A stretch of DNA of 64,000 nt from Salinicola sp. Its GTDB lineage: Bacteria > Pseudomonadota > Gammaproteobacteria > Pseudomonadales > Halomonadaceae. The translations under genes and the position numbers were made by a program. Each line of letters starts with the position of its first letter. Within the stretch, counting starts at the first letter, position 1. The notes under the pieces are model-generated. The model saw only the letters and a program-made list of their open reading frames with translations, ran no database searches and was not told the origin of the DNA. The DNA lies in contig NZNW01000044.1 of the NCBI GenBank assembly GCA_002695065.1, positions 1 through 64,000 of the forward strand. Direction: 5' to 3'. Positions 1 to 64,000 of this stretch are shown here, piece by piece.

Positions 1-677
<677 letters not shown>

Positions 678-743
678 TCAGATTACCAGAGTCGTTCGAA
701 AGGCTCAATTTTGGATCGCGCGGTCGTCATGCCCGGGGGCGAA

Positions 744-1466
744 TCAACTGGCGACGGCGCGCTGCAACGACTCCAGGCGACGGTCACGGATGCCGAGCGC
801 GTGAAGATCGCCCACCGTGTTGTCGAGATACTCGCGGCACGATCCCAGCACGCCGCGGCCGGTGCGCAGCAGGTGCACCACCGTCTCGTCGGGCTGGCGA
901 CCGATATAGCGCTCGTGATGCGGATTGATCACGAAAGCGACGCCCCAGATCGGGCCGACGTCCGTCTTCAGCTTGATCCAGCGCGGGCGGTAGGCGCCGG
1001 TCAGCATCTCGCGCCGCCACACCAGCGTCAGCTCACGCTCGAGATTGTCGCCGGGGACGCGCAGCGCCACCCCATGGCAGGAGCCTCCCGGCGCCAGCGC
1101 CAGCATCAGCCCGGGGGTCTCGGGGGTGCCCCGGCCGTGATCGAGCTTGAGGCAGAAGTCGCGATGATAGCCGTAGAGCCGGCAGGTGTGGCGCTCGGCG
1201 ACCTCGACACACGGATTCCAGATCAGCGAGCCGTAGGCGAAGAGGTAGACCCCGTCCTGCAACTGGACACCGGGCGGGGCCGTGGCCAGGACCTGCTGGA
1301 TCGAACTGCGCAGCTCCTGGTGGCTCTTCAGCGCCACCTCGGGATAGACATGTTCGAAGTGACGGCGAATCAGGTCCTGCTCCAGCACCTCGCGCGTCAT
1401 GGCGATCGACTTCGGCGTGGAAGCCTGCTCGCCGGCATGGGTCTCGCTGGAGTGCGACTCGCTCAT
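744..1466 (-). CDS. chaC: ChaC-like gamma-glutamylcyclotransferase
   Basis: Predicted cytosolic enzyme of 240 residues that splits glutathione into 5-oxoproline and Cys-Gly, as ChaC proteins do. The fold signature YLFAYGSLIWNP sits near residue 85, followed by a conserved GYHRDFCL segment. RREMLTGAY probably carries the catalytic glutamate. The C-terminal region YIGRQPDETVVHLL is also typical of ChaC. The ATG at 1466 was chosen; an internal ATG (MTREVLEQD) about 22 codons later could also start the domain, because the first 20 residues are polar and low in complexity. It follows uraA on the same strand after 121 bases with a weak hairpin between, so co-transcription is possible. Family assignment is firm; the substrate follows from family knowledge. 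Confidence 0.88.
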   Translation of the reverse strand: MSESHSSETHAGEQASTPKSIAMTREVLEQDLIRRHFEHVYPEVALKSHQELRSSIQQVLATAPPGVQLQDGVYLFAYGSLIWNPCVEVAERHTCRLYGYHRDFCLKLDHGRGTPETPGLMLALAPGGSCHGVALRVPGDNLERELTLVWRREMLTGAYRPRWIKLKTDVGPIWGVAFVINPHHERYIGRQPDETVVHLLRTGRGVLGSCREYLDNTVGDLHALGIRDRRLESLQRAVAS

Positions 1467-1587
1467 TGGGGACTCTATACTCGGACGCGATCGAAAGGGT
1501 TCGGGATACCACGGGTGACGCCGAGGCCATGACCCGCACCACCCAAGACTAACGTTCAACGGGCTCGAAACGAAGCCCGAATCGGCA

Positions 1588-2898
1588 TCACCCGGCAATG
1601 TCCCGCCTGCGTCGGGCGCCACGACGCAGAACCAGGTGCAGAAGAATCGCACCGAAGGTGGCAGTCCCGATACCGTCGAGGGTGAAACCGCCGAAGTCGA
1701 TGGAGAAGTTGCCCGCGCCCAGCACCAGCGTCACCGCCGCCACGATCAGGTTGGTATTGTCGCCCAGATCGACACCGTTCTGGATCCAGATACGGGCGCC
1801 GGCCACCGCGATCAGACCGAACACCACGATCGAGGTGCCGGCCAGCACCGGACCGGGAATGGTCTGGATCAACGCCCCGAAACGCGGCGAGAAGCCGAGC
1901 AGGATGGCGAAGCCGGCGGCGGCGACGAAGATCAGCGTCGAATAGACCCGGGTCACCGCCATCACGCCGATATTCTCGGCATAGGTGGTCACGCCGGTGC
2001 CGCCGGACGCACCGGAGACCATCGTCGCCAGGCCGTCGCCGACGAAGGCCCGGCCGATGTAGGGGTCGAGATCGCGTCCGGTCATCGCCCCCACCGCCTT
2101 GATGTGGCCGAGGTTTTCCGCCACCAGGATGATCGCGACCGGAGCGATCAGCACGATCGCATGGGGAGTGAAGGTCGGCGCCGTGAACGCGGGCAGCCCG
2201 AACCAGTCGGCCGCACCGATCGCCGAGAAATCGATCGGCGCTCCCCAACCCAGGCCGTTGGTGACCAGCGCATAGATGGCGTATGCCGCGACCAGTCCGA
2301 CCAGGATCAACAGCCGCTGGAGCATGCCGCGGGTCAGCACCGCGGCCAGGCCGACACAGAGGATGGTCACCAGCGCCATCGCCGCGTCGAAATTGGAATC
2401 CTTCACGCTGGAGACCGCCACCGGGGCCAGGTTGAGGCCGATGGTCATCACGATCGCCCCGGTGACGACCGGCGGCAGCAGGTACTCGATCCAGCGCGTG
2501 CCCAGCGCCATGACCAGCATGCCGATGAGGGTGTAGATCGCGCCACAGGCGATGATGCCCCCCAGCGCCAGGCCGATGGAGGGATTGCCACCGCTGCCGG
2601 CGTATCCGGTGGCAGCGATCACCACGCCGATGAAGGCAAAGCTGGACCCCAGGTAGCTGGGAACCCGCCCGCCGACGATGACGAAGAACAGCAGTGTGCC
2701 GATCCCCGACATCAGGATGGCCAGATTGGGATCGAACCCCATCAGCAGCGGTGCCAGCACGGTGGAGCCAAACATCGCCACGGCGTGCTGAATGCCCATC
2801 AGCAACGTCTGCGCCGGCGGCAGCGTCTCGTCGGGCGCGACCAGACCTTGGTGACGGGCGGCATCGACGCGCCGCCAGCGGGGGAACCAGGATGACAT
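1588..2898 (-). CDS. uraA: NCS2-family uracil/xanthine permease (UraA-like)
   Basis: Inner-membrane nucleobase:proton symporter of the NCS2 family, 436 residues, close to the 429 of E. coli UraA. The N-terminal GIQHAVAMFGSTVLAPLLMG followed by DPN is the typical UraA opening. About a dozen hydrophobic segments follow, with AENLGHIKAVGAMTGRDLDPYIGRA and SGASGGTGVTTYAENIGVMA covering the substrate-binding half-helices. The ATG at 2898 was preferred to longer upstream reading because the extra residues are arginine-rich and unlike the family. Uracil is the likeliest substrate given pyrG nearby, but xanthine or uric acid cannot be excluded from sequence alone. Confidence 0.9.
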   Translation of the reverse strand: MSSWFPRWRRVDAARHQGLVAPDETLPPAQTLLMGIQHAVAMFGSTVLAPLLMGFDPNLAILMSGIGTLLFFVIVGGRVPSYLGSSFAFIGVVIAATGYAGSGGNPSIGLALGGIIACGAIYTLIGMLVMALGTRWIEYLLPPVVTGAIVMTIGLNLAPVAVSSVKDSNFDAAMALVTILCVGLAAVLTRGMLQRLLILVGLVAAYAIYALVTNGLGWGAPIDFSAIGAADWFGLPAFTAPTFTPHAIVLIAPVAIILVAENLGHIKAVGAMTGRDLDPYIGRAFVGDGLATMVSGASGGTGVTTYAENIGVMAVTRVYSTLIFVAAAGFAILLGFSPRFGALIQTIPGPVLAGTSIVVFGLIAVAGARIWIQNGVDLGDNTNLIVAAVTLVLGAGNFSIDFGGFTLDGIGTATFGAILLHLVLRRGARRRRDIAG

Positions 2899-3168
2899 CG
2901 GGTTTGTTCTCCAGAGCAGCGGCCGGGGGCGCCGGCGGCGTTCGACCGCGCGAAAGCGATTGTTGTCGGCGTGGCCGGCGAAGCGACGGCCCGACGCGCA
3001 TTCTAACGTCAGCGCCGACCGGATGCTTCCCGCCATCGCACCTTGGCATGGAGCGCCGCGAGTGGACTACGCTGACACCATCGTCCCAAGGAGCCGGGCG
3101 AGAACACCGAACGACCCCATCGGGGGCGATGACGCCCCTTCAACCTCGAGGCATGCCAGGGAGTGGAT

Positions 3169-4362
3169 ATGCAACGCTACGACTATCTGATCGTCGGCGC
3201 CGGCATGGTTGCCGCCAACGCCGTACAAGGCATTCGCGAGCGTGACGCCGATGGCACCATCGGCATCCTCGGTGCCGAGCCCAACGGGCCGGTCACCCGG
3301 CCGGCGCTCTCGAAAAAGCTCTGGACCGATCCCGAATTCGGCTACGACAAGATCTGGATGCAGCCGGAGCAGCATGCCGCCACGACGCTGCACACCGACA
3401 CCCGGGTCACCGCCATCGATCGCCAGCGCCGGACCGTGACCACGGACAGCGGCGATACCTACGGCTATGGCAAGCTGTTGCTGGCCACCGGCGGTGCGCC
3501 AGTGACGCTCGACCTGCCCCGGAGCGAACGCGTGCGCTATTTCCGCACCGTCGAGGACTACGACTGCCTGCGCAGGCTCGCCGACCAGGGGCTGCATGTC
3601 GCCGTCGTCGGCGGCAGCTACATCGGCACGGAACTGGCCGCGGCGCTGATCCAGAACGGCTGCCGGGTCACCTTGATCCATCCCGAGGACGTGCTGGGCG
3701 GCGCCCTGTTTCCGCCCAGCGTCGCCGATCGCTTCCACCGGGCTTACCTCGATGCAGGCGTCACGCTGCTGGGCGGACGCAAGATCAGCGGCGGGCGCGA
3801 GGCGGATGGCAAGGTCACGCTCGCGCTGGACGACGGGGCCAGCCTGGCAGCGGATGCGGCGGTGTTCGGGCTGGGTGTCGAGCCCTGCGTGGCGCTGGCC
3901 GAGGAGGCAGGCCTCGCAACCGACGGCGGGATTCTCGTCGACGATCGCCTGACAACCGCCGACGCCGCGATCTTCGCCGCCGGCGATGTCGCGACCTATC
4001 CGGACCGGATCCTCGGTCGCTGGCATGCCGAACACGTCGACAACGCCAACCGGATGGGCCAGACGGTCGGACGCATCATGGCGGGCAGCGACGAGGCCTA
4101 CGACCACACGCCCTACTTCTACTCCAACGTCTTCGACTTCGCCTGGAAAGCGGTGGGCCGCATGGACAGCTCGCTGGAGATCGTCGAGGATCCGGGGCCG
4201 CAGCCGGACCAGGGGATCTACTACTATCTCGATGACGGACGGGTGGTCGGCGTACTGCTGCTCAACGTGGATGCCGACCGACTCGACGAGGCGCGGGAGG
4301 TGCTGGCAGACAAGGCACCGCAGCGGGCCGAGACCCTGGTCGGGCGCATTGCGATGTCATGA
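3169..4362 (+). CDS. FAD/NAD(P)H-dependent ferredoxin reductase-like oxidoreductase
   Basis: Soluble flavoprotein of 397 residues of the pyridine-nucleotide disulfide/ferredoxin reductase superfamily (AIF or BenD-type reductase fold). An N-terminal FAD-binding dinucleotide motif reads YDYLIVGAGMVAANA. A central NAD(P)H-binding motif reads VAVVGGSYIGTELAAAL near residue 145. The second FAD contact is AAIFAAGDVATYPDRILGR, followed by a C-terminal dimerisation-like domain. The ATG at 3169 was chosen because AGGGAG lies six bases upstream; an in-frame GTG six bases earlier would sit on that site. It diverges from uraA, and its electron acceptor is unknown. No Rieske or ferredoxin gene is adjacent, so the partner must be encoded elsewhere. 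Confidence 0.85.
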   Translation: MQRYDYLIVGAGMVAANAVQGIRERDADGTIGILGAEPNGPVTRPALSKKLWTDPEFGYDKIWMQPEQHAATTLHTDTRVTAIDRQRRTVTTDSGDTYGYGKLLLATGGAPVTLDLPRSERVRYFRTVEDYDCLRRLADQGLHVAVVGGSYIGTELAAALIQNGCRVTLIHPEDVLGGALFPPSVADRFHRAYLDAGVTLLGGRKISGGREADGKVTLALDDGASLAADAAVFGLGVEPCVALAEEAGLATDGGILVDDRLTTADAAIFAAGDVATYPDRILGRWHAEHVDNANRMGQTVGRIMAGSDEAYDHTPYFYSNVFDFAWKAVGRMDSSLEIVEDPGPQPDQGIYYYLDDGRVVGVLLLNVDADRLDEAREVLADKAPQRAETLVGRIAMS

Positions 4363-4387
4363 CACTGCGGTGGCGCCTCGGACCGAC

Positions 4388-4421
4388 AAAAAAGCGCCAG
4401 CAGTGATGCTGGCGCTTTTTC
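4388..4421. terminator. Bidirectional intrinsic terminator
   Basis: The stem AGCGCCAGCA pairs with TGCTGGCGCT around a GTGA loop. It is flanked by an A-run on the left and a T-run on the right, so it can stop both the flavoprotein gene reading right and the small minus-strand gene at 4465 reading left. Confidence 0.9.
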
Positions 4422-4464
4422 TCGATGCGGCCACTGCTCCGGGCCGATTTCACCAGCGTGAAAC

Positions 4465-4698
4465 TCACTCCGGCAGGCGTGACACCAGAATATTGGCACG
4501 CCGCTCGATCTCCTCGAGCATCCCGGCGCACTCGTCCGACATGCCGCTGTCCCGGAGCTTGGCCAGGGAAAACAGCGCCTTGAGCTGCCCACTGATCATG
4601 ATGGCCTGATGGCCGCCGTCCTGATCCAGCACATGATCTTCCAGCGCTCGCAGATGGGTGTTTGCCTGGTCGAGAATGTTGCGTTCAAGCCTGATCAT
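4465..4698 (-). CDS. Small conserved-looking hypothetical protein (77 aa)
   Basis: A 77-residue, mostly helical, charged protein with no signal peptide or membrane segment and no motif I recognise. The gene is credible because AGAAGGT lies a good distance upstream of the ATG at 4698, codon use matches its neighbours, and the gene ends just before the shared terminator at 4388-4421. Heptad-like leucine and isoleucine spacing (MIRLERNILDQA, LKALFSLAKL, MLEEIERRANIL) suggests a helical bundle or short coiled coil. It is transcribed apart from gltD, with 130 bases between the gltD 3' repeats and its start. I assign no function. Confidence 0.7.
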   Translation of the reverse strand: MIRLERNILDQANTHLRALEDHVLDQDGGHQAIMISGQLKALFSLAKLRDSGMSDECAGMLEEIERRANILVSRLPE

Positions 4699-4828
4699 GA
4701 TGTGACCTTCTGAGAATTGCGGTTCGTGACGAGCGCGCCACTGTAAAGACTCTCACGACGTTATACCACCGCTGAAGGTGACGGCCGGCGCTGCCGGCCG
4801 GCCCCGGCTCCGCAGGCGGCCCGGGGCA

Positions 4829-10851
<6,023 letters not shown>

Positions 10852-11468
10852 GGGCGTGCCTCACAAAGCTGTTCTGAATACAGGGTATTGTATTCGGTCC
10901 GGTAAAAAGAGATGATAGAAGGTTTTCTTGTTTTTCCGACTGGATTACCAGCGGTGCAATAGGCCCGATTTTCGTCTCGAAGCGCCGACAACGTGGGGTG
11001 TCGGCGGGTCGCAAAAAGGCCGGACAGAATAGCCAGTCAGCTTCTCCAGCGCAATTCCGGAGCCGGCTTTCTCGCTGCAAATACATTTAAAATCGAAGAC
11101 TTAGCGAAACATTCAACAAAAATACACTGCTAGCACAAAGGCTTAGGCCTCAACATAGACCAAAGTCTAAACCCTTGCGTGTCGTGGCCCGAATCGTCGT
11201 GAGATCCAGGCGCGAAGCCCATACCGATACGGCATGGAGCATACCAATTATATCGACAATACCCGGAAAGAACAGCCGTCGGCACGCCGATTGTCGCCAG
11301 GCGAGACCCGCGAACGGCCACCCATGCCGAACGCCGTGACGGGAGCGCTATCGAGACGGGACTGCCACCGGGGCGGCCCATGCGAGCGGAGGAGCGCCGC
11401 CGGGATGGCGGCGGAAACAAGGCCGGGTAAAACCGGGAAGGAGAGGCGCCTGCCGGCGCCGTGGCGCG
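10852..11468. other. Long intergenic region between aroB and gltB
   Basis: About 617 bases with no convincing gene. The part near gltB is clearly more AT-rich than the surrounding genes and holds the gltB promoter region with TACAAT and an inverted repeat. The reading frames inside (for example 11130-11420 minus) have arginine/proline/serine-rich translations and no ribosome-binding site, so they were not called. There is a short palindrome AGGCTTAGGCCT near 11143. A regulatory RNA or a long gltB leader is possible but not shown. Confidence 0.6.
10876..10895 (-). promoter_or_regulatory. Inverted repeat overlapping the gltB promoter
   Basis: GAATACA and TGTATTC form a perfect 7-bp inverted repeat with a 6-bp spacer, 24 bases before the gltB start. 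On the minus strand the left arm runs into TACAAT, a good -10 hexamer. This is the layout of a repressor or activator operator. The regulator is not identifiable from sequence. Confidence 0.55.
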
Positions 11469-12581
11469 TCAGCCTCGGGGGAAGCGTTCCAGCAGCCGGT
11501 GGAGCAGCTCGGCCTCGGTATCGTCCCGGATGCAGGCGCGCCCCATCGCCTCGAGCAGGATCAGGCGCAGCCGACTGTCGAGATTTTTCTTGTCGAGGCG
11601 CATGCGAGAGAGGAAATCCTCGGCCTGCATGTTGGCCGGTGCCGTGACCGGGAGATCCGCGGCACTCAGAATCGCCGTGACGCGCTCGACATCGGCCTCG
11701 CTCAACCAGCCGCGATCGAAGGATAGCCGGGTCGCCATCATCATGCCGGCGCCCACCGCTTCGCCGTGCAGCCAGTTGCCGTAGCCCTGATGCGCCTCGA
11801 TGGCGTGACCGAAGGTGTGGCCCAGGTTGAGCAGCGCACGCACGCCCTGCTCGGTCTCGTCCTCGGCGACGACTTCCGCCTTGATCTCGCAGCTGCGGCG
11901 AATGGCGTGGCGAATGGCGGCCTCGTCGAGCGCCCGGAGTGCCGCCAGGTTCTCCTCCAGCCACTCGAGGAAGGAGAGGTCCCAGATCAAGCCGTACTTG
12001 ATCACCTCCGCCAGCCCCGCGGACAACTCCCGGGCCGGCAGCGTTCGCAAGGTGTCGGTATCGACGATCACCGCCCGGGGCTGCCAGAACGCGCCGATCA
12101 TGTTCTTGCCACGCGGGTGGTTGACGCCCGTCTTGCCGCCCACGGAGGAGTCGACCTGGGCCAGCAGGGTGGTGGGTATCTGGATGAACGCGACACCGCG
12201 CTGATAGCTGGCGGCCGCGTATCCCGCCATGTCGCCGATGACGCCTCCGCCCAGCGCGATCAGTGTGCAGCGACGATTGAAGCCGGCGGCCAGCAGCGCA
12301 TCCCAGATACGCTCCACCGACGCCAGCGTCTTGGTCGCCTCGCCGTCGGGCAGGATGACTTCCCGGATCTCGAGGTCGGCACCGGCCAGCGTCTGCTTGA
12401 GCGCCGCGAGATAATGCGGGGCGATCACCTCGTTGGTCACGATCATCACCTGGCGCCCCGCCAGGTACGGCAGCAGATGTTCCCGGCTCGCCAGAACGCC
12501 CGCGCCGACGTGGATCGGATAACTGCGCTCGCCCAGCGACACGCTCAGCGATTCCACCGAAAGCGAAGAGACTGACGTCAT
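11469..12581 (-). CDS. aroB: 3-dehydroquinate synthase
   Basis: Cytosolic NAD- and metal-dependent enzyme that converts DAHP to 3-dehydroquinate, step two of the shikimate pathway. It has 370 residues, matching the family. ALGGGVIGDMAGYAAASYQRG is the NAD/substrate region, shown here as one family-defining block split by a short linker. SSVGGKTGVNHPRGKNMIG and the metal-binding histidines in GHTFGHAIEAHQGYGNWLHGEAV (two adjacent segments) are also present. It follows aroK on the same strand with 23 bases between. Its ribosome-binding site AAAGG lies inside a duplicated copy of the aroK 3' end, so the duplication supplies or moves the translation signal. Confidence 0.97.
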   Translation of the reverse strand: MTSVSSLSVESLSVSLGERSYPIHVGAGVLASREHLLPYLAGRQVMIVTNEVIAPHYLAALKQTLAGADLEIREVILPDGEATKTLASVERIWDALLAAGFNRRCTLIALGGGVIGDMAGYAAASYQRGVAFIQIPTTLLAQVDSSVGGKTGVNHPRGKNMIGAFWQPRAVIVDTDTLRTLPARELSAGLAEVIKYGLIWDLSFLEWLEENLAALRALDEAAIRHAIRRSCEIKAEVVAEDETEQGVRALLNLGHTFGHAIEAHQGYGNWLHGEAVGAGMMMATRLSFDRGWLSEADVERVTAILSAADLPVTAPANMQAEDFLSRMRLDKKNLDSRLRLILLEAMGRACIRDDTEAELLHRLLERFPRG

Positions 12582-12586
12582 GACAT

Positions 12587-12622
12587 TTACCTTTGGTGAG
12601 AGAGTTACCTTTGGTGGGAGAG
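12587..12622 (-). repeat. Two tandem 18-bp copies spanning the aroK stop codon
   Basis: Units 12587-12604 and 12605-12622 differ by one base. The second is the last six codons of aroK (LSHQR plus stop). The first is a non-coding duplicate that carries the AAAGG ribosome-binding site of aroB. Confidence 0.9.
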
Positions 12623-13165
12623 TGGCGGCGAGGCAGCGAGCGGCTCGGCGAGACGGGAGACACGCCGCAGGATATCACCGACCACGCTTCTGGGACCGCG
12701 GCGATCGGTGCGCACGACGATGTCCGCCGTGGCGCGATAGAGCGGATCGCGAATCGCGAACAGCTCCCTCAGCACCTGCTCCGGATTGGCATTCTGAAGC
12801 AGCGGCCGATTGCGATCCCGCGAGGTGCGTCGAATCTGCTGCTCGACGGTGGTGGCCAGGTAGATCACCGTGCCCCGCTCCCGCAGCAGTTGCCGGTTGA
12901 CCTCGCGCATGACCGCGCCGCCCCCCGTCGCCATCACGACTTCACTGCGCTGGGTCAGCTCGTCGAGCATGGCCGTCTCTCGATCGCGGAACCCCTGCTC
13001 CCCCTCGACATCGAAAATCCACGGGATGTTCGCCCCGCACCGACCCTCTATCTGATGGTCGCTATCCAGGAATTCGCGCTGCAATTCGGCCGCCAGAAGG
13101 CGGCCGATTGTGCTCTTGCCGGCCCCCATGGGACCGATGAGAAAAAGATTGGGAAGCGACCGCAT
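12605..13165 (-). CDS. aroK: Shikimate kinase
   Basis: Phosphorylates shikimate to shikimate 3-phosphate with ATP; 186 residues. The Walker A motif [17 protein letters not shown] is near residue 8. D-S-D at residue 34 (FLDSDHQIE) binds shikimate and magnesium, and the family motif ATGGGAV lies near residue 80. The lid sequence RDRNRPLLQ follows at about residue 116. The start codon overlaps the pilQ stop (TGATG), so aroK and aroB appear to be transcribed as the tail of the pilMNOPQ operon, an order common in gammaproteobacteria. The last six codons are duplicated downstream. Confidence 0.96.
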
Positions 13166-15231
13166 CAGCGAATGGCCAGTCCGTCCTCGATGATCTTGGG
13201 CGTAATGAATACCAGCAATTCTACCTTCTCGTTGCTTTCCTGGGTATAGCGGAAGAGATTGCCCAGCACCGGGATGTCTCCCAGGAACGGGGTCTTGAAC
13301 AGCGTCCGCAACTGCTCGGAGGTCAGAATCCCGCCCAGCACCACGGTTTCGCCGTTGTCGACCAGTACCTGGGTCTGAATCTCGTTGGTATCGATCGCCG
13401 GCGCGCCATCGAATCGCGTATCGGAAATATCGTCGTTGTTGATGCGCAGATCCATGATGATGCGATCGTCGGGCGTGATCTGCGGCGTCACCTCCAGCGA
13501 CAGCACCGCCTCCTTGAACTCGGTGGTCGTCGCACCGCTGGAGGAGGCCTCCTGGTAGGGCACCTCCTGCCCCTGCTTGATCACCGCGGTGCGCTGGTTG
13601 GCGGTAATCACCTTGGGCTGGGAGATGGTCTGGCTCTTGCCCTCGCTCTCCAGTGCACGCAGCTCGAGGTCGATCAGCACGTCCCCGGAGAGATAGCCGA
13701 AGCTGAAAGCGCTGGCCGGGTTGGTGGCGTTGCCCAGGTCGACCGCCAATCCGCCGCCATAAGGAGCGGGATCATCCGAGGTCGTCGGCACCGTCGAAGG
13801 ATTGCCGTCGGCCGCCCCGCTCAGATCGAAGTGACGGCCCCGCGGCGAGGAAAGCCCCCAGTTGACGCCCAGCTCGTGCGTCGCACTATCCCTCGCGATC
13901 ACGATGCGAGCCTCGATCTGCACCTGGCGCACCGGGACATCGAGGTGGTCGATGGTCCGTCGGATCGCGTCCAGCTGATCGCGCGTATCCTGCAGGATCA
14001 GCGTATTGGTGCGCGGATCGACGGTGACCCGGCCACGCTCCGACATCATCCCGACCCCCTCGCCGCCTCGCAGCAGCGCGGCGAGGGAATCGGCCTTGGC
14101 GTAGCGAATCTGAAGAAACTCCGTACTCAGCGGCGCCAACTGCTCGGACTGCTCGCGGGTTTCCAGCGTCTGACGCTGCAGGCTTGCCAGTTCGCCGGTG
14201 GGCGCCACCATCATCACGTTGCCTTCGCGCCGGGCCGACAGGCCATGGTTGCGCAGTACCAGATCGAGCGCCTGATCCCACGGCACGTCGGTGAGATTGA
14301 GGGTCACGTTTCCCTGCACACCGTCGCTGGCCACGACGTTGAGCCCGGACTCCTCGGCAATGATCGACAGCACGTCGCGAACCGGAATATCCTGAAAATT
14401 CAGTGTGATGCGGTGCCCGGTGTAGCTGGGCCGCTCCCCCGCCTCGGCACGTTCGATCGTTCCCGCGGCAGCCAGCTCGATCGTCAGACGACGCCCGCTC
14501 TGGGTCACCAGCGGCTCCACGGCGTCGGATGCGGAAATGTCGAAAGTCACACCGCCAGCGCTGCGACGCGGCACGATGCGCTGGACACTCGTGCCGAAGT
14601 CCCCGACGTCGAGCGTCTGATACTGCTCGTCGGGCAGGACGACACCCGGCAACGTGACCGACACCTGTCGCCCCTGCCCCGACACCTCGGCGGCGACGCC
14701 GGCACGGTCGAGTTCCAGTTGCAGCTGTCCGGCGCCGTCCGCGCCGCGACGAAAATCGATCGCGGTGACCCGGGGCTCGGCCGACAGCGTCGTCGGCGCG
14801 TCGACGCCTCCGGCGGGCGGGGATGCCGGCGGAGAAGCGTCGGCATCCCCGCCCAGATGGACGACGACCCGATCCGACAGCCGCTCGAGCCGATAGCCGG
14901 TCGTCGAATCCAGCTCGAATACCAGGCGCGTGCGGCCCCCCGCTACCAGCACCCTCACACCGCTGACGCCGGCGCTGCCGATGGCGAAGCTCGACTGGGA
15001 CAGAGCGCTCTGCGTCTGCAGCAGATCCAGCGCCAACCGCGGCGGGGAGTCCGTGCGATAGCCGCGAACTTCCGGGACGCCGCCGACGAAGTCGAGACCC
15101 ACGTCCAGGCGACCCGCGCCCTGGTCGGTGAAGGTCATCGCGGTCAGGGTGGAGGCCGCCAGGGCGGAGCACGCCATCCCCCACAGAATCAGCGTCGCGA
15201 TCAAAGCGGCCAAATGCCGTCGAAGAGCCAT
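13165..15231 (-). CDS. pilQ: Type IV pilus secretin PilQ
   Basis: Outer-membrane secretin through which type IV pili are extruded, 688 residues. A signal peptide ends near SALAAS, around residue 26. Two AMIN-type domains (roughly residues 27-130 and 150-255) that bind peptidoglycan come next. A secretin N0/STN domain follows ([21 protein letters not shown]), then a secretin N1 domain and the C-terminal secretin barrel with [20 protein letters not shown]. The secretin closing motif [16 protein letters not shown] and the final [16 protein letters not shown] are clear. The gene sits 11 bases after pilP. Confidence 0.97.
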
Positions 15232-15242
15232 GAGTTCCCCTG

Positions 15243-15794
15243 CTACTGTTGCCGCCGGCTGGCACCGTCGGATTCTTGTGGTGCCATTGCCAGACGCTGA
15301 CGACGCTCCGTCCAGCCCCCCTGGGGACCCCGCACGGTCTCGATCAGCGCCAGTGCGCGCGGCTCGACGTCAACGACCTTCCCGTAATCCCTGCCCAGGT
15401 AGTCGCCCTCGAACAGCCGATGGATCCTGCCGTCCGGCGCAGCGACCAGACCCGAGGGGGTGTTCCCCACCGTCAGGGTGCCGACCAGGGTCAGGCTATC
15501 GAGCTCGAAGGCTTCCAGGGGCTGGCGTGGACGATCGGCATCGGGCAGCGGCGCACTATCCATCGGATCGACGCGGCCTTCACGCTCGGCCACGAACGGG
15601 CTGCGGCGCTGCCCCTGGTGGTAGTCGGCGGTGGCATACTGCGGCATCTGCGGTAGCGCGGCGATCTGCCCCTGGGGCTTGTGCCGCAACGCATCCAGAT
15701 GCGCCTCCAGCGCTTCCAGGTCGGCATCCTGACACCCCACGAGCAGGCCGCTGCCGATGAGCATCCCGGCCAGAACGAGGCGGTTCGCGCTCAC
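15243..15794 (-). CDS. pilP: Type IV pilus inner-membrane lipoprotein PilP
   Basis: Periplasmic lipoprotein of 183 residues that links the PilMNO platform to PilQ. The signal peptide ends in a lipobox, GLLVGC, with the lipid-bearing cysteine at residue 21. Next comes a flexible proline- and charge-rich linker. The C-terminal beta domain is typical of PilP (SLTLVGTLTVGNTPSGLV, IHRLFEGDYLGRDYGKV). The start overlaps the pilO stop by four bases, showing translational coupling in the operon. Confidence 0.95.
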   Translation of the reverse strand: MSANRLVLAGMLIGSGLLVGCQDADLEALEAHLDALRHKPQGQIAALPQMPQYATADYHQGQRRSPFVAEREGRVDPMDSAPLPDADRPRQPLEAFELDSLTLVGTLTVGNTPSGLVAAPDGRIHRLFEGDYLGRDYGKVVDVEPRALALIETVRGPQGGWTERRQRLAMAPQESDGASRRQQ

Positions 15795-16477
15795 GGCTTT
15801 CCCCTCCCCTTGCTGGAACCGACGCCGGGATCGGCCTCCTCCCGATAGCGGTAGGTCTTGGCCAGCATCGACAGCCGGAGCCGATCCTCCATCGGCGTCA
15901 GCGTAAAGTCGTGCAGCGTGACGATACGCGGCATGCCCGCGACACGAGCCAGGAACGCGGCGATCTGGTGGAAGTCCCCGCGCACCTGGATGTCGAAGGG
16001 CTGCTCGATATAGAACGCCTGCTCGACCGCCGGACGCAACTTGATGCTATCGATATCGAGTTGCTGCTCGCGTGCCGCGTCACTGATGGCATCCAGCAGC
16101 GCCGGAACCTCCGCATCGCTTGGCAGCATCTCCAGCACCCGCTGCATGCGGGCCTGCAGCTCGCTCATCTGGCGCTCCATCGCCGGCAGATTGACGGCCT
16201 GATAGGAGAGCGTCTCGAAGCGCTGCAGCGCCTGCTGCTCCTGAACCATCAATCGCTGATGCGTTTCCCGGGGCGATGAAGCCAGCAACCACTGCGCGCT
16301 CCACAGCGAAGCCAGCAGAAGCGCAACCGCTATCATCACCTGCAGGCCGACAGGCCAGGTGCCGGCCTCCTTGACATCCAGCTCGCGCCACTGGAGCTCA
16401 CGTAACTGCCGCCACTGTTCGCCGGCCAGGCCGCGAAGGCCGCCCAACCGCCGGAAACTGGCCGTCAGGCGCTTCAC
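15791..16477 (-). CDS. pilO: Type IV pilus assembly protein PilO
   Basis: Bitopic inner-membrane protein of 228 residues that pairs with PilN. A cytoplasmic N-terminus of about 45 residues precedes one transmembrane segment (LQVMIAVALLLASLWSAQWLL), roughly residues 46-66. A coiled-coil region follows (QEQQALQRFETLSYQAVN, MSELQARMQRVLEML). The C-terminal ferredoxin-like PilO domain contains the family sequence QPFDIQVRGDFHQIAAFLA. It overlaps pilN and pilP by four bases each. Confidence 0.95.
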   Translation of the reverse strand: MKRLTASFRRLGGLRGLAGEQWRQLRELQWRELDVKEAGTWPVGLQVMIAVALLLASLWSAQWLLASSPRETHQRLMVQEQQALQRFETLSYQAVNLPAMERQMSELQARMQRVLEMLPSDAEVPALLDAISDAAREQQLDIDSIKLRPAVEQAFYIEQPFDIQVRGDFHQIAAFLARVAGMPRIVTLHDFTLTPMEDRLRLSMLAKTYRYREEADPGVGSSKGRGKP

Positions 16478-17043
16478 GATCCGGCTCCCGCCGCACTGTC
16501 ATCGACCGGATGCTGGTCGACACTCATGTGGAAGCGCTTGGCCGCCGCCGGGCCCTCGGCGGACTGCACGTCCGAGAGCAGCGGGATATCGAATGCCGGG
16601 CTGTCATCCAGCGCCCGCATCTGGTCGGAGACCTGACGGTTGGAAGCCGCCACGCCGCTGAGCTCCAGCCGATCGTTCTTGCGATCCAGCTCGGTGTAAT
16701 AGACACCGTCGACCAGCGTGGCCGTCAGTTGATCGAGGACGCGAATGGTGAGCGGGCGGCTCGATTGCAGTTCGCCGATCACTTCGATCTGCTTCAGCAT
16801 GCGCTCCCGCAGCTCGCGGAAATCGCGCATCGCCTGAATGTCGCGGGTGAGGGCGTCGGTATCGCGCTGGATCAGCGCGACCCGGGCCTGCCCCGCGCGT
16901 ACCAGCGACTTCTCGTGCAGCGAGATCCCCCAGCCGATCAGCAGGCCGACGAGCAGCGTCAGCAGCAGGCCCTGCTTGAAACGACGGGTGCGTTGAACAC
17001 GACGCCGCTCCCGCCACGGCAGGAGATTGATCTCGATCGTCAT
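16474..17043 (-). CDS. pilN: Type IV pilus assembly protein PilN
   Basis: Inner-membrane protein of 189 residues whose short cytoplasmic N-terminus binds PilM. The signature INLLPWRERRR is at residues 5-15. One transmembrane helix (LLLTLLVGLLIGWGISL) sits at about residues 25-41, followed by a periplasmic coiled coil and the PilN fimbrial domain with DGVYYTELDRKNDRLELSG. The start at 17043 overlaps the pilM stop as ATGA. Family and role are certain from the motif and from operon position. Confidence 0.95.
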   Translation of the reverse strand: MTIEINLLPWRERRRVQRTRRFKQGLLLTLLVGLLIGWGISLHEKSLVRAGQARVALIQRDTDALTRDIQAMRDFRELRERMLKQIEVIGELQSSRPLTIRVLDQLTATLVDGVYYTELDRKNDRLELSGVAASNRQVSDQMRALDDSPAFDIPLLSDVQSAEGPAAAKRFHMSVDQHPVDDSAAGAGS

Positions 17044-18092
17044 GCCATGGCCCGCATGGCGAGGCCGCAGGCCGTGAGCATCGCCGGCGCGTCCGCGGCC
17101 AGCGCGCCGACATCCAGCCGCGAATGGATACGCATGTGGTGAAAGGGATTGGCGAGCTTCGCCTCGAGACCGCTCTGGGCACGCAGCCGCTCCGCCAGTC
17201 CCGGCAGTGCGCTGGACCCGCCCCCAAGGACGAGACGCCGAACCTGCTGCTGTCCCGCGGAGGTGTAGTAGAGTTGCAACGAACGACCGATGTGCTGAAT
17301 CAGGGTATCGATGAACGGCAGCAGCACCTGCTGGCGATAGTCGTCGGGCAATCCGCCGCGCTTCTTGGCGCGGCCGGCTTCGTCGAAACTCATGCCGTAA
17401 CGCTTGCTGATGGCGTCGGTGAGCTGCCGCCCGCCGCAAAGATTGTCCCGGCTGTAGACGATCCGTCCGCCCTTGAGCACATGAAAGGCGCAAAGATTGG
17501 CACCGATGTCGACCAGTGCCGTACTGTCGTCATCCGCCTCGGAGTCCCCCAGGGCACGGCAGACCCGCTCGAGGGCAAAGCCCTCCACGTCCACGGCCAC
17601 TGCCTCCAGCCCCACCGCCTCCATGGTCGAGGTCAGCGTCTCGATATCCTGCAGGCGGCAGGCCACCAGCAGGATCTCCTGCTGGTCCGGGTAACGGGCA
17701 TGGTGGCCCAGCCGCTGAAAGTCGAAGGCAACCTCGTTGAGGGGAAACGGGACGTGCTTGTCGGACTCCATCTGGATGCGGGCTTCGATCTCCTCGTCGC
17801 TGAGCGAGGCCGGAAGCGACAGCACGCGGGTGATGGCGGCCGAATTGGGCACCGCCACCACGGCGCGCCGGGAACGCAGCTGGGCATGCTCGACCGCCCG
17901 GCGCAGCGTGTCCACGACCTCGCTCTTGTCGCGAATACGCTTCTCGACGACGGCTCCCTCGCTCAGTGGGCGCACCGCGTAACTGTCGATTCTCAGGCCG
18001 CCGGCGTGACGCTCCAACTCCAGCAGCTTGACAGTGGCGGAGGTGATGTCCACTCCGACCAATCCCTGGGAGGATCTTTTCAAGCGCAACAC
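17040..18092 (-). CDS. pilM: Type IV pilus actin-like ATPase PilM
   Basis: Cytoplasmic actin-fold protein of 350 residues that organises PilN/PilO under the membrane. It opens with LVGVDITSATVKLLEL, the phosphate-1 loop. Later come TALVDIGANLCAFHVL (phosphate-2) and LVLGGGSSALPGLAERL near the end. A GTG at 18092 is taken as the start because GAGG lies ten bases upstream and the family begins a few residues before this point. The longer in-frame reading upstream lacks similarity to PilM. It is the first gene of pilMNOPQ-aroK-aroB and diverges from mrcA. Confidence 0.93.
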   Translation of the reverse strand: MLRLKRSSQGLVGVDITSATVKLLELERHAGGLRIDSYAVRPLSEGAVVEKRIRDKSEVVDTLRRAVEHAQLRSRRAVVAVPNSAAITRVLSLPASLSDEEIEARIQMESDKHVPFPLNEVAFDFQRLGHHARYPDQQEILLVACRLQDIETLTSTMEAVGLEAVAVDVEGFALERVCRALGDSEADDDSTALVDIGANLCAFHVLKGGRIVYSRDNLCGGRQLTDAISKRYGMSFDEAGRAKKRGGLPDDYRQQVLLPFIDTLIQHIGRSLQLYYTSAGQQQVRRLVLGGGSSALPGLAERLRAQSGLEAKLANPFHHMRIHSRLDVGALAADAPAMLTACGLAMRAMA

Positions 18093-18234
18093 TGTCTCAC
18101 CTCGCCGGAACTCGAAAATCCTAATCGAAGTTAACGGCGGCCCGATGGGCAACTTGAGACATTTCGTTACACTTATTTCTCGTTGCTTGCAGGAAGCGGC
18201 GGGTACGAAACTGGCCCCGGCTCTGTCGCATCCA

Positions 18235-18240
18235 TATAAT
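18235..18240 (+). promoter_or_regulatory. Consensus -10 element for mrcA
   Basis: A perfect TATAAT lies 86 bases before the mrcA start, in the divergent pilM-mrcA region. The -35 region about 17 bases upstream is poor (CTGGCC or TGGCCC). Confidence 0.5.
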
Positions 18241-18325
18241 GCCCCGTTACTGAACCATGTCCGAAGCTAGGGATAGCGGGCACGCACGCGGCCGGACCGC
18301 CACCAGTCAAGGATCACCTCTTTTT

Positions 18326-20848
18326 ATGAAGCTTTTTACCCGCTTACTGACGACCGCCTTCTGGCTGCTGCTGTCGCTATGCGCCGGTGTCGTGCTGGCA
18401 GTCGTCGGCGCAGGGCTCTACTTTGCCCCTGGCCTGCCGGACGTGCGCCAGCTCCAGAACTACGAGCTTCAGACGCCGCTGCGAATCTACACCGAGGACA
18501 ACAAGCTGATCGGCGAATACGGCGAGGAGCGCCGCATGCCGATCAGCTACGATCAGATCCCCCAACCGCTGATCGATGCGCTGCTGGCGGCCGAGGATGC
18601 CAACTTCTACAACCACCCCGGCGTCGACCCGAAAGGCCTGCTGCGCGCGGCGGTGGAACTGGCCTCCTCGGGAGACATCCAGTCCGGCGGCAGCACCATC
18701 ACCATGCAGGTGGCACGCAACTACCTGCTGACCCTGGATCAGACGTTCACCCGCAAGATCCGCGAGATCCTGCTGGCGCTGCAGATGGAGCAGATCCTGA
18801 GCAAGCCGGAGATTCTCGAGCTCTATGTCAACAAGATCTACCTGGGCCACCGCTCCTATGGCGTCGCCGCCGCCGCCAACACCTACTACGGCAAGCCGCT
18901 GACCGATCTGACGCTGCCGCAGTACGCCATGATCGCGGGCCTGCCCAAGGCACCGTCCAGCTTCAATCCGCTGGCCAATCCGGAGCGCGCCCTGATTCGA
19001 CGCAACTGGATCCTCTATCGCATGCGTCAGCTCGGTTCGATCGACCAGGCTAGCTACGAGCAGGCCGTCAAGGCGCCGATCACCGCCAGCCGCCATGTCG
19101 CGCAGTCGGAGATCGACGCGCCCTATGTGGCCGAGATGGCACGCGCCTACGCCGTCGAGCGCTTCGGCGACAAGGCCTATACCGACAATATCCGCATCAC
19201 CACCACGCTCGACAGTCGCCTGCAGACCGAGGCCCGCAATGCGCTGGTGCAGGGCCTGATCGACTACGACACCCGCCACGGCTGGCGTGGTCCGGAGCAG
19301 AAAGACATCCCCCCGAGCCTCGTCGAAGCGCAGGATCGCACCGAGCGGCAGGGCCTGGAAGAAGAGCTCTCGGAGTCCCCGGAGGTCATCCAGACCGCGC
19401 GCCAGGCGGCCCAGAGCAGCGAGGCCACCATCGAAGGCGTCGATGGCGATGTCAGCAACTGGCTCAAGGTGCTGGAGCGCACGCCCGCCTACGGCCCCCT
19501 TCAGCCGGCCATCGTGACCGAGACCGACGGCAAGCAGATGCGCGTGCTGGATGCCGATGGCAAAGTCATCACCCTGGACTGGGATGGCCTCAAGTGGGCC
19601 CGCGTCTACCACAGCGCCAAATGGCGCGGCGATGTGCCCGCCAATGCCGAGGCGATCGCCCAGCGCGGCGACCTGGTCCGGATCCTGAAGAGCGGCGACA
19701 GCTGGCGCTTGTCGCAGCGCCCCGGCGCCGAGGGCGCGATCGTCGTGCTCGACCCCCAGACCGGCGCCATCGAGGCGCTGCAGGGCGGATTCAGCTTCGC
19801 CGCCAGCAAGTTCAACCGTGCCATCCAGGCGCAGCGCCAGGTCGGCTCCAACTTCAAGCCCTTCGTCTATCTGGCGGCGCTGCAGGAAGGCGGCATGACC
19901 GCGGCCACCATCATCAACGACGCGCCGGTGGTGATGTCCCAGTACAGCGGCGACGACTGGCGCCCCGAAAACGCGGAACGCCAGTTCCGCGGGCCGACAC
20001 GCCTGCGGGTCGGGCTGTACACCTCGCGCAATCTGGTGACCATCCGCGTGCTGCAGTCGCTGGGACTCGACAACGCGCTGAACTTCCTCGAGCGCTTCGG
20101 CTTCTCCCGGGATCGCCTGCCGCACGGGCTGTCGCTGGCACTGGGCAGCGCCTCGCTGACGCCGCTGGAGATCGCCAACGCCTACGCGGTGCTGGCCAAC
20201 GGCGGCTTCCAGGTCTCGCCCTGGTACATCCAGCAGGTCACCCAGGGCAGCCAGAACACCGTGGTCGAACAGGCCAACCCGCTGGTGGCATGCCGCGACT
20301 GCGCGCCCGACGCGACCCAGACCGAAGTCGACGGCGAACCGCGCCGCATTGCGCCCCGCGTCGTCGACCCCGATGCGCTCTACATCCTGCGCAGCATCCT
20401 GCGGGATGTCATCGAGCGCGGCACGGGCCGCGGCGCGCTGTCGCTCGACCGTGCCGATATCGTCGGCAAGACCGGTACCACCAACGATCAGCGCGACGCC
20501 TGGTTCTCCGGCTTCAACAACTCACTGGTCACGACGGTATGGGTCGGCAAGGACGACAACACCACCACCGCGGAATATGGCGCGCAAGCCGCCCTGCCGA
20601 TCTGGAAGGCGTTCATGGGCCCGGCCCTGAAAGGGACCCCCGAGGTCGTTCCGAAGGCGCCTGACGATATCGTCCAGGCACGCATCGACCCGAAGACCGG
20701 CAAGCGCCTGCATGACGATCAGTCCGGCGGCATCAGCGAGATCTTCCGCAAGGACAACCTGCCCGAGTACCAACCTCGGGGTATTCGCCCTGAACTGGAA
20801 GATGAGAGCGGTTCGCAAGGCACTGGCACTTTCGAAGCCATCTTCTGA
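18326..20848 (+). CDS. mrcA: Penicillin-binding protein 1A
   Basis: Bifunctional class A PBP of 840 residues that polymerises glycan strands and crosslinks peptidoglycan. A membrane anchor occupies residues 10-35. The glycosyltransferase domain shows AAEDANFYNHPGVD with the catalytic glutamate, plus GGSTITMQVARNYLL. An OB-like insert follows near residue 340. The transpeptidase domain has the SxxK motif in GSNFKPFVY, SxN in YTSRNLVT and KTG in GKTGTTNDQRDAW. The ATG at 18326 matches the usual N-terminus, though an in-frame ATG 69 bases upstream is possible and the AAGGA site is rather far (12 bases). The divergence from pilM is the usual gammaproteobacterial order. Confidence 0.96.
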   Translation: MKLFTRLLTTAFWLLLSLCAGVVLAVVGAGLYFAPGLPDVRQLQNYELQTPLRIYTEDNKLIGEYGEERRMPISYDQIPQPLIDALLAAEDANFYNHPGVDPKGLLRAAVELASSGDIQSGGSTITMQVARNYLLTLDQTFTRKIREILLALQMEQILSKPEILELYVNKIYLGHRSYGVAAAANTYYGKPLTDLTLPQYAMIAGLPKAPSSFNPLANPERALIRRNWILYRMRQLGSIDQASYEQAVKAPITASRHVAQSEIDAPYVAEMARAYAVERFGDKAYTDNIRITTTLDSRLQTEARNALVQGLIDYDTRHGWRGPEQKDIPPSLVEAQDRTERQGLEEELSESPEVIQTARQAAQSSEATIEGVDGDVSNWLKVLERTPAYGPLQPAIVTETDGKQMRVLDADGKVITLDWDGLKWARVYHSAKWRGDVPANAEAIAQRGDLVRILKSGDSWRLSQRPGAEGAIVVLDPQTGAIEALQGGFSFAASKFNRAIQAQRQVGSNFKPFVYLAALQEGGMTAATIINDAPVVMSQYSGDDWRPENAERQFRGPTRLRVGLYTSRNLVTIRVLQSLGLDNALNFLERFGFSRDRLPHGLSLALGSASLTPLEIANAYAVLANGGFQVSPWYIQQVTQGSQNTVVEQANPLVACRDCAPDATQTEVDGEPRRIAPRVVDPDALYILRSILRDVIERGTGRGALSLDRADIVGKTGTTNDQRDAWFSGFNNSLVTTVWVGKDDNTTTAEYGAQAALPIWKAFMGPALKGTPEVVPKAPDDIVQARIDPKTGKRLHDDQSGGISEIFRKDNLPEYQPRGIRPELEDESGSQGTGTFEAIF

Positions 20849-20854
20849 TACATT

Positions 20855-20877
20855 GGTCGGGGCCTCGAGCCCCGACC
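20855..20877 (+). terminator. Hairpin after mrcA (weak terminator)
   Basis: GGTCGGGGC pairs with GCCCCGACC around CTCGA, six bases after the mrcA stop. There is no T-run after it, so it may be an mRNA-stabilising hairpin rather than a terminator. Confidence 0.5.
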
Positions 20878-20939
20878 CATTCGTTCCACACTCGCTCTTC
20901 ACCGCAACAGGACGTCGCAGCGACGCTGAGAGAGATGTC

Positions 20940-21722
20940 ATGCCCCTGCCTAGTTGCCGCTGGTGGCTGCTGGCCACCTGCCTGATGGCATCGCCGTCAC
21001 ACGCAGAGCTTTTCTACGCGCCGCCGGCACCGGACGAAAATGCGCCCAACTTCAGTGGCAGCGCGGAACTCGGCTACACCAAGCTGACCGGCAACACCAA
21101 CACCCAGACGCTGCTCGCCAAGGGCCGCCTGACCTGGCTGACCGGCCGCTATACGCATACCTTCCGCGCCGAGACCCGTAGCGTCCAGGACAACGACAAC
21201 ACCACCTCGGAGCGATATCTGGTCGGCGCCCGCGAACGCTATGAGCTGGCGGACAACAACTACCTGTTCGGCTTTGCACGCTGGGAGCGCGATCGATTCA
21301 GCGGCTACGACTCGCAGTTCACGACCATTGCCGGTTACGGGCGCCAGCTCCTCGTCGGCCCGACGCACACCCTTTCGGCCGAAGTCGGTCCGGGCTATCG
21401 CCGCGACGTCTATGCCGACGACAGCGACGATGACGATGACGACGCTTACGAAGGCGGCAGCAGCGACGATCTGGCGCTGGCCTACGCGGCGCTGGACTAT
21501 ACCTACAACTTCAGTGACGACATCTCCTTCGATCAGGAGCTGTCGGCGGAAGCGACTCACATCAGTGTCACTACCCGTTCACTCTCGTCGATCACGTCGC
21601 AATTGAACTCTCACCTCGCGCTGCGCGTCTCCTACGATGCCAGGAGCAACACTCATCCGCCGCCGGGCGCCGAAGCACGCACCGACACCACGACCTCGGT
21701 CTCGATTCTCTACGGCTGGTAG
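20940..21722 (+). CDS. DUF481 family outer-membrane protein
   Basis: Predicted outer-membrane beta-barrel of 260 residues. A signal peptide ends near PSHA at about residue 21. The segment NFSGSAELGYTKLTGNTNTQ is the classic DUF481 opening and is followed by alternating aromatic beta-strands to a terminal ILYGW. The start follows GAGAG at a suitable distance. Residues around 160-175 form an unusually acidic stretch of consecutive aspartates (DDSDDDDDDAYEG), probably a surface or periplasmic loop that may bind cations or reflect halophilic adaptation. The cellular role of DUF481 proteins is not established. A tandem repeat array begins directly after the stop codon. Confidence 0.85.
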   Translation: MPLPSCRWWLLATCLMASPSHAELFYAPPAPDENAPNFSGSAELGYTKLTGNTNTQTLLAKGRLTWLTGRYTHTFRAETRSVQDNDNTTSERYLVGARERYELADNNYLFGFARWERDRFSGYDSQFTTIAGYGRQLLVGPTHTLSAEVGPGYRRDVYADDSDDDDDDAYEGGSSDDLALAYAALDYTYNFSDDISFDQELSAEATHISVTTRSLSSITSQLNSHLALRVSYDARSNTHPPPGAEARTDTTTSVSILYGW

Positions 21723-21826
21723 CGACGGCGCTGGGTCGCTGGAAAAGGGCCATCGAGCGACGGCTTCGGGTCGCTGTAAAAAGACGGCTTCGGGTCGCTG
21801 TAAAAAACGGCTTCGGGGCGCTATAT
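21723..21826 (+). repeat. Imperfect tandem repeat behind the DUF481 gene
   Basis: About four degenerate copies of a unit near GACGGCTTCGGGTCGCTG followed by an A-run. The second and third copies are nearly identical and about 25 bases long. The array starts at the stop codon and has no other feature. Confidence 0.8.
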
Positions 21827-21839
21827 CAGATCGTTGAAA

Positions 21840-21871
21840 AGCACGATGCCGCCTCGGAGGGCGGCATCGTC
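21840..21871 (-). terminator. Terminator of the malic enzyme gene
   Basis: ACGATGCCGCC pairs with GGCGGCATCGT around a six-base loop. On the minus strand the stem is followed by GCTTTTC, so it serves the gene ending at 21892. Confidence 0.8.
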
Positions 21872-21891
21872 GTGATGAGACAGATCAGCAA

Positions 21892-23163
21892 TTACTTGCC
21901 GTAGATTTCCCTGACGCTCTTCAGCGGGTAGTGGGCGGGATACGGCTTCTTCGCGACGCCGGACTCCACCGCGGCCTGGGCCACCGCCGCCGGAATCTTC
22001 TCCAGCAGCCGCGAATCCACCGGCGTGGGGATGATGTAGCCACGACCGAACTCCAGCGAATCGAGCTCGTAGGCGTCCAGCACCTCTTTCGTCACCGGCT
22101 CGCGCGCCAGATCCTTCAGCGCGTGAACGGCGGCGATCTTCATCTTTTCATTGATGGCCGTGGCCCGCACGTCCAGCGCGCCACGGAAGATGAACGGGAA
22201 CCCCAGCACATTGTTGACCTGATTGGGGTAGTCGGAGCGCCCCGTGCCCATGATCACATCGCTGCGGGTCGCGCGAGCCACATCGGGGTGAATTTCGGGG
22301 TCCGGGTTGGAGCAGGCGAACACGATCGGGTCGGCCGCCATCTTCGCGAGCTGCTCGGGCTTGAACAGATTCGGCCCGGAGAGCCCGACGAAGACATCGG
22401 CGCCCTCGATCGCGTCATCCAGCGTGCGCAGCGGCGTCTCGGTGGCGAACTGCGCCTTGTACTGGTTGAGATCACTGCGACCGCTGTGAATGACGCCATT
22501 GCGATCCAGCATGAAGATGTTCTCGGCCCGGGCGCCGCATTCGATCAGCAGTTTCATGCAGGCAATGGCGGCCGACCCCGCCCCGAGACAGACGATACGC
22601 GCGGTCGCCAGTGTCTTGCCGGCGATGTCCAGGGCGTTGAGCAGGCCCGCGGCGGTCACGATCGCGGTGCCGTGCTGGTCGTCGTGAAACACCGGGATGC
22701 TGCAGCGCTGCTTGAGCGCCGCCTCGATCTCGAAGCACTCGGGCGCCTTGATATCCTCCAGGTTGATACCGCCCCAGGTGTTGGCGATGTTGGCAACCGT
22801 GTCGATGAAGGCCTGGGCGGAATCGGCCTCGACCTCGATATCCACCGAGTTGATGCCGGCGAAGCGCTTGAAAAGAACCCCCTTGCCCTCCATGACAGGC
22901 TTGCTCGCCAGTGGCCCGAGGTTCCCCAGACCCAGGATAGCGCTGCCATCGGAGACGACGGCCACCAGGTTGCCCTTGCCGGTGTAGAGATAGGCGTTTT
23001 CCGGATCCAGCGCGATCTCCCTGCACGGCTCGGCAACACCAGGGCTATAGGCCAGCGACAAATGCTTGGCGGTTTCGGTCGGCTTGGTCAGCTCGACCGA
23101 CAACTTGCCCGGAATCGGCTTGGCATGGTAATCGAGCGCCGCCTGTCTTTTATCGTCACTCAT
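21892..23163 (-). CDS. maeB: Malic enzyme, single-domain form
   Basis: Cytosolic oxidative decarboxylase turning malate into pyruvate with reduction of NADP (or NAD); 423 residues. Typical blocks are SLAYSPGVAEPCREIA, DGSAILGLGNLGPLASKPVM (the malate/NAD site), FHDDQHGTAIVTAAGLLNAL and VCLGAGSAAIACMKLL for the dinucleotide. It lacks the C-terminal phosphotransacetylase-like domain that makes E. coli MaeB about 760 residues, so allosteric control through that domain would be absent. The ATG at 23163 was chosen because the upstream reading is unlike the family. Cofactor preference cannot be read reliably. Confidence 0.92.
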   Translation of the reverse strand: MSDDKRQAALDYHAKPIPGKLSVELTKPTETAKHLSLAYSPGVAEPCREIALDPENAYLYTGKGNLVAVVSDGSAILGLGNLGPLASKPVMEGKGVLFKRFAGINSVDIEVEADSAQAFIDTVANIANTWGGINLEDIKAPECFEIEAALKQRCSIPVFHDDQHGTAIVTAAGLLNALDIAGKTLATARIVCLGAGSAAIACMKLLIECGARAENIFMLDRNGVIHSGRSDLNQYKAQFATETPLRTLDDAIEGADVFVGLSGPNLFKPEQLAKMAADPIVFACSNPDPEIHPDVARATRSDVIMGTGRSDYPNQVNNVLGFPFIFRGALDVRATAINEKMKIAAVHALKDLAREPVTKEVLDAYELDSLEFGRGYIIPTPVDSRLLEKIPAAVAQAAVESGVAKKPYPAHYPLKSVREIYGK

Positions 23164-23226
23164 GGGGAATGTTTCCAAATGAAGGGTGGGATATCTCGGC
23201 ATCGTCGTGCCATGGAGTCGCGCCAG

Positions 23227-23253
23227 ATTATAGAAAAACGACACCCCACACAA
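23227..23253 (-). promoter_or_regulatory. Predicted maeB promoter
   Basis: On the minus strand, TTGTGT is followed after 15 bases by a perfect TATAAT, 63 bases before the maeB start. The spacing is short for sigma-70. Confidence 0.5.
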
Positions 23254-23433
23254 CTTTCGCCCTTTTCTCCTCTTTCGCGAATTTTAAGTGCCTGTTTGAA
23301 TCACTTCGATGCATTTGGCGACACTTATACCTGGGCGCCCAGCCATAAAACATCCCTTATCCATGGTCTCGAACCCAGGCTCCGGCCCGGAAATCCCGCC
23401 CCTTCGCGTGTCGAGATCCGGCAATCGCGCACG

Positions 23434-23462
23434 AAAAAGCCCGCCATGGAGGCGGGCTTCTC
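23434..23462 (-). terminator. rpmE terminator
   Basis: AAGCCCGCC pairs with GGCGGGCTT around ATGGA. Read on the minus strand the stem ends in GGGCTTTTTCG, a good T-run, 33 bases after the rpmE stop. Confidence 0.88.
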
Positions 23463-23494
23463 GACAACCGATCGGTTCTCGGCGAGACGCGATA

Positions 23495-23710
23495 TCAACC
23501 GCGACGAACCGCAGCTCCGAAGCGCTTGTTGAAACGCTCGACGCGGCCACCGGTGGTCGCCTGCTTCTGCTTGCCGGTGTAGAACGGGTGACACTGCGAG
23601 CAGACGTCGACGTGGAAGTCTTCGTTGGCCGTGGTGCCGATCGAATGGGTCGCGCCACAGGAACAAGTCGCCGTGACTGTCTTGTATTCGGGATGAATAG
23701 ACTGTTTCAT
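23495..23710 (-). CDS. rpmE: 50S ribosomal protein L31 (zinc-binding form)
   Basis: Ribosomal protein L31, 71 residues, located at the bridge between subunits. The cysteines in TCSCGATH and [14 protein letters not shown] are the zinc-binding set of the primary (C-plus) form; zinc-free paralogues lack them. [10 protein letters not shown] is the usual N-terminus, so the ATG at 23710 is used rather than the longer upstream frame. It diverges from priA, a common arrangement. Confidence 0.97.
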
Positions 23711-23914
23711 CGTGAAGCCTCGCTTTGCGGTGTACCGCCACCTGATCTGTTGCCAGGCACCGTACACGGATAGGGAATCGCGGTTCACTCCCGCGCGACC
23801 GGCCCGCCTAGAATCCCGTAACCCGCATCGTCTGGCGATGGCAGTACCACGGATAAGAGACGCACCCTACGTCGGAAGGCGGCGCATTTTAGCAGAACTC
23901 TTCACGGAGGCCAA

Positions 23915-26167
23915 TTGGCAGATTCCAGCACCGCCCCCGGGAGCGCGACTCCACCCGCGCCTCGGATTCTTCGTATCGCCGTTCCCACGCCGCTGAGGCG
24001 ACTGTTCGACTATCGCCCCGCGGGTCAGCCCCCTGCCGGCGGTTGGCGCCCGGGTCTGCGGGTCAAGATCCCGTTCGGCCGGCGTTACCTGGTCGGCATC
24101 GTGATGGAGTGCGCGATGCAAAGCGAGCTACCGGCCAGCCAGCTGAAACCGATCACGGAGCGCCTCGACGACGAGCCATTACCGGCAGACTGGCTATGGC
24201 TCTGCCAGTTCACCGCTCGCTACTATCAACATTCGCTGGGCGATACGCTGCATCACGCCCTGCCCGGGCCGCTGCGCCAGGGGCGACCGCTGGAGGCACG
24301 CATTCGCGAGCGGTGGCAGTTGAATCGCCCCGAGGCCGCCGCCCTCGATGCCCTGAGCCGCGCGCCACGCCAACGCGAGCTGGTCCAGCTCCTGGCCCAG
24401 CACCGCCATGGCATGATCACTTCCGCCATCACCGCGCAGGGGTACGCTCGTGCCCAATTGCAGGGCCTGCTCGACAAGTCGCTGGTCACCCGCATCAGTG
24501 AGCCGCTGACCGCCAGCGAGGGCTGGTCGGGTGCGCTGCTCGCCGAACCGGCCCTGCCGCTCAACCGGGAACAGGCCGCCGCGCTCTCGGCGCTTCACGA
24601 AGGGCTGGACCGCTTCCACCCCTGCCTTCTCCACGGCGTGACGGGGAGCGGCAAGACGGAGGTTTACCTGCAACTGATCGAGGCCGTGCTGGGCCAGGGC
24701 CGCCAGGCGCTGGTACTGGTGCCCGAAATCGGCCTGACGCCGCAGACCCTGTCGCGCTTCCGCAAGCGCTTTCGCGCACCGGTCGTGGCGCTGCACTCGG
24801 GCCTCACCGACCTGGAGCGCCTGGATGCGTGGGAAGCCGCCCGCAGCGGACGCGCCCCCATCGTCATCGGCACCCGCTCCGCCATCTTCACGCCGCTGGC
24901 GCGACCCGGGGTGATCATCGTCGACGAAGAGCACGACGGCTCATTCAAGCAGCAGGATGGATTGCGCTACCACGCCCGCGACCTGGCCATGGCCCGCGCG
25001 CACCGCGAGGGCGTGCCGATTCTGCTGGGCAGCGCCACTCCGTCGCTGGAGAGCCTGGCCCAGGCGCGCAGCGGACGCTATCGACACCTTCGTCTGACCC
25101 AGCGGCCCAGCCGCCACGCCCCGGCCAAGCTCGAACTGGTCGACCTGCGCGGGCGACTGCGCCAGGGCGGGCTGATTCCGCCGGTGATCGACGCCATCCG
25201 CCAGGCGCTGAAAGCCGAGGGGCAGGTGCTGGTATTCATCAACCGGCGGGGGTTTTCGCCGTCGCTGGCGTGTCATCAATGCGGCTGGATCGCCGAGTGC
25301 CGCCACTGCGACTCACGCATGACGCTCCATCGCCAGCCGCCGCGCCTGGTCTGCCATCACTGCGAGCACCAGACACCCCAGCCGGACGCCTGTCCGAGCT
25401 GCGGCAGCGCCGACCTGCGACCGCTCGGCGCCGGCACCGAGCGCAGCGAGGAGACTCTCGCCACCCTGTTCCCCGACACGCCCGTCTACCGCATCGATCG
25501 CGACAGCACACGACGCAAGGAAGCCTTCGACCAGGTGTTGACCGAGATCCGGCGCGGCGAACCGAGCCTGCTGGTGGGAACCCAGATGCTGGCCAAGGGC
25601 CACCATCTTCCCCACGTGACGCTGGTCGTCGTGGTCAATGCCGACGCCGGCCTATACGCCAGCGATTTTCGCGCACTCGAGCAGAGCGCCCAGTTGCTGG
25701 TCCAGGTGGCCGGTCGTTCCGGTCGCGCCGACCGGGCCGGGCGCGTTCTGGTCCAGACGCTGCATCCAGACGACCCCAACCTGCGGCTGCTGGCGGATAG
25801 CGGCTACGATGCGCTGGCCTACCAGATGCTCGAGGAGCGGCGCCTCGCCGGCCTGCCACCCTACCGCTATCTGGCGCTGGCGCGTTTCGAGGCGACTCGC
25901 GAGGAGGACGCCCGCCAGGCAGCGGAGGCTGCCGGTGACGCCGCCCGCCAGTGGCTCGGCGAACGCCAGTCGGCGGTTCACTGCCTGGGCCCGGTGCCCG
26001 CACCGATGGAGCGCCGCCAGAATCGCTATCATGTCCAGCTGATGCTCTCCGCGGAAAAACGCAGCGCGCTGCACGAAGCGAGCGCCTGGCTGGTCGGCTG
26101 GATGGAGAGCGCGGCCTCGCGTCGTGTCCGCTGGTCGCTGGATATCGATCCGATGACGTTGAGTTGA
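23915..26167 (+). CDS. priA: Primosomal protein N' (PriA helicase)
   Basis: 3'-5' superfamily 2 helicase that restarts stalled replication forks and loads PriB/DnaT/DnaB; 750 residues. The N-terminal DNA-binding domain has RRLFDYRPAG. Walker A reads GVTGSGKTEVYL near residue 245, and the DEAH-type box is DEEHDGSFKQQDG. Zinc sites are CHQCGWIAECRHCD and CHHCEH with CPSCGSADLRPLG. The start appears to be TTG at 23915, as ACGGAGG lies six bases upstream and no ATG fits. A heptanucleotide repeat array starts one base after the stop codon. Confidence 0.96.
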   Translation: MADSSTAPGSATPPAPRILRIAVPTPLRRLFDYRPAGQPPAGGWRPGLRVKIPFGRRYLVGIVMECAMQSELPASQLKPITERLDDEPLPADWLWLCQFTARYYQHSLGDTLHHALPGPLRQGRPLEARIRERWQLNRPEAAALDALSRAPRQRELVQLLAQHRHGMITSAITAQGYARAQLQGLLDKSLVTRISEPLTASEGWSGALLAEPALPLNREQAAALSALHEGLDRFHPCLLHGVTGSGKTEVYLQLIEAVLGQGRQALVLVPEIGLTPQTLSRFRKRFRAPVVALHSGLTDLERLDAWEAARSGRAPIVIGTRSAIFTPLARPGVIIVDEEHDGSFKQQDGLRYHARDLAMARAHREGVPILLGSATPSLESLAQARSGRYRHLRLTQRPSRHAPAKLELVDLRGRLRQGGLIPPVIDAIRQALKAEGQVLVFINRRGFSPSLACHQCGWIAECRHCDSRMTLHRQPPRLVCHHCEHQTPQPDACPSCGSADLRPLGAGTERSEETLATLFPDTPVYRIDRDSTRRKEAFDQVLTEIRRGEPSLLVGTQMLAKGHHLPHVTLVVVVNADAGLYASDFRALEQSAQLLVQVAGRSGRADRAGRVLVQTLHPDDPNLRLLADSGYDALAYQMLEERRLAGLPPYRYLALARFEATREEDARQAAEAAGDAARQWLGERQSAVHCLGPVPAPMERRQNRYHVQLMLSAEKRSALHEASAWLVGWMESAASRRVRWSLDIDPMTLS

Positions 26168-26168
26168 C

Positions 26169-26221
<53 letters not shown>

Positions 26222-26311
26222 GGATACAACCACCTTTCGAGCCGGAATCGGATGGTTTCGCTGTTCTTACAGCTTAAAGCTTCTAACTTATAGCTCCCGA
26301 AGGGACTAGGG

Positions 26312-26340
26312 TTTAAAGCCTCGCCCCAATCGCCGATAAT
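26312..26340 (+). promoter_or_regulatory. Predicted argS promoter
   Basis: TTTAAA and GATAAT are separated by 17 bases, 115 bases before argS. Confidence 0.45.
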
Positions 26341-26454
26341 GGCCGCCTTTTTCCAGCGTCGTGGCAGCAGGCTCACGACGTCCAGATCTGCGCAACCCCG
26401 CGCCGGACCGGGCCGAAAGCCTCGATCCCAGGCCCCACGACGACGAAGTAGCCA

Positions 26455-28140
26455 ATGAAAGAGACGATTACCCAACTGCTAGACGCCGCCATCGCCAAGT
26501 TGCAGCAGGCCGGCGATCTACCGGCGGGCGTCGCCCCCGCGATCAAGGTCGACCCGACACGCGACAAGGCCCACGGCGACTACGCCTCCAATCTTGCCCT
26601 GGTGCTCGCCAAGCCGGCAGGGCTCAAGCCCCGCGACCTGGCCGACAAGCTGGTAGCGGCCATCCCCGCCAACGAGGTGATCCGCAAGACCGAGATCGCC
26701 GGCCCCGGATTCATCAATTTCTTCGCCGCGACCGATGCGATCGCGGACATCGTCAGCCAGATCCTGGATGCCGGCGACACCTTCGGCCGCAGCCTGATCG
26801 GCGCGGGAGAGAAGGTGCAGGTCGAGTTCGTCTCCGCCAACCCGACCGGGCCGCTGCACGTCGGCCATGGCCGTGGCGCCGCCATCGGCGACTGTCTCTG
26901 CCGCTTGCTGGAGGCGACCGGCTTCGACGTCACCCGCGAGTTCTATTACAACGACGCCGGCGCACAGATCAACAACCTGATGCGCTCGGTTCGCGCCCGC
27001 GCCCTGGGACTCGGTCCCGATGACGAGGAGTGGCCCGAGGATGGCTATCGCGGCGACTATATCGCCGACGTCGCCCAGGCCTACCTGGCCGGCGAAACCG
27101 TGACCGCCGATGACCGCGAGGTCACCGCCAAGGCCGACCCGCAGGACGACGACGCCATTCGCGCTTTCGCGGTCGCCTATCTGCGCCGCGAGCAGGACCT
27201 GGATCTCAAGGCATTCGGGGTCGAGTTCGACGTCTATTTCCTGGAGTCCTCGCTCTACGCCGAGGGCCGGGTCGAGGAGACGGTCGAGGCGCTGGTTGCC
27301 GGGGGCCACACCTATGAAGCGGACGGCGCCCTGTGGCTGCGCACCACCGATTTCGGTGACGACAAGGACCGGGTGATGCGCAAGCGCGACGGCGACTACA
27401 CCTATTTCGTGCCCGACGTCGCTTACCACTACAACAAGTGGCAGCGCGGTTTCACCACCGTGATCGACGAGCAGGGTGCCGACCACCACTCCACCGTCAC
27501 CCGCGTGCGCGCCGGCCTGCAGGCGCTGGAAGTGGGCATTCCGCAGGGCTGGCCGGACTACGTGCTGCACCAGATGGTGCTGGTGACCCGCTCCGGGGTC
27601 GAGGTCAAGCTTTCCAAGCGCGCCGGCAGCTACGTCACGCTGCGCGATTTGATCGACGAGGTCGGCCGCGATGCCACTCGCTATTTTCTCGCCGCCCGTC
27701 GCGCCGACTCCCAGCTCACCTTCGACATCGACCTGGCGCGTTCGCAGACCAACGACAACCCGGTCTACTACATCCAGTACGCCCACGCCCGAGTCTGCAG
27801 CGTGCTGCGCAAGGCCGAAAGCGACGGCCTCGCCTTCGACCATGCCATCGCGATGGCCAACCTGGAGCGCCTCGATGCCGCACAGGAGAAGGCGCTGATG
27901 AATCGGCTGGCGCGCTATCCCGATATCGTCGAACGCGCAGCCCGCGCCCGCGAACCGCATCAGATCGCGCAGTATCTGACCGAACTCGCCAGCGATTTCC
28001 ACACCTGCTACAACGCCCAGAAAGTCATGGTCGACGATGCCGAGCTGCGCAATGCGCGGCTGGCGCTGGGTCTGGCGACACGCCAGGTCATCGGCAATGG
28101 ATTGGCGCTGCTCGGCGTCAGCGCCCCGGAGGAGATGTAA
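26455..28140 (+). CDS. argS: Arginyl-tRNA synthetase
   Basis: Class I aminoacyl-tRNA synthetase charging tRNA-Arg, 561 residues. The N-terminal tRNA D-loop-binding domain is followed by [19 protein letters not shown] (shown in full as the family block), whose HVGH is the HIGH signature. The KMSKS counterpart appears as [12 protein letters not shown]. The C-terminal anticodon-binding domain contains [14 protein letters not shown]. The gene is followed after three bases by the SPOR-domain gene, a gene order common in gammaproteobacteria. Confidence 0.97.
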
Positions 28141-28143
28141 ACC

Positions 28144-28839
28144 ATGGCACGCCGCCCCGCTCAGAGCAGTCGCTCGTCCTCTTCTCGCCCTTCACCCAAG
28201 GGCGCGACCACCAAGTCCCGTCCGCGCGCCTCGAGCAGTGGCGGCGGTCTAAGCGGCATCCCTGGCTGGCTGTGGGCCATCGCCGGCCTGATCGCCGGCT
28301 TCGCCCTCTCGCAGTACCTGGATCGATCCTCGCCGGAACCGGTGGCGGCCGTCGTGCCCCGACCGACATCCAACCAGACCGCCACCGGCGGCAACGCCCA
28401 GGGCACCGATGGCGCCGCCAGCGGCACCGCCACTCCCCAGCAGCCTGCGACACCCACCTTCGAGTTCTACACGCTACTGCCGGAAACGGAGGTCATCGCT
28501 CCCAACAGCGATAGCTCGTCGCCCGAGCCGACCGCCAAGACGACCCAGGAAGCCGCGGCCGACGATGCCGCGAACCAGACCAAGCAGCCAACGCCCAGCG
28601 GCGGCCGCTACGTCCTGCAGGCCGCCTCCTTCCGCGACCTCGGCGATGCCGAACGCCTCGCCAACCGGCTCAAGGACTTCGGCCTGCTGGCCAAGATCAC
28701 CGACGTTCGAGCCAATGGCGATCAGCTCTGGCACCGGGTCCAGGTCGGGCCCTACGAGGACAAGCGCGAGCTATCCCGCGCCCAGGACCTGATGGTGACC
28801 CAGGGCATCGAGCCGCTGTTGCTGCGCCTGCAGAACTAA
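28144..28839 (+). CDS. ftsN: SPOR-domain cell division protein (FtsN-like)
   Basis: Bitopic membrane protein of 231 residues. A basic serine- and arginine-rich cytoplasmic tail of about 40 residues is followed by a membrane helix (GWLWAIAGLIAGFALSQYL in essence), then a long low-complexity periplasmic linker rich in T, P, Q and A. The C-terminal SPOR domain (RYVLQAASFRDLGDAERLAN, then WHRVQVGPYEDKREL) binds denuded glycan at the septum. Position after argS and before hslVU matches FtsN in many gammaproteobacteria, but FtsN function is inferred from SPOR plus context. A two-copy 18-bp repeat and a terminator follow directly. Confidence 0.82.
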   Translation: MARRPAQSSRSSSSRPSPKGATTKSRPRASSSGGGLSGIPGWLWAIAGLIAGFALSQYLDRSSPEPVAAVVPRPTSNQTATGGNAQGTDGAASGTATPQQPATPTFEFYTLLPETEVIAPNSDSSSPEPTAKTTQEAAADDAANQTKQPTPSGGRYVLQAASFRDLGDAERLANRLKDFGLLAKITDVRANGDQLWHRVQVGPYEDKRELSRAQDLMVTQGIEPLLLRLQN

Positions 28840-28840
28840 G

Positions 28841-28876
28841 CGCTACAGCTCGCACCACCGCTACAGCTCGCATCAC
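28841..28876 (+). repeat. 18-bp tandem duplication after ftsN-like gene
   Basis: Two copies of CGCTACAGCTCGCACCAC, differing at one base, begin one base after the stop codon. Confidence 0.9.
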
Positions 28877-28891
28877 CGCGCCTGCAGCCAG

Positions 28892-28920
28892 ACGGCCGAC
28901 ATCGCCTGTCGGCCGTTTTT
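28892..28920 (+). terminator. Intrinsic terminator of argS-ftsN
   Basis: ACGGCCGACA pairs with TGTCGGCCGT around TCGCC and is followed by five T residues. Confidence 0.93.
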
Positions 28921-29167
28921 GGTGACGGATTCCGAGCGAAATTCACGCGCGCCATGCGACCTCCGGTAGCCATCGCCACGCGCCAGGCACTCGTTGCCGG
29001 AAACCGCCGCTTGATTTCCCCCCCTTCCGCCCGCACCTCTCGATTCATGCCGCATCGCGTCTTGCGTTCTTTCGTTTCAGACGAGCACCGTCGACTGCGA
29101 ACGCGATCGCACCCGTTTTTCGGCGCCGCCGGCAGCACCGGGCGGCGCGCCACTGGGAGTCAAATGC

Positions 29168-29686
29168 ATGACCACAATCGTATCCGTGCGCCGTGGCGAC
29201 CAGGTCGCCCTGGCCGGTGATGGCCAGGTATCGCTGGGCAACACGGTAATGAAAGGCAACGCCAGCAAGGTCCGCCGCCTCCATCGCGGCCAGGTTCTGG
29301 CCGGTTTCGCGGGCGGCACTGCCGATGCCTTCACCCTGTTCGAGCGCTTCGAGGCGCAGCTGGAGAAGTATCAGGGCCATCTGACCAAGGCAGCCGTCGA
29401 GCTGGCGAAGGAGTGGCGTACCGATCGCGCGCTGCGCCGCCTCGAGGCGATGCTCGCCGTCGCCGACAAGACGGCGTCGCTGATCATCACCGGCAACGGC
29501 GACGTGGTCGAGCCCGAGCGCGGTATCATCGCGATCGGCTCCGGCGGCCATTTCGCCCAGGCGTCGGCGAGAGCACTGCTCGAGAATACCGAGCTCGGCG
29601 CCCGCGAGATCACCGAGAAATCACTCAACATCGCCGCCGACATCTGCGTCTTCACCAATCACCAGATCACGCTCGAAGAGCTGTAA
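29168..29686 (+). CDS. hslV: ATP-dependent protease proteolytic subunit HslV
   Basis: Threonine protease of the HslVU complex, 172 residues. The mature protein starts at the catalytic Thr after the initiator Met ([19 protein letters not shown]). [12 protein letters not shown] and the C-terminal [14 protein letters not shown] are typical. GGGAG lies upstream of the ATG. HslVU is heat-shock induced in relatives. A CTTGATT near 29010 resembles a sigma-32 -35 element, but the matching -10 is poor, so heat control is not shown here. It lies 13 bases before hslU. Confidence 0.97.
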
Positions 29687-29699
29687 CGAGGTCATCCCC

Positions 29700-31091
29700 A
29701 TGTCCCAGAGTCTTTCCCAGAACGGCACGGTGCAGGAGACGGCCGCCACCCAGCCGGCGCTGACCCAGTCTTCGATGACGCCGCGTGAGATCGTCCACTC
29801 GCTGGACCAGTACATCATCGGTCAGCACGACGCCAAGCGGGCCGTCGCCATCGCGCTGCGCAATCGCTGGCGCCGGATGCGCCTCGACGAAGACATGCGC
29901 GGCGAGATCGTGCCCAAGAACATCCTGATGATCGGACCGACCGGCGTCGGCAAGACCGAGATCGCACGTCGCCTGGCCAAGCTGGCCGGGGCGCCGTTTC
30001 TGAAGGTCGAGGCGACCAAGTTCACCGAAGTGGGCTACGTCGGTCGCGACGTCGAGTCGATCGTGCGCGACCTGATGGAAATGGCGATCAAGATGGTGCG
30101 CGAGCAGGCCAAGACCGAAGTGCGCCACAAGGCCCAGGATGCCGCCGAGGAGCGTATTCTCGATGCCCTGCTGCCGCGCCCGCGGGGCAGCGAGTACGAT
30201 GCCGGCCGCGACGACTCCTCCACGCGCCAGGTCTTCCGCAAGAAGCTGCGCGAGGGTCAGCTCGACGACAAGGAGATCGACATCGAGGTGACGCCGGCAA
30301 GCCAAGGGGTCGACATCATGACCCCGCCGGGCATGGAGGAGATGACCAACCAGCTGCAGAGCCTGTTCGCCAACATGGGCAAGCAGAAGTCCGAAAACCG
30401 CCGCGTGACGGTCAAGGACGCCTGGAAACTCCTGCAGGACGAAGAAGCCGCCAAGCTGGTCAACGAGGAAGAGATCAAGCAGCGCGCGCTGGAAGCGGTG
30501 GAGCAGAACGGCATCGTGTTCCTCGACGAGATCGACAAGGTCGCCAAGCGCGGCGAGTCCGGCAGCGGCGGCGACGTCTCCCGCGAGGGCGTGCAGCGCG
30601 ATCTGTTGCCGCTGATCGAAGGCTCCACCGTCTCCACCAAGCACGGCATGGTGCGCACCGACCACATCCTGTTCATCGCCTCCGGAGCTTTCCACCTCTC
30701 CAAGCCGTCGGACCTGATTCCGGAACTGCAGGGTCGCCTGCCGATCCGGGTCGAACTGACGGCGCTGACGCCGGACGACTTCAAGCGCATCCTGACCGAG
30801 CCCTCGGCGGCACTGACCAAGCAGTACCAGGCGCTGCTCGGCACCGAGGGGCTGGAGGTGCAGTTCACCGAAGACGGCATTTCGCGCATCGCCGAGATCG
30901 CCTGGCAGGTCAACGACGGCACCGAGAATATCGGCGCCCGTCGCCTGCACACCGTGATGGAGCGGCTGCTCGAGGAAGCCTCGTTCCAGGGCGGCGACTT
31001 CACCAGTCCGCTGGTCGTCGACGCCGACTACGTCAACGACAAGCTGGGCGAACTGGCGGTGGACGAAGACCTGTCGCGGTATATCCTCTGA
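29700..31091 (+). CDS. hslU: ATP-dependent protease ATPase subunit HslU
   Basis: AAA+ unfoldase that feeds substrates to HslV, 463 residues, about 20 more than E. coli HslU because of a polar N-terminal extension before [17 protein letters not shown]. Walker A is [15 protein letters not shown], Walker B is [16 protein letters not shown], and sensor and arginine-finger regions follow. The C-terminal tail [10 protein letters not shown] inserts into HslV. The start at 29700 is preceded by GAGG; an internal ATG (MTPREI) would remove the extension and cannot be excluded. Confidence 0.97.
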
Positions 31092-31115
31092 CGAGGAGCC
31101 GTAAGCTTTAAGTTG

Positions 31116-31144
31116 GAAGAGCGCCGCTTCGCGGCTGGAAGAGA
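31116..31144 (+). repeat. Dispersed REP-like palindromic element, copy 1
   Basis: The GCCGC-TTC-GCGGC hairpin is flanked by GGAAGAGC and TGGAAG. A 27-bp inverted copy, matching at 26 of 27 positions, lies at 40364-40390. Both copies are adjacent to heptamer-type sequences. Confidence 0.85.
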
Positions 31145-31179
31145 AGAACTCTAGAACGACGTTCTTCTCTTTCTTTTAC
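31141..31179 (+). terminator. Probable hslU terminator
   Basis: AGAGAAGAAC pairs with GTTCTTCTCT over an 11-base loop and is followed by TTCTTTT. AGCCGTAAG at 31099 and CTTACGGCT at 31206 could close a larger outer stem around it. Confidence 0.6.
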
Positions 31180-31238
31180 GGCTCTTCTCACTAGCAGACC
31201 AAAACTTACGGCTTATAGCTTATAGCTAGGAGTTTCTT

Positions 31239-31622
31239 ATGTCCGCCCCCATTCCCAATCGCGTCCACTATCACAAGCGTGACCGGGAACTCGAACTGGG
31301 TTATCCCGATGGCGAGAGCTATCGCCTGCCGGTGGAACTGCTGCGTGTCTACTCGCCCTCGGCGGAAGTCCAGGGCCATCACCCCAGCGAAGCCGTGCTG
31401 CAGACCGGCAAGCGCAACGTCGGCCTGCTGGATATCACCCAGACCGGCCGCTACGCACTCAAGCTGCATTTCGACGACGGCCACGATACCGGGCTCTACA
31501 CCTGGGAGTATCTCCATGAGATGGCGACCCATCAGCAGGCCTGGTGGGAGAACTATCTGACCCGGCTCGAGCGCGCCGGTGCCTCCCGGGAGTCCGGCGT
31601 GATCCAGATTCATCAGGTCTGA
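31239..31622 (+). CDS. DUF971 domain protein
   Basis: Soluble 127-residue protein made of one DUF971 (gamma-butyrobetaine hydroxylase N-terminal-like) domain. Visible blocks are LELGYPDGESYRLPVELLR, VYSPSAEVQGH, NVGLLDITQTGRYALKLHF and GLYTWEYLHEM. Eukaryotic relatives place this domain in front of a dioxygenase and it may bind zinc, but here it stands alone, so a biochemical role is not established. The start is supported by TAGGAG nine bases upstream. It sits between hslVU and ubiE, as in many gammaproteobacteria. Confidence 0.85.
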   Translation: MSAPIPNRVHYHKRDRELELGYPDGESYRLPVELLRVYSPSAEVQGHHPSEAVLQTGKRNVGLLDITQTGRYALKLHFDDGHDTGLYTWEYLHEMATHQQAWWENYLTRLERAGASRESGVIQIHQV

Positions 31623-31690
31623 AGCCGGCCGGATGCAAGACCAAGGCCGCCGGTACGCCAGCGCCTCATACCTGCCAGCCGCGATGCGCG

Positions 31691-31719
31691 CAGACAAGTT
31701 TACGACCAGACGCTACAAT
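31691..31719 (+). promoter_or_regulatory. Predicted promoter of the ubiE operon
   Basis: CAGACA and TACAAT are separated by 17 bases, about 150 bases before ubiE. Confidence 0.42.
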
Positions 31720-31868
31720 GCGGACTCGGTCGATTCACATCGATTGGCCCCGGCTCGGGCGCGTCGGTCACACGGCTCGAGCCGCTCGGCAGCACATCGC
31801 CCAGACAGCGACGCCACCGCCCCAACAGGCGTGACGTTCGCCGCCCGCGTCATCTCGGAGAAGAGCAC

Positions 31869-32615
31869 ATGGACAAGCGCACGACCGACTTCGGCTACGA
31901 AAAGGTGGCGGTCGACGAGAAGGCCGCCCGCGTGGCCGACGTCTTTCACTCGGTGGCCGCGCGCTACGATGTCATGAACGACCTGATGTCATTTGGCATC
32001 CATCGCCTCTGGAAGCAGCTGACACTCGAGCGCAGCGGCGTTCGCCAGGGCCACAGCGTGCTCGACATCGCCGGTGGCACCGGCGACCTGACCCGCCAGT
32101 TCGCCAGGCGCGTGGGACCGACGGGACGCGTCATCCTGGCCGACATCAACGAATCCATGCTGCGGGTCGGGCGCGACAAGCTGATCGACCACGGCATCGG
32201 CGACAACGTCAAATACGTACAGGCCAACGCCGAGAGCCTGCCGTTTCCGGACAACAGCTTTCACTGCATCACCATCGCCTTCGGCCTGCGCAACGTCACC
32301 GACAAGGACGCGGCGCTGCGCTCGATGACGCGGGTGCTGAAGCCCGGCGGACGCCTGCTGGTGCTGGAGTTCTCCAAGCCGGTCAACGGCCTGCTGTCGA
32401 AAGCCTACGACCAGTACTCTTTCCGCCTGCTCCCGCAGATGGGTCGGCTGGTGGCCAACGACGCCGACAGCTACCGCTATCTGGCGGAGTCGATCCGCAT
32501 GCATCCCGACCAGGAGACGCTGAAGGGCATGATGCAGGCTGCCGGCCTGGAGCGCGTCGACTATACCAACATGACCGGCGGAATCGTCGCCCTGCATCGC
32601 GGCATCAAGCTCTGA
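31869..32615 (+). CDS. ubiE: Ubiquinone/menaquinone methyltransferase UbiE
   Basis: SAM-dependent C-methyltransferase of ubiquinone (and menaquinone) synthesis, 248 residues. DFGYEKV and [20 protein letters not shown] near the N-terminus are UbiE signatures. The SAM motif is [16 protein letters not shown], followed by [20 protein letters not shown]. The C-terminal [12 protein letters not shown] is nearly invariant. It starts the ubiE-ubiJ-ubiB operon with 11 bases to the next gene. Confidence 0.97.
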
Positions 32616-32626
32616 GGGCCGGCGAG

Positions 32627-33250
32627 ATGGTGGAGACTTTCGCCCTGGTCGCCCTGGAGCGCTCGCTGAACACGCTGTTGCGTCGCGACCCGGCGTCCCC
32701 CGCCAGGCTGGCCGGTCTGGCCGGACACACCCTGCGGCTGACCTTCGCCGAGGAGCGGCTGGGGCTGCGCGTCGGCTTCCATGCCGATGGCGTCACCCTT
32801 GGACGCGTGCACGACTGGCACGATGTGGATGATCTCGACATCACCGTGGATCGGCATGTGATGACCCGGTTGATGGCGGGTGACTCGCCCGAGCGCCTGC
32901 TGTTCAGCGGCCAGCTGCCGGCCATCGGCCAGACCGGGCTGCTCTCTCCGATACAGACCCTGTTCATGGATCTCGACATCGATTGGGAAGAGGCCTTGTC
33001 CAGGATCCTGGGCAACGGTACCGCCCACGGCGTGGCCAATGGCATCCGCCACCTCGATCGTCAGGCGCGTTTCCTGGCCAACGAGTGGCAACAGGACCTG
33101 CGCGACTATCTGTTCGAGGAGCGACGCTGGCTGGCAGGTCGCGACCAGCTCGCCGTCGCGCGCGATCACCTGACCGAACTCCAGCAGTCCGTCGACCGTG
33201 TCGGGGCCAGAGTGGCCAGATTGCAACGTCGCCGGGAGTCGCATTCATGA
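32627..33250 (+). CDS. ubiJ: Ubiquinone biosynthesis accessory factor UbiJ
   Basis: SCP2-domain protein of 207 residues that binds ubiquinone intermediates and scaffolds the soluble Ubi complex with UbiK. The SCP2 lipid-binding domain covers residues 15-115 ([37 protein letters not shown]). A C-terminal helix-rich tail follows, with a basic coiled coil ([20 protein letters not shown]). It overlaps ubiB by four bases. Identity rests on the domain plus the conserved ubiE-ubiJ-ubiB order. Confidence 0.92.
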
Positions 33251-34869
33251 GTCTGCGGTTATTTCGCATCGCCTGGACCGTCTCCCGTTATCGCCTCGAC
33301 AGCCTGGTTCCCCAGGACAGACTACCGCCGGTCATCCGCTGGCTGTGGCGCTTCGCCCCGGTTCGCCTGATTCCGATCGGCGATCACTCGCGCGGCAAGC
33401 GGTTGCGACTGGCGCTGGAGTCGCTGGGCCCGATCTTCGTCAAGTTCGGCCAGATGCTGTCGACACGGCGCGACCTGCTGCCACCGGATATCGCCGACGA
33501 GTTGAAACGCCTGCAGGACCAGGTTCCGCCCTTCCCCGGCGAGACCGCCCGTGCCATGGTCGAGGTCGAACTCGGCAAGACCGTCGAGGAGGCTTTCGCC
33601 GCGTTCGAGACCGAACCGATGGCCTCGGCCTCCATCGCCCAGGTCCACGCGGCCGAACTGCACAGCGGCGAGCAGGTCGTGGTCAAGATCATCCGCCCCG
33701 GCATCGATCGCATCATGCGCGAGGATATCGGGCTGCTCTACACCTTCGCGCGGCTGATGCGACGGATTCCTGAGGCGCGCCGCCTCAGGCCGGTGGAGGT
33801 GGTTCAGGATTACGAAGCGACCCTGTTCGACGAGCTCGACCTCAACAAGGAGGCCGCCAACACCTCCCAGCTCAAGCGCAACTTCCAGGGATCGCCGCTG
33901 CTCTACGTCCCGGCCATCCACTGGTCGCTGACTCACCGCCAGGTAATGGTCCAGGAGCGCATCACCGGCATCCCGGTCGCCGACATCGACGCCCTGCGGG
34001 CGCAGGGTACCGACCTCAAGAAACTGGCCGAGCGCGGCGTCGAGATATTCTTCACCCAGGTCTTCCGCGACAATTTCTTCCATGCCGACATGCATCCGGG
34101 GAACATCTTCGTGTCGCGGGAAAATCCCACCGAACCCCTCTACATCGCCATCGACTGCGGCATCGTCGGCAGCCTGACCCGCGAGGATCAGGACTATCTG
34201 GCGCGCAACCTGCTCGCCTTCTTCCGCCAGGACTATTACGAGGTCGCGGTGCTGCACATCGAGTCCGGCTGGGTCGGGGAAGGCACCCGGGCCAACGAGT
34301 TCGCCTCGGCGATCCGCGCGGTGTGCGAGCCGATCCTGGAGAAACCGCTCAAGGACATCTCCTTCGGCCAGGTGCTGCTGGGACTGTTCCAGACCGCGCG
34401 GCGATTCAACATGGAGGTCCAGCCACAGCTGGTGCTGCTGCAGAAGACCCTGCTCAATATCGAGGGCCTGGGCCGCCAGCTCTATCCCGATCTGGACCTG
34501 TGGAGCACCGCCAAACCCTATCTCGAGCGCTGGATGCGCGAGCGCGCCGGACCCAAGGGTTTCTGGAAGACGCTGCAGAAGCACGCGCCGGAACTGGCGC
34601 ACCAGATTCCCGAGCTGCCGGTGCTCGCCCATCAGGCGCTCTCCGATCGCGAACAGCAGCGCCGGCTCTATCGCCAGCAGACGGAAGCGCTGACCGGCCT
34701 GGAAGCGCGGTTCCAGCGGGCGGCACCGCGCGCCAGGCGCCTTCGCCTGGGGGCGATCCTGCTGGCGGTGGCGCTGGCCTGGCAGCCGATGCTCGGCTGG
34801 GCGGAGCAGCAACCCTGGCCGGTGCTGGTGGCGGCCGGGCTGGGCCTGCTGCTGCTCGTCTGGCGCTGA
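33247..34869 (+). CDS. ubiB: Probable protein kinase/ATPase UbiB
   Basis: Atypical ABC1/ADCK-type kinase-like ATPase of 540 residues needed for aerobic ubiquinone synthesis. The family motif [14 protein letters not shown] (KxGQ) is near residue 65. The alanine-rich loop is in [14 protein letters not shown], the ExD motif is in [16 protein letters not shown] and the metal-binding [10 protein letters not shown] is at about residue 282. Two C-terminal hydrophobic helices anchor it in the inner membrane. The ATG at 33247 overlaps the ubiJ stop. An array of nine heptamers follows the stop. Confidence 0.96.
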
Positions 34870-34882
34870 GCTTTGAATAATG

Positions 34883-34945
34883 GCTCGAAGCTCGAAGCTC
34901 GAAGCTCGAAGCTCGAAGCTCGAAGCTCGAAGCTCGAAGCTCGAA
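34883..34945 (+). repeat. (GCTCGAA)9 tandem heptamer array
   Basis: Nine exact copies of GCTCGAA lie 13 bases after the ubiB stop and 34 bases before hisE. The preceding GCTTTGAA looks like a degenerate unit. Confidence 0.98.
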
Positions 34946-34979
34946 GCCAATGTAGCCCCATAAGCAGGAATGTCATCTC

Positions 34980-35321
34980 ATGAGTGATACTCTCGAACGA
35001 TTGGCCACGGTTCTGGACTCACGCCGCAACGCGGACCCGGACAGCTCTTACGTCGCCCAGCTACATCACCGGGGCCTCAACAAGATCCTGGAAAAGGTTG
35101 GCGAGGAAGCTGCCGAAACGCTTCTTGCCGCCAAGGATGTCCGGGTGGATGATGCACAGAGCCGCCAGGACCTGATCGGCGAAGTGGCCGACCTGTGGTT
35201 TCACAGCCTGGTCATGCTGTCGCATCTCGATATCGATCATCGGGAAGTGCTGGCGGAGCTGGCCAGGCGTTTCGGCGTTTCCGGACTGGACGAGAAGGCC
35301 TCTCGCCAACGAGACTCATGA
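34980..35321 (+). CDS. hisE: Phosphoribosyl-ATP pyrophosphatase
   Basis: Second enzyme of histidine synthesis, hydrolysing PR-ATP to PR-AMP; 113 residues. The MazG-like fold motifs are [32 protein letters not shown] and [17 protein letters not shown], carrying the metal-binding glutamates and aspartates. In pseudomonads the same neighbourhood usually has hisI directly before hisE. No hisI is present here; a heptamer repeat occupies the space between ubiB and hisE. Confidence 0.95.
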
Positions 35322-35360
35322 ATCACCATCGCGTCAACGCGCATCAGTAAGGAGAAAGTT

Positions 35361-35642
35361 ATGCTGGGTGGGATCAGTATCTGGCAGCTGTTGATCGTCC
35401 TCGGGATCATCATCCTGATCTTCGGTACCAAGAAGTTGCGCAATGTCGGTAGCGACCTCGGCGGGGCCGTCAAAGGCTTCAAGAAAGCCGTCGGTGAAGA
35501 CGAAGAGGAGAAGAAAGGGAGTAACACGCAGCAAAGCATCGACCACTCCCAGGATTCGACTCACACGACCCAGGACAGCAACTTCGACAGCCGCCCGGAC
35601 GACACGCAGAAGACGTCCGACGACAAGGCCGAGCGCAAGTAA
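35361..35642 (+). CDS. tatA: Twin-arginine translocase subunit TatA
   Basis: Pore-forming subunit of the Tat system that exports folded proteins; 93 residues. One short N-terminal membrane helix ([20 protein letters not shown]) is followed by the amphipathic helix [19 protein letters not shown] and a hydrophilic tail rich in D, S, T and Q. GGAGAAAG precedes the ATG. It is the first gene of tatABC. The two lipoproteins flanking the type II secretion operon carry twin-arginine signals and are likely clients. Confidence 0.96.
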
Positions 35643-35647
35643 CCGGC

Positions 35648-36066
35648 ATGTTCGATATCGGTTTCTTCGAGCTGTTGCTGATCGGCATCGTCGGACTGCT
35701 GGTGCTGGGGCCCGAGCGGCTGCCCAGGGCTGCCCGCACGGCCGGACTCTGGGTCGGTCGGATCAAGCGCAGCGTCTCGACCATGCAGCGTGAGATCACG
35801 TCCCAGCTCGAGGCCGAGGAGCTGCGCCAGAAACTGGCCGAGCAGCAGAAAAAACTGGACGAGAACGTCAATCAGGCGCGCCGGGGCGTCGAGAAGCATT
35901 TCGAAATCGACAAGAAGGAGGATTCGGGGGCCCCGCCTTCGACCGCTGGCGACGCCACGCCGGTCGACGAATCCACTCGCGCCGGAGAGCCAGCGCCCTC
36001 CGCGCCGGCTGATGCCTCGCCCGCCCCCCCCTCTTCCTCACCCGCGGACAAGGATTCGGCTTCCCG

Positions 36067-36070
<4 letters not shown>
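35648..36070 (+). CDS. tatB: Sec-independent translocase protein TatB
   Basis: Receptor subunit of the Tat translocase, 140 residues. [20 protein letters not shown] followed by GPERLP is the invariant TatB start. The amphipathic helix and a coiled-coil stretch ([18 protein letters not shown]) come next. The tail is proline/alanine/serine rich. It overlaps tatC by four bases. Confidence 0.96.
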
Positions 36071-38021
<1,951 letters not shown>

Positions 38022-38060
38022 GGGCCGCGGGCGTGTCGGCCCCGGTACCGGAGACTTCTG

Positions 38061-40271
38061 ATGACGGATTCTGGCACGACGGACACGCCCAACAGCCCGG
38101 TCGACCTCCCCTTGCCGGCCACCGGTGAAGAGACGCCGCCGCCGCCCTTGCGCGTCAATCGCACGCGCAAGGGGATCCATGCCAAGGAGGCACCCTCCTC
38201 GCAGGCGGATCTCGACGACGCCGCGCTCTACTTCAATCGCGAGTTGTCGCACCTCCAGTTCAACATCCGTGTGCTCGAACAGTCGCTGGATGCCTCGCAT
38301 CCGCTTCTCGACCGGTTGATGTTCCTGCTGATCGTCTCCTCCAATCTCGACGAATTCTTCGAGATCCGGGTCGCCGGCCTCAAGCACCAGTTGGCCTCGT
38401 TTCATGAAGAGACCGGTGCCGACGGCATGACGCCGGCCCGTGTGCTGAGCGAGGTCTCGCGCATCGGCCACGAGCAGGTGGAGCGTCAGTACCGCATTCT
38501 CAACGACGTCCTCGTGCCGGCCCTGGAAGAGCAGAAGATCCGCTTCCGGCGCCGTGCCCAGTGGACACCAGAGCAGGCGGCCTGGGTCGCCGACTACTTC
38601 GAGGAGGAGATCGCCCCGGTCATCAGCCCGATCGGGCTGGATCCCTCGCACCCCTTCCCCCGTCTGGTCAACAAGAGCCTCAACTTCATCGTCGAGCTCG
38701 AAGGGACCGATGCCTTCGGCCGCGAGGGCGGCATGGCGATTCTCCCGGCGCCGCGCTCGCTGCCGCGGCTGATCCGGCTGCCGGAAGCGCTGTGCGAAGC
38801 GGGTTTCACCGATTACGTGTTCCTGTCATCGATGATCCACGCCCACGCCCACGAGGTATTCCCCGGCATGGAGGTGGAGGGCTGCTACCAGTTCCGCCTG
38901 ACCCGCAACGCCGACCTGTCGGTCGATCCGGAAGAGGTCTCGGACCTGGCCTCCGCGCTTCGGGGCGAGCTGCTGGCCAGGCGCTACGGCAGTGGCGTGC
39001 GTCTCGAGGTGGCCGACAACTGCCCCGATAGCCTGATCGATTTCCTGCTCAAGCAGTTCGAGCTTGGCGAGGAGGATCTCTATCGGGTCAACGGCCCGGT
39101 CAACCTGACCCGCATGATGGCGGTTCTTGGCGACGTCCAGCGACCCGACCTGCGCTATCGGCCGTTCACCCCCGGCCTGCCCAAGCCATTGCGCGGCGAC
39201 GTCAACCTGTTCTCCGCCATTCGCCAGGGCGACATTCTGCTGCACCATCCATTTCAGTCGTTCACCCCGGTGGAGGATCTGCTGCGCCAGGCCGCGCGCG
39301 ACCCCGACGTCATGGCGATCAAGCAGACGCTCTATCGCACCGGCGCCGACTCCGCGATCGTCGGCGCGCTGGTGGAAGCGGCCCGCGGCGGCAAGGAAGT
39401 GACCGTGGTCATCGAACTGCGGGCGCGCTTCGACGAGGCCGACAACCTGGCGCTGGCCTCCCGACTGCAGGAGGCGGGCGCCATCGTCATCTACGGTGTG
39501 ATGGCCTACAAGACCCACGCCAAGATGATGCACATCGTCCGGCGCGAAAAGGGCGAACTGCGTCACTACGCCCATCTCGGTACGGGCAACTATCACGCCA
39601 AGACCGCCAAGCTCTACACCGACTACAGCCTGATGACCGCCAACGACGAGCTCTGCGACGACGTGCACAAGGTGTTCCAGCAGCTCTCCGGCATGGGCAA
39701 GCCACGCAAGATCAACACGCTGCTGCATGCCCCCTTCACGCTGCACAAGACGCTGGTCGAGATGATCGATCGCGAGGCCAGACTGGCCGAGAACGGCAAG
39801 AAGGCCAGGCTCGTCATCAAGTGCAATGCGATCACCGAGCCGAAACTGATTCGCGCGCTCTATCGCGCCTCCCAGGCCGGCGTGACCTGCGACCTGATCA
39901 TTCGCGGCATGTGCTGCCTGCGCCCCGGCATCCCGGGCATCTCGGACAACATTCGGGTGCGCTCGATCATCGGTCGATTCCTCGAACATACCCGGGTCTA
40001 CTACTTCCACAATGACGGCAAGCATGAAGTCTGGTGCTCCAGCGCCGACGCCATGGAGCGCAACATGTTCCATCGCGTGGAGACCTGCTTCCCGCTGCTG
40101 GACAAGAAGGTCGCTCAGCAGGTGCGCAAGGATCTCGACACCTATCTGCTGGACAACTGCCAGAGCTGGGAGCTCGACACCGAAGGGCAATATCATCTTC
40201 GCGATCCGGGCGATGCCGAACCCATCAGCGCCCAGGAGACGCTGCTCTACGCCTACGCCAGTCAGGCCTGA
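38061..40271 (+). CDS. ppk1: Polyphosphate kinase 1
   Basis: Reversibly transfers the gamma phosphate of ATP to polyphosphate; 736 residues, slightly longer than usual because of a polar N-terminal tail of about 50 residues. The four-domain PPK1 layout starts with YFNRELSHLQFNIRVLEQ. VMAIKQTLYRTGADSAIVGAL and MMHIVRREKGELRHYAHLGTGNYH hold the phosphorylated histidine region. The second conserved histidine region is CSSADAMERNMFHRVE. It sits next to a Pho-regulated phosphatase/secretion module, but no Pho box was seen in its own 39-base upstream gap. A five-copy heptamer array follows the stop directly. Confidence 0.97.
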   Translation: MTDSGTTDTPNSPVDLPLPATGEETPPPPLRVNRTRKGIHAKEAPSSQADLDDAALYFNRELSHLQFNIRVLEQSLDASHPLLDRLMFLLIVSSNLDEFFEIRVAGLKHQLASFHEETGADGMTPARVLSEVSRIGHEQVERQYRILNDVLVPALEEQKIRFRRRAQWTPEQAAWVADYFEEEIAPVISPIGLDPSHPFPRLVNKSLNFIVELEGTDAFGREGGMAILPAPRSLPRLIRLPEALCEAGFTDYVFLSSMIHAHAHEVFPGMEVEGCYQFRLTRNADLSVDPEEVSDLASALRGELLARRYGSGVRLEVADNCPDSLIDFLLKQFELGEEDLYRVNGPVNLTRMMAVLGDVQRPDLRYRPFTPGLPKPLRGDVNLFSAIRQGDILLHHPFQSFTPVEDLLRQAARDPDVMAIKQTLYRTGADSAIVGALVEAARGGKEVTVVIELRARFDEADNLALASRLQEAGAIVIYGVMAYKTHAKMMHIVRREKGELRHYAHLGTGNYHAKTAKLYTDYSLMTANDELCDDVHKVFQQLSGMGKPRKINTLLHAPFTLHKTLVEMIDREARLAENGKKARLVIKCNAITEPKLIRALYRASQAGVTCDLIIRGMCCLRPGIPGISDNIRVRSIIGRFLEHTRVYYFHNDGKHEVWCSSADAMERNMFHRVETCFPLLDKKVAQQVRKDLDTYLLDNCQSWELDTEGQYHLRDPGDAEPISAQETLLYAYASQA

Positions 40272-40306
40272 GCTCGAAGCTCGAAGCTCGAAGCTCGAAG
40301 CTCGAA
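40272..40306 (+). repeat. (GCTCGAA)5 tandem heptamer array
   Basis: Five exact copies of GCTCGAA start on the base after the ppk1 TGA. The unit is identical to the array after ubiB. Confidence 0.98.
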
Positions 40307-40321
40307 GGAAGCCTAAACCAC

Positions 40322-40356
40322 ACCGCCTCCGTCGTAAGCGACGGAGGCGGTTTTCT
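40322..40356 (+). terminator. ppk1 intrinsic terminator
   Basis: CCGCCTCCGTCG pairs perfectly with CGACGGAGGCGG around TAAG, then TTTTCTCTTT. Confidence 0.94.
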
Positions 40357-40363
40357 CTTTCAG

Positions 40364-40390
40364 CTTCCAGCCGCGTAGCGGCGCTCTTCC
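40364..40390 (-). repeat. Dispersed REP-like palindromic element, copy 2
   Basis: On the minus strand this is the same 27-bp sequence as at 31116, with one difference in the loop. It lies between the ppk1 terminator and the 3' end of phoX. Confidence 0.85.
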
Positions 40391-40399
40391 CGCTTTCAG

Positions 40400-42583
40400 T
40401 TACACCCCGACCTCTCCACCATCACGCTTGCGGATCACCACGGTGGAGGCCCGCGGGCGGACACTCTCCGAGGTGGTGGCGACCGTGGCATCCTGCACGC
40501 TGGCGTCAGGATCGGCCGGCCAGTTGCCCGGGTGCTGGATGTTGATGAACAGCGAGGTCTTGTCCGGCGTGGCGAAGATGCCGGTCACTTCGCAACCGTT
40601 GGGGCCGACGGCGAAACGCTTGAGCTGGGCCTGGTCCGCGGCATCGATCACCGCCTTGTCCCCCGGACCGCGGCCGACGCTGCCCGGCACCACCGCCAGC
40701 ACCTGGTCGTTGGTGTAGTCGGTGACGTTGTCGTAGCCGTTGTCGGTCTCGATCCACAGGATGCCGCGGCCATCGCCGCGGTCGTCGTACCACAGGCCGT
40801 CGGGGCTGGCGAACTGGTTGAGCTCGGTGAGACCCGAGAAGTTGTCGGGGTCATTCTCGGCGGCGCCGAAGACGAACACTTCCCACTCGAAGCCGGTGGC
40901 CGACGGCGAAGGCTCGCGCCAGCGAATGACCTGGCCACCCTCGTTGTCCGGACGCGGATTGGGGCCATTGACCGGGGCCGTGGCATAGCCCGCGCCCAGT
41001 GCCTCGACGTCGCTGCCACCGCTGGTGTAGGTGGCGTCGGTACCCTCGGCGGTGCGCTGGGAGTTGTTGGTCAGGGTCATGTAGACCTCGCCCGACGACG
41101 GATCGACGGTGCCCCACTCGGGGCGGTCCATCGGCGTCGCGCCCATGAAGTCGGCGGCGTCACAGGTGTTGATGATCACCCCGGCGAGATCGCGCTCGTT
41201 GGCCAGTTCCAGCGCCTGCCATAGCGGCCGGCCGTCCTGGGTGGTGGCGTCCGGGGTCAGCGGCAGCCACTCGCCACTGCCGTCGGCATTGAAGCGCGCC
41301 ACGTAGAGGGTGCCCTCGTCGAGGTACTTGGAACCGATCGCCAGGCGATCGTAATCCTGCCCCGGGCGATTGGCGTCCTTGGGATCCCAATTGGCCTTGG
41401 AGACGAACTTGTAGATGTACTCGTTGCGCGAGTCGTGGCCGGAGTAGAACACCACCGGCTCGCCCTCGATCACCTTGCCCGGCCAGCACCCCTCGTGGCG
41501 GAAGCGACCGATATGGGTGCGCTTGAGCGCGGCGGCCTCGGTGCCCACGCTGTCGGTGTTGCCGTAGGGATCGACCTCCACCACATAGCCGAAGGTACGC
41601 GGCTCGTTGCGGTAGTCGCCGGCGGCGGAGGCGGCACTCGGAGTGGTATCGAAGCGCGCGAACTCGCCGTTTGTGCCCCCCTGGGCGGTCTCCCAGCCGT
41701 AGCGGCCGCGGCCATCGGGCAGCCCCAGGCGGTCGTCGTCGCGATAGCGCCCGCTCGATTTGGTGAAGACCTCGGGCCAGTTCTCCTCGCAGGTGAGGTA
41801 GGTGCCCCAGGGGGTGTAGCCGTTGGCGCAGTTGTTGTTGGTGCCGCGGGTGCGGGTGCCGTTGGTGGAGTAGGCGGTCACCACGTAGTCGCTGCCGCGT
41901 ACCGGTCCGGCGAGTTCGATCGGCGTGGCCGAGGTGATACGACGGTTGTAGCGCGAGCCGCGCTCTTCACGCCACTGGCCGTTGGCGTCGAGCATGAGCT
42001 TGACCAGGGTCACGCCGTGGGCGTTGATCTCGGTGCGCACCTCGTTGGCCGGACGTGCGCCGCTGTCGGCATTGGTCGGGCCGCCCTGGGGCGCCCACAG
42101 CGCGTCCTGGTCGATGTACTCGTTGTTGAGCGCCATGATGAACTCGCGCGAGGCGCTCTCGTCGCTCAGCGCGAAGTTGTGCATGCCGTCGTGGTGCATG
42201 CCCACGCTGGCTGCCTGATATTCGGGCGTCACGCGGAGGTTGGCCGACCAGTTGCCGACACTGTCGTCGAGCGGGGTACCCCAGGGAATCAGCACCTGGG
42301 CGACGTAGCCTTCGGGCACCACCACCGCATCGGTGCGCGAGCCGCGGATCGAGGCGAACGCCAGCGCCAGCGGGGTGGCTTCCGGCGAACCGCCGCTGGA
42401 GCCACCGTTGTCACCGTCGCTGCTGCAGCCGGCCAGGCCGAAGCCGCCGAGCAGGCCCATGGCGGCCAGCCCCGCGCCCCCCTGCATGACGCCGCGACGC
42501 GATACACGGCGTGAGAGTACCGACGAGAACGGCTCGTTGCTGCTCTGGTTGAGAACGCGATGATCCTCGATTTCCTTGCTCAT
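40400..42583 (-). CDS. phoX: PhoX family alkaline phosphatase, Tat-type lipoprotein
   Basis: Predicted exported phosphatase of 727 residues of the PhoX (DUF839) family. These are calcium/iron enzymes that release phosphate from organic phosphomonoesters. The N-terminus carries a twin-arginine motif (SRRVSRRGVMQGG), a hydrophobic stretch and the lipobox GLAGC with cysteine near residue 53. It is therefore probably exported folded by Tat and lipidated. PhoX-type blocks include GLPDGRGRYGWETAQGG, GRFRHEGCWPGKVIEG, EYIYKFVSK and MDRPEWGTVDPSSGEVYMTL. GAGGGG precedes the ATG. A Pho-box-like site lies upstream, so induction by phosphate starvation is expected. It diverges from the gsp operon. Confidence 0.93.
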   Translation of the reverse strand: MSKEIEDHRVLNQSSNEPFSSVLSRRVSRRGVMQGGAGLAAMGLLGGFGLAGCSSDGDNGGSSGGSPEATPLALAFASIRGSRTDAVVVPEGYVAQVLIPWGTPLDDSVGNWSANLRVTPEYQAASVGMHHDGMHNFALSDESASREFIMALNNEYIDQDALWAPQGGPTNADSGARPANEVRTEINAHGVTLVKLMLDANGQWREERGSRYNRRITSATPIELAGPVRGSDYVVTAYSTNGTRTRGTNNNCANGYTPWGTYLTCEENWPEVFTKSSGRYRDDDRLGLPDGRGRYGWETAQGGTNGEFARFDTTPSAASAAGDYRNEPRTFGYVVEVDPYGNTDSVGTEAAALKRTHIGRFRHEGCWPGKVIEGEPVVFYSGHDSRNEYIYKFVSKANWDPKDANRPGQDYDRLAIGSKYLDEGTLYVARFNADGSGEWLPLTPDATTQDGRPLWQALELANERDLAGVIINTCDAADFMGATPMDRPEWGTVDPSSGEVYMTLTNNSQRTAEGTDATYTSGGSDVEALGAGYATAPVNGPNPRPDNEGGQVIRWREPSPSATGFEWEVFVFGAAENDPDNFSGLTELNQFASPDGLWYDDRGDGRGILWIETDNGYDNVTDYTNDQVLAVVPGSVGRGPGDKAVIDAADQAQLKRFAVGPNGCEVTGIFATPDKTSLFINIQHPGNWPADPDASVQDATVATTSESVRPRASTVVIRKRDGGEVGV

Positions 42584-42730
42584 GGGGTGTCCCCTCTACT
42601 CTGAGTGATCCACTAATGACGGTCTGCTAGTCAACGGCACCCGGGCCGGCGATGCGCGCCGCCGGCCACTTGGCGTCCCGGTGCCTGTGGTCACCGGGCT
42701 GCGTTACCGGAGGCAACTTAGAGCAGCAAC

Positions 42731-42748
42731 GTGACAACACCATGACGA
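42731..42748 (-). promoter_or_regulatory. Pho box facing phoX
   Basis: On the minus strand, TCGTCAT and TTGTCAC are spaced by four bases, matching 11 of 14 positions of the PhoB half-sites CTGTCAT/CTGTCAC. Ten bases further on is TAAGTT as a weak -10, which is the spacing expected for a PhoB-activated promoter. Confidence 0.72.
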
Positions 42749-42776
42749 TTCCGGCGGCAGCGCCGCGCCCGTTGCA

Positions 42777-42811
42777 TGGTCACGAAACCGTCATCTCCCA
42801 ATCATTAGGAT
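42777..42811 (+). promoter_or_regulatory. Pho box and -10 element of the gsp operon
   Basis: TGGTCAC, four bases, CCGTCAT (42777-42794), then 11 bases and TAGGAT at 42806-42811. The second half-site matches 6 of 7 positions and the first 4-5 of 7. A degenerate third half-site, CAATCAT, follows at 42799. The layout is that of a PhoB-dependent promoter reading into the SoxB-like gene and gspC. Confidence 0.7.
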
Positions 42812-42868
42812 GCCGAGTCCGGCGGCGGCGAAGGCCGTGCGCCGCGTTGAATCATTCGCGGGAGCCTC

Positions 42869-44554
42869 ATGACTGACCCCCTTTCCACCGCCGCCCAGGC
42901 CGCCACCGGCCGGGGCTGCGACCCCAGCCGCCGTCGCCTGGTCGGCGCCCTGCTGGGTGCCGGACTAGGCGCCGGGCTGAGCGGCTGCGCCACGCCGCTG
43001 ACAGGCACCGCGCGGGCGCCGGCCCCTGGGCGCCAGGTCGAGATCCTCTACTTCGCCGACACCCTGGAGTGCTTAGGCCCCACGCGCATCGTCGCCCCCG
43101 CCACCTATCTCGGCCCGGCGTCGCTGCTCGGCGCCGCGCCCTGGGCCACCGCGGACGGCGTGACCACGCTGGCGGGCAGTGCTAGCGCCGAGTGGGCCGT
43201 ACTCTATACACCACGCAGCGCCGCCCGACGCCACACCGCCGGCTATGGCGGCCTGGCCGTGCAGCTCGACCGGCTGCGCCGTGAACTCGGCGCCGAGCGC
43301 ACCCTGACGCTGGAGAACGGCCAGTGCTGGAGCGGCAGCGGCCTGGGCCATCTCGCCACCGGCAGCGCCGGCGTCGCCGCCAGCCGCCTGCTGGCCAGCG
43401 ACGCCCGGGTCAGCAGCGACGAGCGCGTGCTGTGGCCACAGCGTGCCACGGCGCTCTACCGCGACTATGCGCGACCGGTGCTGGGCAACCTGGCCGCGCC
43501 GCCCGCCGGCGTCAGCGCGGCGACCCGCTTCGAGCGCGACGGCGTGCGGGTGGCGGCGGTCGGCGCCAGCGATCCCAACGCCGTCGACGAGACCCGCTCC
43601 CTGGACCAGTGGTACCAGACCCTGGCCCAGAGCGTGTCAGAGGCTGCCGCAGAGGCCGATCTGGTGGTCCTGCTGGCCGATACCGGCAGCGCCACCGCGC
43701 GCTGGCTGGCCGGGCAGCTGCCGCAGGTGGACCTGGTGCTGGCCGCCCGCGGCCAGGATTTCTGGCCCCGCCTGATCCAGGTCGACAATGCCCACGGCGC
43801 CCCGGTGCCGCTTTGTCTGCCCGGCAGCCACGCCAGCGGCTTCTTTCATCTCAGCTGCCGCAGCACCCAGGACGGCTGGCAGATCCACGCCGAGTTCCAG
43901 CGCAACGACACCGCAGTGGACGCCGACCACCAGGCGCGCTTCGACGCCCTGCGCGCCCCCTACGCCGGCTGGCTCGACCGCCCGTTGGGCAGCGCGCCCG
44001 ACTGGCTGTGGCGCCGCGACAGCGTCGGCGGCAGTTGGGACGGCCTGATCGCCGCCGCGCTCACCGCGGATAGCGACGCCACCCGCGCTCTGCTGCCGGG
44101 GCTGCGCCACGACACCCTGCTGGCCCCCGGCGAGACGATCACCCGCGATCACCTGTGGCGCCTGAGCGGCGGCCATCCGGCGCGGGTCGTCGACCTCGCG
44201 CCGAACCCCGACGAGCTGAAGCGCCTGCTCGAACGGGCGCTGGACAATAGCCTGGGCACGCCGCTGATCCTCAATGACAGCCGCGACCTGCCGCGTCTCT
44301 CGGCGACCCGCTGGACGCTCGACTACGGCGCCGCCGAGGGCGCACGCGCCCATCTCGACGCCCTGCCCGAAGGGCTCACCTGGCGCAGCTTCAGCGCCCG
44401 CCCCCAGGCCAGCGGCGAACCGCTGTGGCAGCGCCTGGAGCGCTATCTCGGCGACCACGGCGGCACCCCGCCGGCCCCCACGCCGCCGAGCCTCGAGGCG
44501 CGCTACGTCGAGGGGCATCCCGGCTGGCATCCCCAGGCGCGCCTGAGCGCATGA
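42869..44554 (+). CDS. Degenerate SoxB/5'-nucleotidase-like Tat lipoprotein, probable pseudoenzyme
   Basis: A 561-residue protein with a twin-arginine lipoprotein signal (SRRRLVGALLGAG then LSGC, cysteine near residue 36). Its body follows the SoxB/5'-nucleotidase metallophosphoesterase fold: ILYFADTLECL, GGLAVQLDRL, LENGQCWSGSG, DLVVLLADTG, DLVLAARGQDFWP and LCLPGSHASGFFHL can be aligned by eye to family blocks. The metal-binding residues are gone: D-x-H reads D-T-L, GGD reads NGQ, the GHWE site reads SSDE, SHNG reads ADTG and GHTH reads ARGQ. It is first in the gsp operon, behind a Pho box, and its stop overlaps gspC. It could be a substrate-binding or secretion-accessory surface protein rather than an enzyme. 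Confidence 0.8.
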   Translation: MTDPLSTAAQAATGRGCDPSRRRLVGALLGAGLGAGLSGCATPLTGTARAPAPGRQVEILYFADTLECLGPTRIVAPATYLGPASLLGAAPWATADGVTTLAGSASAEWAVLYTPRSAARRHTAGYGGLAVQLDRLRRELGAERTLTLENGQCWSGSGLGHLATGSAGVAASRLLASDARVSSDERVLWPQRATALYRDYARPVLGNLAAPPAGVSAATRFERDGVRVAAVGASDPNAVDETRSLDQWYQTLAQSVSEAAAEADLVVLLADTGSATARWLAGQLPQVDLVLAARGQDFWPRLIQVDNAHGAPVPLCLPGSHASGFFHLSCRSTQDGWQIHAEFQRNDTAVDADHQARFDALRAPYAGWLDRPLGSAPDWLWRRDSVGGSWDGLIAAALTADSDATRALLPGLRHDTLLAPGETITRDHLWRLSGGHPARVVDLAPNPDELKRLLERALDNSLGTPLILNDSRDLPRLSATRWTLDYGAAEGARAHLDALPEGLTWRSFSARPQASGEPLWQRLERYLGDHGGTPPAPTPPSLEARYVEGHPGWHPQARLSA

Positions 44555-45054
44555 TGGTCCTGCCCCGGATGCGTGCGCTGACCCAGTGGCTGGCGCTGTG
44601 CCTGCTGGCGTGGCTGGCGGCCCAGGCGCTGAGCGGCACGGCGCGGCTGCTGGTGCCCGCCGCTCCCGCCGGGTCGCCGACGACCTTTGTTCTCGACCCC
44701 GCCGCGCTGCCGCCGGTACCCGCCGCCTGGCAGCAGCAGGCGTCCGCGGCGGACCGGCGCATCCCGCTCACCGACCTGCCCTACCGCGTGGTCGGTCGGG
44801 CGCTGAGCGCAAGCGGCTCGGATTCGCTGGTGGTGCTGGCGACCCCCGACGGTCAGCGCGCGCTGATGCCGGGCGACCGCATCGCCCCGGGCATCACCCT
44901 AGCGCGTATCGATGGCGAGGGCGTGGTGCTGTCCCGCGCCGGGCGGCTGGAGCAGCTGCCCTGGCCCGAGCCGCCCGCGGCACCGAGCGGGGGGATCTCG
45001 CCCGCGGCCCCGGCCGCCGCCTCTTCATCCACGCTTTCGGAGTCATCCCCATGA
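44551..45054 (+). CDS. gspC: Type II secretion protein GspC (short, no PDZ)
   Basis: Inner-membrane protein of 167 residues that links the platform to the GspD secretin. One N-terminal membrane helix (WLALCLLAWLAAQALSG) is followed by a linker and the HR domain (YRVVGRALSASGSDSLVVLA, then GDRIAPGITLARIDGEGVVL). It ends after a proline/serine-rich tail with no PDZ or coiled-coil domain, so it is shorter than the roughly 270-residue GspC of Klebsiella or Dickeya. The ATG overlaps the stop of the SoxB-like gene, and gspD starts in its stop codon. Confidence 0.88.
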   Translation: MMVLPRMRALTQWLALCLLAWLAAQALSGTARLLVPAAPAGSPTTFVLDPAALPPVPAAWQQQASAADRRIPLTDLPYRVVGRALSASGSDSLVVLATPDGQRALMPGDRIAPGITLARIDGEGVVLSRAGRLEQLPWPEPPAAPSGGISPAAPAAASSSTLSESSP

Positions 45055-47261
45055 GGCCCCTGCCGTATCGCTTGGTGGTCACGCTACTGCTGGCGCTGCT
45101 GGTTCCGACCCCTGCCCTGGCCCAGGCGCCCGCGGGCGAGGCGGCCAGCGCCACGACGGATGCCGCGCCGCGCTATGACGTCGACTTCCAGGAGACCAGC
45201 CTGCGCGAATTCATCGACAGCGTAGGGCGGATCACCGGCCATGAGTTCCTCGTCGACCCGCGGGTCCAGGGCAACATCTCGTTGACCAGTCAGCGGCGGC
45301 TGAGCGCCGACGAGCTCTACCGCCTGTTCCAGAACGAATTGCAGATCAACGGCTACGCCACGGTCCCGCTCGCCGACGGCCAGGTGCGCATCGTGCCGGC
45401 CCAGGCCTCGCGCACCCAGCCGCTGCCGTTCGCCGATGCCGCCGAGGGGGCCAACGTCGCCACCCGCGTGATCGAGACACGCAACCTGGACGCCGCGACC
45501 CTGGCCAACGTGCTGCAGCCGCTGGTCGACAGCCAGGTGGGCACGGTCACGCCGTGGCCGGAGAGCCACCTGGTGGTGGTCACCGACTGGCGCGACAACC
45601 TCCAGCGACTGACCCAGCTGGCCCAGCGTCTCGACCGCCAGCGCGACCTCCAGGCCGCAGTGCTGCCACTGGCGCACGCCTCCGCCGACGAGCTCGCCGG
45701 CACCCTGGACACGCTGATGCAACGCGAGGGCGGCGGTCAGGTGAAGGTGGTGGCCAACCCGCGTGCCAATGCCCTGGTGGCCTACGGCGATCCCGCCGGG
45801 CTGGCCCGGGTGCGCCAGCTCGTCGCCTCGCTGGATGCGCCCCAGGCCCGGACCCAGCAGCGCAACACCCGAGTGATCTATCTCGACAACGTCAGCGCCG
45901 AATCGGTGGTCGCGGTCCTCGGCGGGCTGACCGGCGAACGCCCCCAGAACGTGGGAAACGCCAATCCCCAGAGTCAGGTGCAGCAGTTGCTCCAACGCGC
46001 CGGCGGTAGTGATAGCGCACTGCAGGGAGGCAGTCTCGGCGCCATGGCTGATACCAGCAGCGGCGGGCTGCCGGCACTGCCGGACGCCACCAGCCGCAAC
46101 GCCGCGGTCGCCGGCACCCTCGGCAGCGGCGACGACGCGGTCGGCTTCGCCGTCCACCCCTCGACCAACGCGCTGGTACTGATCGGCCCACCGGCGCGGC
46201 TCGACGCCTACGCCAGCATCATCAAGCAGCTCGACATCCGCCGCGCCCAGGTGGCGGTGGAGGCGATCATCGCCGAGATCACCGAGTCCCGCGCCAAGCG
46301 CCTCGGCGTGCAGTGGCTGTTCGGCGATCTCTCCGGCAGCGGCACGGTGCCGGTGGGCGGCTTCAACTACGCCGCCGACGGCCAGCCGGGGATCAACGCC
46401 ATCGCCGGCGCCGCCGCGCGCAACGACACCAGCCAGCTGTCGCGGCTGCTCGGCAGCATCACCGGGGCCAGCGCCGGCGTCGGCCGGATCAGCGACAGCG
46501 GGGTGAGCTTCGCCGCCCTGCTCGGCGCGCTGCAGAGCGACAGCGAGACCAACCTGCTGTCGACCCCCTCGCTGACCACCCTCGACAACGCCCAGGCCTA
46601 TATCCTGGTGGGCCAAGAGGTGCCCTTCGTCACCGGCTCCACCACCTTCAACGAGAACCCCTACCAGATCATCCAGCGCGAGGACATCGGGGTCAGCCTG
46701 CGCATCCGCCCCTCGATCAGCTCCGACAACACCATCCGCATGGATATCGTCCAGGAGGTGTCGTCGATCGACCCCAACGTCCAGGCCTCCGACGTGGTCA
46801 CCAACAAGCGCGAGATCGAGACCTCGGTGATCACCCGCGACGGCGGCATCGTGGTGCTCGGCGGGCTGATCAGCAACGCTGGCAACTCGACCTCGGCACA
46901 AGTACCGCTGCTGGGCGACATCCCGCTGATCGGCAAGCTGTTCCAGTACAACCGCGACGAGCAGGAGAAGCGCAACCTGATGGTATTCATCCGCGCCCGG
47001 GTGCTCCGCGACGCCGCCCAGATGGACAGCGCCACCGCCGACAAGTACCGCTACATGCGCGCCCAGCAGCTGCTCGCCGGCTTCGACGAGGATCAGGCGC
47101 TGGCGCCCTGGGAGGTGGCCAGCACGGTCGCCGCCGGCAGGTCGTCGGCTGGCGCGGGAACGGGTGATGGGGATGGCGCGGCGCCGGCCTCACCGGGTCA
47201 GCCGCGCTGGAGCGCACTCTTCCCCGATCAGCGCAGCCGCCTGGGGAGCCTGGCGCCATGA
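45051..47261 (+). CDS. gspD: Type II secretion secretin GspD
   Basis: Outer-membrane secretin of 736 residues. A cleavable signal peptide ends at PALAQA. The N0 domain is VDFQETSLREFIDSVGRITG, followed by three N-domain repeats (VIETRNLDAATLANVLQPLV, VLPLAHASADELAGTLDTLM, VIYLDNVSAESVVAVLGGLT). The N3 loop is enlarged by a glycine/serine-rich insert. The secretin core holds VGQEVPFVTGSTTFNENPYQ and EDIGVSLRIRPSI, closing with VPLLGDIPLIGKLFQYN. A C-terminal extension of about 60 residues may be the pilotin-binding region. No pilotin gene (gspS) is seen here. Confidence 0.96.
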   Translation: MRPLPYRLVVTLLLALLVPTPALAQAPAGEAASATTDAAPRYDVDFQETSLREFIDSVGRITGHEFLVDPRVQGNISLTSQRRLSADELYRLFQNELQINGYATVPLADGQVRIVPAQASRTQPLPFADAAEGANVATRVIETRNLDAATLANVLQPLVDSQVGTVTPWPESHLVVVTDWRDNLQRLTQLAQRLDRQRDLQAAVLPLAHASADELAGTLDTLMQREGGGQVKVVANPRANALVAYGDPAGLARVRQLVASLDAPQARTQQRNTRVIYLDNVSAESVVAVLGGLTGERPQNVGNANPQSQVQQLLQRAGGSDSALQGGSLGAMADTSSGGLPALPDATSRNAAVAGTLGSGDDAVGFAVHPSTNALVLIGPPARLDAYASIIKQLDIRRAQVAVEAIIAEITESRAKRLGVQWLFGDLSGSGTVPVGGFNYAADGQPGINAIAGAAARNDTSQLSRLLGSITGASAGVGRISDSGVSFAALLGALQSDSETNLLSTPSLTTLDNAQAYILVGQEVPFVTGSTTFNENPYQIIQREDIGVSLRIRPSISSDNTIRMDIVQEVSSIDPNVQASDVVTNKREIETSVITRDGGIVVLGGLISNAGNSTSAQVPLLGDIPLIGKLFQYNRDEQEKRNLMVFIRARVLRDAAQMDSATADKYRYMRAQQLLAGFDEDQALAPWEVASTVAAGRSSAGAGTGDGDGAAPASPGQPRWSALFPDQRSRLGSLAP

Positions 47262-48769
47262 CCGCGACACCGACATTCGTCGCCAGTGACGATAGCGTCG
47301 CGCCGCTACCCTACCGACTGGCCAAGCGCGCCGGGGTGGCGCTGGCCCCGGGCATCCATGGCTACCGCCTGCTGTGCCGCGACACGCCATCGCCGCTGCA
47401 GCTCGAGGTGCTGCAGGACATCCAGCGTCGCCTGGGCCGCGCCGAGGGCTGCGAGTGGCTCGACGGCGACACCTTCGAGGCGCGTCTGGCCGCGCTGCAC
47501 GACGGCGAGCGTGCCGACAACGCGGCACTGCTGGAGGGCCTGGCCGAGCACGTCGACCTCGACAGCCTGATGCAGGAGCTGCCGCGGGCCGAGGATCTGC
47601 TCGAGAGCGAGAACGAGGCGCCGGTGATCCGGCTGATCAACGGCGTCTTCTCCGAGGCCCTGCGCCTGTCCGCCTCGGACATTCACGTCGAGCCCTTCGA
47701 GCGCGAGCTGGTGATCCGCCTGCGGGTGGATGGCGCCATGCGCGAGGCGCTACGCCCGCCGCGAGTGCTGGCGCCGGTGCTGATCTCGCGGATCAAGGTG
47801 ATGGCGCGGCTCGACATCGCCGAAAAGCGCCAGCCCCAGGATGGTCGCATCACGGTGCGCGCCGCCGGGCGTGACGTCGACATCCGCGTCTCCACCCTGC
47901 CCGGTATCCACGGCGAGCGGGTGGTGATGCGTCTGCTCGACAAGCACGCCGCCCTGCTCGACCTCGACCGTCTGGGCATGCCGCCGGCGGTGCTCGAGCG
48001 CTATCGTCGGGTGCTCCAGCAGCCCAACGGTATCCTGCTCAACACCGGGCCCACCGGTTCGGGCAAGACCACCACCCTCTACGCCAGCCTCAATGCGCTC
48101 AACGACCGCAGCCGCAATATCCTCACCGTCGAGGACCCGGTGGAGTACGCCATCCCGGGTATCGGCCAGACCCCGGTCAATCCCCACGCCGGACTCACCT
48201 TCGCCCGCGGCCTGCGCGCCATCCTGCGCCAGGACCCGGACGTGATCATGATCGGCGAGATCCGCGACCTGGAGACCGCCGCCACCGCGGTGCAGTCGAG
48301 TCTCACCGGCCACCTGGTGCTCTCGACCCTGCACACCAACAGCGCGCTGGGGGCGATCGCGCGGCTGCGCGACATGGGCATCGAGCCGTTCCTGCTGGCG
48401 ACCAGCCTCAAGGGGGTGATGGCGCAGCGCCTGGTGCGCCGGCTGTGCCCGGCCTGCAGCGAGTGGCGCCCGCGCCGCGCCGACGACGCCCAGTGGCTGC
48501 CCAGCATCGAGACCTTACCGCGCCTGGCCGAGCCCCAGGGCTGCGAGAGCTGCGACCACAGCGGCTATCGCGGGCGCCTGGGTCTTTACGAGTTCATCCC
48601 CATCGACGCCCACCTGGCCGGCCTGATCCACGAGCGCGCCCCCGAGGCGGCGCTGGCCGAGTACGCCTTCGGCCAGGCCGGCGCCCAGAGCCTGGCGCAG
48701 GCGGCGCTGGCGCGGCTGGCGGCGGGCGAGACCGCCCTCGACGAGGTGCTGCGTGCGATCCATCGCTGA
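47258..48769 (+). CDS. gspE: Type II secretion ATPase GspE
   Basis: Cytoplasmic hexameric ATPase of 503 residues that powers pseudopilus assembly. The N-terminal domain binds GspL. Walker A is GPTGSGKTTTLYASL, the Asp box IMIGEIRDLETA, and the His box LVLSTLHTNSALGAI. A zinc site pairs CPAC near residue 400 with CESC near 430. It overlaps gspD by four bases and is separated from gspF by 126 bases, the only sizeable gap before gspG. Confidence 0.97.
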   Translation: MTATPTFVASDDSVAPLPYRLAKRAGVALAPGIHGYRLLCRDTPSPLQLEVLQDIQRRLGRAEGCEWLDGDTFEARLAALHDGERADNAALLEGLAEHVDLDSLMQELPRAEDLLESENEAPVIRLINGVFSEALRLSASDIHVEPFERELVIRLRVDGAMREALRPPRVLAPVLISRIKVMARLDIAEKRQPQDGRITVRAAGRDVDIRVSTLPGIHGERVVMRLLDKHAALLDLDRLGMPPAVLERYRRVLQQPNGILLNTGPTGSGKTTTLYASLNALNDRSRNILTVEDPVEYAIPGIGQTPVNPHAGLTFARGLRAILRQDPDVIMIGEIRDLETAATAVQSSLTGHLVLSTLHTNSALGAIARLRDMGIEPFLLATSLKGVMAQRLVRRLCPACSEWRPRRADDAQWLPSIETLPRLAEPQGCESCDHSGYRGRLGLYEFIPIDAHLAGLIHERAPEAALAEYAFGQAGAQSLAQAALARLAAGETALDEVLRAIHR

Positions 48770-48895
48770 GCGCGCGGCCCGCGCTGACCTCAAACTGCCA
48801 TCGTCCGTGGGTCAGACTACGGCGCCATCGATGCTCGTCATGACCGTCGCGATGCGTGACGGGCGCCATATCGACATCGCTACTGGGGAGAGTCG

Positions 48896-50104
48896 ATGCC
48901 CACCTATCGCTATCTGGCCCTGAGCCCCGACGGCCGCCGCCAGCGCGACGTGCTGCAGGCCGAGAGCGAGCGTCAGGCGCGCCAGCTGCTGCACGAACGC
49001 GGCCTGTTCCCGCGCCGGCTGGCGCTGGTGCGGGGCGCCGATGCCCCAGGTCGCAGCGCAGGCCGCGGGCGCCTCGATACCACCAGCCTGGCGCTGCTCA
49101 CGCGCCAGCTGGCGACGCTGATCGACGCCGGCATCCCGCTCAGCGACGCCCTCGACGCCCTCACCCGCCAGGCCGAGCGTCAGCGCGAACGGGCGCTGCT
49201 GCTGGCGGTGGGCAACCGGGTGCGCGAGGGCCACTCGCTGGCCGACAGCCTAAAGCCCCACGCGAGCTTCGATCTGCTCTACCGCTCGCTGGTCGCCGCC
49301 GGCGAACGCACCGGGCGCCTGGCGCTGGTGCTCGAACGCCTGGCCGACCATCTGGAGCGGGTCCAGGCGCAGCGCCAGAAGGCGCGCACCGCACTGGTCT
49401 ATCCGCTGGTGCTGGCGGGGGTGTCGCTGGCGGTGGTGAGCGGGCTGATGACCTGGGTGGTGCCACGCTTGGCGCAGCAGTTCGAGCGCTCCGACATGGC
49501 ACTGCCGTGGCTGACCCGGCTGATGATCGCTCTTTCCCACCTGATGCTGAGTCTGGGGCCGTGGCTGCTCGCCCTCCTGCTGCTGGGCCTGCCGCTGGCG
49601 CTACGCGTGCTGCGCCGCCCGGCACCGCGGGCGCGGCTCGACGCCCTGCTGTTGCGCCTGCCGCGCCTGGGCGAGCTGATCCGGCTGCTCGACACCGGGC
49701 GCCTGACCCGCACCCTGGCGATCCTCACGCGTAGCGGCATCGCCCTGCTGGAGGCGCTGCGGGTGAGCCGCGACACCCTGGGCAACCACGGCATGCGCGA
49801 GGCGGTGGCGCTGATCGAGCAGCGCGTCGAGAGCGGGGTCAGCCTGCATCGGGCGATGCAGGAGTCGGGGCGCTTCTCGCCCTCGCTGCTGCACATGGTC
49901 GCCAGCGGCGAGGCCAGCGGCACCCTGGACAGCATGCTCGAGCGCATCGCCGATGCCCAGGAGAGCACCTTCAACCGCCGTGTCGACATGGCCCTGGCGC
50001 TTTTCGAGCCGCTGATGATCCTGGTCATGGGCGCGGTGGTGCTGACGGTGGTGCTCGCCATCCTGCTGCCGATCATGCAGCTCAACGGCAGCGTGGCGCT
50101 GTGA
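48896..50104 (+). CDS. gspF: Type II secretion inner-membrane platform protein GspF
   Basis: Polytopic core of the inner-membrane platform, 402 residues, the standard size. Two tandem GspF domains are seen. TSLALLTRQLATLIDAGIPL and LTRTLAILTRSGIALLEAL are the repeated cytoplasmic blocks. Three membrane helices lie near residues 165-190, 215-240 and 370-395. GGGGAGAG precedes the ATG. The 126-base gap before it contains an inverted-repeat-like CGTCA/TGACG but no clear promoter. Confidence 0.96.
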   Translation: MPTYRYLALSPDGRRQRDVLQAESERQARQLLHERGLFPRRLALVRGADAPGRSAGRGRLDTTSLALLTRQLATLIDAGIPLSDALDALTRQAERQRERALLLAVGNRVREGHSLADSLKPHASFDLLYRSLVAAGERTGRLALVLERLADHLERVQAQRQKARTALVYPLVLAGVSLAVVSGLMTWVVPRLAQQFERSDMALPWLTRLMIALSHLMLSLGPWLLALLLLGLPLALRVLRRPAPRARLDALLLRLPRLGELIRLLDTGRLTRTLAILTRSGIALLEALRVSRDTLGNHGMREAVALIEQRVESGVSLHRAMQESGRFSPSLLHMVASGEASGTLDSMLERIADAQESTFNRRVDMALALFEPLMILVMGAVVLTVVLAILLPIMQLNGSVAL

Positions 50105-50202
50105 CGCCCAGCGCGCCGCCATCGACGATATCGCGCGCTGCAGGCCATACGCCGTCAGCGCCCATCCGCCATCAGCCCATCTGCAACAACAGAGGAAACG
50201 GC

Positions 50203-50643
50203 ATGACACGCGCTCCCCGCCCCGGCCACCAGTCCGGCTTCACCCTGCTCGAGATCATGGTGGTGATCTTCATCATCGGCCTGCTGGTGGCGATCGTCGC
50301 CCCCAATGTGCTGAGCAATCAGGACGACGCCATGCAGCAGAAGGCGCGCGCCGATCTCTCGACCCTCGAGCAGGCCCTCGACATGTACCGTCTCGACAAC
50401 TACCGCTACCCCACCACCCAACAGGGGCTGGCGGCGCTGGTCAGTCGCCCCACCAGCGACCCGCAGCCGGACAACTATCGCGAAGACGGCTATATCCGGC
50501 GCCTGCCCGAGGACCCCTGGGGCAACCCCTATCACTACGCCAGCCCCGGCCAGCACGGCCGGGTCGATCTCTACAGCCTGGGCGCCGACGACCAGCCCGG
50601 CGGCGAGGGCATCGATGCCGACATCGGCAACTGGATGCTGTGA
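50203..50643 (+). CDS. gspG: Major pseudopilin GspG
   Basis: Major pseudopilin of the T2SS, 146 residues. The prepilin cleavage motif is G then FTLLEIMVVIFIIGLL, so processing needs a prepilin peptidase (GspO/PilD) that is not encoded in the window. The calcium-binding C-terminal loop region, typical of GspG, holds DPWGNPYHYASPGQHGRVDL and LGADDQPGGEGIDADIGNW. AGAGGAAA lies just before the ATG at 50203. It overlaps gspH. Confidence 0.97.
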   Translation: MTRAPRPGHQSGFTLLEIMVVIFIIGLLVAIVAPNVLSNQDDAMQQKARADLSTLEQALDMYRLDNYRYPTTQQGLAALVSRPTSDPQPDNYREDGYIRRLPEDPWGNPYHYASPGQHGRVDLYSLGADDQPGGEGIDADIGNWML

Positions 50644-51116
50644 GGTCTCGTGGCGCCCGGGGCTTCTCGCTGATCGAGCTGCTGGTGGTGATCGTGATCA
50701 TCGCCCTGGGATCAAGTCTCGCCGTGGCCTGGCTGGCGGGTACGCGCCCCGGCGAGAGGCTCGACCGCGAGGCGCGCGAGCTGGCCGGCGCGTTCCGCCT
50801 GGCCGCGGACGTCGCCCGCGCGCGCCAGCGGGTGATCGGCTGGCAGCCGCAGGGCGAGGGCTACCGCTTCGTCAGTTGGCAGCCCGGCCACGGCTGGCAG
50901 CCCTTCGGCGAGCGGCTGGGGCTCTCCGCCCGTCGCTGGGATCCGCCGCTACAGCCCAGCCGCCAGCCGCCGGCCGCCGACACCACCGCGCCCTGGCTGG
51001 TGTGGCTGCCCGACGGCGAGGTGGTGGGTGCGCATATCCAGCTGGCCAGCGACGGCGCCCGCCGCACCCTGGCAGTGGACGCGCTCGGCGTCAGCGTGAC
51101 AGGCAGTGGACGATGA
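50640..51116 (+). CDS. gspH: Minor pseudopilin GspH
   Basis: Minor pseudopilin, 158 residues. It starts with GTG overlapping the gspG stop codon. Cleavage motif G then FSLIELLVVIVIIALG, with the usual glutamate at mature position 5. The C-terminal domain is a GspH-type beta sheet containing WQPQGEGYRFVSWQPG. Confidence 0.92.
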   Translation: MRSRGARGFSLIELLVVIVIIALGSSLAVAWLAGTRPGERLDREARELAGAFRLAADVARARQRVIGWQPQGEGYRFVSWQPGHGWQPFGERLGLSARRWDPPLQPSRQPPAADTTAPWLVWLPDGEVVGAHIQLASDGARRTLAVDALGVSVTGSGR

Positions 51117-51487
51117 GTGCCAGGCGCGGCCAGCGCGGCTTCACCCTGCTCGAGGTCATGGTGGCGCTGTTCATCCTGGCGCTGATCGCGGCGATCGTCG
51201 CCCAGGGCGTGCAGCAGCGCGTGCGCATCGCCGAGAGTGCGGCGCGCCGCGCCCCTATGCTGCTGTGCGCGCGGGAGTTCGAGAGCCGCGCTGCGCTCGA
51301 CCACTACTGGCCGCGCCTGGGCACCCAGCAAGGCGAGCTGAGCCAGGCGGGGCACACCTGCTGGTGGCGCCTGACGGTGAGCGCCACACCGATCCAGCGG
51401 CTGCGCCAGGGGCGCCTGGCGCTCTACGACGACCCGGCCCGCGCGCACCCGGTGCTCACCTTCACCCTCTATCTGGCGCCACCGTGA
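51113..51487 (+). CDS. gspI: Minor pseudopilin GspI
   Basis: Minor pseudopilin, 124 residues, the usual size. Cleavage motif G then FTLLEVMVALFILALIAAI. It forms the pseudopilus tip complex with GspJ and GspK. It overlaps both neighbours by four bases. Confidence 0.93.
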   Translation: MSARRGQRGFTLLEVMVALFILALIAAIVAQGVQQRVRIAESAARRAPMLLCAREFESRAALDHYWPRLGTQQGELSQAGHTCWWRLTVSATPIQRLRQGRLALYDDPARAHPVLTFTLYLAPP

Positions 51488-52092
51488 TACCCGTCCTCCG
51501 AGCCACAACGCACCAGCGCGGCTTTACCCTGCTCGAGGTGATGATCGCCATCGCCCTGACCGCGCTGGTCGGCATCGGCGTGGCGGCGCTGGTCAATCAG
51601 CTGGTGAGTGTCCGCGAGCGCTTCGCCGAACCAGCCCCACTGGACGCGGAGATCGATTTCAGCCGCCTGCTCACGCGGCGCCTGGAGGCGCTGGTACAGC
51701 GCCCGGTGCACGAACGCGGCCTGGTCCTGTTCAACCTGCCACTGGCCTATGGTGCCGATCTGGCAAGGCTGGAGTGGGTCTCGCTGGGCGCGGTGGCGCT
51801 GCCGGTGGGCGATTTCTACACCCGCCTGCGTCGCCAACGTCTGCACTGGGATCGCGACAGCGCCACCCTGACGCTCGATTCCAGCGGGCTGCTCGACGCC
51901 GCCGGGGAGCCCGAGTGGCAGCGGGTGGCCGCGCTCGACGGCGTCAACGCGTTGACGCTGGAGTTCTTCGCCGCCGGGCGCTGGCTCGCCGCGCCGCCGC
52001 CGAACGGCATCGCCCAGGGCGTGCGCGTGCAGTGGCAGCGCCACGGCCGGCTGATGACATCGACCGCCATCCTGCCGGAGCTGCTGCCATGA
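51484..52092 (+). CDS. gspJ: Minor pseudopilin GspJ
   Basis: Minor pseudopilin, 202 residues, starting at a GTG that overlaps the gspI stop. Cleavage motif G then FTLLEVMIAIALTALVGIG. The C-terminal half (GLVLFNLPLAYGADLARLEW, VALPVGDFYTRLRRQRLHW) fits the GspJ fold that packs with GspI and GspK. Confidence 0.92.
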   Translation: MIPVLRATTHQRGFTLLEVMIAIALTALVGIGVAALVNQLVSVRERFAEPAPLDAEIDFSRLLTRRLEALVQRPVHERGLVLFNLPLAYGADLARLEWVSLGAVALPVGDFYTRLRRQRLHWDRDSATLTLDSSGLLDAAGEPEWQRVAALDGVNALTLEFFAAGRWLAAPPPNGIAQGVRVQWQRHGRLMTSTAILPELLP

Positions 52093-53225
52093 CCCCACCG
52101 CCGAGCGCCCGCCGCGGCTCATCGGGCGTGCCGCGCCAGACCGGGGCCGCGCTGCTGATGGTGCTGCTGGCGCTGGCGCTGGTGAGCGTCACCCTGAGCG
52201 CGCTGACCCTGCAGGGGCGGCGCGAGCTGACCCGTCTCGAACTGCTGCAGCAGGAGACCCAGGCCGAGTTCTACGCCCGCGGCGCGGAGATCATCGCCCG
52301 CCGTGCGCTCACCGATGCCGCGGTGCGCCATGCCGACCTGTGGTGGCAGACCCTGGCCGGGCGCCCGCTGCGCTACCCCACCGACGCCGGCGAGCTGCGC
52401 CTGGTGGTGCACGACCTGCGCACCTGCTTCAACCTCAACGCACTCGGCGGCAGCCAGGCCGCGCTGGCCCAGCGCCAGCTGCGCTACTGGGTGGCGAACT
52501 ACGCCGGCGAGCGCCTCACCGACATGACTCCGGGCGAGTTCGTCACCCGTCTCGCCGACTGGATCGATCCCGATAACATCGCCCGCGCCAGCGGCATGGA
52601 TGGTGCCGACTATGCGCGCCTCGACCCGCCCCGGACGAGCGCCGACACCTGGCTGCGCGATCCCAGCGAGATCAACTGGCTGGCGCCGCTGGACAGCCGC
52701 CGCGCCGAGCGTTTCAGTGAACTCTGCGCGCTGCCCGACGACGGCCCCTGGCGGCTCGACCTCAACGCCCTCGGGCCCGGCGACCTGCCGCTGCTGGATG
52801 CGCTGTTCGAGGGCCAGGTCGATCGCGGCGCCCTGGCCACGCTGCTGCGCGCCCGCCCGCCGGGGGGATATACCGACCTCGACGCGGTGCGCCAGGTGCT
52901 GGGCGGCGATGCCACCTGGCTCGACCGCTACGGTAACCGCCTGCGTCTGACCCCAGACTATGTGGCGCTGGATATCCGCATCCGTCTGGCAGATCGCCAC
53001 TACGACTTCCAGCGTCTGCTGCTGGCCGAGGGCACCAGCGCCTTCTATCCGCGCCAGCCGGCCGCGCGGGTGCGGGTGCTGAGCCGCCGCAGCGGCTACC
53101 CCAGCGCCCGGCTCGAGGCTATCTCGAACGACGCTATTTCGACCGATGCCATCTCGACCGATGCCATCTCGACCGACGCCGCCGGGCCGGCGGCGGACAA
53201 CGTCTTCACCCAGGAGTCACCCTGA
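52089..53225 (+). CDS. gspK: Pseudopilus tip protein GspK
   Basis: Largest minor pseudopilin, 378 residues, capping the pseudopilus. The N-terminal segment G then AALLMVLLALALVSVTLSAL lacks glutamate 5, as is normal for GspK. The alpha domain shows DLRTCFNLNALGGS and LADWIDPDN followed by the metal-binding region. Near the C-terminus a short in-frame repeat DAIS/TDAIS occurs three times (53120-53180), made of a 15-base unit, in a disordered tail. Confidence 0.94.
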   Translation: MTPPPSARRGSSGVPRQTGAALLMVLLALALVSVTLSALTLQGRRELTRLELLQQETQAEFYARGAEIIARRALTDAAVRHADLWWQTLAGRPLRYPTDAGELRLVVHDLRTCFNLNALGGSQAALAQRQLRYWVANYAGERLTDMTPGEFVTRLADWIDPDNIARASGMDGADYARLDPPRTSADTWLRDPSEINWLAPLDSRRAERFSELCALPDDGPWRLDLNALGPGDLPLLDALFEGQVDRGALATLLRARPPGGYTDLDAVRQVLGGDATWLDRYGNRLRLTPDYVALDIRIRLADRHYDFQRLLLAEGTSAFYPRQPAARVRVLSRRSGYPSARLEAISNDAISTDAISTDAISTDAAGPAADNVFTQESP

Positions 53226-54637
53226 TGCGCCGATCCGCACGCCCGGCGCGCGCCGCCACCCGCCTGCTCGTCGCCCCGCGCCAGCGCCTCGCGCCGCTCA
53301 CCGATGCTGGCGCCGACACAGATACAGATACGGACACAGACACCCAGCTCCGTGTCGACTGGTGCCTGGAAGGCGCCACCCCGCAGACGCTAAGCGCCGC
53401 CAGCCCTCCCGAGGCGTGGCAGGCGCTGACGCGGCTGGCCGCGACCCACCCGGTCACCCTGCTGCTGGCGGCGGATGCGGTCAGCCACTTCCATCTCGCC
53501 GCGCCACGCGGGCTCAAGCGCCGCGAGTGGCCGCTGCTGCTGGAGACGGTAACCAGCGATGCGGTGGACCAGCTCCATCTGCATCCGCTGCAGCGCGGCC
53601 GCGGCCACCTGGAACTGATCGCCCTACCGAGCGCCGAGCTCGCCGCCTGGCGCGCCTGGGCGCAGCGCCTCGGTCTGGCGCCGGCGGGTTGGAGCTGCGC
53701 CTTCCTGGCACTGCCGCAGCCGGCGGCGCCGGATCAGATCACCACACTCGACGACGGCAGCCACCGGTTGTGTCTGGGGCTGGCCGCACCCGCAGCGCCG
53801 GGCGCGCCGGAGACTCGCCAGTGGCTGGCTTGGCCGCGCGAATGGCCGCTACCGCCGGCCTGGCGCGAGCGCGAGTGTCTCAGGGTCGACGCCGAGCGCC
53901 CGGGCACGGCGGATAGCGGTGCCGGTGTCGATGCGAGTGTCGATACCGATTTCGATGTGGGTATGGATGAAAGTCCCGATACGCGACCCGCTGTCGGCAG
54001 TGATACGTCTGCCGCTGGCTCGCACCACGGCAGCCAGGTGGGCGACGCAGCGAGCGATGTGGCCGAAGAGGCGCGCCGACGAAGCCTCATCTGGCTGGCC
54101 ACGCAGCCGCCCACCGCGCTGCCGTTCGCCGATGACAGCGGAGCGCGCTGGCAAGGGATCACCTGGCGGCCGCAGCGACACACGCGCTGGCTGGCGGGGG
54201 CCATCGCCCTGCTGGCGCTGCTCGACGCCTCGCTATGGCTGGCCACGAGCTGGCGCGAACACACCGCAGCAGGCCAGCGTCAGGCGGCGGCGCTGGCCGC
54301 GCGCTTCGTCGGCCCGCCGCCGGTGGACGCCCGGGCGGCGCTGGCCAGCCGCGCTGACGCCATCGACGTCCTGGCCCGGCGCAATCGCCAGCTCAGTGAG
54401 GCCCTGGCAGCGGCCACGGCACAGCTCGCCGCCACGCCCTGGCAGCTATCACGGCTGGAGGTCGCCGGCAGCCAGGCGACGCTGGCCTGGCGCTACCCCG
54501 AGCCGCCGGCGCCGGTGGTGGTGAACCGGGCCCGCCAGCGGCTGGCCGACCTGGGCGAGCCGCAGTGGCAGGCGGGGCCGGGCGAGCTGAGCCTGAACCT
54601 CTCCCTCGCCGCCAACACCCCGGAGCCCACGCCATGA
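53225..54637 (+). CDS. gspL: Type II secretion protein GspL
   Basis: Bitopic platform protein of 470 residues whose actin-like cytoplasmic domain recruits GspE. The cytoplasmic part (residues 1 to about 320) contains RLLVAPRQRLAPL and LKRREWPLLLETVTSD. One membrane helix (WLAGAIALLALLDASLWLAT) is near residue 325, followed by a periplasmic ferredoxin-like domain that pairs with GspM. Two low-complexity aspartate/threonine inserts (TDTDTDTDT near residue 35; VDASVDTDFDVGMDESPD near 238) interrupt the cytoplasmic domain and look like microsatellite expansions. Confidence 0.92.
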   Translation: MRRSARPARAATRLLVAPRQRLAPLTDAGADTDTDTDTDTQLRVDWCLEGATPQTLSAASPPEAWQALTRLAATHPVTLLLAADAVSHFHLAAPRGLKRREWPLLLETVTSDAVDQLHLHPLQRGRGHLELIALPSAELAAWRAWAQRLGLAPAGWSCAFLALPQPAAPDQITTLDDGSHRLCLGLAAPAAPGAPETRQWLAWPREWPLPPAWRERECLRVDAERPGTADSGAGVDASVDTDFDVGMDESPDTRPAVGSDTSAAGSHHGSQVGDAASDVAEEARRRSLIWLATQPPTALPFADDSGARWQGITWRPQRHTRWLAGAIALLALLDASLWLATSWREHTAAGQRQAAALAARFVGPPPVDARAALASRADAIDVLARRNRQLSEALAAATAQLAATPWQLSRLEVAGSQATLAWRYPEPPAPVVVNRARQRLADLGEPQWQAGPGELSLNLSLAANTPEPTP

Positions 54638-55206
54638 GCCGACTTGTCCCTCGTCTGCCCGCTCGCCTGGCGCCGCTGTGGACGGCGCGCTCGGCGCGGG
54701 AGAAAGGACTCCTGATGCTGGCGCTGGTCGGTGTGCTGGCCTACGCCGGCCACGCCGCACTGACACGTCTGCCCGCAGGGGGCGAGCCGTTCGCCACGGT
54801 GAGGCCGGCGCCGAGCCTGCTGCGGCTGCCGCCGATCGCGCAGGTGAACGTCGAGCAATGGCGCAGCGCCGCGGTGGAACAGGGGCTGGCGCTGACCCGA
54901 ATCGAGGTGACGGAGCATGGCGTCACGACCCGCGGCGAGGCGGCCTCCCCCGCGGCGTTCAGCGATTTCGCCCGCTGGGCGGCGCAGCATGGCTGGTGGG
55001 CGGTGGGATGGCAGCTCGAACGCCGCGAGGGGCAGAGCCTGGCGCTGGCAGCGCACTGGCGCAGTCAGCTCGAAAGGCCGGGTTCGGGGCCAGAGTCAGG
55101 GCCGGGTTCGGGGCCAGAGTCAGAGCCGGGTTCGGGGCCGGAATCAGAGCTGGGGCCAGGATCGGCGCCGCTGGATACCCGCGCAACAGCGACGGAGAGC
55201 CCATGA
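54634..55206 (+). CDS. gspM: Type II secretion protein GspM
   Basis: Bitopic platform protein of 190 residues partnering GspL. A membrane helix lies at residues 27-45 (LLMLALVGVLAYAGHAAL). The periplasmic domain contains VEQGLALTRIEVTEHGVTTR and FARWAAQHGWWAVGWQLER. The C-terminal 40 residues are an extra glycine/serine/proline/glutamate repeat (GSGPES units) built from a short tandem DNA repeat at about 55080-55150, which is unusual for GspM. The start overlaps the gspL stop. Confidence 0.9.
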   Translation: MSRLVPRLPARLAPLWTARSAREKGLLMLALVGVLAYAGHAALTRLPAGGEPFATVRPAPSLLRLPPIAQVNVEQWRSAAVEQGLALTRIEVTEHGVTTRGEAASPAAFSDFARWAAQHGWWAVGWQLERREGQSLALAAHWRSQLERPGSGPESGPGSGPESEPGSGPESELGPGSAPLDTRATATESP

Positions 55207-55928
55207 TGCGACGCGGTATCGCCGTTCTGGGGACACTCGGCGCGGGGCTGACCATCGCCCTCGTCTTCGTATCGACATTGGCCCTGACCTGGCCGCTGAC
55301 GACCTTCGGCCCGCGGGTAGCGGTGGCCCACGATGTCACCCTGGTCGCCCCCTCGGGGACGCTGGCGGCGGGCCGCGTGGCGCGCATCGCGTGGCGCGCC
55401 GATGGCTGGCCGCTGGCGCTGGGGCCGCTCGACTGGCAACTGGCCTGGCCCGACCAGCTCGCTCTCACCCTGGGTGAAGGCCGCGGCGCCTGGCACGCCC
55501 ACGGCACCTGGCGCGGCCTCGACACCCACTGGACGATCAGCGGCGGCGACCTCGACGCGCTCGATCTCTCGCGCCTGCCGCTGGCGCTGGCGGCGCGCTG
55601 GGAGGGGCAGCTGGATGTCACCCTGCGCGGCAGGCGCTGTCTCGCCAGTCACGGCGCGCTGACGGCCTCCAGCGTGACCTTGCTCACCCCGATCCGGGTC
55701 GCGCTGGGCCACGCCAAACTGCAGCTCAGGTGCCGTGGCGGCGCGCCCGAGCTGCGGCTGAACCTGGAACAGGGTCAGGCCCTGGCGCTCGCCCTGACAC
55801 TCGAGCCCGACAGCGGCCGGGGCGAGCTGCGCGGGCGCATCGCCGACAGCCATCCGCTGGCCGAGTGGCGCCGGCGTCTAGATCCCGACGCCAGCGGCGA
55901 ACGACTCGAACACCATTTCCGCTGGTAG
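55203..55928 (+). CDS. gspN: Type II secretion protein GspN
   Basis: Inner-membrane-anchored periplasmic protein of 241 residues, an optional component of T2SS. One N-terminal helix (LGAGLTIALVFVSTLALTWPL) is followed by a beta-rich domain with GspN features (LVAPSGTLAAGRVARIAW, GPLDWQLAW, WEGQLDVTLRG, LRGRIADSHPLAEW). It ends the gsp operon. aroG ends 21 bases further on, reading the other way. Confidence 0.87.
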   Translation: MMRRGIAVLGTLGAGLTIALVFVSTLALTWPLTTFGPRVAVAHDVTLVAPSGTLAAGRVARIAWRADGWPLALGPLDWQLAWPDQLALTLGEGRGAWHAHGTWRGLDTHWTISGGDLDALDLSRLPLALAARWEGQLDVTLRGRRCLASHGALTASSVTLLTPIRVALGHAKLQLRCRGGAPELRLNLEQGQALALALTLEPDSGRGELRGRIADSHPLAEWRRRLDPDASGERLEHHFRW

Positions 55929-55949
55929 CGCTTGCGCTGATGGCGCAGC

Positions 55950-57020
55950 TCAGCGCGGCTGGCGCAGACGTTCGGCCGTTCGCGTCAGCAGGCTGTCGGT
56001 CGCCTCCCAGCCCAGGCAGGCATCGGTGATCGAGACCCCGTAGCGCAGGGCGGCCAGATTCAGCGGCTGCTTGCCCTCGAAGAGGTGGCTTTCGAGCATC
56101 ACGCCGATCAGGCTGCGGTCACCAGCCAGCCGCTGCTCCAGCACGTCGTAGAGGACCTCGGTCTGACGTCGATGATCCTTGTGCGAGTTGGCATGACTGC
56201 AGTCGACCATGATCCTCGCCTCGAGCCCCGCCTGCGACATCGCCCGGCGACTGGCGGCAACGCTGTCCGCATCATGGTTGGGCCCGCTCAGGCCGCCGCG
56301 CAGCACCAGATGGGTGAAGGGGTTGCCCGGGGTCTCGATCATCGCCGGCGTGCCCTCGGCAGTGACCCCGAAGTGGCGGTGCGGGTGCGCCGCCGACTGC
56401 ATCGCCGCCACCGCCACGTCGACATTGCCCTGGGTGCCGTTCTTGAAGCCGACACAGGCGTCGAGCCCGCTGGCCAGTTCGCGGTGGATCTGCGACTCGG
56501 TGGTGCGCGCCCCGATCGCCACCCAGCTCAGCAGGTCGTCGAAATAGGTGGCCGCCATCGGCTGCAGCAGCTCCGTCGCTACCGGCAGGCCCAATTCGGC
56601 GATATCCCGCATGAGTCGTCTCGCCATGGCCAGGCCCGCTGCCATGTCGTCGCTGCCGTCGAGATGGGGATCGTAGGCCATGCCCTTCCAGCCGACCGTC
56701 GTGCGCGGTTTTTCCACATACACTCGCATCACCAGCAGCAACCGGTCGCCCACCACCTTGTCGAGCGCTGCCAGGCGCTCGGCGTACTCCAGCGCGGCAA
56801 CGGGGTCGTGGACGGAGCAGGGTCCGGTCACCACCAGCAGGCGGTCGTCCTCACCGTCGAGAATGGCGCGGATCGCCTGCCGACTCGCGGCGATCTGCCT
56901 GGCGAGCGTGGCGCTCAATGGCATGCGCTGGCGCAGCTCTTGCGCCGATGGCAAGGGCAGCGGTCTCGCCGGCCCCGGTTTCGATGGGGTCGGTTTCAGC
57001 ATGGAGGTAGCAGCGTCCAT
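55950..57020 (-). CDS. aroG: Phospho-2-dehydro-3-deoxyheptonate aldolase (DAHP synthase, AroFGH type)
   Basis: Class I DAHP synthase of 356 residues joining PEP and erythrose 4-phosphate, the entry step of the shikimate pathway. Signature blocks are VVTGPCSVHDPVAALEYAER, MRVYVEKPRTTVGWKG, WVAIGARTTESQIHRELASG and VGFKNGTQGNVDVAV. IMVDCSHANSHKD near the end supplies metal and PEP ligands, and GVMLESHLFEGKQ follows. Which of Phe, Tyr or Trp inhibits it cannot be read safely, so the symbol is by family. The 437-base upstream region has a promoter, an aromatic-rich leader peptide and a strong hairpin, pointing to attenuation. Confidence 0.93.
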   Translation of the reverse strand: MDAATSMLKPTPSKPGPARPLPLPSAQELRQRMPLSATLARQIAASRQAIRAILDGEDDRLLVVTGPCSVHDPVAALEYAERLAALDKVVGDRLLLVMRVYVEKPRTTVGWKGMAYDPHLDGSDDMAAGLAMARRLMRDIAELGLPVATELLQPMAATYFDDLLSWVAIGARTTESQIHRELASGLDACVGFKNGTQGNVDVAVAAMQSAAHPHRHFGVTAEGTPAMIETPGNPFTHLVLRGGLSGPNHDADSVAASRRAMSQAGLEARIMVDCSHANSHKDHRRQTEVLYDVLEQRLAGDRSLIGVMLESHLFEGKQPLNLAALRYGVSITDACLGWEATDSLLTRTAERLRQPR

Positions 57021-57069
57021 AACGATCTCTTTTCATGATTGTGTTTCAAGGTTGAGACCCGAAACGCGA

Positions 57070-57102
57070 GAACCCCCGGATGGGGCTGCCATCCGGGGGT
57101 TC
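57070..57102 (-). promoter_or_regulatory. Attenuator-like hairpin before aroG
   Basis: GAACCCCCGGATGG pairs perfectly (14 bp) with CCATCCGGGGGTTC around a five-base loop, 49 bases before aroG. The T-run that follows on the minus strand is weak (TTCTCGCGTTTC). Upstream, GGGCTGCC (minus strand of 57115-57122) can pair with GGCAGCCC inside the hairpin, and GGCGTGCC in the leader coding region (57170-57177) can pair with GGCACGCC (57130-57137). Alternative folds are therefore available. Confidence 0.75.
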
Positions 57103-57150
57103 TTGATGCGAGGAGGCAGCCCAGGTCCGGGCGTGCCTCGCGGGTTCAGG

Positions 57151-57219
57151 TCATGTCGACCAACCGGCGGGCACGCCAGTCCTAAACCAATAGCCATAAC
57201 CGAAGAACGCAGACGCCAT
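57151..57219 (-). CDS. Aromatic-rich leader peptide of aroG (22 codons)
   Basis: A short frame starting at ATG 57219 encodes 22 residues whose centre reads FFGYGYWF, with another Trp near the end and a TGA stop at 57151. Seven of 22 residues are Phe, Tyr or Trp, all three kinds, which is highly unlikely by chance in such GC-rich DNA. The stop lies about 50 bases before the attenuator-like hairpin. This is the layout of a ribosome-mediated attenuator in which charged aromatic tRNAs control read-through into aroG. A ribosome-binding site is weak (GTTGGCG), which is common for such leaders. Function is inferred; the peptide itself is read directly from the sequence. Confidence 0.82.
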   Translation of the reverse strand: MASAFFGYGYWFRTGVPAGWST

Positions 57220-57325
57220 CGCATCGCCAACCGTGTCGGCAATGTCGATGAGAGCTGTATCGTGGCGTTCGGTCATGTCGCTTTCCGCTTTCTCGCAAAC
57301 GTGCTGTGCATGAAGTGGTGGCTCT

Positions 57326-57353
57326 ATCCTAACGTGGCGACACGGTTTGACAA
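57326..57353 (-). promoter_or_regulatory. Predicted promoter of the aroG leader
   Basis: On the minus strand TTGTCA and TAGGAT are separated by 16 bases, placing a transcript start roughly 100 bases before the leader peptide ATG. Confidence 0.6.
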
Positions 57354-57457
57354 GTCTTTTGATGCCAAACCGTGAACGGTCTCTCTCCGGGCTTTACTTG
57401 TGCGAGCTCGTTGACGAGACTGCTAATCAAGAAAAAGAAAGAATTCAAAGGACTTTC

Positions 57458-58012
57458 ATGGCCTACCCGCCTCATGACGTATTGATCGACAATCTCCAGG
57501 CTTGCGCCCGCGGCGATGGTCCTGCCTTCGAAAAGCTCTACCGTGCGACCAGCCCGCATCTGTATGCGCAGTTGCTGCGTATCGTCAGGCAGGAAGCAGC
57601 GGCTCAGGACTGTCTGCAACTAGTATACCTTCGCGTGTGGCAGGTGGCCGGCCAGTACGACGCCGGTCGTGCCCGGCCGATGACCTGGCTCTCGACGCTC
57701 ACGCGTAACATCGGTATCGACTGGCTCAGGCGCCAGCGGCCGCAGGAGGCCGACGGTGACGCCATCATCGAGACGCTGCCGGGCGAATCGGACGTGGAGA
57801 GCGAGAGCGATATCAATCAACAGGCGGAGTCGCTCCAGCTCTGCTTGACCGAATTGACGACGCAGCAGCGCCAGGCCCTCGAGCTCGCATTTTTCGAGGG
57901 CCTGACCCATCACGATCTGGCATCGCACCTGGGCACGCCGCTGGGCACCGTCAAGAGTTGGGTCCGAAGAGGCCTCGAGAGGTTGAAAGCATGCATGACA
58001 CGTTTCGCCTGA
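57458..58012 (+). CDS. ECF-type sigma factor (SigK-like)
   Basis: Extracytoplasmic-function sigma factor of 184 residues. Region 2 is FEKLYRATSPHLYAQLLRIV through VYLRVWQVAGQYDAGRARPM and TWLSTLTRNIGIDWLRR. Region 4 is TTQQRQALELAFFEGLTHHD and LGTPLGTVKSWVRRGLERL. The ATG at 57458 was chosen because AAAGGA lies seven bases upstream; a longer in-frame reading starting at 57347 has no family similarity. Its gene overlaps the anti-sigma gene, so the pair is co-translated. The inducing signal is unknown. Confidence 0.93.
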   Translation: MAYPPHDVLIDNLQACARGDGPAFEKLYRATSPHLYAQLLRIVRQEAAAQDCLQLVYLRVWQVAGQYDAGRARPMTWLSTLTRNIGIDWLRRQRPQEADGDAIIETLPGESDVESESDINQQAESLQLCLTELTTQQRQALELAFFEGLTHHDLASHLGTPLGTVKSWVRRGLERLKACMTRFA

Positions 58013-58698
58013 CCGATCCCGAGGAGCGCGAGATGGCTGCAGGCGAATACGTCCTCGGCACCCTGACGGGCGACCAGCGCGCCGAATTCGAGGCCCTGCT
58101 GGCGGTCAGCGCGGATCTCCAGCACAGCGTCGAAGCCTGGCGGGAACGACTGCAGCTCTTCAACCAGCAACTGGAGCCCGTCGCCCCCCCCAAGGGTGTC
58201 TGGCCGGGTATCGTGACGCGTCTGGGGCTGAAGACGGGGCCATTGCAACGGCTGGGTTTCTGGCGTGCGTTCAGCGGCATCGCCACGGCAGCGGCGCTGA
58301 TCCTGGCGATCGTCGCGCTGGTGCCGCGGGAACCGGCCATGATGCCGGGTGAGTACGTGTTCGTGATCAACCAGCCCAACGGCCAGACGGCCTGGATTCT
58401 GAACGCGACGCTGAACGGCAAGATGATGGTGCAGGCGGTGTCGCCGGAACCGATGCCGGAGGGCAAGGGCGGTGAACTGTGGATGATGGAGAACGGAACG
58501 CCGGTCTCCCTGGGCATGCTTCCCACGCAGGGTGAGGCGACCATGCAGCTGCCCGCCAAGATGCTGGGGCTGATGAAGACCGCCGATTTCGCCGTGAGCA
58601 TGGAACCCAGCGCCGGTGCGCCCGGCGGAAAACCCTCGGGGCCGGTGATCGACGAGGGCAAGCTCGTCCAGATCCGCAATCCGACGGTATCGTTGTAG
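57991..58698 (+). CDS. RskA-family anti-sigma factor
   Basis: Membrane-bound regulator of 235 residues that should hold the preceding sigma factor inactive. The N-terminal cytoplasmic domain reads EREMAAGEYVLGTLTGDQRA, followed by one membrane helix (WRAFSGIATAAALILAIVAL) near residue 95. The periplasmic RskA domain contains YVFVINQPNGQTAWILNAT, GKGGELWMMENGTPVSLGM and FAVSMEPSAGAPGGKPSGPV. No zinc-binding HxxxCxxC set is seen. The ATG at 57991 lies inside the sigma gene in another frame, a 22-base overlap. Confidence 0.9.
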   Translation: MHDTFRLTDPEEREMAAGEYVLGTLTGDQRAEFEALLAVSADLQHSVEAWRERLQLFNQQLEPVAPPKGVWPGIVTRLGLKTGPLQRLGFWRAFSGIATAAALILAIVALVPREPAMMPGEYVFVINQPNGQTAWILNATLNGKMMVQAVSPEPMPEGKGGELWMMENGTPVSLGMLPTQGEATMQLPAKMLGLMKTADFAVSMEPSAGAPGGKPSGPVIDEGKLVQIRNPTVSL

Positions 58699-58720
58699 CG
58701 CCGACGGTGGCGATCAGGGG

Positions 58721-59407
58721 TTAGCCGGTCGGGTATTGCCCATCGTCTACCGAGATGACCGTGCCGGAGACGAAATCGTTGTCGAGCAGATATCGCAGCG
58801 TCTGGTAGATCACGCCGGGGCCCGGCACCCGCCGCTCACCTTGCTGACCATCGTCGGCCAACATGACCCGTCCCGGCGCAATGGCGTTGACCTGTATTCG
58901 CGGCGCGAACTGAACGGCAAGCGATCGTGTCAGGCTCTCGAGCCCCGCCTTGGTGGCCGCATAGGCAGCCTGCCCCGCCGCCCCGTGCCGTACCACGCTG
59001 TCGGTGATGTGAACGATATCGCGCTGCGGTTCCTGGCAGGCTTCCAGCAGGCTTCTGGCATGCAGATCGATCAGGTACGGGGCCTGCATGTGGACCCGGA
59101 ACAGGCGCTCGAAGATGGCCCCCGCCGCCTCGGGCTCGGGGTCCGACAGCCACTCGCCGGCATTGTGGATGATGGCGCGCAGACTCGGGGTGCTGTCTCG
59201 CAGGCGGGCAATGAAATCGAGAATCCCGGCTTCGCTGCCAAAATCCGCCGCCAGCGTCACCGCGCCCCGCTCCCGTAGCCCCGACAGTGCCTCCCGCTCC
59301 CGCCGATAGGTGACGATGACCGGATGGCCGTCGTCGAGCAGCCGTTCGGCGCAGTGGCGCCCCAGGCGTTGCGCGCCCCCGGTTATCAGGATCGGGGACT
59401 GGCTCAT
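58721..59407 (-). CDS. folM: Dihydromonapterin reductase FolM
   Basis: Short-chain dehydrogenase of 228 residues that reduces dihydromonapterin, and more weakly dihydrofolate, to the tetrahydro form with NADPH. The cofactor motif is ILITGGAQRLGRHCAERLL. IIHNAGEW is the structural NAG-type motif, and the catalytic YxxxK is in YAATKAGLESLTRSLA. VNAIAPGRVM and the C-terminal SGTVISVDDGQYPTG match FolM. It overlaps the fre-like gene by four bases, so folM is the last gene of ubiD-fre-folM. Confidence 0.9.
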   Translation of the reverse strand: MSQSPILITGGAQRLGRHCAERLLDDGHPVIVTYRREREALSGLRERGAVTLAADFGSEAGILDFIARLRDSTPSLRAIIHNAGEWLSDPEPEAAGAIFERLFRVHMQAPYLIDLHARSLLEACQEPQRDIVHITDSVVRHGAAGQAAYAATKAGLESLTRSLAVQFAPRIQVNAIAPGRVMLADDGQQGERRVPGPGVIYQTLRYLLDNDFVSGTVISVDDGQYPTG

Positions 59408-60237
59408 GACTCGCCCTCTCCCGACACCGAGGACGCCTCGCCCGGCGTCAGTGGCGCCCGCGCCGGATCGCCCTCGGGCAACGGCAGGAACGGCACCCGC
59501 GGCGCATAACTGAAGACGTCGGAATGCACCTGATGCTCGGCGAGCCCCAACGGCGCCAGCGTGTCCACGCAGGCATAGACCATGCCCGGCGACCCGGCGA
59601 GATAGATCTCCCTGCCCGCCAACGACCCGGGCTTCCCGCCCAGAACGTCGGCCAGTACCTCGTCGATACGCCCGCTGTACCAGCGAATGCCGGGCAGACT
59701 CTCGAGTTCGGATTCCGGCGTCTCGACCACGGCGTGGAGCGTCACGTTCGAATACGTCAGCGCCCACTCCCGGGCCAGGGTCTCGGCGTAGAGATCGCGA
59801 CGCTCACGCACCGCCCACCAGATCGCTATCTCCCGATCGGGGTCTTCGGTCAGTGCCGCCTCGACGATGGCCTTGATCTGGGCGAAGCCGGTACCGGCCG
59901 CAATCAGCAGCAGGGGCTCAGGGCGCCCGGCGGGGAGCGTGCACTCGCCGCTGGGCAACCGCACCGAGAGCCGGTTGCGATGGGTCAACAGCTCCCGCAG
60001 GCGCGCCGAGTGGGTGCGCTCGGGCCAGTGCTGGATATGCAGCTCCAGCCGCCCGTCGCCGGTCTCGGCGCAGGCGATCGAAAACGGCACCCACGTATCT
60101 GGCTGCAGTTCCAGCTCGAGATACTGCCCGGGCGCATGCGCGATCGCCTCGGCACGCCCTTCCAGTATCACCCGAAACACATCGGGCGTTAGATCCTCGA
60201 CGGACTCCACTTGGCAGGTCAAAGTCCTGACCGTCAT
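59404..60237 (-). CDS. fre: NAD(P)H-flavin reductase (Fre-like)
   Basis: Predicted soluble flavin reductase of 277 residues in the ferredoxin-NADP reductase superfamily. FAD/flavin binding is in APGQYLELELQPDTWVPFSIA, NAD(P)H binding in LLLIAAGTGFAQIKAIVEAAL and the terminal loop in IYLAGSPGMVYACVDTLAPLG. The start at 60237 has GAGGTG five bases upstream; an in-frame ATG at 60261 overlaps the ubiD stop and would add eight residues. A C-terminal proline/glutamate-rich tail of about 35 residues is not typical of Fre. The ubiD-fre neighbourhood is shared with E. coli. Confidence 0.88.
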   Translation of the reverse strand: MTVRTLTCQVESVEDLTPDVFRVILEGRAEAIAHAPGQYLELELQPDTWVPFSIACAETGDGRLELHIQHWPERTHSARLRELLTHRNRLSVRLPSGECTLPAGRPEPLLLIAAGTGFAQIKAIVEAALTEDPDREIAIWWAVRERRDLYAETLAREWALTYSNVTLHAVVETPESELESLPGIRWYSGRIDEVLADVLGGKPGSLAGREIYLAGSPGMVYACVDTLAPLGLAEHQVHSDVFSYAPRVPFLPLPEGDPARAPLTPGEASSVSGEGES

Positions 60238-60257
60238 GTTCACCTCGCTGCTTGCCG

Positions 60258-61775
60258 TCATGCCGCCCCGTCTTCGTTCGATTTCCCCACTCGTGCCGGT
60301 GGCACCGCCATCTCGATACCGTAGCTGTCCCAGCGCTCGTCGACCCGCGACTTGACGGCCGGGTCCATGACGATAGGCTCGCCCCACTCCCGGTTCGTCT
60401 CGCCGGGCCACTTGTTGGTCGCGTCCAACCCCATCTTGGATCCCAGGCCGGCCGTCGGCGAGGCGAAATCGAGATAGTCGATCGGCGTGTTTTCCACCAT
60501 CACCGTATCCCGGGCGGGATCCATTCGGGTGGTGATGGCCCAGATCACGTCCTCCCAGTTGCGCGCATCGACATCGTCGTCCAGCACGATCACGAACTTG
60601 GTGTACATGAACTGGCGCAGGAAGCTCCATACCCCCATCATCACGCGCTTGGCATGGCCGGGATACTGCTTCTTCATGGTGACCACCGCCATGCGGTAGG
60701 AGCACCCCTCCGGTGGCAGGTAGAAGTCGACGATCTCGGGAAACTGCTTGCACAGGATCGGCACGAAGACTTCGTTGAGCGCCAGGCCGAGGACGGCGGG
60801 TTCATCCGGTGGCCGGCCGGTGTAGGTCGAATGGTAGATCGGATCCCGACGATGGGTGATGCGCTCGACGGTGAACACCGGGAAATGCTCGACTTCGTTG
60901 TAATAGCCGGTGTGATCGCCGTAGGGCCCTTCGGCCGCGATGTCGTCCGGGTAAATGAAACCCTCCAGTACGATCTCGCTGGAGGCCGGCACTTCCAGAT
61001 CGGCGTGGCCACACTTGACCAGCTCGGTGCGCGAGCCACGCAGCAGCCCGGCGAACGCGTACTCGGAGAGCGTATCCGGCACCGGGGTCACGGCACCGAG
61101 GATGGTCGCCGGATCGGCGCCCAGCGCCACCGCCACCGGAAAAGGTTCGCCGGGATGCGTCTGCTGCCACTCGCGGAAATCCAGCGCGCCGCCCCGGTGG
61201 CTCAGCCAGCGCATGATCAGCCGGTTCTTGCCGAGCTTCTGCTGGCGATAGATCCCCAGGTTCTGCCGCGACTTGTGCGGCCCTCTGGTCACCACCAGCG
61301 CCCAGGTCACCAGCGGCGCGACATCGCCGGGCCAGCAGTGCTGAATCGGCAGGCGGTCGAGGTCCACATCCTCGCCCTCGAGCACCACCTGCTGACACGG
61401 CGCGGAGCGCAATGTCTTCGGCCCCATGCTCATGACCTGCTTGAAGATCGGCAGCTTCTCCCAGGCATCCTTGAGCCCCTTGGGAGGGTCGGGCTCCTTG
61501 AGGAACGCCAGCAGCTTGCCCACCTCCCGCAGCGCTTCGACACTCTCCTGGCCCATGCCGAAGGCGACCCGCTCGGGGGTGCCGAACAGGTTTCCCAGTA
61601 CCGGCATGTCGCTGCCCTTGACGTTCTCGAACAGCAGCGCGGGCCCGCCGGCGCGCAGGGTACGATCGCAGATCTCGGTGATCTCCAGATAGGGATCCAC
61701 CTCCACCGTGACACGCTTGAGTTCACCGCGTGACTCCAGCGCCGCGATGAAATCCCGTAAATCGTGATATTTCAT
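60258..61775 (-). CDS. ubiD: 4-hydroxy-3-polyprenylbenzoate decarboxylase UbiD
   Basis: Prenylated-FMN-dependent decarboxylase of ubiquinone synthesis, 505 residues. [20 protein letters not shown] is the standard start, [20 protein letters not shown] follows. The prFMN site is in the central region with [20 protein letters not shown] and [10 protein letters not shown]-like residues. The catalytic E-x-x-x-R-E network region is [20 protein letters not shown] with [14 protein letters not shown]. The cofactor-making UbiX is not in this window. Probable operon with fre and folM. Confidence 0.96.
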
Positions 61776-61806
61776 ACCGTTGCCCGCATCCCGCTATCCA
61801 AGAACG

Positions 61807-61836
61807 CAAAAAGGGCAGCATAACATGCTGCCCTAT
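61807..61836 (-). terminator. rho terminator
   Basis: AGGGCAGCA pairs with TGCTGCCCT around TAACA. On the minus strand it is followed by TTTTTGCG. It lies about 160 bases after the rho stop, in a stretch that otherwise shows nothing clear. Confidence 0.85.
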
Positions 61837-61997
61837 TGCATCTCTGCTCGATTTCCAAATCTCGATCCCATCAGCCCCGAACATCGGATCGAGCGATGGC
61901 AGGACAAGACGAACGACGACGAGCCAGCGGAGTGTACTGTCGTACATGAGCATGGCGAATCGGCGTTCAACGCCGTACTGCCGAGCGCAGACCGATG

Positions 61998-63257
61998 TTA
62001 TCTACGCTTCATGGCTTCGAAGAATTCAAGATTGGTCTTGGTATCCTTGAGACGATCGATCAGGAACTCGGTGGCCGCCACGTCATCCATCGGGTTGAGC
62101 AGCTTGCGCAGAATCCACATCCGCTGCATCTCCTCCTCGGAGGCAATCAGGTCCTCGCGGCGCGTGCCCGAGCGGCGAATATTGAATGCCGGGTAGACGC
62201 GGCGCTCGGCCAGCTTGCGATCGAGATGGGCTTCCATGTTGCCGGTGCCCTTGAACTCCTCGAAGATCACTTCGTCCATCTTCGAGCCGGTATCGACCAG
62301 CGCCGTGGCGAGGATGGTGAGACTGCCACCCTCCTCGATGTTACGGGCGGCACCGAAGAAGCGCTTGGGCTTCTCCAGCGCGTGGGCGTCGACACCACCG
62401 GTCAATACCTTACCGGAGGACGGCACCACGGTGTTGTAGGCACGCGCCAGGCGAGTGATCGAGTCGAGCAGGATGACCACGTCTTTCTTGTGCTCGACCA
62501 GGCGCTTGGCTTTCTCGATCACCATCTCGGCGACCTGAACGTGGCGCGCAGGCGGCTCGTCGAAGGTCGAGGCCACGACTTCGCCGCGGACCGTGCGCGA
62601 CATCTCGGTCACCTCTTCCGGCCGCTCGTCGATCAGCAGCACGATCATGTGACATTCGGGGTTGTTGCGGGTGATCGAGGTGGCGATGTTCTGCAGCATC
62701 AAGGTCTTGCCGGCCTTGGGCGGGGAGACGATCAGTCCGCGCTGGCCCTTGCCGATCGGCGCCGTGAGATCGATCACCCGGGCCGTGATATCTTCGGTGG
62801 AGCCGTTGCCGATCTCCATCACCATCCGTTCCTGGGGGAACAGCGGCGTCAGGTTCTCGAACAGGATCTTGTGCTTGGCGTTTTCCGGCTTGTCGAAATT
62901 GATCTCGTTGACTTTCAACAGCGCGAAATAGCGCTCCCCCTCTTTCGGCGGCCGGATCTTGCCGGAGATCGAGTCGCCCTTGCGCAGGTTGAAGCGGCGA
63001 ATCTGAGACGGGGAGACGTAGATGTCGTCGGGGCCGGCGAGGTAGGAGGAGTCGGCGCTACGCAGGAAACCGAATCCGTCCTGCAGAATCTCCAGGACGC
63101 CATCGCCGTAGATGTCCTCGCCGCTCTTCGCATGCTTTTTCAGGATGGCGAAGATGATGTCCTGCTTGCGTGAGCGCGCCAGATTGTCGATGCCCATCTC
63201 TCGGGCGATATCCAGCAGTTCAGGAACGGATTTTTGCTTGAGTTCGGTTAGATTCAT
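61998..63257 (-). CDS. rho: Transcription termination factor Rho
   Basis: Hexameric RNA helicase that ends transcription at Rho sites, 419 residues, exactly the E. coli length. The N-terminal domain [20 protein letters not shown] is followed by the cold-shock-like RNA-binding domain ([20 protein letters not shown]). Walker A is [15 protein letters not shown], Walker B is [17 protein letters not shown] and the R-loop region follows. The protein ends with [20 protein letters not shown] and MKRR. The gene lies downstream of a thioredoxin gene on the same strand, the usual trx-rho order. Confidence 0.98.
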
Positions 63258-63693
63258 GAGTTCGGTCAGAGAGGGCTCGTGTCGCAGGCAATGACTTTTG
63301 CCGAGATAGAAAAGAAGGACAAGAGGCGGTCAGTTCAAACGCCGCGCGGCGCGTTCAGTCGTCCCAGAAGCCAGGCGCTTCGCATGGTCTATTGGCCCTG
63401 CCATCAACGCAGGTCGGGATGCCGACTTGGCGTGTGTGACGAAGGTGCCGGGAGAGCGATTCGATTCGCCTGCAATCTCGCGGAAAGAGTCATCCGAAAG
63501 AGTTGTCGCTATCCAAAAATCGGCGTTGGCCGAGAATCGGTACTGGGATTGACTGACGACTTGGGGGACCGCGACGCGGTCGAGAAGCATTCGGAACAGG
63601 CGAACGTCCAGATGGTAGACAAGCTATCTGCCGAAAGCAAGTCACGATATGGAGATATTGAACCATGAGGTCAAGTCTCCGCAAGGCCAACGC
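63258..63693. other. Rho leader region
   Basis: 436 bases between the thioredoxin gene and rho, with no convincing gene. A plus-strand frame at 63279-63668 is not supported by a ribosome-binding site or by its composition. rho is autoregulated by Rho-dependent termination in its leader in E. coli, so a long leader here may serve the same role; this is inference. Confidence 0.5.
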
Positions 63694-64000
63694 CTAATGA
63701 CGCGTACACTCCTCGCCCAGCTGCAACAATTGCTGTTCCGACAATGCCCCGACTCGTGTCAGCCGAGGCTCCCCGTCGACGAACAGAATCATCGTGGGCG
63801 TTCCCTTGACCCCGTAACGTTCGGCCAGCGTCGGCTCGCGGTCCACATCCACCACGCCCACCGGCACACCGCGGATCGACTCGTGCGAAATCGAGGAGAG
63901 CCGGGACAACAGCGTTTCGCAGGGCTGACACCAGCCGGCGACGAAGATCGCCAGCCAGGGCGATTCCCGCGTTTCACGCTGCTGCTCGAAAGTCTCGCTG
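63694..64000 (-). CDS. Thioredoxin-family protein, C-terminal part (cut by window edge)
   Basis: About 102 residues of a thioredoxin-fold protein running in from the right edge. The active site is FVAGWCQPCETLLSRL, with Gln in place of the Gly of thioredoxin WCGPC. The cis-proline loop VKGTPTMILFVDGE and a C-terminal helix follow, then TRH and stop. The start lies outside the window. Gene order next to rho suggests a TrxA position, but the altered active-site dipeptide and the extra upstream residues (ETFEQQRETRESPWLAI) make a divergent thioredoxin a fair alternative. Confidence 0.85.
   Translation of the reverse strand, partial: SETFEQQRETRESPWLAIFVAGWCQPCETLLSRLSSISHESIRGVPVGVVDVDREPTLAERYGVKGTPTMILFVDGEPRLTRVGALSEQQLLQLGEECTRH

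Follow-up and report, generated by a model that had tools for sequence, protein, structure and literature searches.

A putative leader-peptide attenuator carrying codons for phenylalanine, tyrosine and tryptophan ahead of a DAHP synthase gene in Salinicola, and its kinship with Pseudomonas sRNA P15

Results

Organization of the region upstream of the DAHP synthase gene

The locus described here lies in a 64,000-nucleotide stretch of a Salinicola sp. genome (contig NZNW01000044.1), called the window throughout. A gene for a type I DAHP synthase is found on the minus strand, preceded, in order toward the synthase, by a promoter-like site, a 41-codon frame and five segments (A to E) that can pair in alternative ways. 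The features, with the basis for each, are as follows:

57326-57353, minus strand: promoter-like site TTGTCA-16-TAGGAT (sequence scan and genus alignment)
57151-57276, minus strand: leader peptide frame of 41 codons plus TGA, MTERHDTALIDIADTVGDAMASAFFGYGYWFRTGVPAGWST (open reading frame; ATG column invariant in 18/18 genus members)
57073-57208, minus strand: match to Pseudomonas sRNA P15 (RF00627), 29.2 bits, under the family cut-off of 70 (Rfam model, permissive threshold)
57184-57207, minus strand: aromatic codon run F F G Y G Y W F, codons 24-31 (translation of the frame)
57170-57177, minus strand: segment A, GGCGTGCC, inside the frame, pairs with B (A:B 97.7% of cells paired, 4/8 pairs changed on both sides)
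57129-57137, minus strand: segment B, GGCACGCCC, partner of A or C; GGCACGCC is 57137-57130 (pairing alignment)
57115-57122, minus strand: segment C, GGGCTGCC, partner of B or D (pairing alignment)
57083-57102, minus strand: segment D, 5' arm of the putative terminator hairpin (57102-57089) and its loop; the C-pairing GGCAGCCC is 57090-57083 (pairing alignment)
57070-57083, minus strand: segment E, 3' arm of the same hairpin, ending in GGGGGTTC, then TCGCGTTT, a weak T-run (D:E -28.3 kcal/mol)
55950-57020, minus strand: type I DAHP synthase (aroF/G/H family), 356 aa, the inferred regulated gene (TIGR00034 445 bits, PF00793 264 bits)

The frame, which ends in MASAFFGYGYWFRTGVPAGWST, encodes FFGYGYWF at codons 24-31 and a further Trp at codon 39, downstream of the run, confirming what a sequence-only reading of this DNA had reported upstream of the synthase. 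The 22-codon frame given in that reading begins at an internal ATG (57219) and corresponds to the 3' part of the 41-codon frame; since the ATG at 57276 is invariant in 18/18 same-genus sequences and the one at 57219 occurs in 7/18, the leader was taken to have 41 codons. The perfect 14-bp hairpin described after the frame is present (57102-57070), as are the two pairs of complementary segments, GGCGTGCC with GGCACGCC and GGGCTGCC with GGCAGCCC. The -35 TTG and the -10 TAnGAT are retained in 18/18 same-genus sequences of the genus alignment. The reading had also considered that transcripts might start downstream of the leader; the predicted promoter-like site is upstream of it in 18/18 genus members.

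An inverted repeat (CACGGTTTG / CAAACCGTG, window 57371-57342) covers the -35 region of the promoter-like site. It was tried as an operator and dropped, as it is not conserved in the genus. A genome with a leader of a different subgroup (G112) has this repeat too, and the sharing suggests recombination of the promoter region. Beyond it, an ECF-type sigma factor, together with an anti-sigma protein that has an RskA C-terminal domain, is encoded divergently in the window (57458-58698, plus strand).

Conservation of the leader in the family

A search with the 41-residue peptide in 250 genomes of the window's family gave matches in 131 genomes at E ≤1, and a DAHP synthase gene adjoined the match in 30/30 loci inspected. 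To avoid the bias of a peptide-first search, an enzyme-first search was carried out in 111 family genomes. The synthases formed two groups, 93 orthologues of the window's enzyme (one per genome, E ≤1e-121) and a second copy of about 53% identity. The leader motif, written after seeing the sequences, was defined as a run ending in YWF, YWRWF or YGYF at most 16 residues from the stop, 80-520 nt before the gene. It was present once in each of the 93 orthologous upstream regions (93/93), and in 106/106 when 13 further loci found by their leader were included. The same motif was found in 0/106 regions on the antisense strand and in 5/2120 of the 2-mer shuffles; the strict motif was also absent upstream of 20 chosen second-paralogue synthases (0/20) and of the next-scoring synthases chosen in the order (0/20) and in the class (0/20). 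The presence of the leader is not attributable to chance.

Phe, Trp and Tyr all occur among the last ten codons in 106/106 leaders, with 4 to 8 aromatic residues in those ten, and the frame is open in all 106, its aromatic content being kept while the Tyr and Phe codons vary. In named loci (mostly Pseudomonas), the in-frame synonymous share in the 5' part of the first leader was 0.47, the out-of-frame values being 0.23 and 0.28; in the leaders of the window's family it was 0.35 against 0.25 and 0.32, a small excess; the pairs behind all the synonymous shares given here are not independent and the figures are descriptive.

Alternative pairings and their covariation

The leader region folds better than 200/200 shuffles (z = -6.96). 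Calculated energies were -32.5 kcal/mol for A:B, -13.4 for B:C, -19.2 for C:D and -28.3 for D:E, and the stop codon (57153-57151) is located between A and B, 16 nt before B. A:B excludes B:C, B:C excludes C:D, and C:D excludes D:E, forming a chain of alternatives whose end state would be set by whether A is free.

Covariation was evaluated in an alignment (A1) of 57 of the 106 leaders, 58 having passed a filter at >95% similarity and L077 being omitted for its incomplete cut. For A:B plus D:E, 94.9% of the cells are paired, 15 pairs are changed on both sides against 6.9 in shuffles (0/500 as high), and doubly changed cells number 117 against 27.7. C:D is paired in 92.5% of cells, with 26 doubly changed cells against 8.1 in shuffles (0/500), and with 4 pairs changed on both sides against 2.2 (32/500 shuffles). 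When the partners are shifted by 1-3 columns the pairing is lost, both for A:B plus D:E and for C:D. B:C is paired in 92.4% of cells, but a single pair accounts for 17 of the 20 doubly changed cells, and in further pair types 106/500 shuffles do as well. A B:C hairpin is likewise contained in the Rfam consensus structure of P15. A:B, C:D and D:E covary strongly, and B:C weakly. The covarying C:D and D:E helices indicate mutually exclusive antiterminator and terminator helices at the leader. Relatives were compared, as the sequence-only reading had proposed, and they retain both the reading frame and the pairing.

Minimum-energy folding, tried with the ribosome at 14 positions, failed to separate the switch states: RNA made up to D gave C:D at all 14 positions, and the full RNA gave D:E at all 14. 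Since equilibrium folding yields no switch, the choice between the states would have to be kinetic. The sequence TATTGGTTTA (57184-57186; A1 columns 7-16) is conserved at the nucleotide level beyond codon demand. The final Phe codon in it is TTT throughout and is followed by a conserved A, and TTTA recurs in the second leader described below.

The weakness of the T-run, already remarked on from the sequence, is real, with 2-4 T in the eight nucleotides after the G run in 18/18 genus members. The 88 family members outside the genus have 3-8, and 59/88 have at least five. TTTTGT or alike is usual after the hairpin in the Pseudomonas set. A terminator scan gave zero sites in the leader region of the window, and 49 nt separate the end of the hairpin from the start codon (57070 to 57020), so that the ribosome site is left uncovered by it. 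Intrinsic termination appears clear in many relatives and is doubtful in the window's genus.

Relationship with Pseudomonas sRNA P15

Rfam models applied at the gathering threshold, riboswitch and T-box models included, gave zero matches in the window. At a permissive threshold the leader region aligned with P15 end to end, missing the P15 cut-off by 41 bits, and P15 was matched at 8/8 loci tried, spanning the leader codons, the pairing segments and the hairpin. At E values up to 1, the Rfam hits at the 8 loci were confined to P15, P37 and a single miRNA model; a weak match to nhaA-I (E 0.045, under cut-off) lay in another part of L116. The element, called unannotated in the sequence-only reading, is thus already described in part, as its Pseudomonas homologue is catalogued as 'sRNA P15'. 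P15 was reportedly detected by Northern blots by Livny in 2006, and we know of no function assigned to it. Its DAHP synthase neighbour was reportedly noted as well.

The P15 model found matches in 25 of 194 genomes of the order, above the cut-off in 10. The 12 strongest places outside the window's family, in families f21 and f43, all precede a DAHP synthase 59-69% identical to the window's (12/12); a leader with GYWFS is found in every one and a second leader in 9/12. Three weak places (L132, L133 and L135; E about 0.03) had no synthase. A scan of named genomes with a P15-core pattern gave at least 80 loci (at least 119 stretches), mostly from Pseudomonas, with Stutzerimonas, an Alcanivorax bin and an unclassified gammaproteobacterial bin, P. 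aeruginosa itself being absent from the 80. A DAHP synthase gene lies within 900 nt downstream in 76 of these 80 loci, and the remaining four end first.

A model built only from the window's family (R1), searched without reference to the enzyme, recovered the same 12 strong P15 places at E 2.3e-15 or better. All 29 R1 loci whose surroundings were read (L320-L348; 27 at E <1e-6 and two more up to 3e-5; seven in the window's family and 22 outside) sit immediately ahead of a DAHP synthase gene in the same orientation (29/29); further R1 matches include G033:C44:246061 (1.3e-6), G291:C24:54140 (5.6e-6) and G341:C1:5460748 (8.2e-5). Among the places matched by R1 are seven in family f20, with leaders that read FFWWFGYGFYFS or nearly so, and, at weaker scores, places in three other families. 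In the class, the only strong match was L350 from another order (3e-15), which precedes a DAHP synthase and has the leader MYFYGYWFSRYGV; L349 (8.9e-5) and 16 weak class loci (L351-L366; 1.7e-4 and weaker) had no synthase and were taken as background.

Since the model from the family alone matches the same 12/12 strong P15 places, and the same gene is found downstream, we conclude from these sequence comparisons that P15 and the window's element are one homologous cis element. Common to both are the site before a type I DAHP synthase, the GGTATTGGTTTAG core, the pairing segments and the hairpin, while P15 is filed as an sRNA gene and the window's element scores below the P15 cut-off of 70. P15 is probably a terminated leader and not a free-standing sRNA gene.

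Other aromatic-rich frames were seen upstream of DAHP synthases. In family f20 (L130, L131, L134, L162, L163, L166 and L339-L345), found by R1, a single leader, FFWWFGYGFYFS or similar, with a terminator precedes the synthase; three of the next-scoring copies chosen in the order carry the aromatic leader FFWWFGYGFYFS. Two aromatic leaders, CVFFGWFGYGYFCQYPGRR and SWWYAFGICWRFYRY, precede the synthase of L348 (genome G286), which shares only 52% identity with the window's enzyme. In L196, from a genome (G526) of another order in the class, the DAHP synthase gene is preceded by the leader MQSRNFFAFYFWFSVPGGREARL and by a hairpin with eight T after it, possibly an independent aromatic attenuator. 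Among the 20 second-paralogue copies, L150 has a frame rich in aromatic codons but without the strict motif, and a Trp/Arg-rich frame in a class copy (L192) was taken for chance.

A second leader and a pseudoknot close to the gene

A second frame with Trp-Arg-Phe (..WRF..) is found close to the gene in 78/106 family copies, and in 75 of 76 evaluable named loci, mostly from Pseudomonas; the WRF motif was written after looking at the sequences. Two examples from family loci, both upstream of the synthase, are:

L042:164-294, minus strand: second leader
L089:540-649, plus strand: second leader

Its stop falls between 17 nt inside and 45 nt before the chosen start codon, with an ATGA overlap in 12. 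An alignment (A2) was made of 53 of the 78 second leaders, 56 having passed the >95% filter and three near-duplicates being removed by hand. The nucleotides TGGCGATTTA are invariant in these 53 sequences, which were themselves picked by those three amino acids. Six nucleotides past TGGCGATTTAGC there is an H-type pseudoknot with stems of 7 and 6 bp; in 50/78 copies its loops measure 8, 1 and 10 nt. Both crossing stems covary, with 96.2% of cells paired, 9/13 pairs changed on both sides against 4.1 in shuffles, and 45 doubly changed cells against 6.6 (0/500). Some of the f21 loci have a shorter second frame, and inspection by eye showed no such pseudoknot in them. In the codons before the second-leader Trp, the synonymous share is protein-like in Pseudomonas (0.56 in frame against 0.22 and 0.36) and less so in the window's family (0.39 against 0.32 and 0.25); the codons after the pseudoknot are without protein-like signal (0.23 against 0.27 and 0.33).

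The 28 copies without the second leader include all those of the window's genus (18/18), three of genus g19 and seven others, among which G013 has WRY instead of WRF. Because the second leader occurs in two other families, f21 and f43, its loss in the window's genus appears the simpler reading.

Two further ideas on the second leader were rejected. Its CACCTCC was considered as an anti-Shine-Dalgarno sequence hiding the gene's ribosome site; C[AG]CCTC[CT] is present in 60/78 second leaders, but the longest helix it can form with that site does not exceed what shuffled sites give (on average a share of 0.47 of the shuffles does as well; 14/78 at ≤0.1). A fusion to the enzyme by programmed frameshifting at CGATTTAGC, ahead of the pseudoknot, was rejected by reasoning, as the TGG-to-start distance varies modulo 3 and there is no conserved fusion.

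Discussion

The conserved frame, the codons for all three aromatic amino acids and the covarying alternative pairings support the interpretation as an aromatic attenuator first advanced from the sequence. We regard it as very probable that the element controls the DAHP synthase gene by ribosome-mediated transcription attenuation, in response to aromatic shortage. The leader peptide, with its clustered Phe, Tyr and Trp codons, would be translated while RNA polymerase makes the leader. When charged aromatic tRNA is scarce, the ribosome would stall on the run just upstream of segment A and leave A free to form A:B, whereupon C:D would form, the D:E terminator would be blocked and the gene would be transcribed. 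When aromatic tRNAs are plentiful, the ribosome would reach the stop codon between A and B, A:B would be blocked, B:C would form, D would be free for E and transcription would end before the gene. The polarity, the stalling, the termination and the set of amino acids that count are all inferred. A ribosome with any of codons 24-29 in its A site leaves segment A free, and one at the stop codon separates A from B, which predicts read-through on starvation; under the footprint assumed, a ribosome halted at Trp30 or Phe31 would itself overlap segment A by 2 or 5 nt.

Enterobacterial trpL, pheL and his leaders make a ribosome-mediated choice between antiterminator and terminator, each responding to one amino acid. 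In the trp leader, the stalled ribosome covers the first pairing segment, whereas here a stall would leave the first segment free, and one more segment restores the sense of the response.

The weak T-run raises the question of how the leader acts in the window's genus. With the same leader and the same sensing, the outcome there could be Rho-dependent termination or a translational effect, as the sequence-only reading had already suggested, the T-run having decayed, as the 2-4 T of all 18 genus members and the empty terminator scan would allow. We consider this unlikely, given that the GC-rich D:E stem keeps covarying in the family, that the hairpin, 49 nt ahead of the start codon, leaves the ribosome site uncovered, and that two thirds of the relatives with the same leader (59/88) have five or more T. 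An action in trans seems more improbable still: P15 and its homologues, or the peptide, would be products of termination with targets elsewhere, in line with the cataloguing of P15 as an sRNA and with the released attenuator RNAs and peptides that act in trans in rhizobia. The constant site before the same gene (76/80 and 29/29 loci) and the terminator-alternative pairing need no trans target, although P15 homologues may have a second, trans role besides cis control. It is hardly credible that the region is a conserved structured 5' RNA, such as a riboswitch or a stability element, with an incidental frame and no translation-based regulation. Such an RNA would fit the strong fold and the nucleotide conservation of TATTGGTTTA, but the frame is open in every one of the 106 leaders with its aromatics kept despite varying Tyr and Phe codons, Rfam gives zero gathering-score matches in the window, and the Pseudomonas set has an in-frame synonymous excess.

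Regarding the signal read by the putative attenuator, we lean toward control by all three amino acids and not by a subset, as judged from the codons alone. The competing idea, that the leader effectively responds to a single amino acid, for instance Tyr or Phe, and that the remaining aromatic codons play no part in sensing, is a lesser possibility that deserves attention, since stalls at F24, F25, Y27 and Y29 leave segment A free and those at W30 and F31 overlap it, and the aroF leader of C. glutamicum is reported to respond to Phe and not to Tyr (PMC11802643). Against it, Phe, Tyr and Trp are all retained in 106/106 leaders of otherwise variable sequence. Other regulators were also sought in the genome. 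A TrpR search gave zero matches, with E. coli matching as control, while one TyrR-type helix-turn-helix place, in an open frame of 506 codons, was above cut-off; on this basis, a TyrR- or PhhR-like regulator may act besides the leader.

Taking the two leaders together, we give even weight for and against a joint reading in which Pseudomonas, the window's family and related families share an ancestral series of two leaders. The upstream P15 attenuator would sense Phe, Tyr and Trp, and the downstream leader, a Tyr-rich run ending in Trp-Arg-Phe that in the window's family stands 6 nt before the H-type pseudoknot, would act post-transcriptionally on translation of the enzyme. The window's genus would have lost the second leader, and 'sRNA P15' would be the terminated product of the first.

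Leader peptides of DAHP synthase genes are already known as a kind, from Corynebacterium and Acholeplasma. In C. glutamicum, the aroR leader of aroF is reported to have a Phe-Tyr-Phe run (PMC4046766, PMC11802643). It shares with the present element an aromatic-codon leader peptide before DAHP synthase and transcription attenuation, and differs in that run, in its lineage and in its response to Phe. The uORFC-13-1 motif of Acholeplasma aroF is a proposed leader with a U run coding for at least one Phe, represented by 24 sequences from Acholeplasma and environmental DNA only (PMC8632094); it has in common with our element a uORF and an intrinsic terminator before DAHP synthase, and differs by its U run and restricted distribution. 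In the titles and abstract openings covered, mainly from non-subscription literature, none ties P15 or the Pseudomonas or Halomonas DAHP synthase to a leader peptide; the parts available of PMC4263517 and PMC7857532 name PA1750 without mentioning a leader, and those of PMC3460626 mention 13 Rfam leaders. As far as the literature listings show, four points are new: the occurrence in this lineage, the combination of Phe, Tyr and Trp codons, the link with P15, and a second leader placed in series.

If the attenuator reading and the joint series hold, a Pseudomonas RNA catalogued as an sRNA would gain a function, the shikimate entry point in a large bacterial group would be under a single leader reading all three end products, and leader peptides would be found arranged in series. 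The finding would also be relevant to engineering of aromatic production in Pseudomonas and Halomonas that uses the synthase with its native upstream region.
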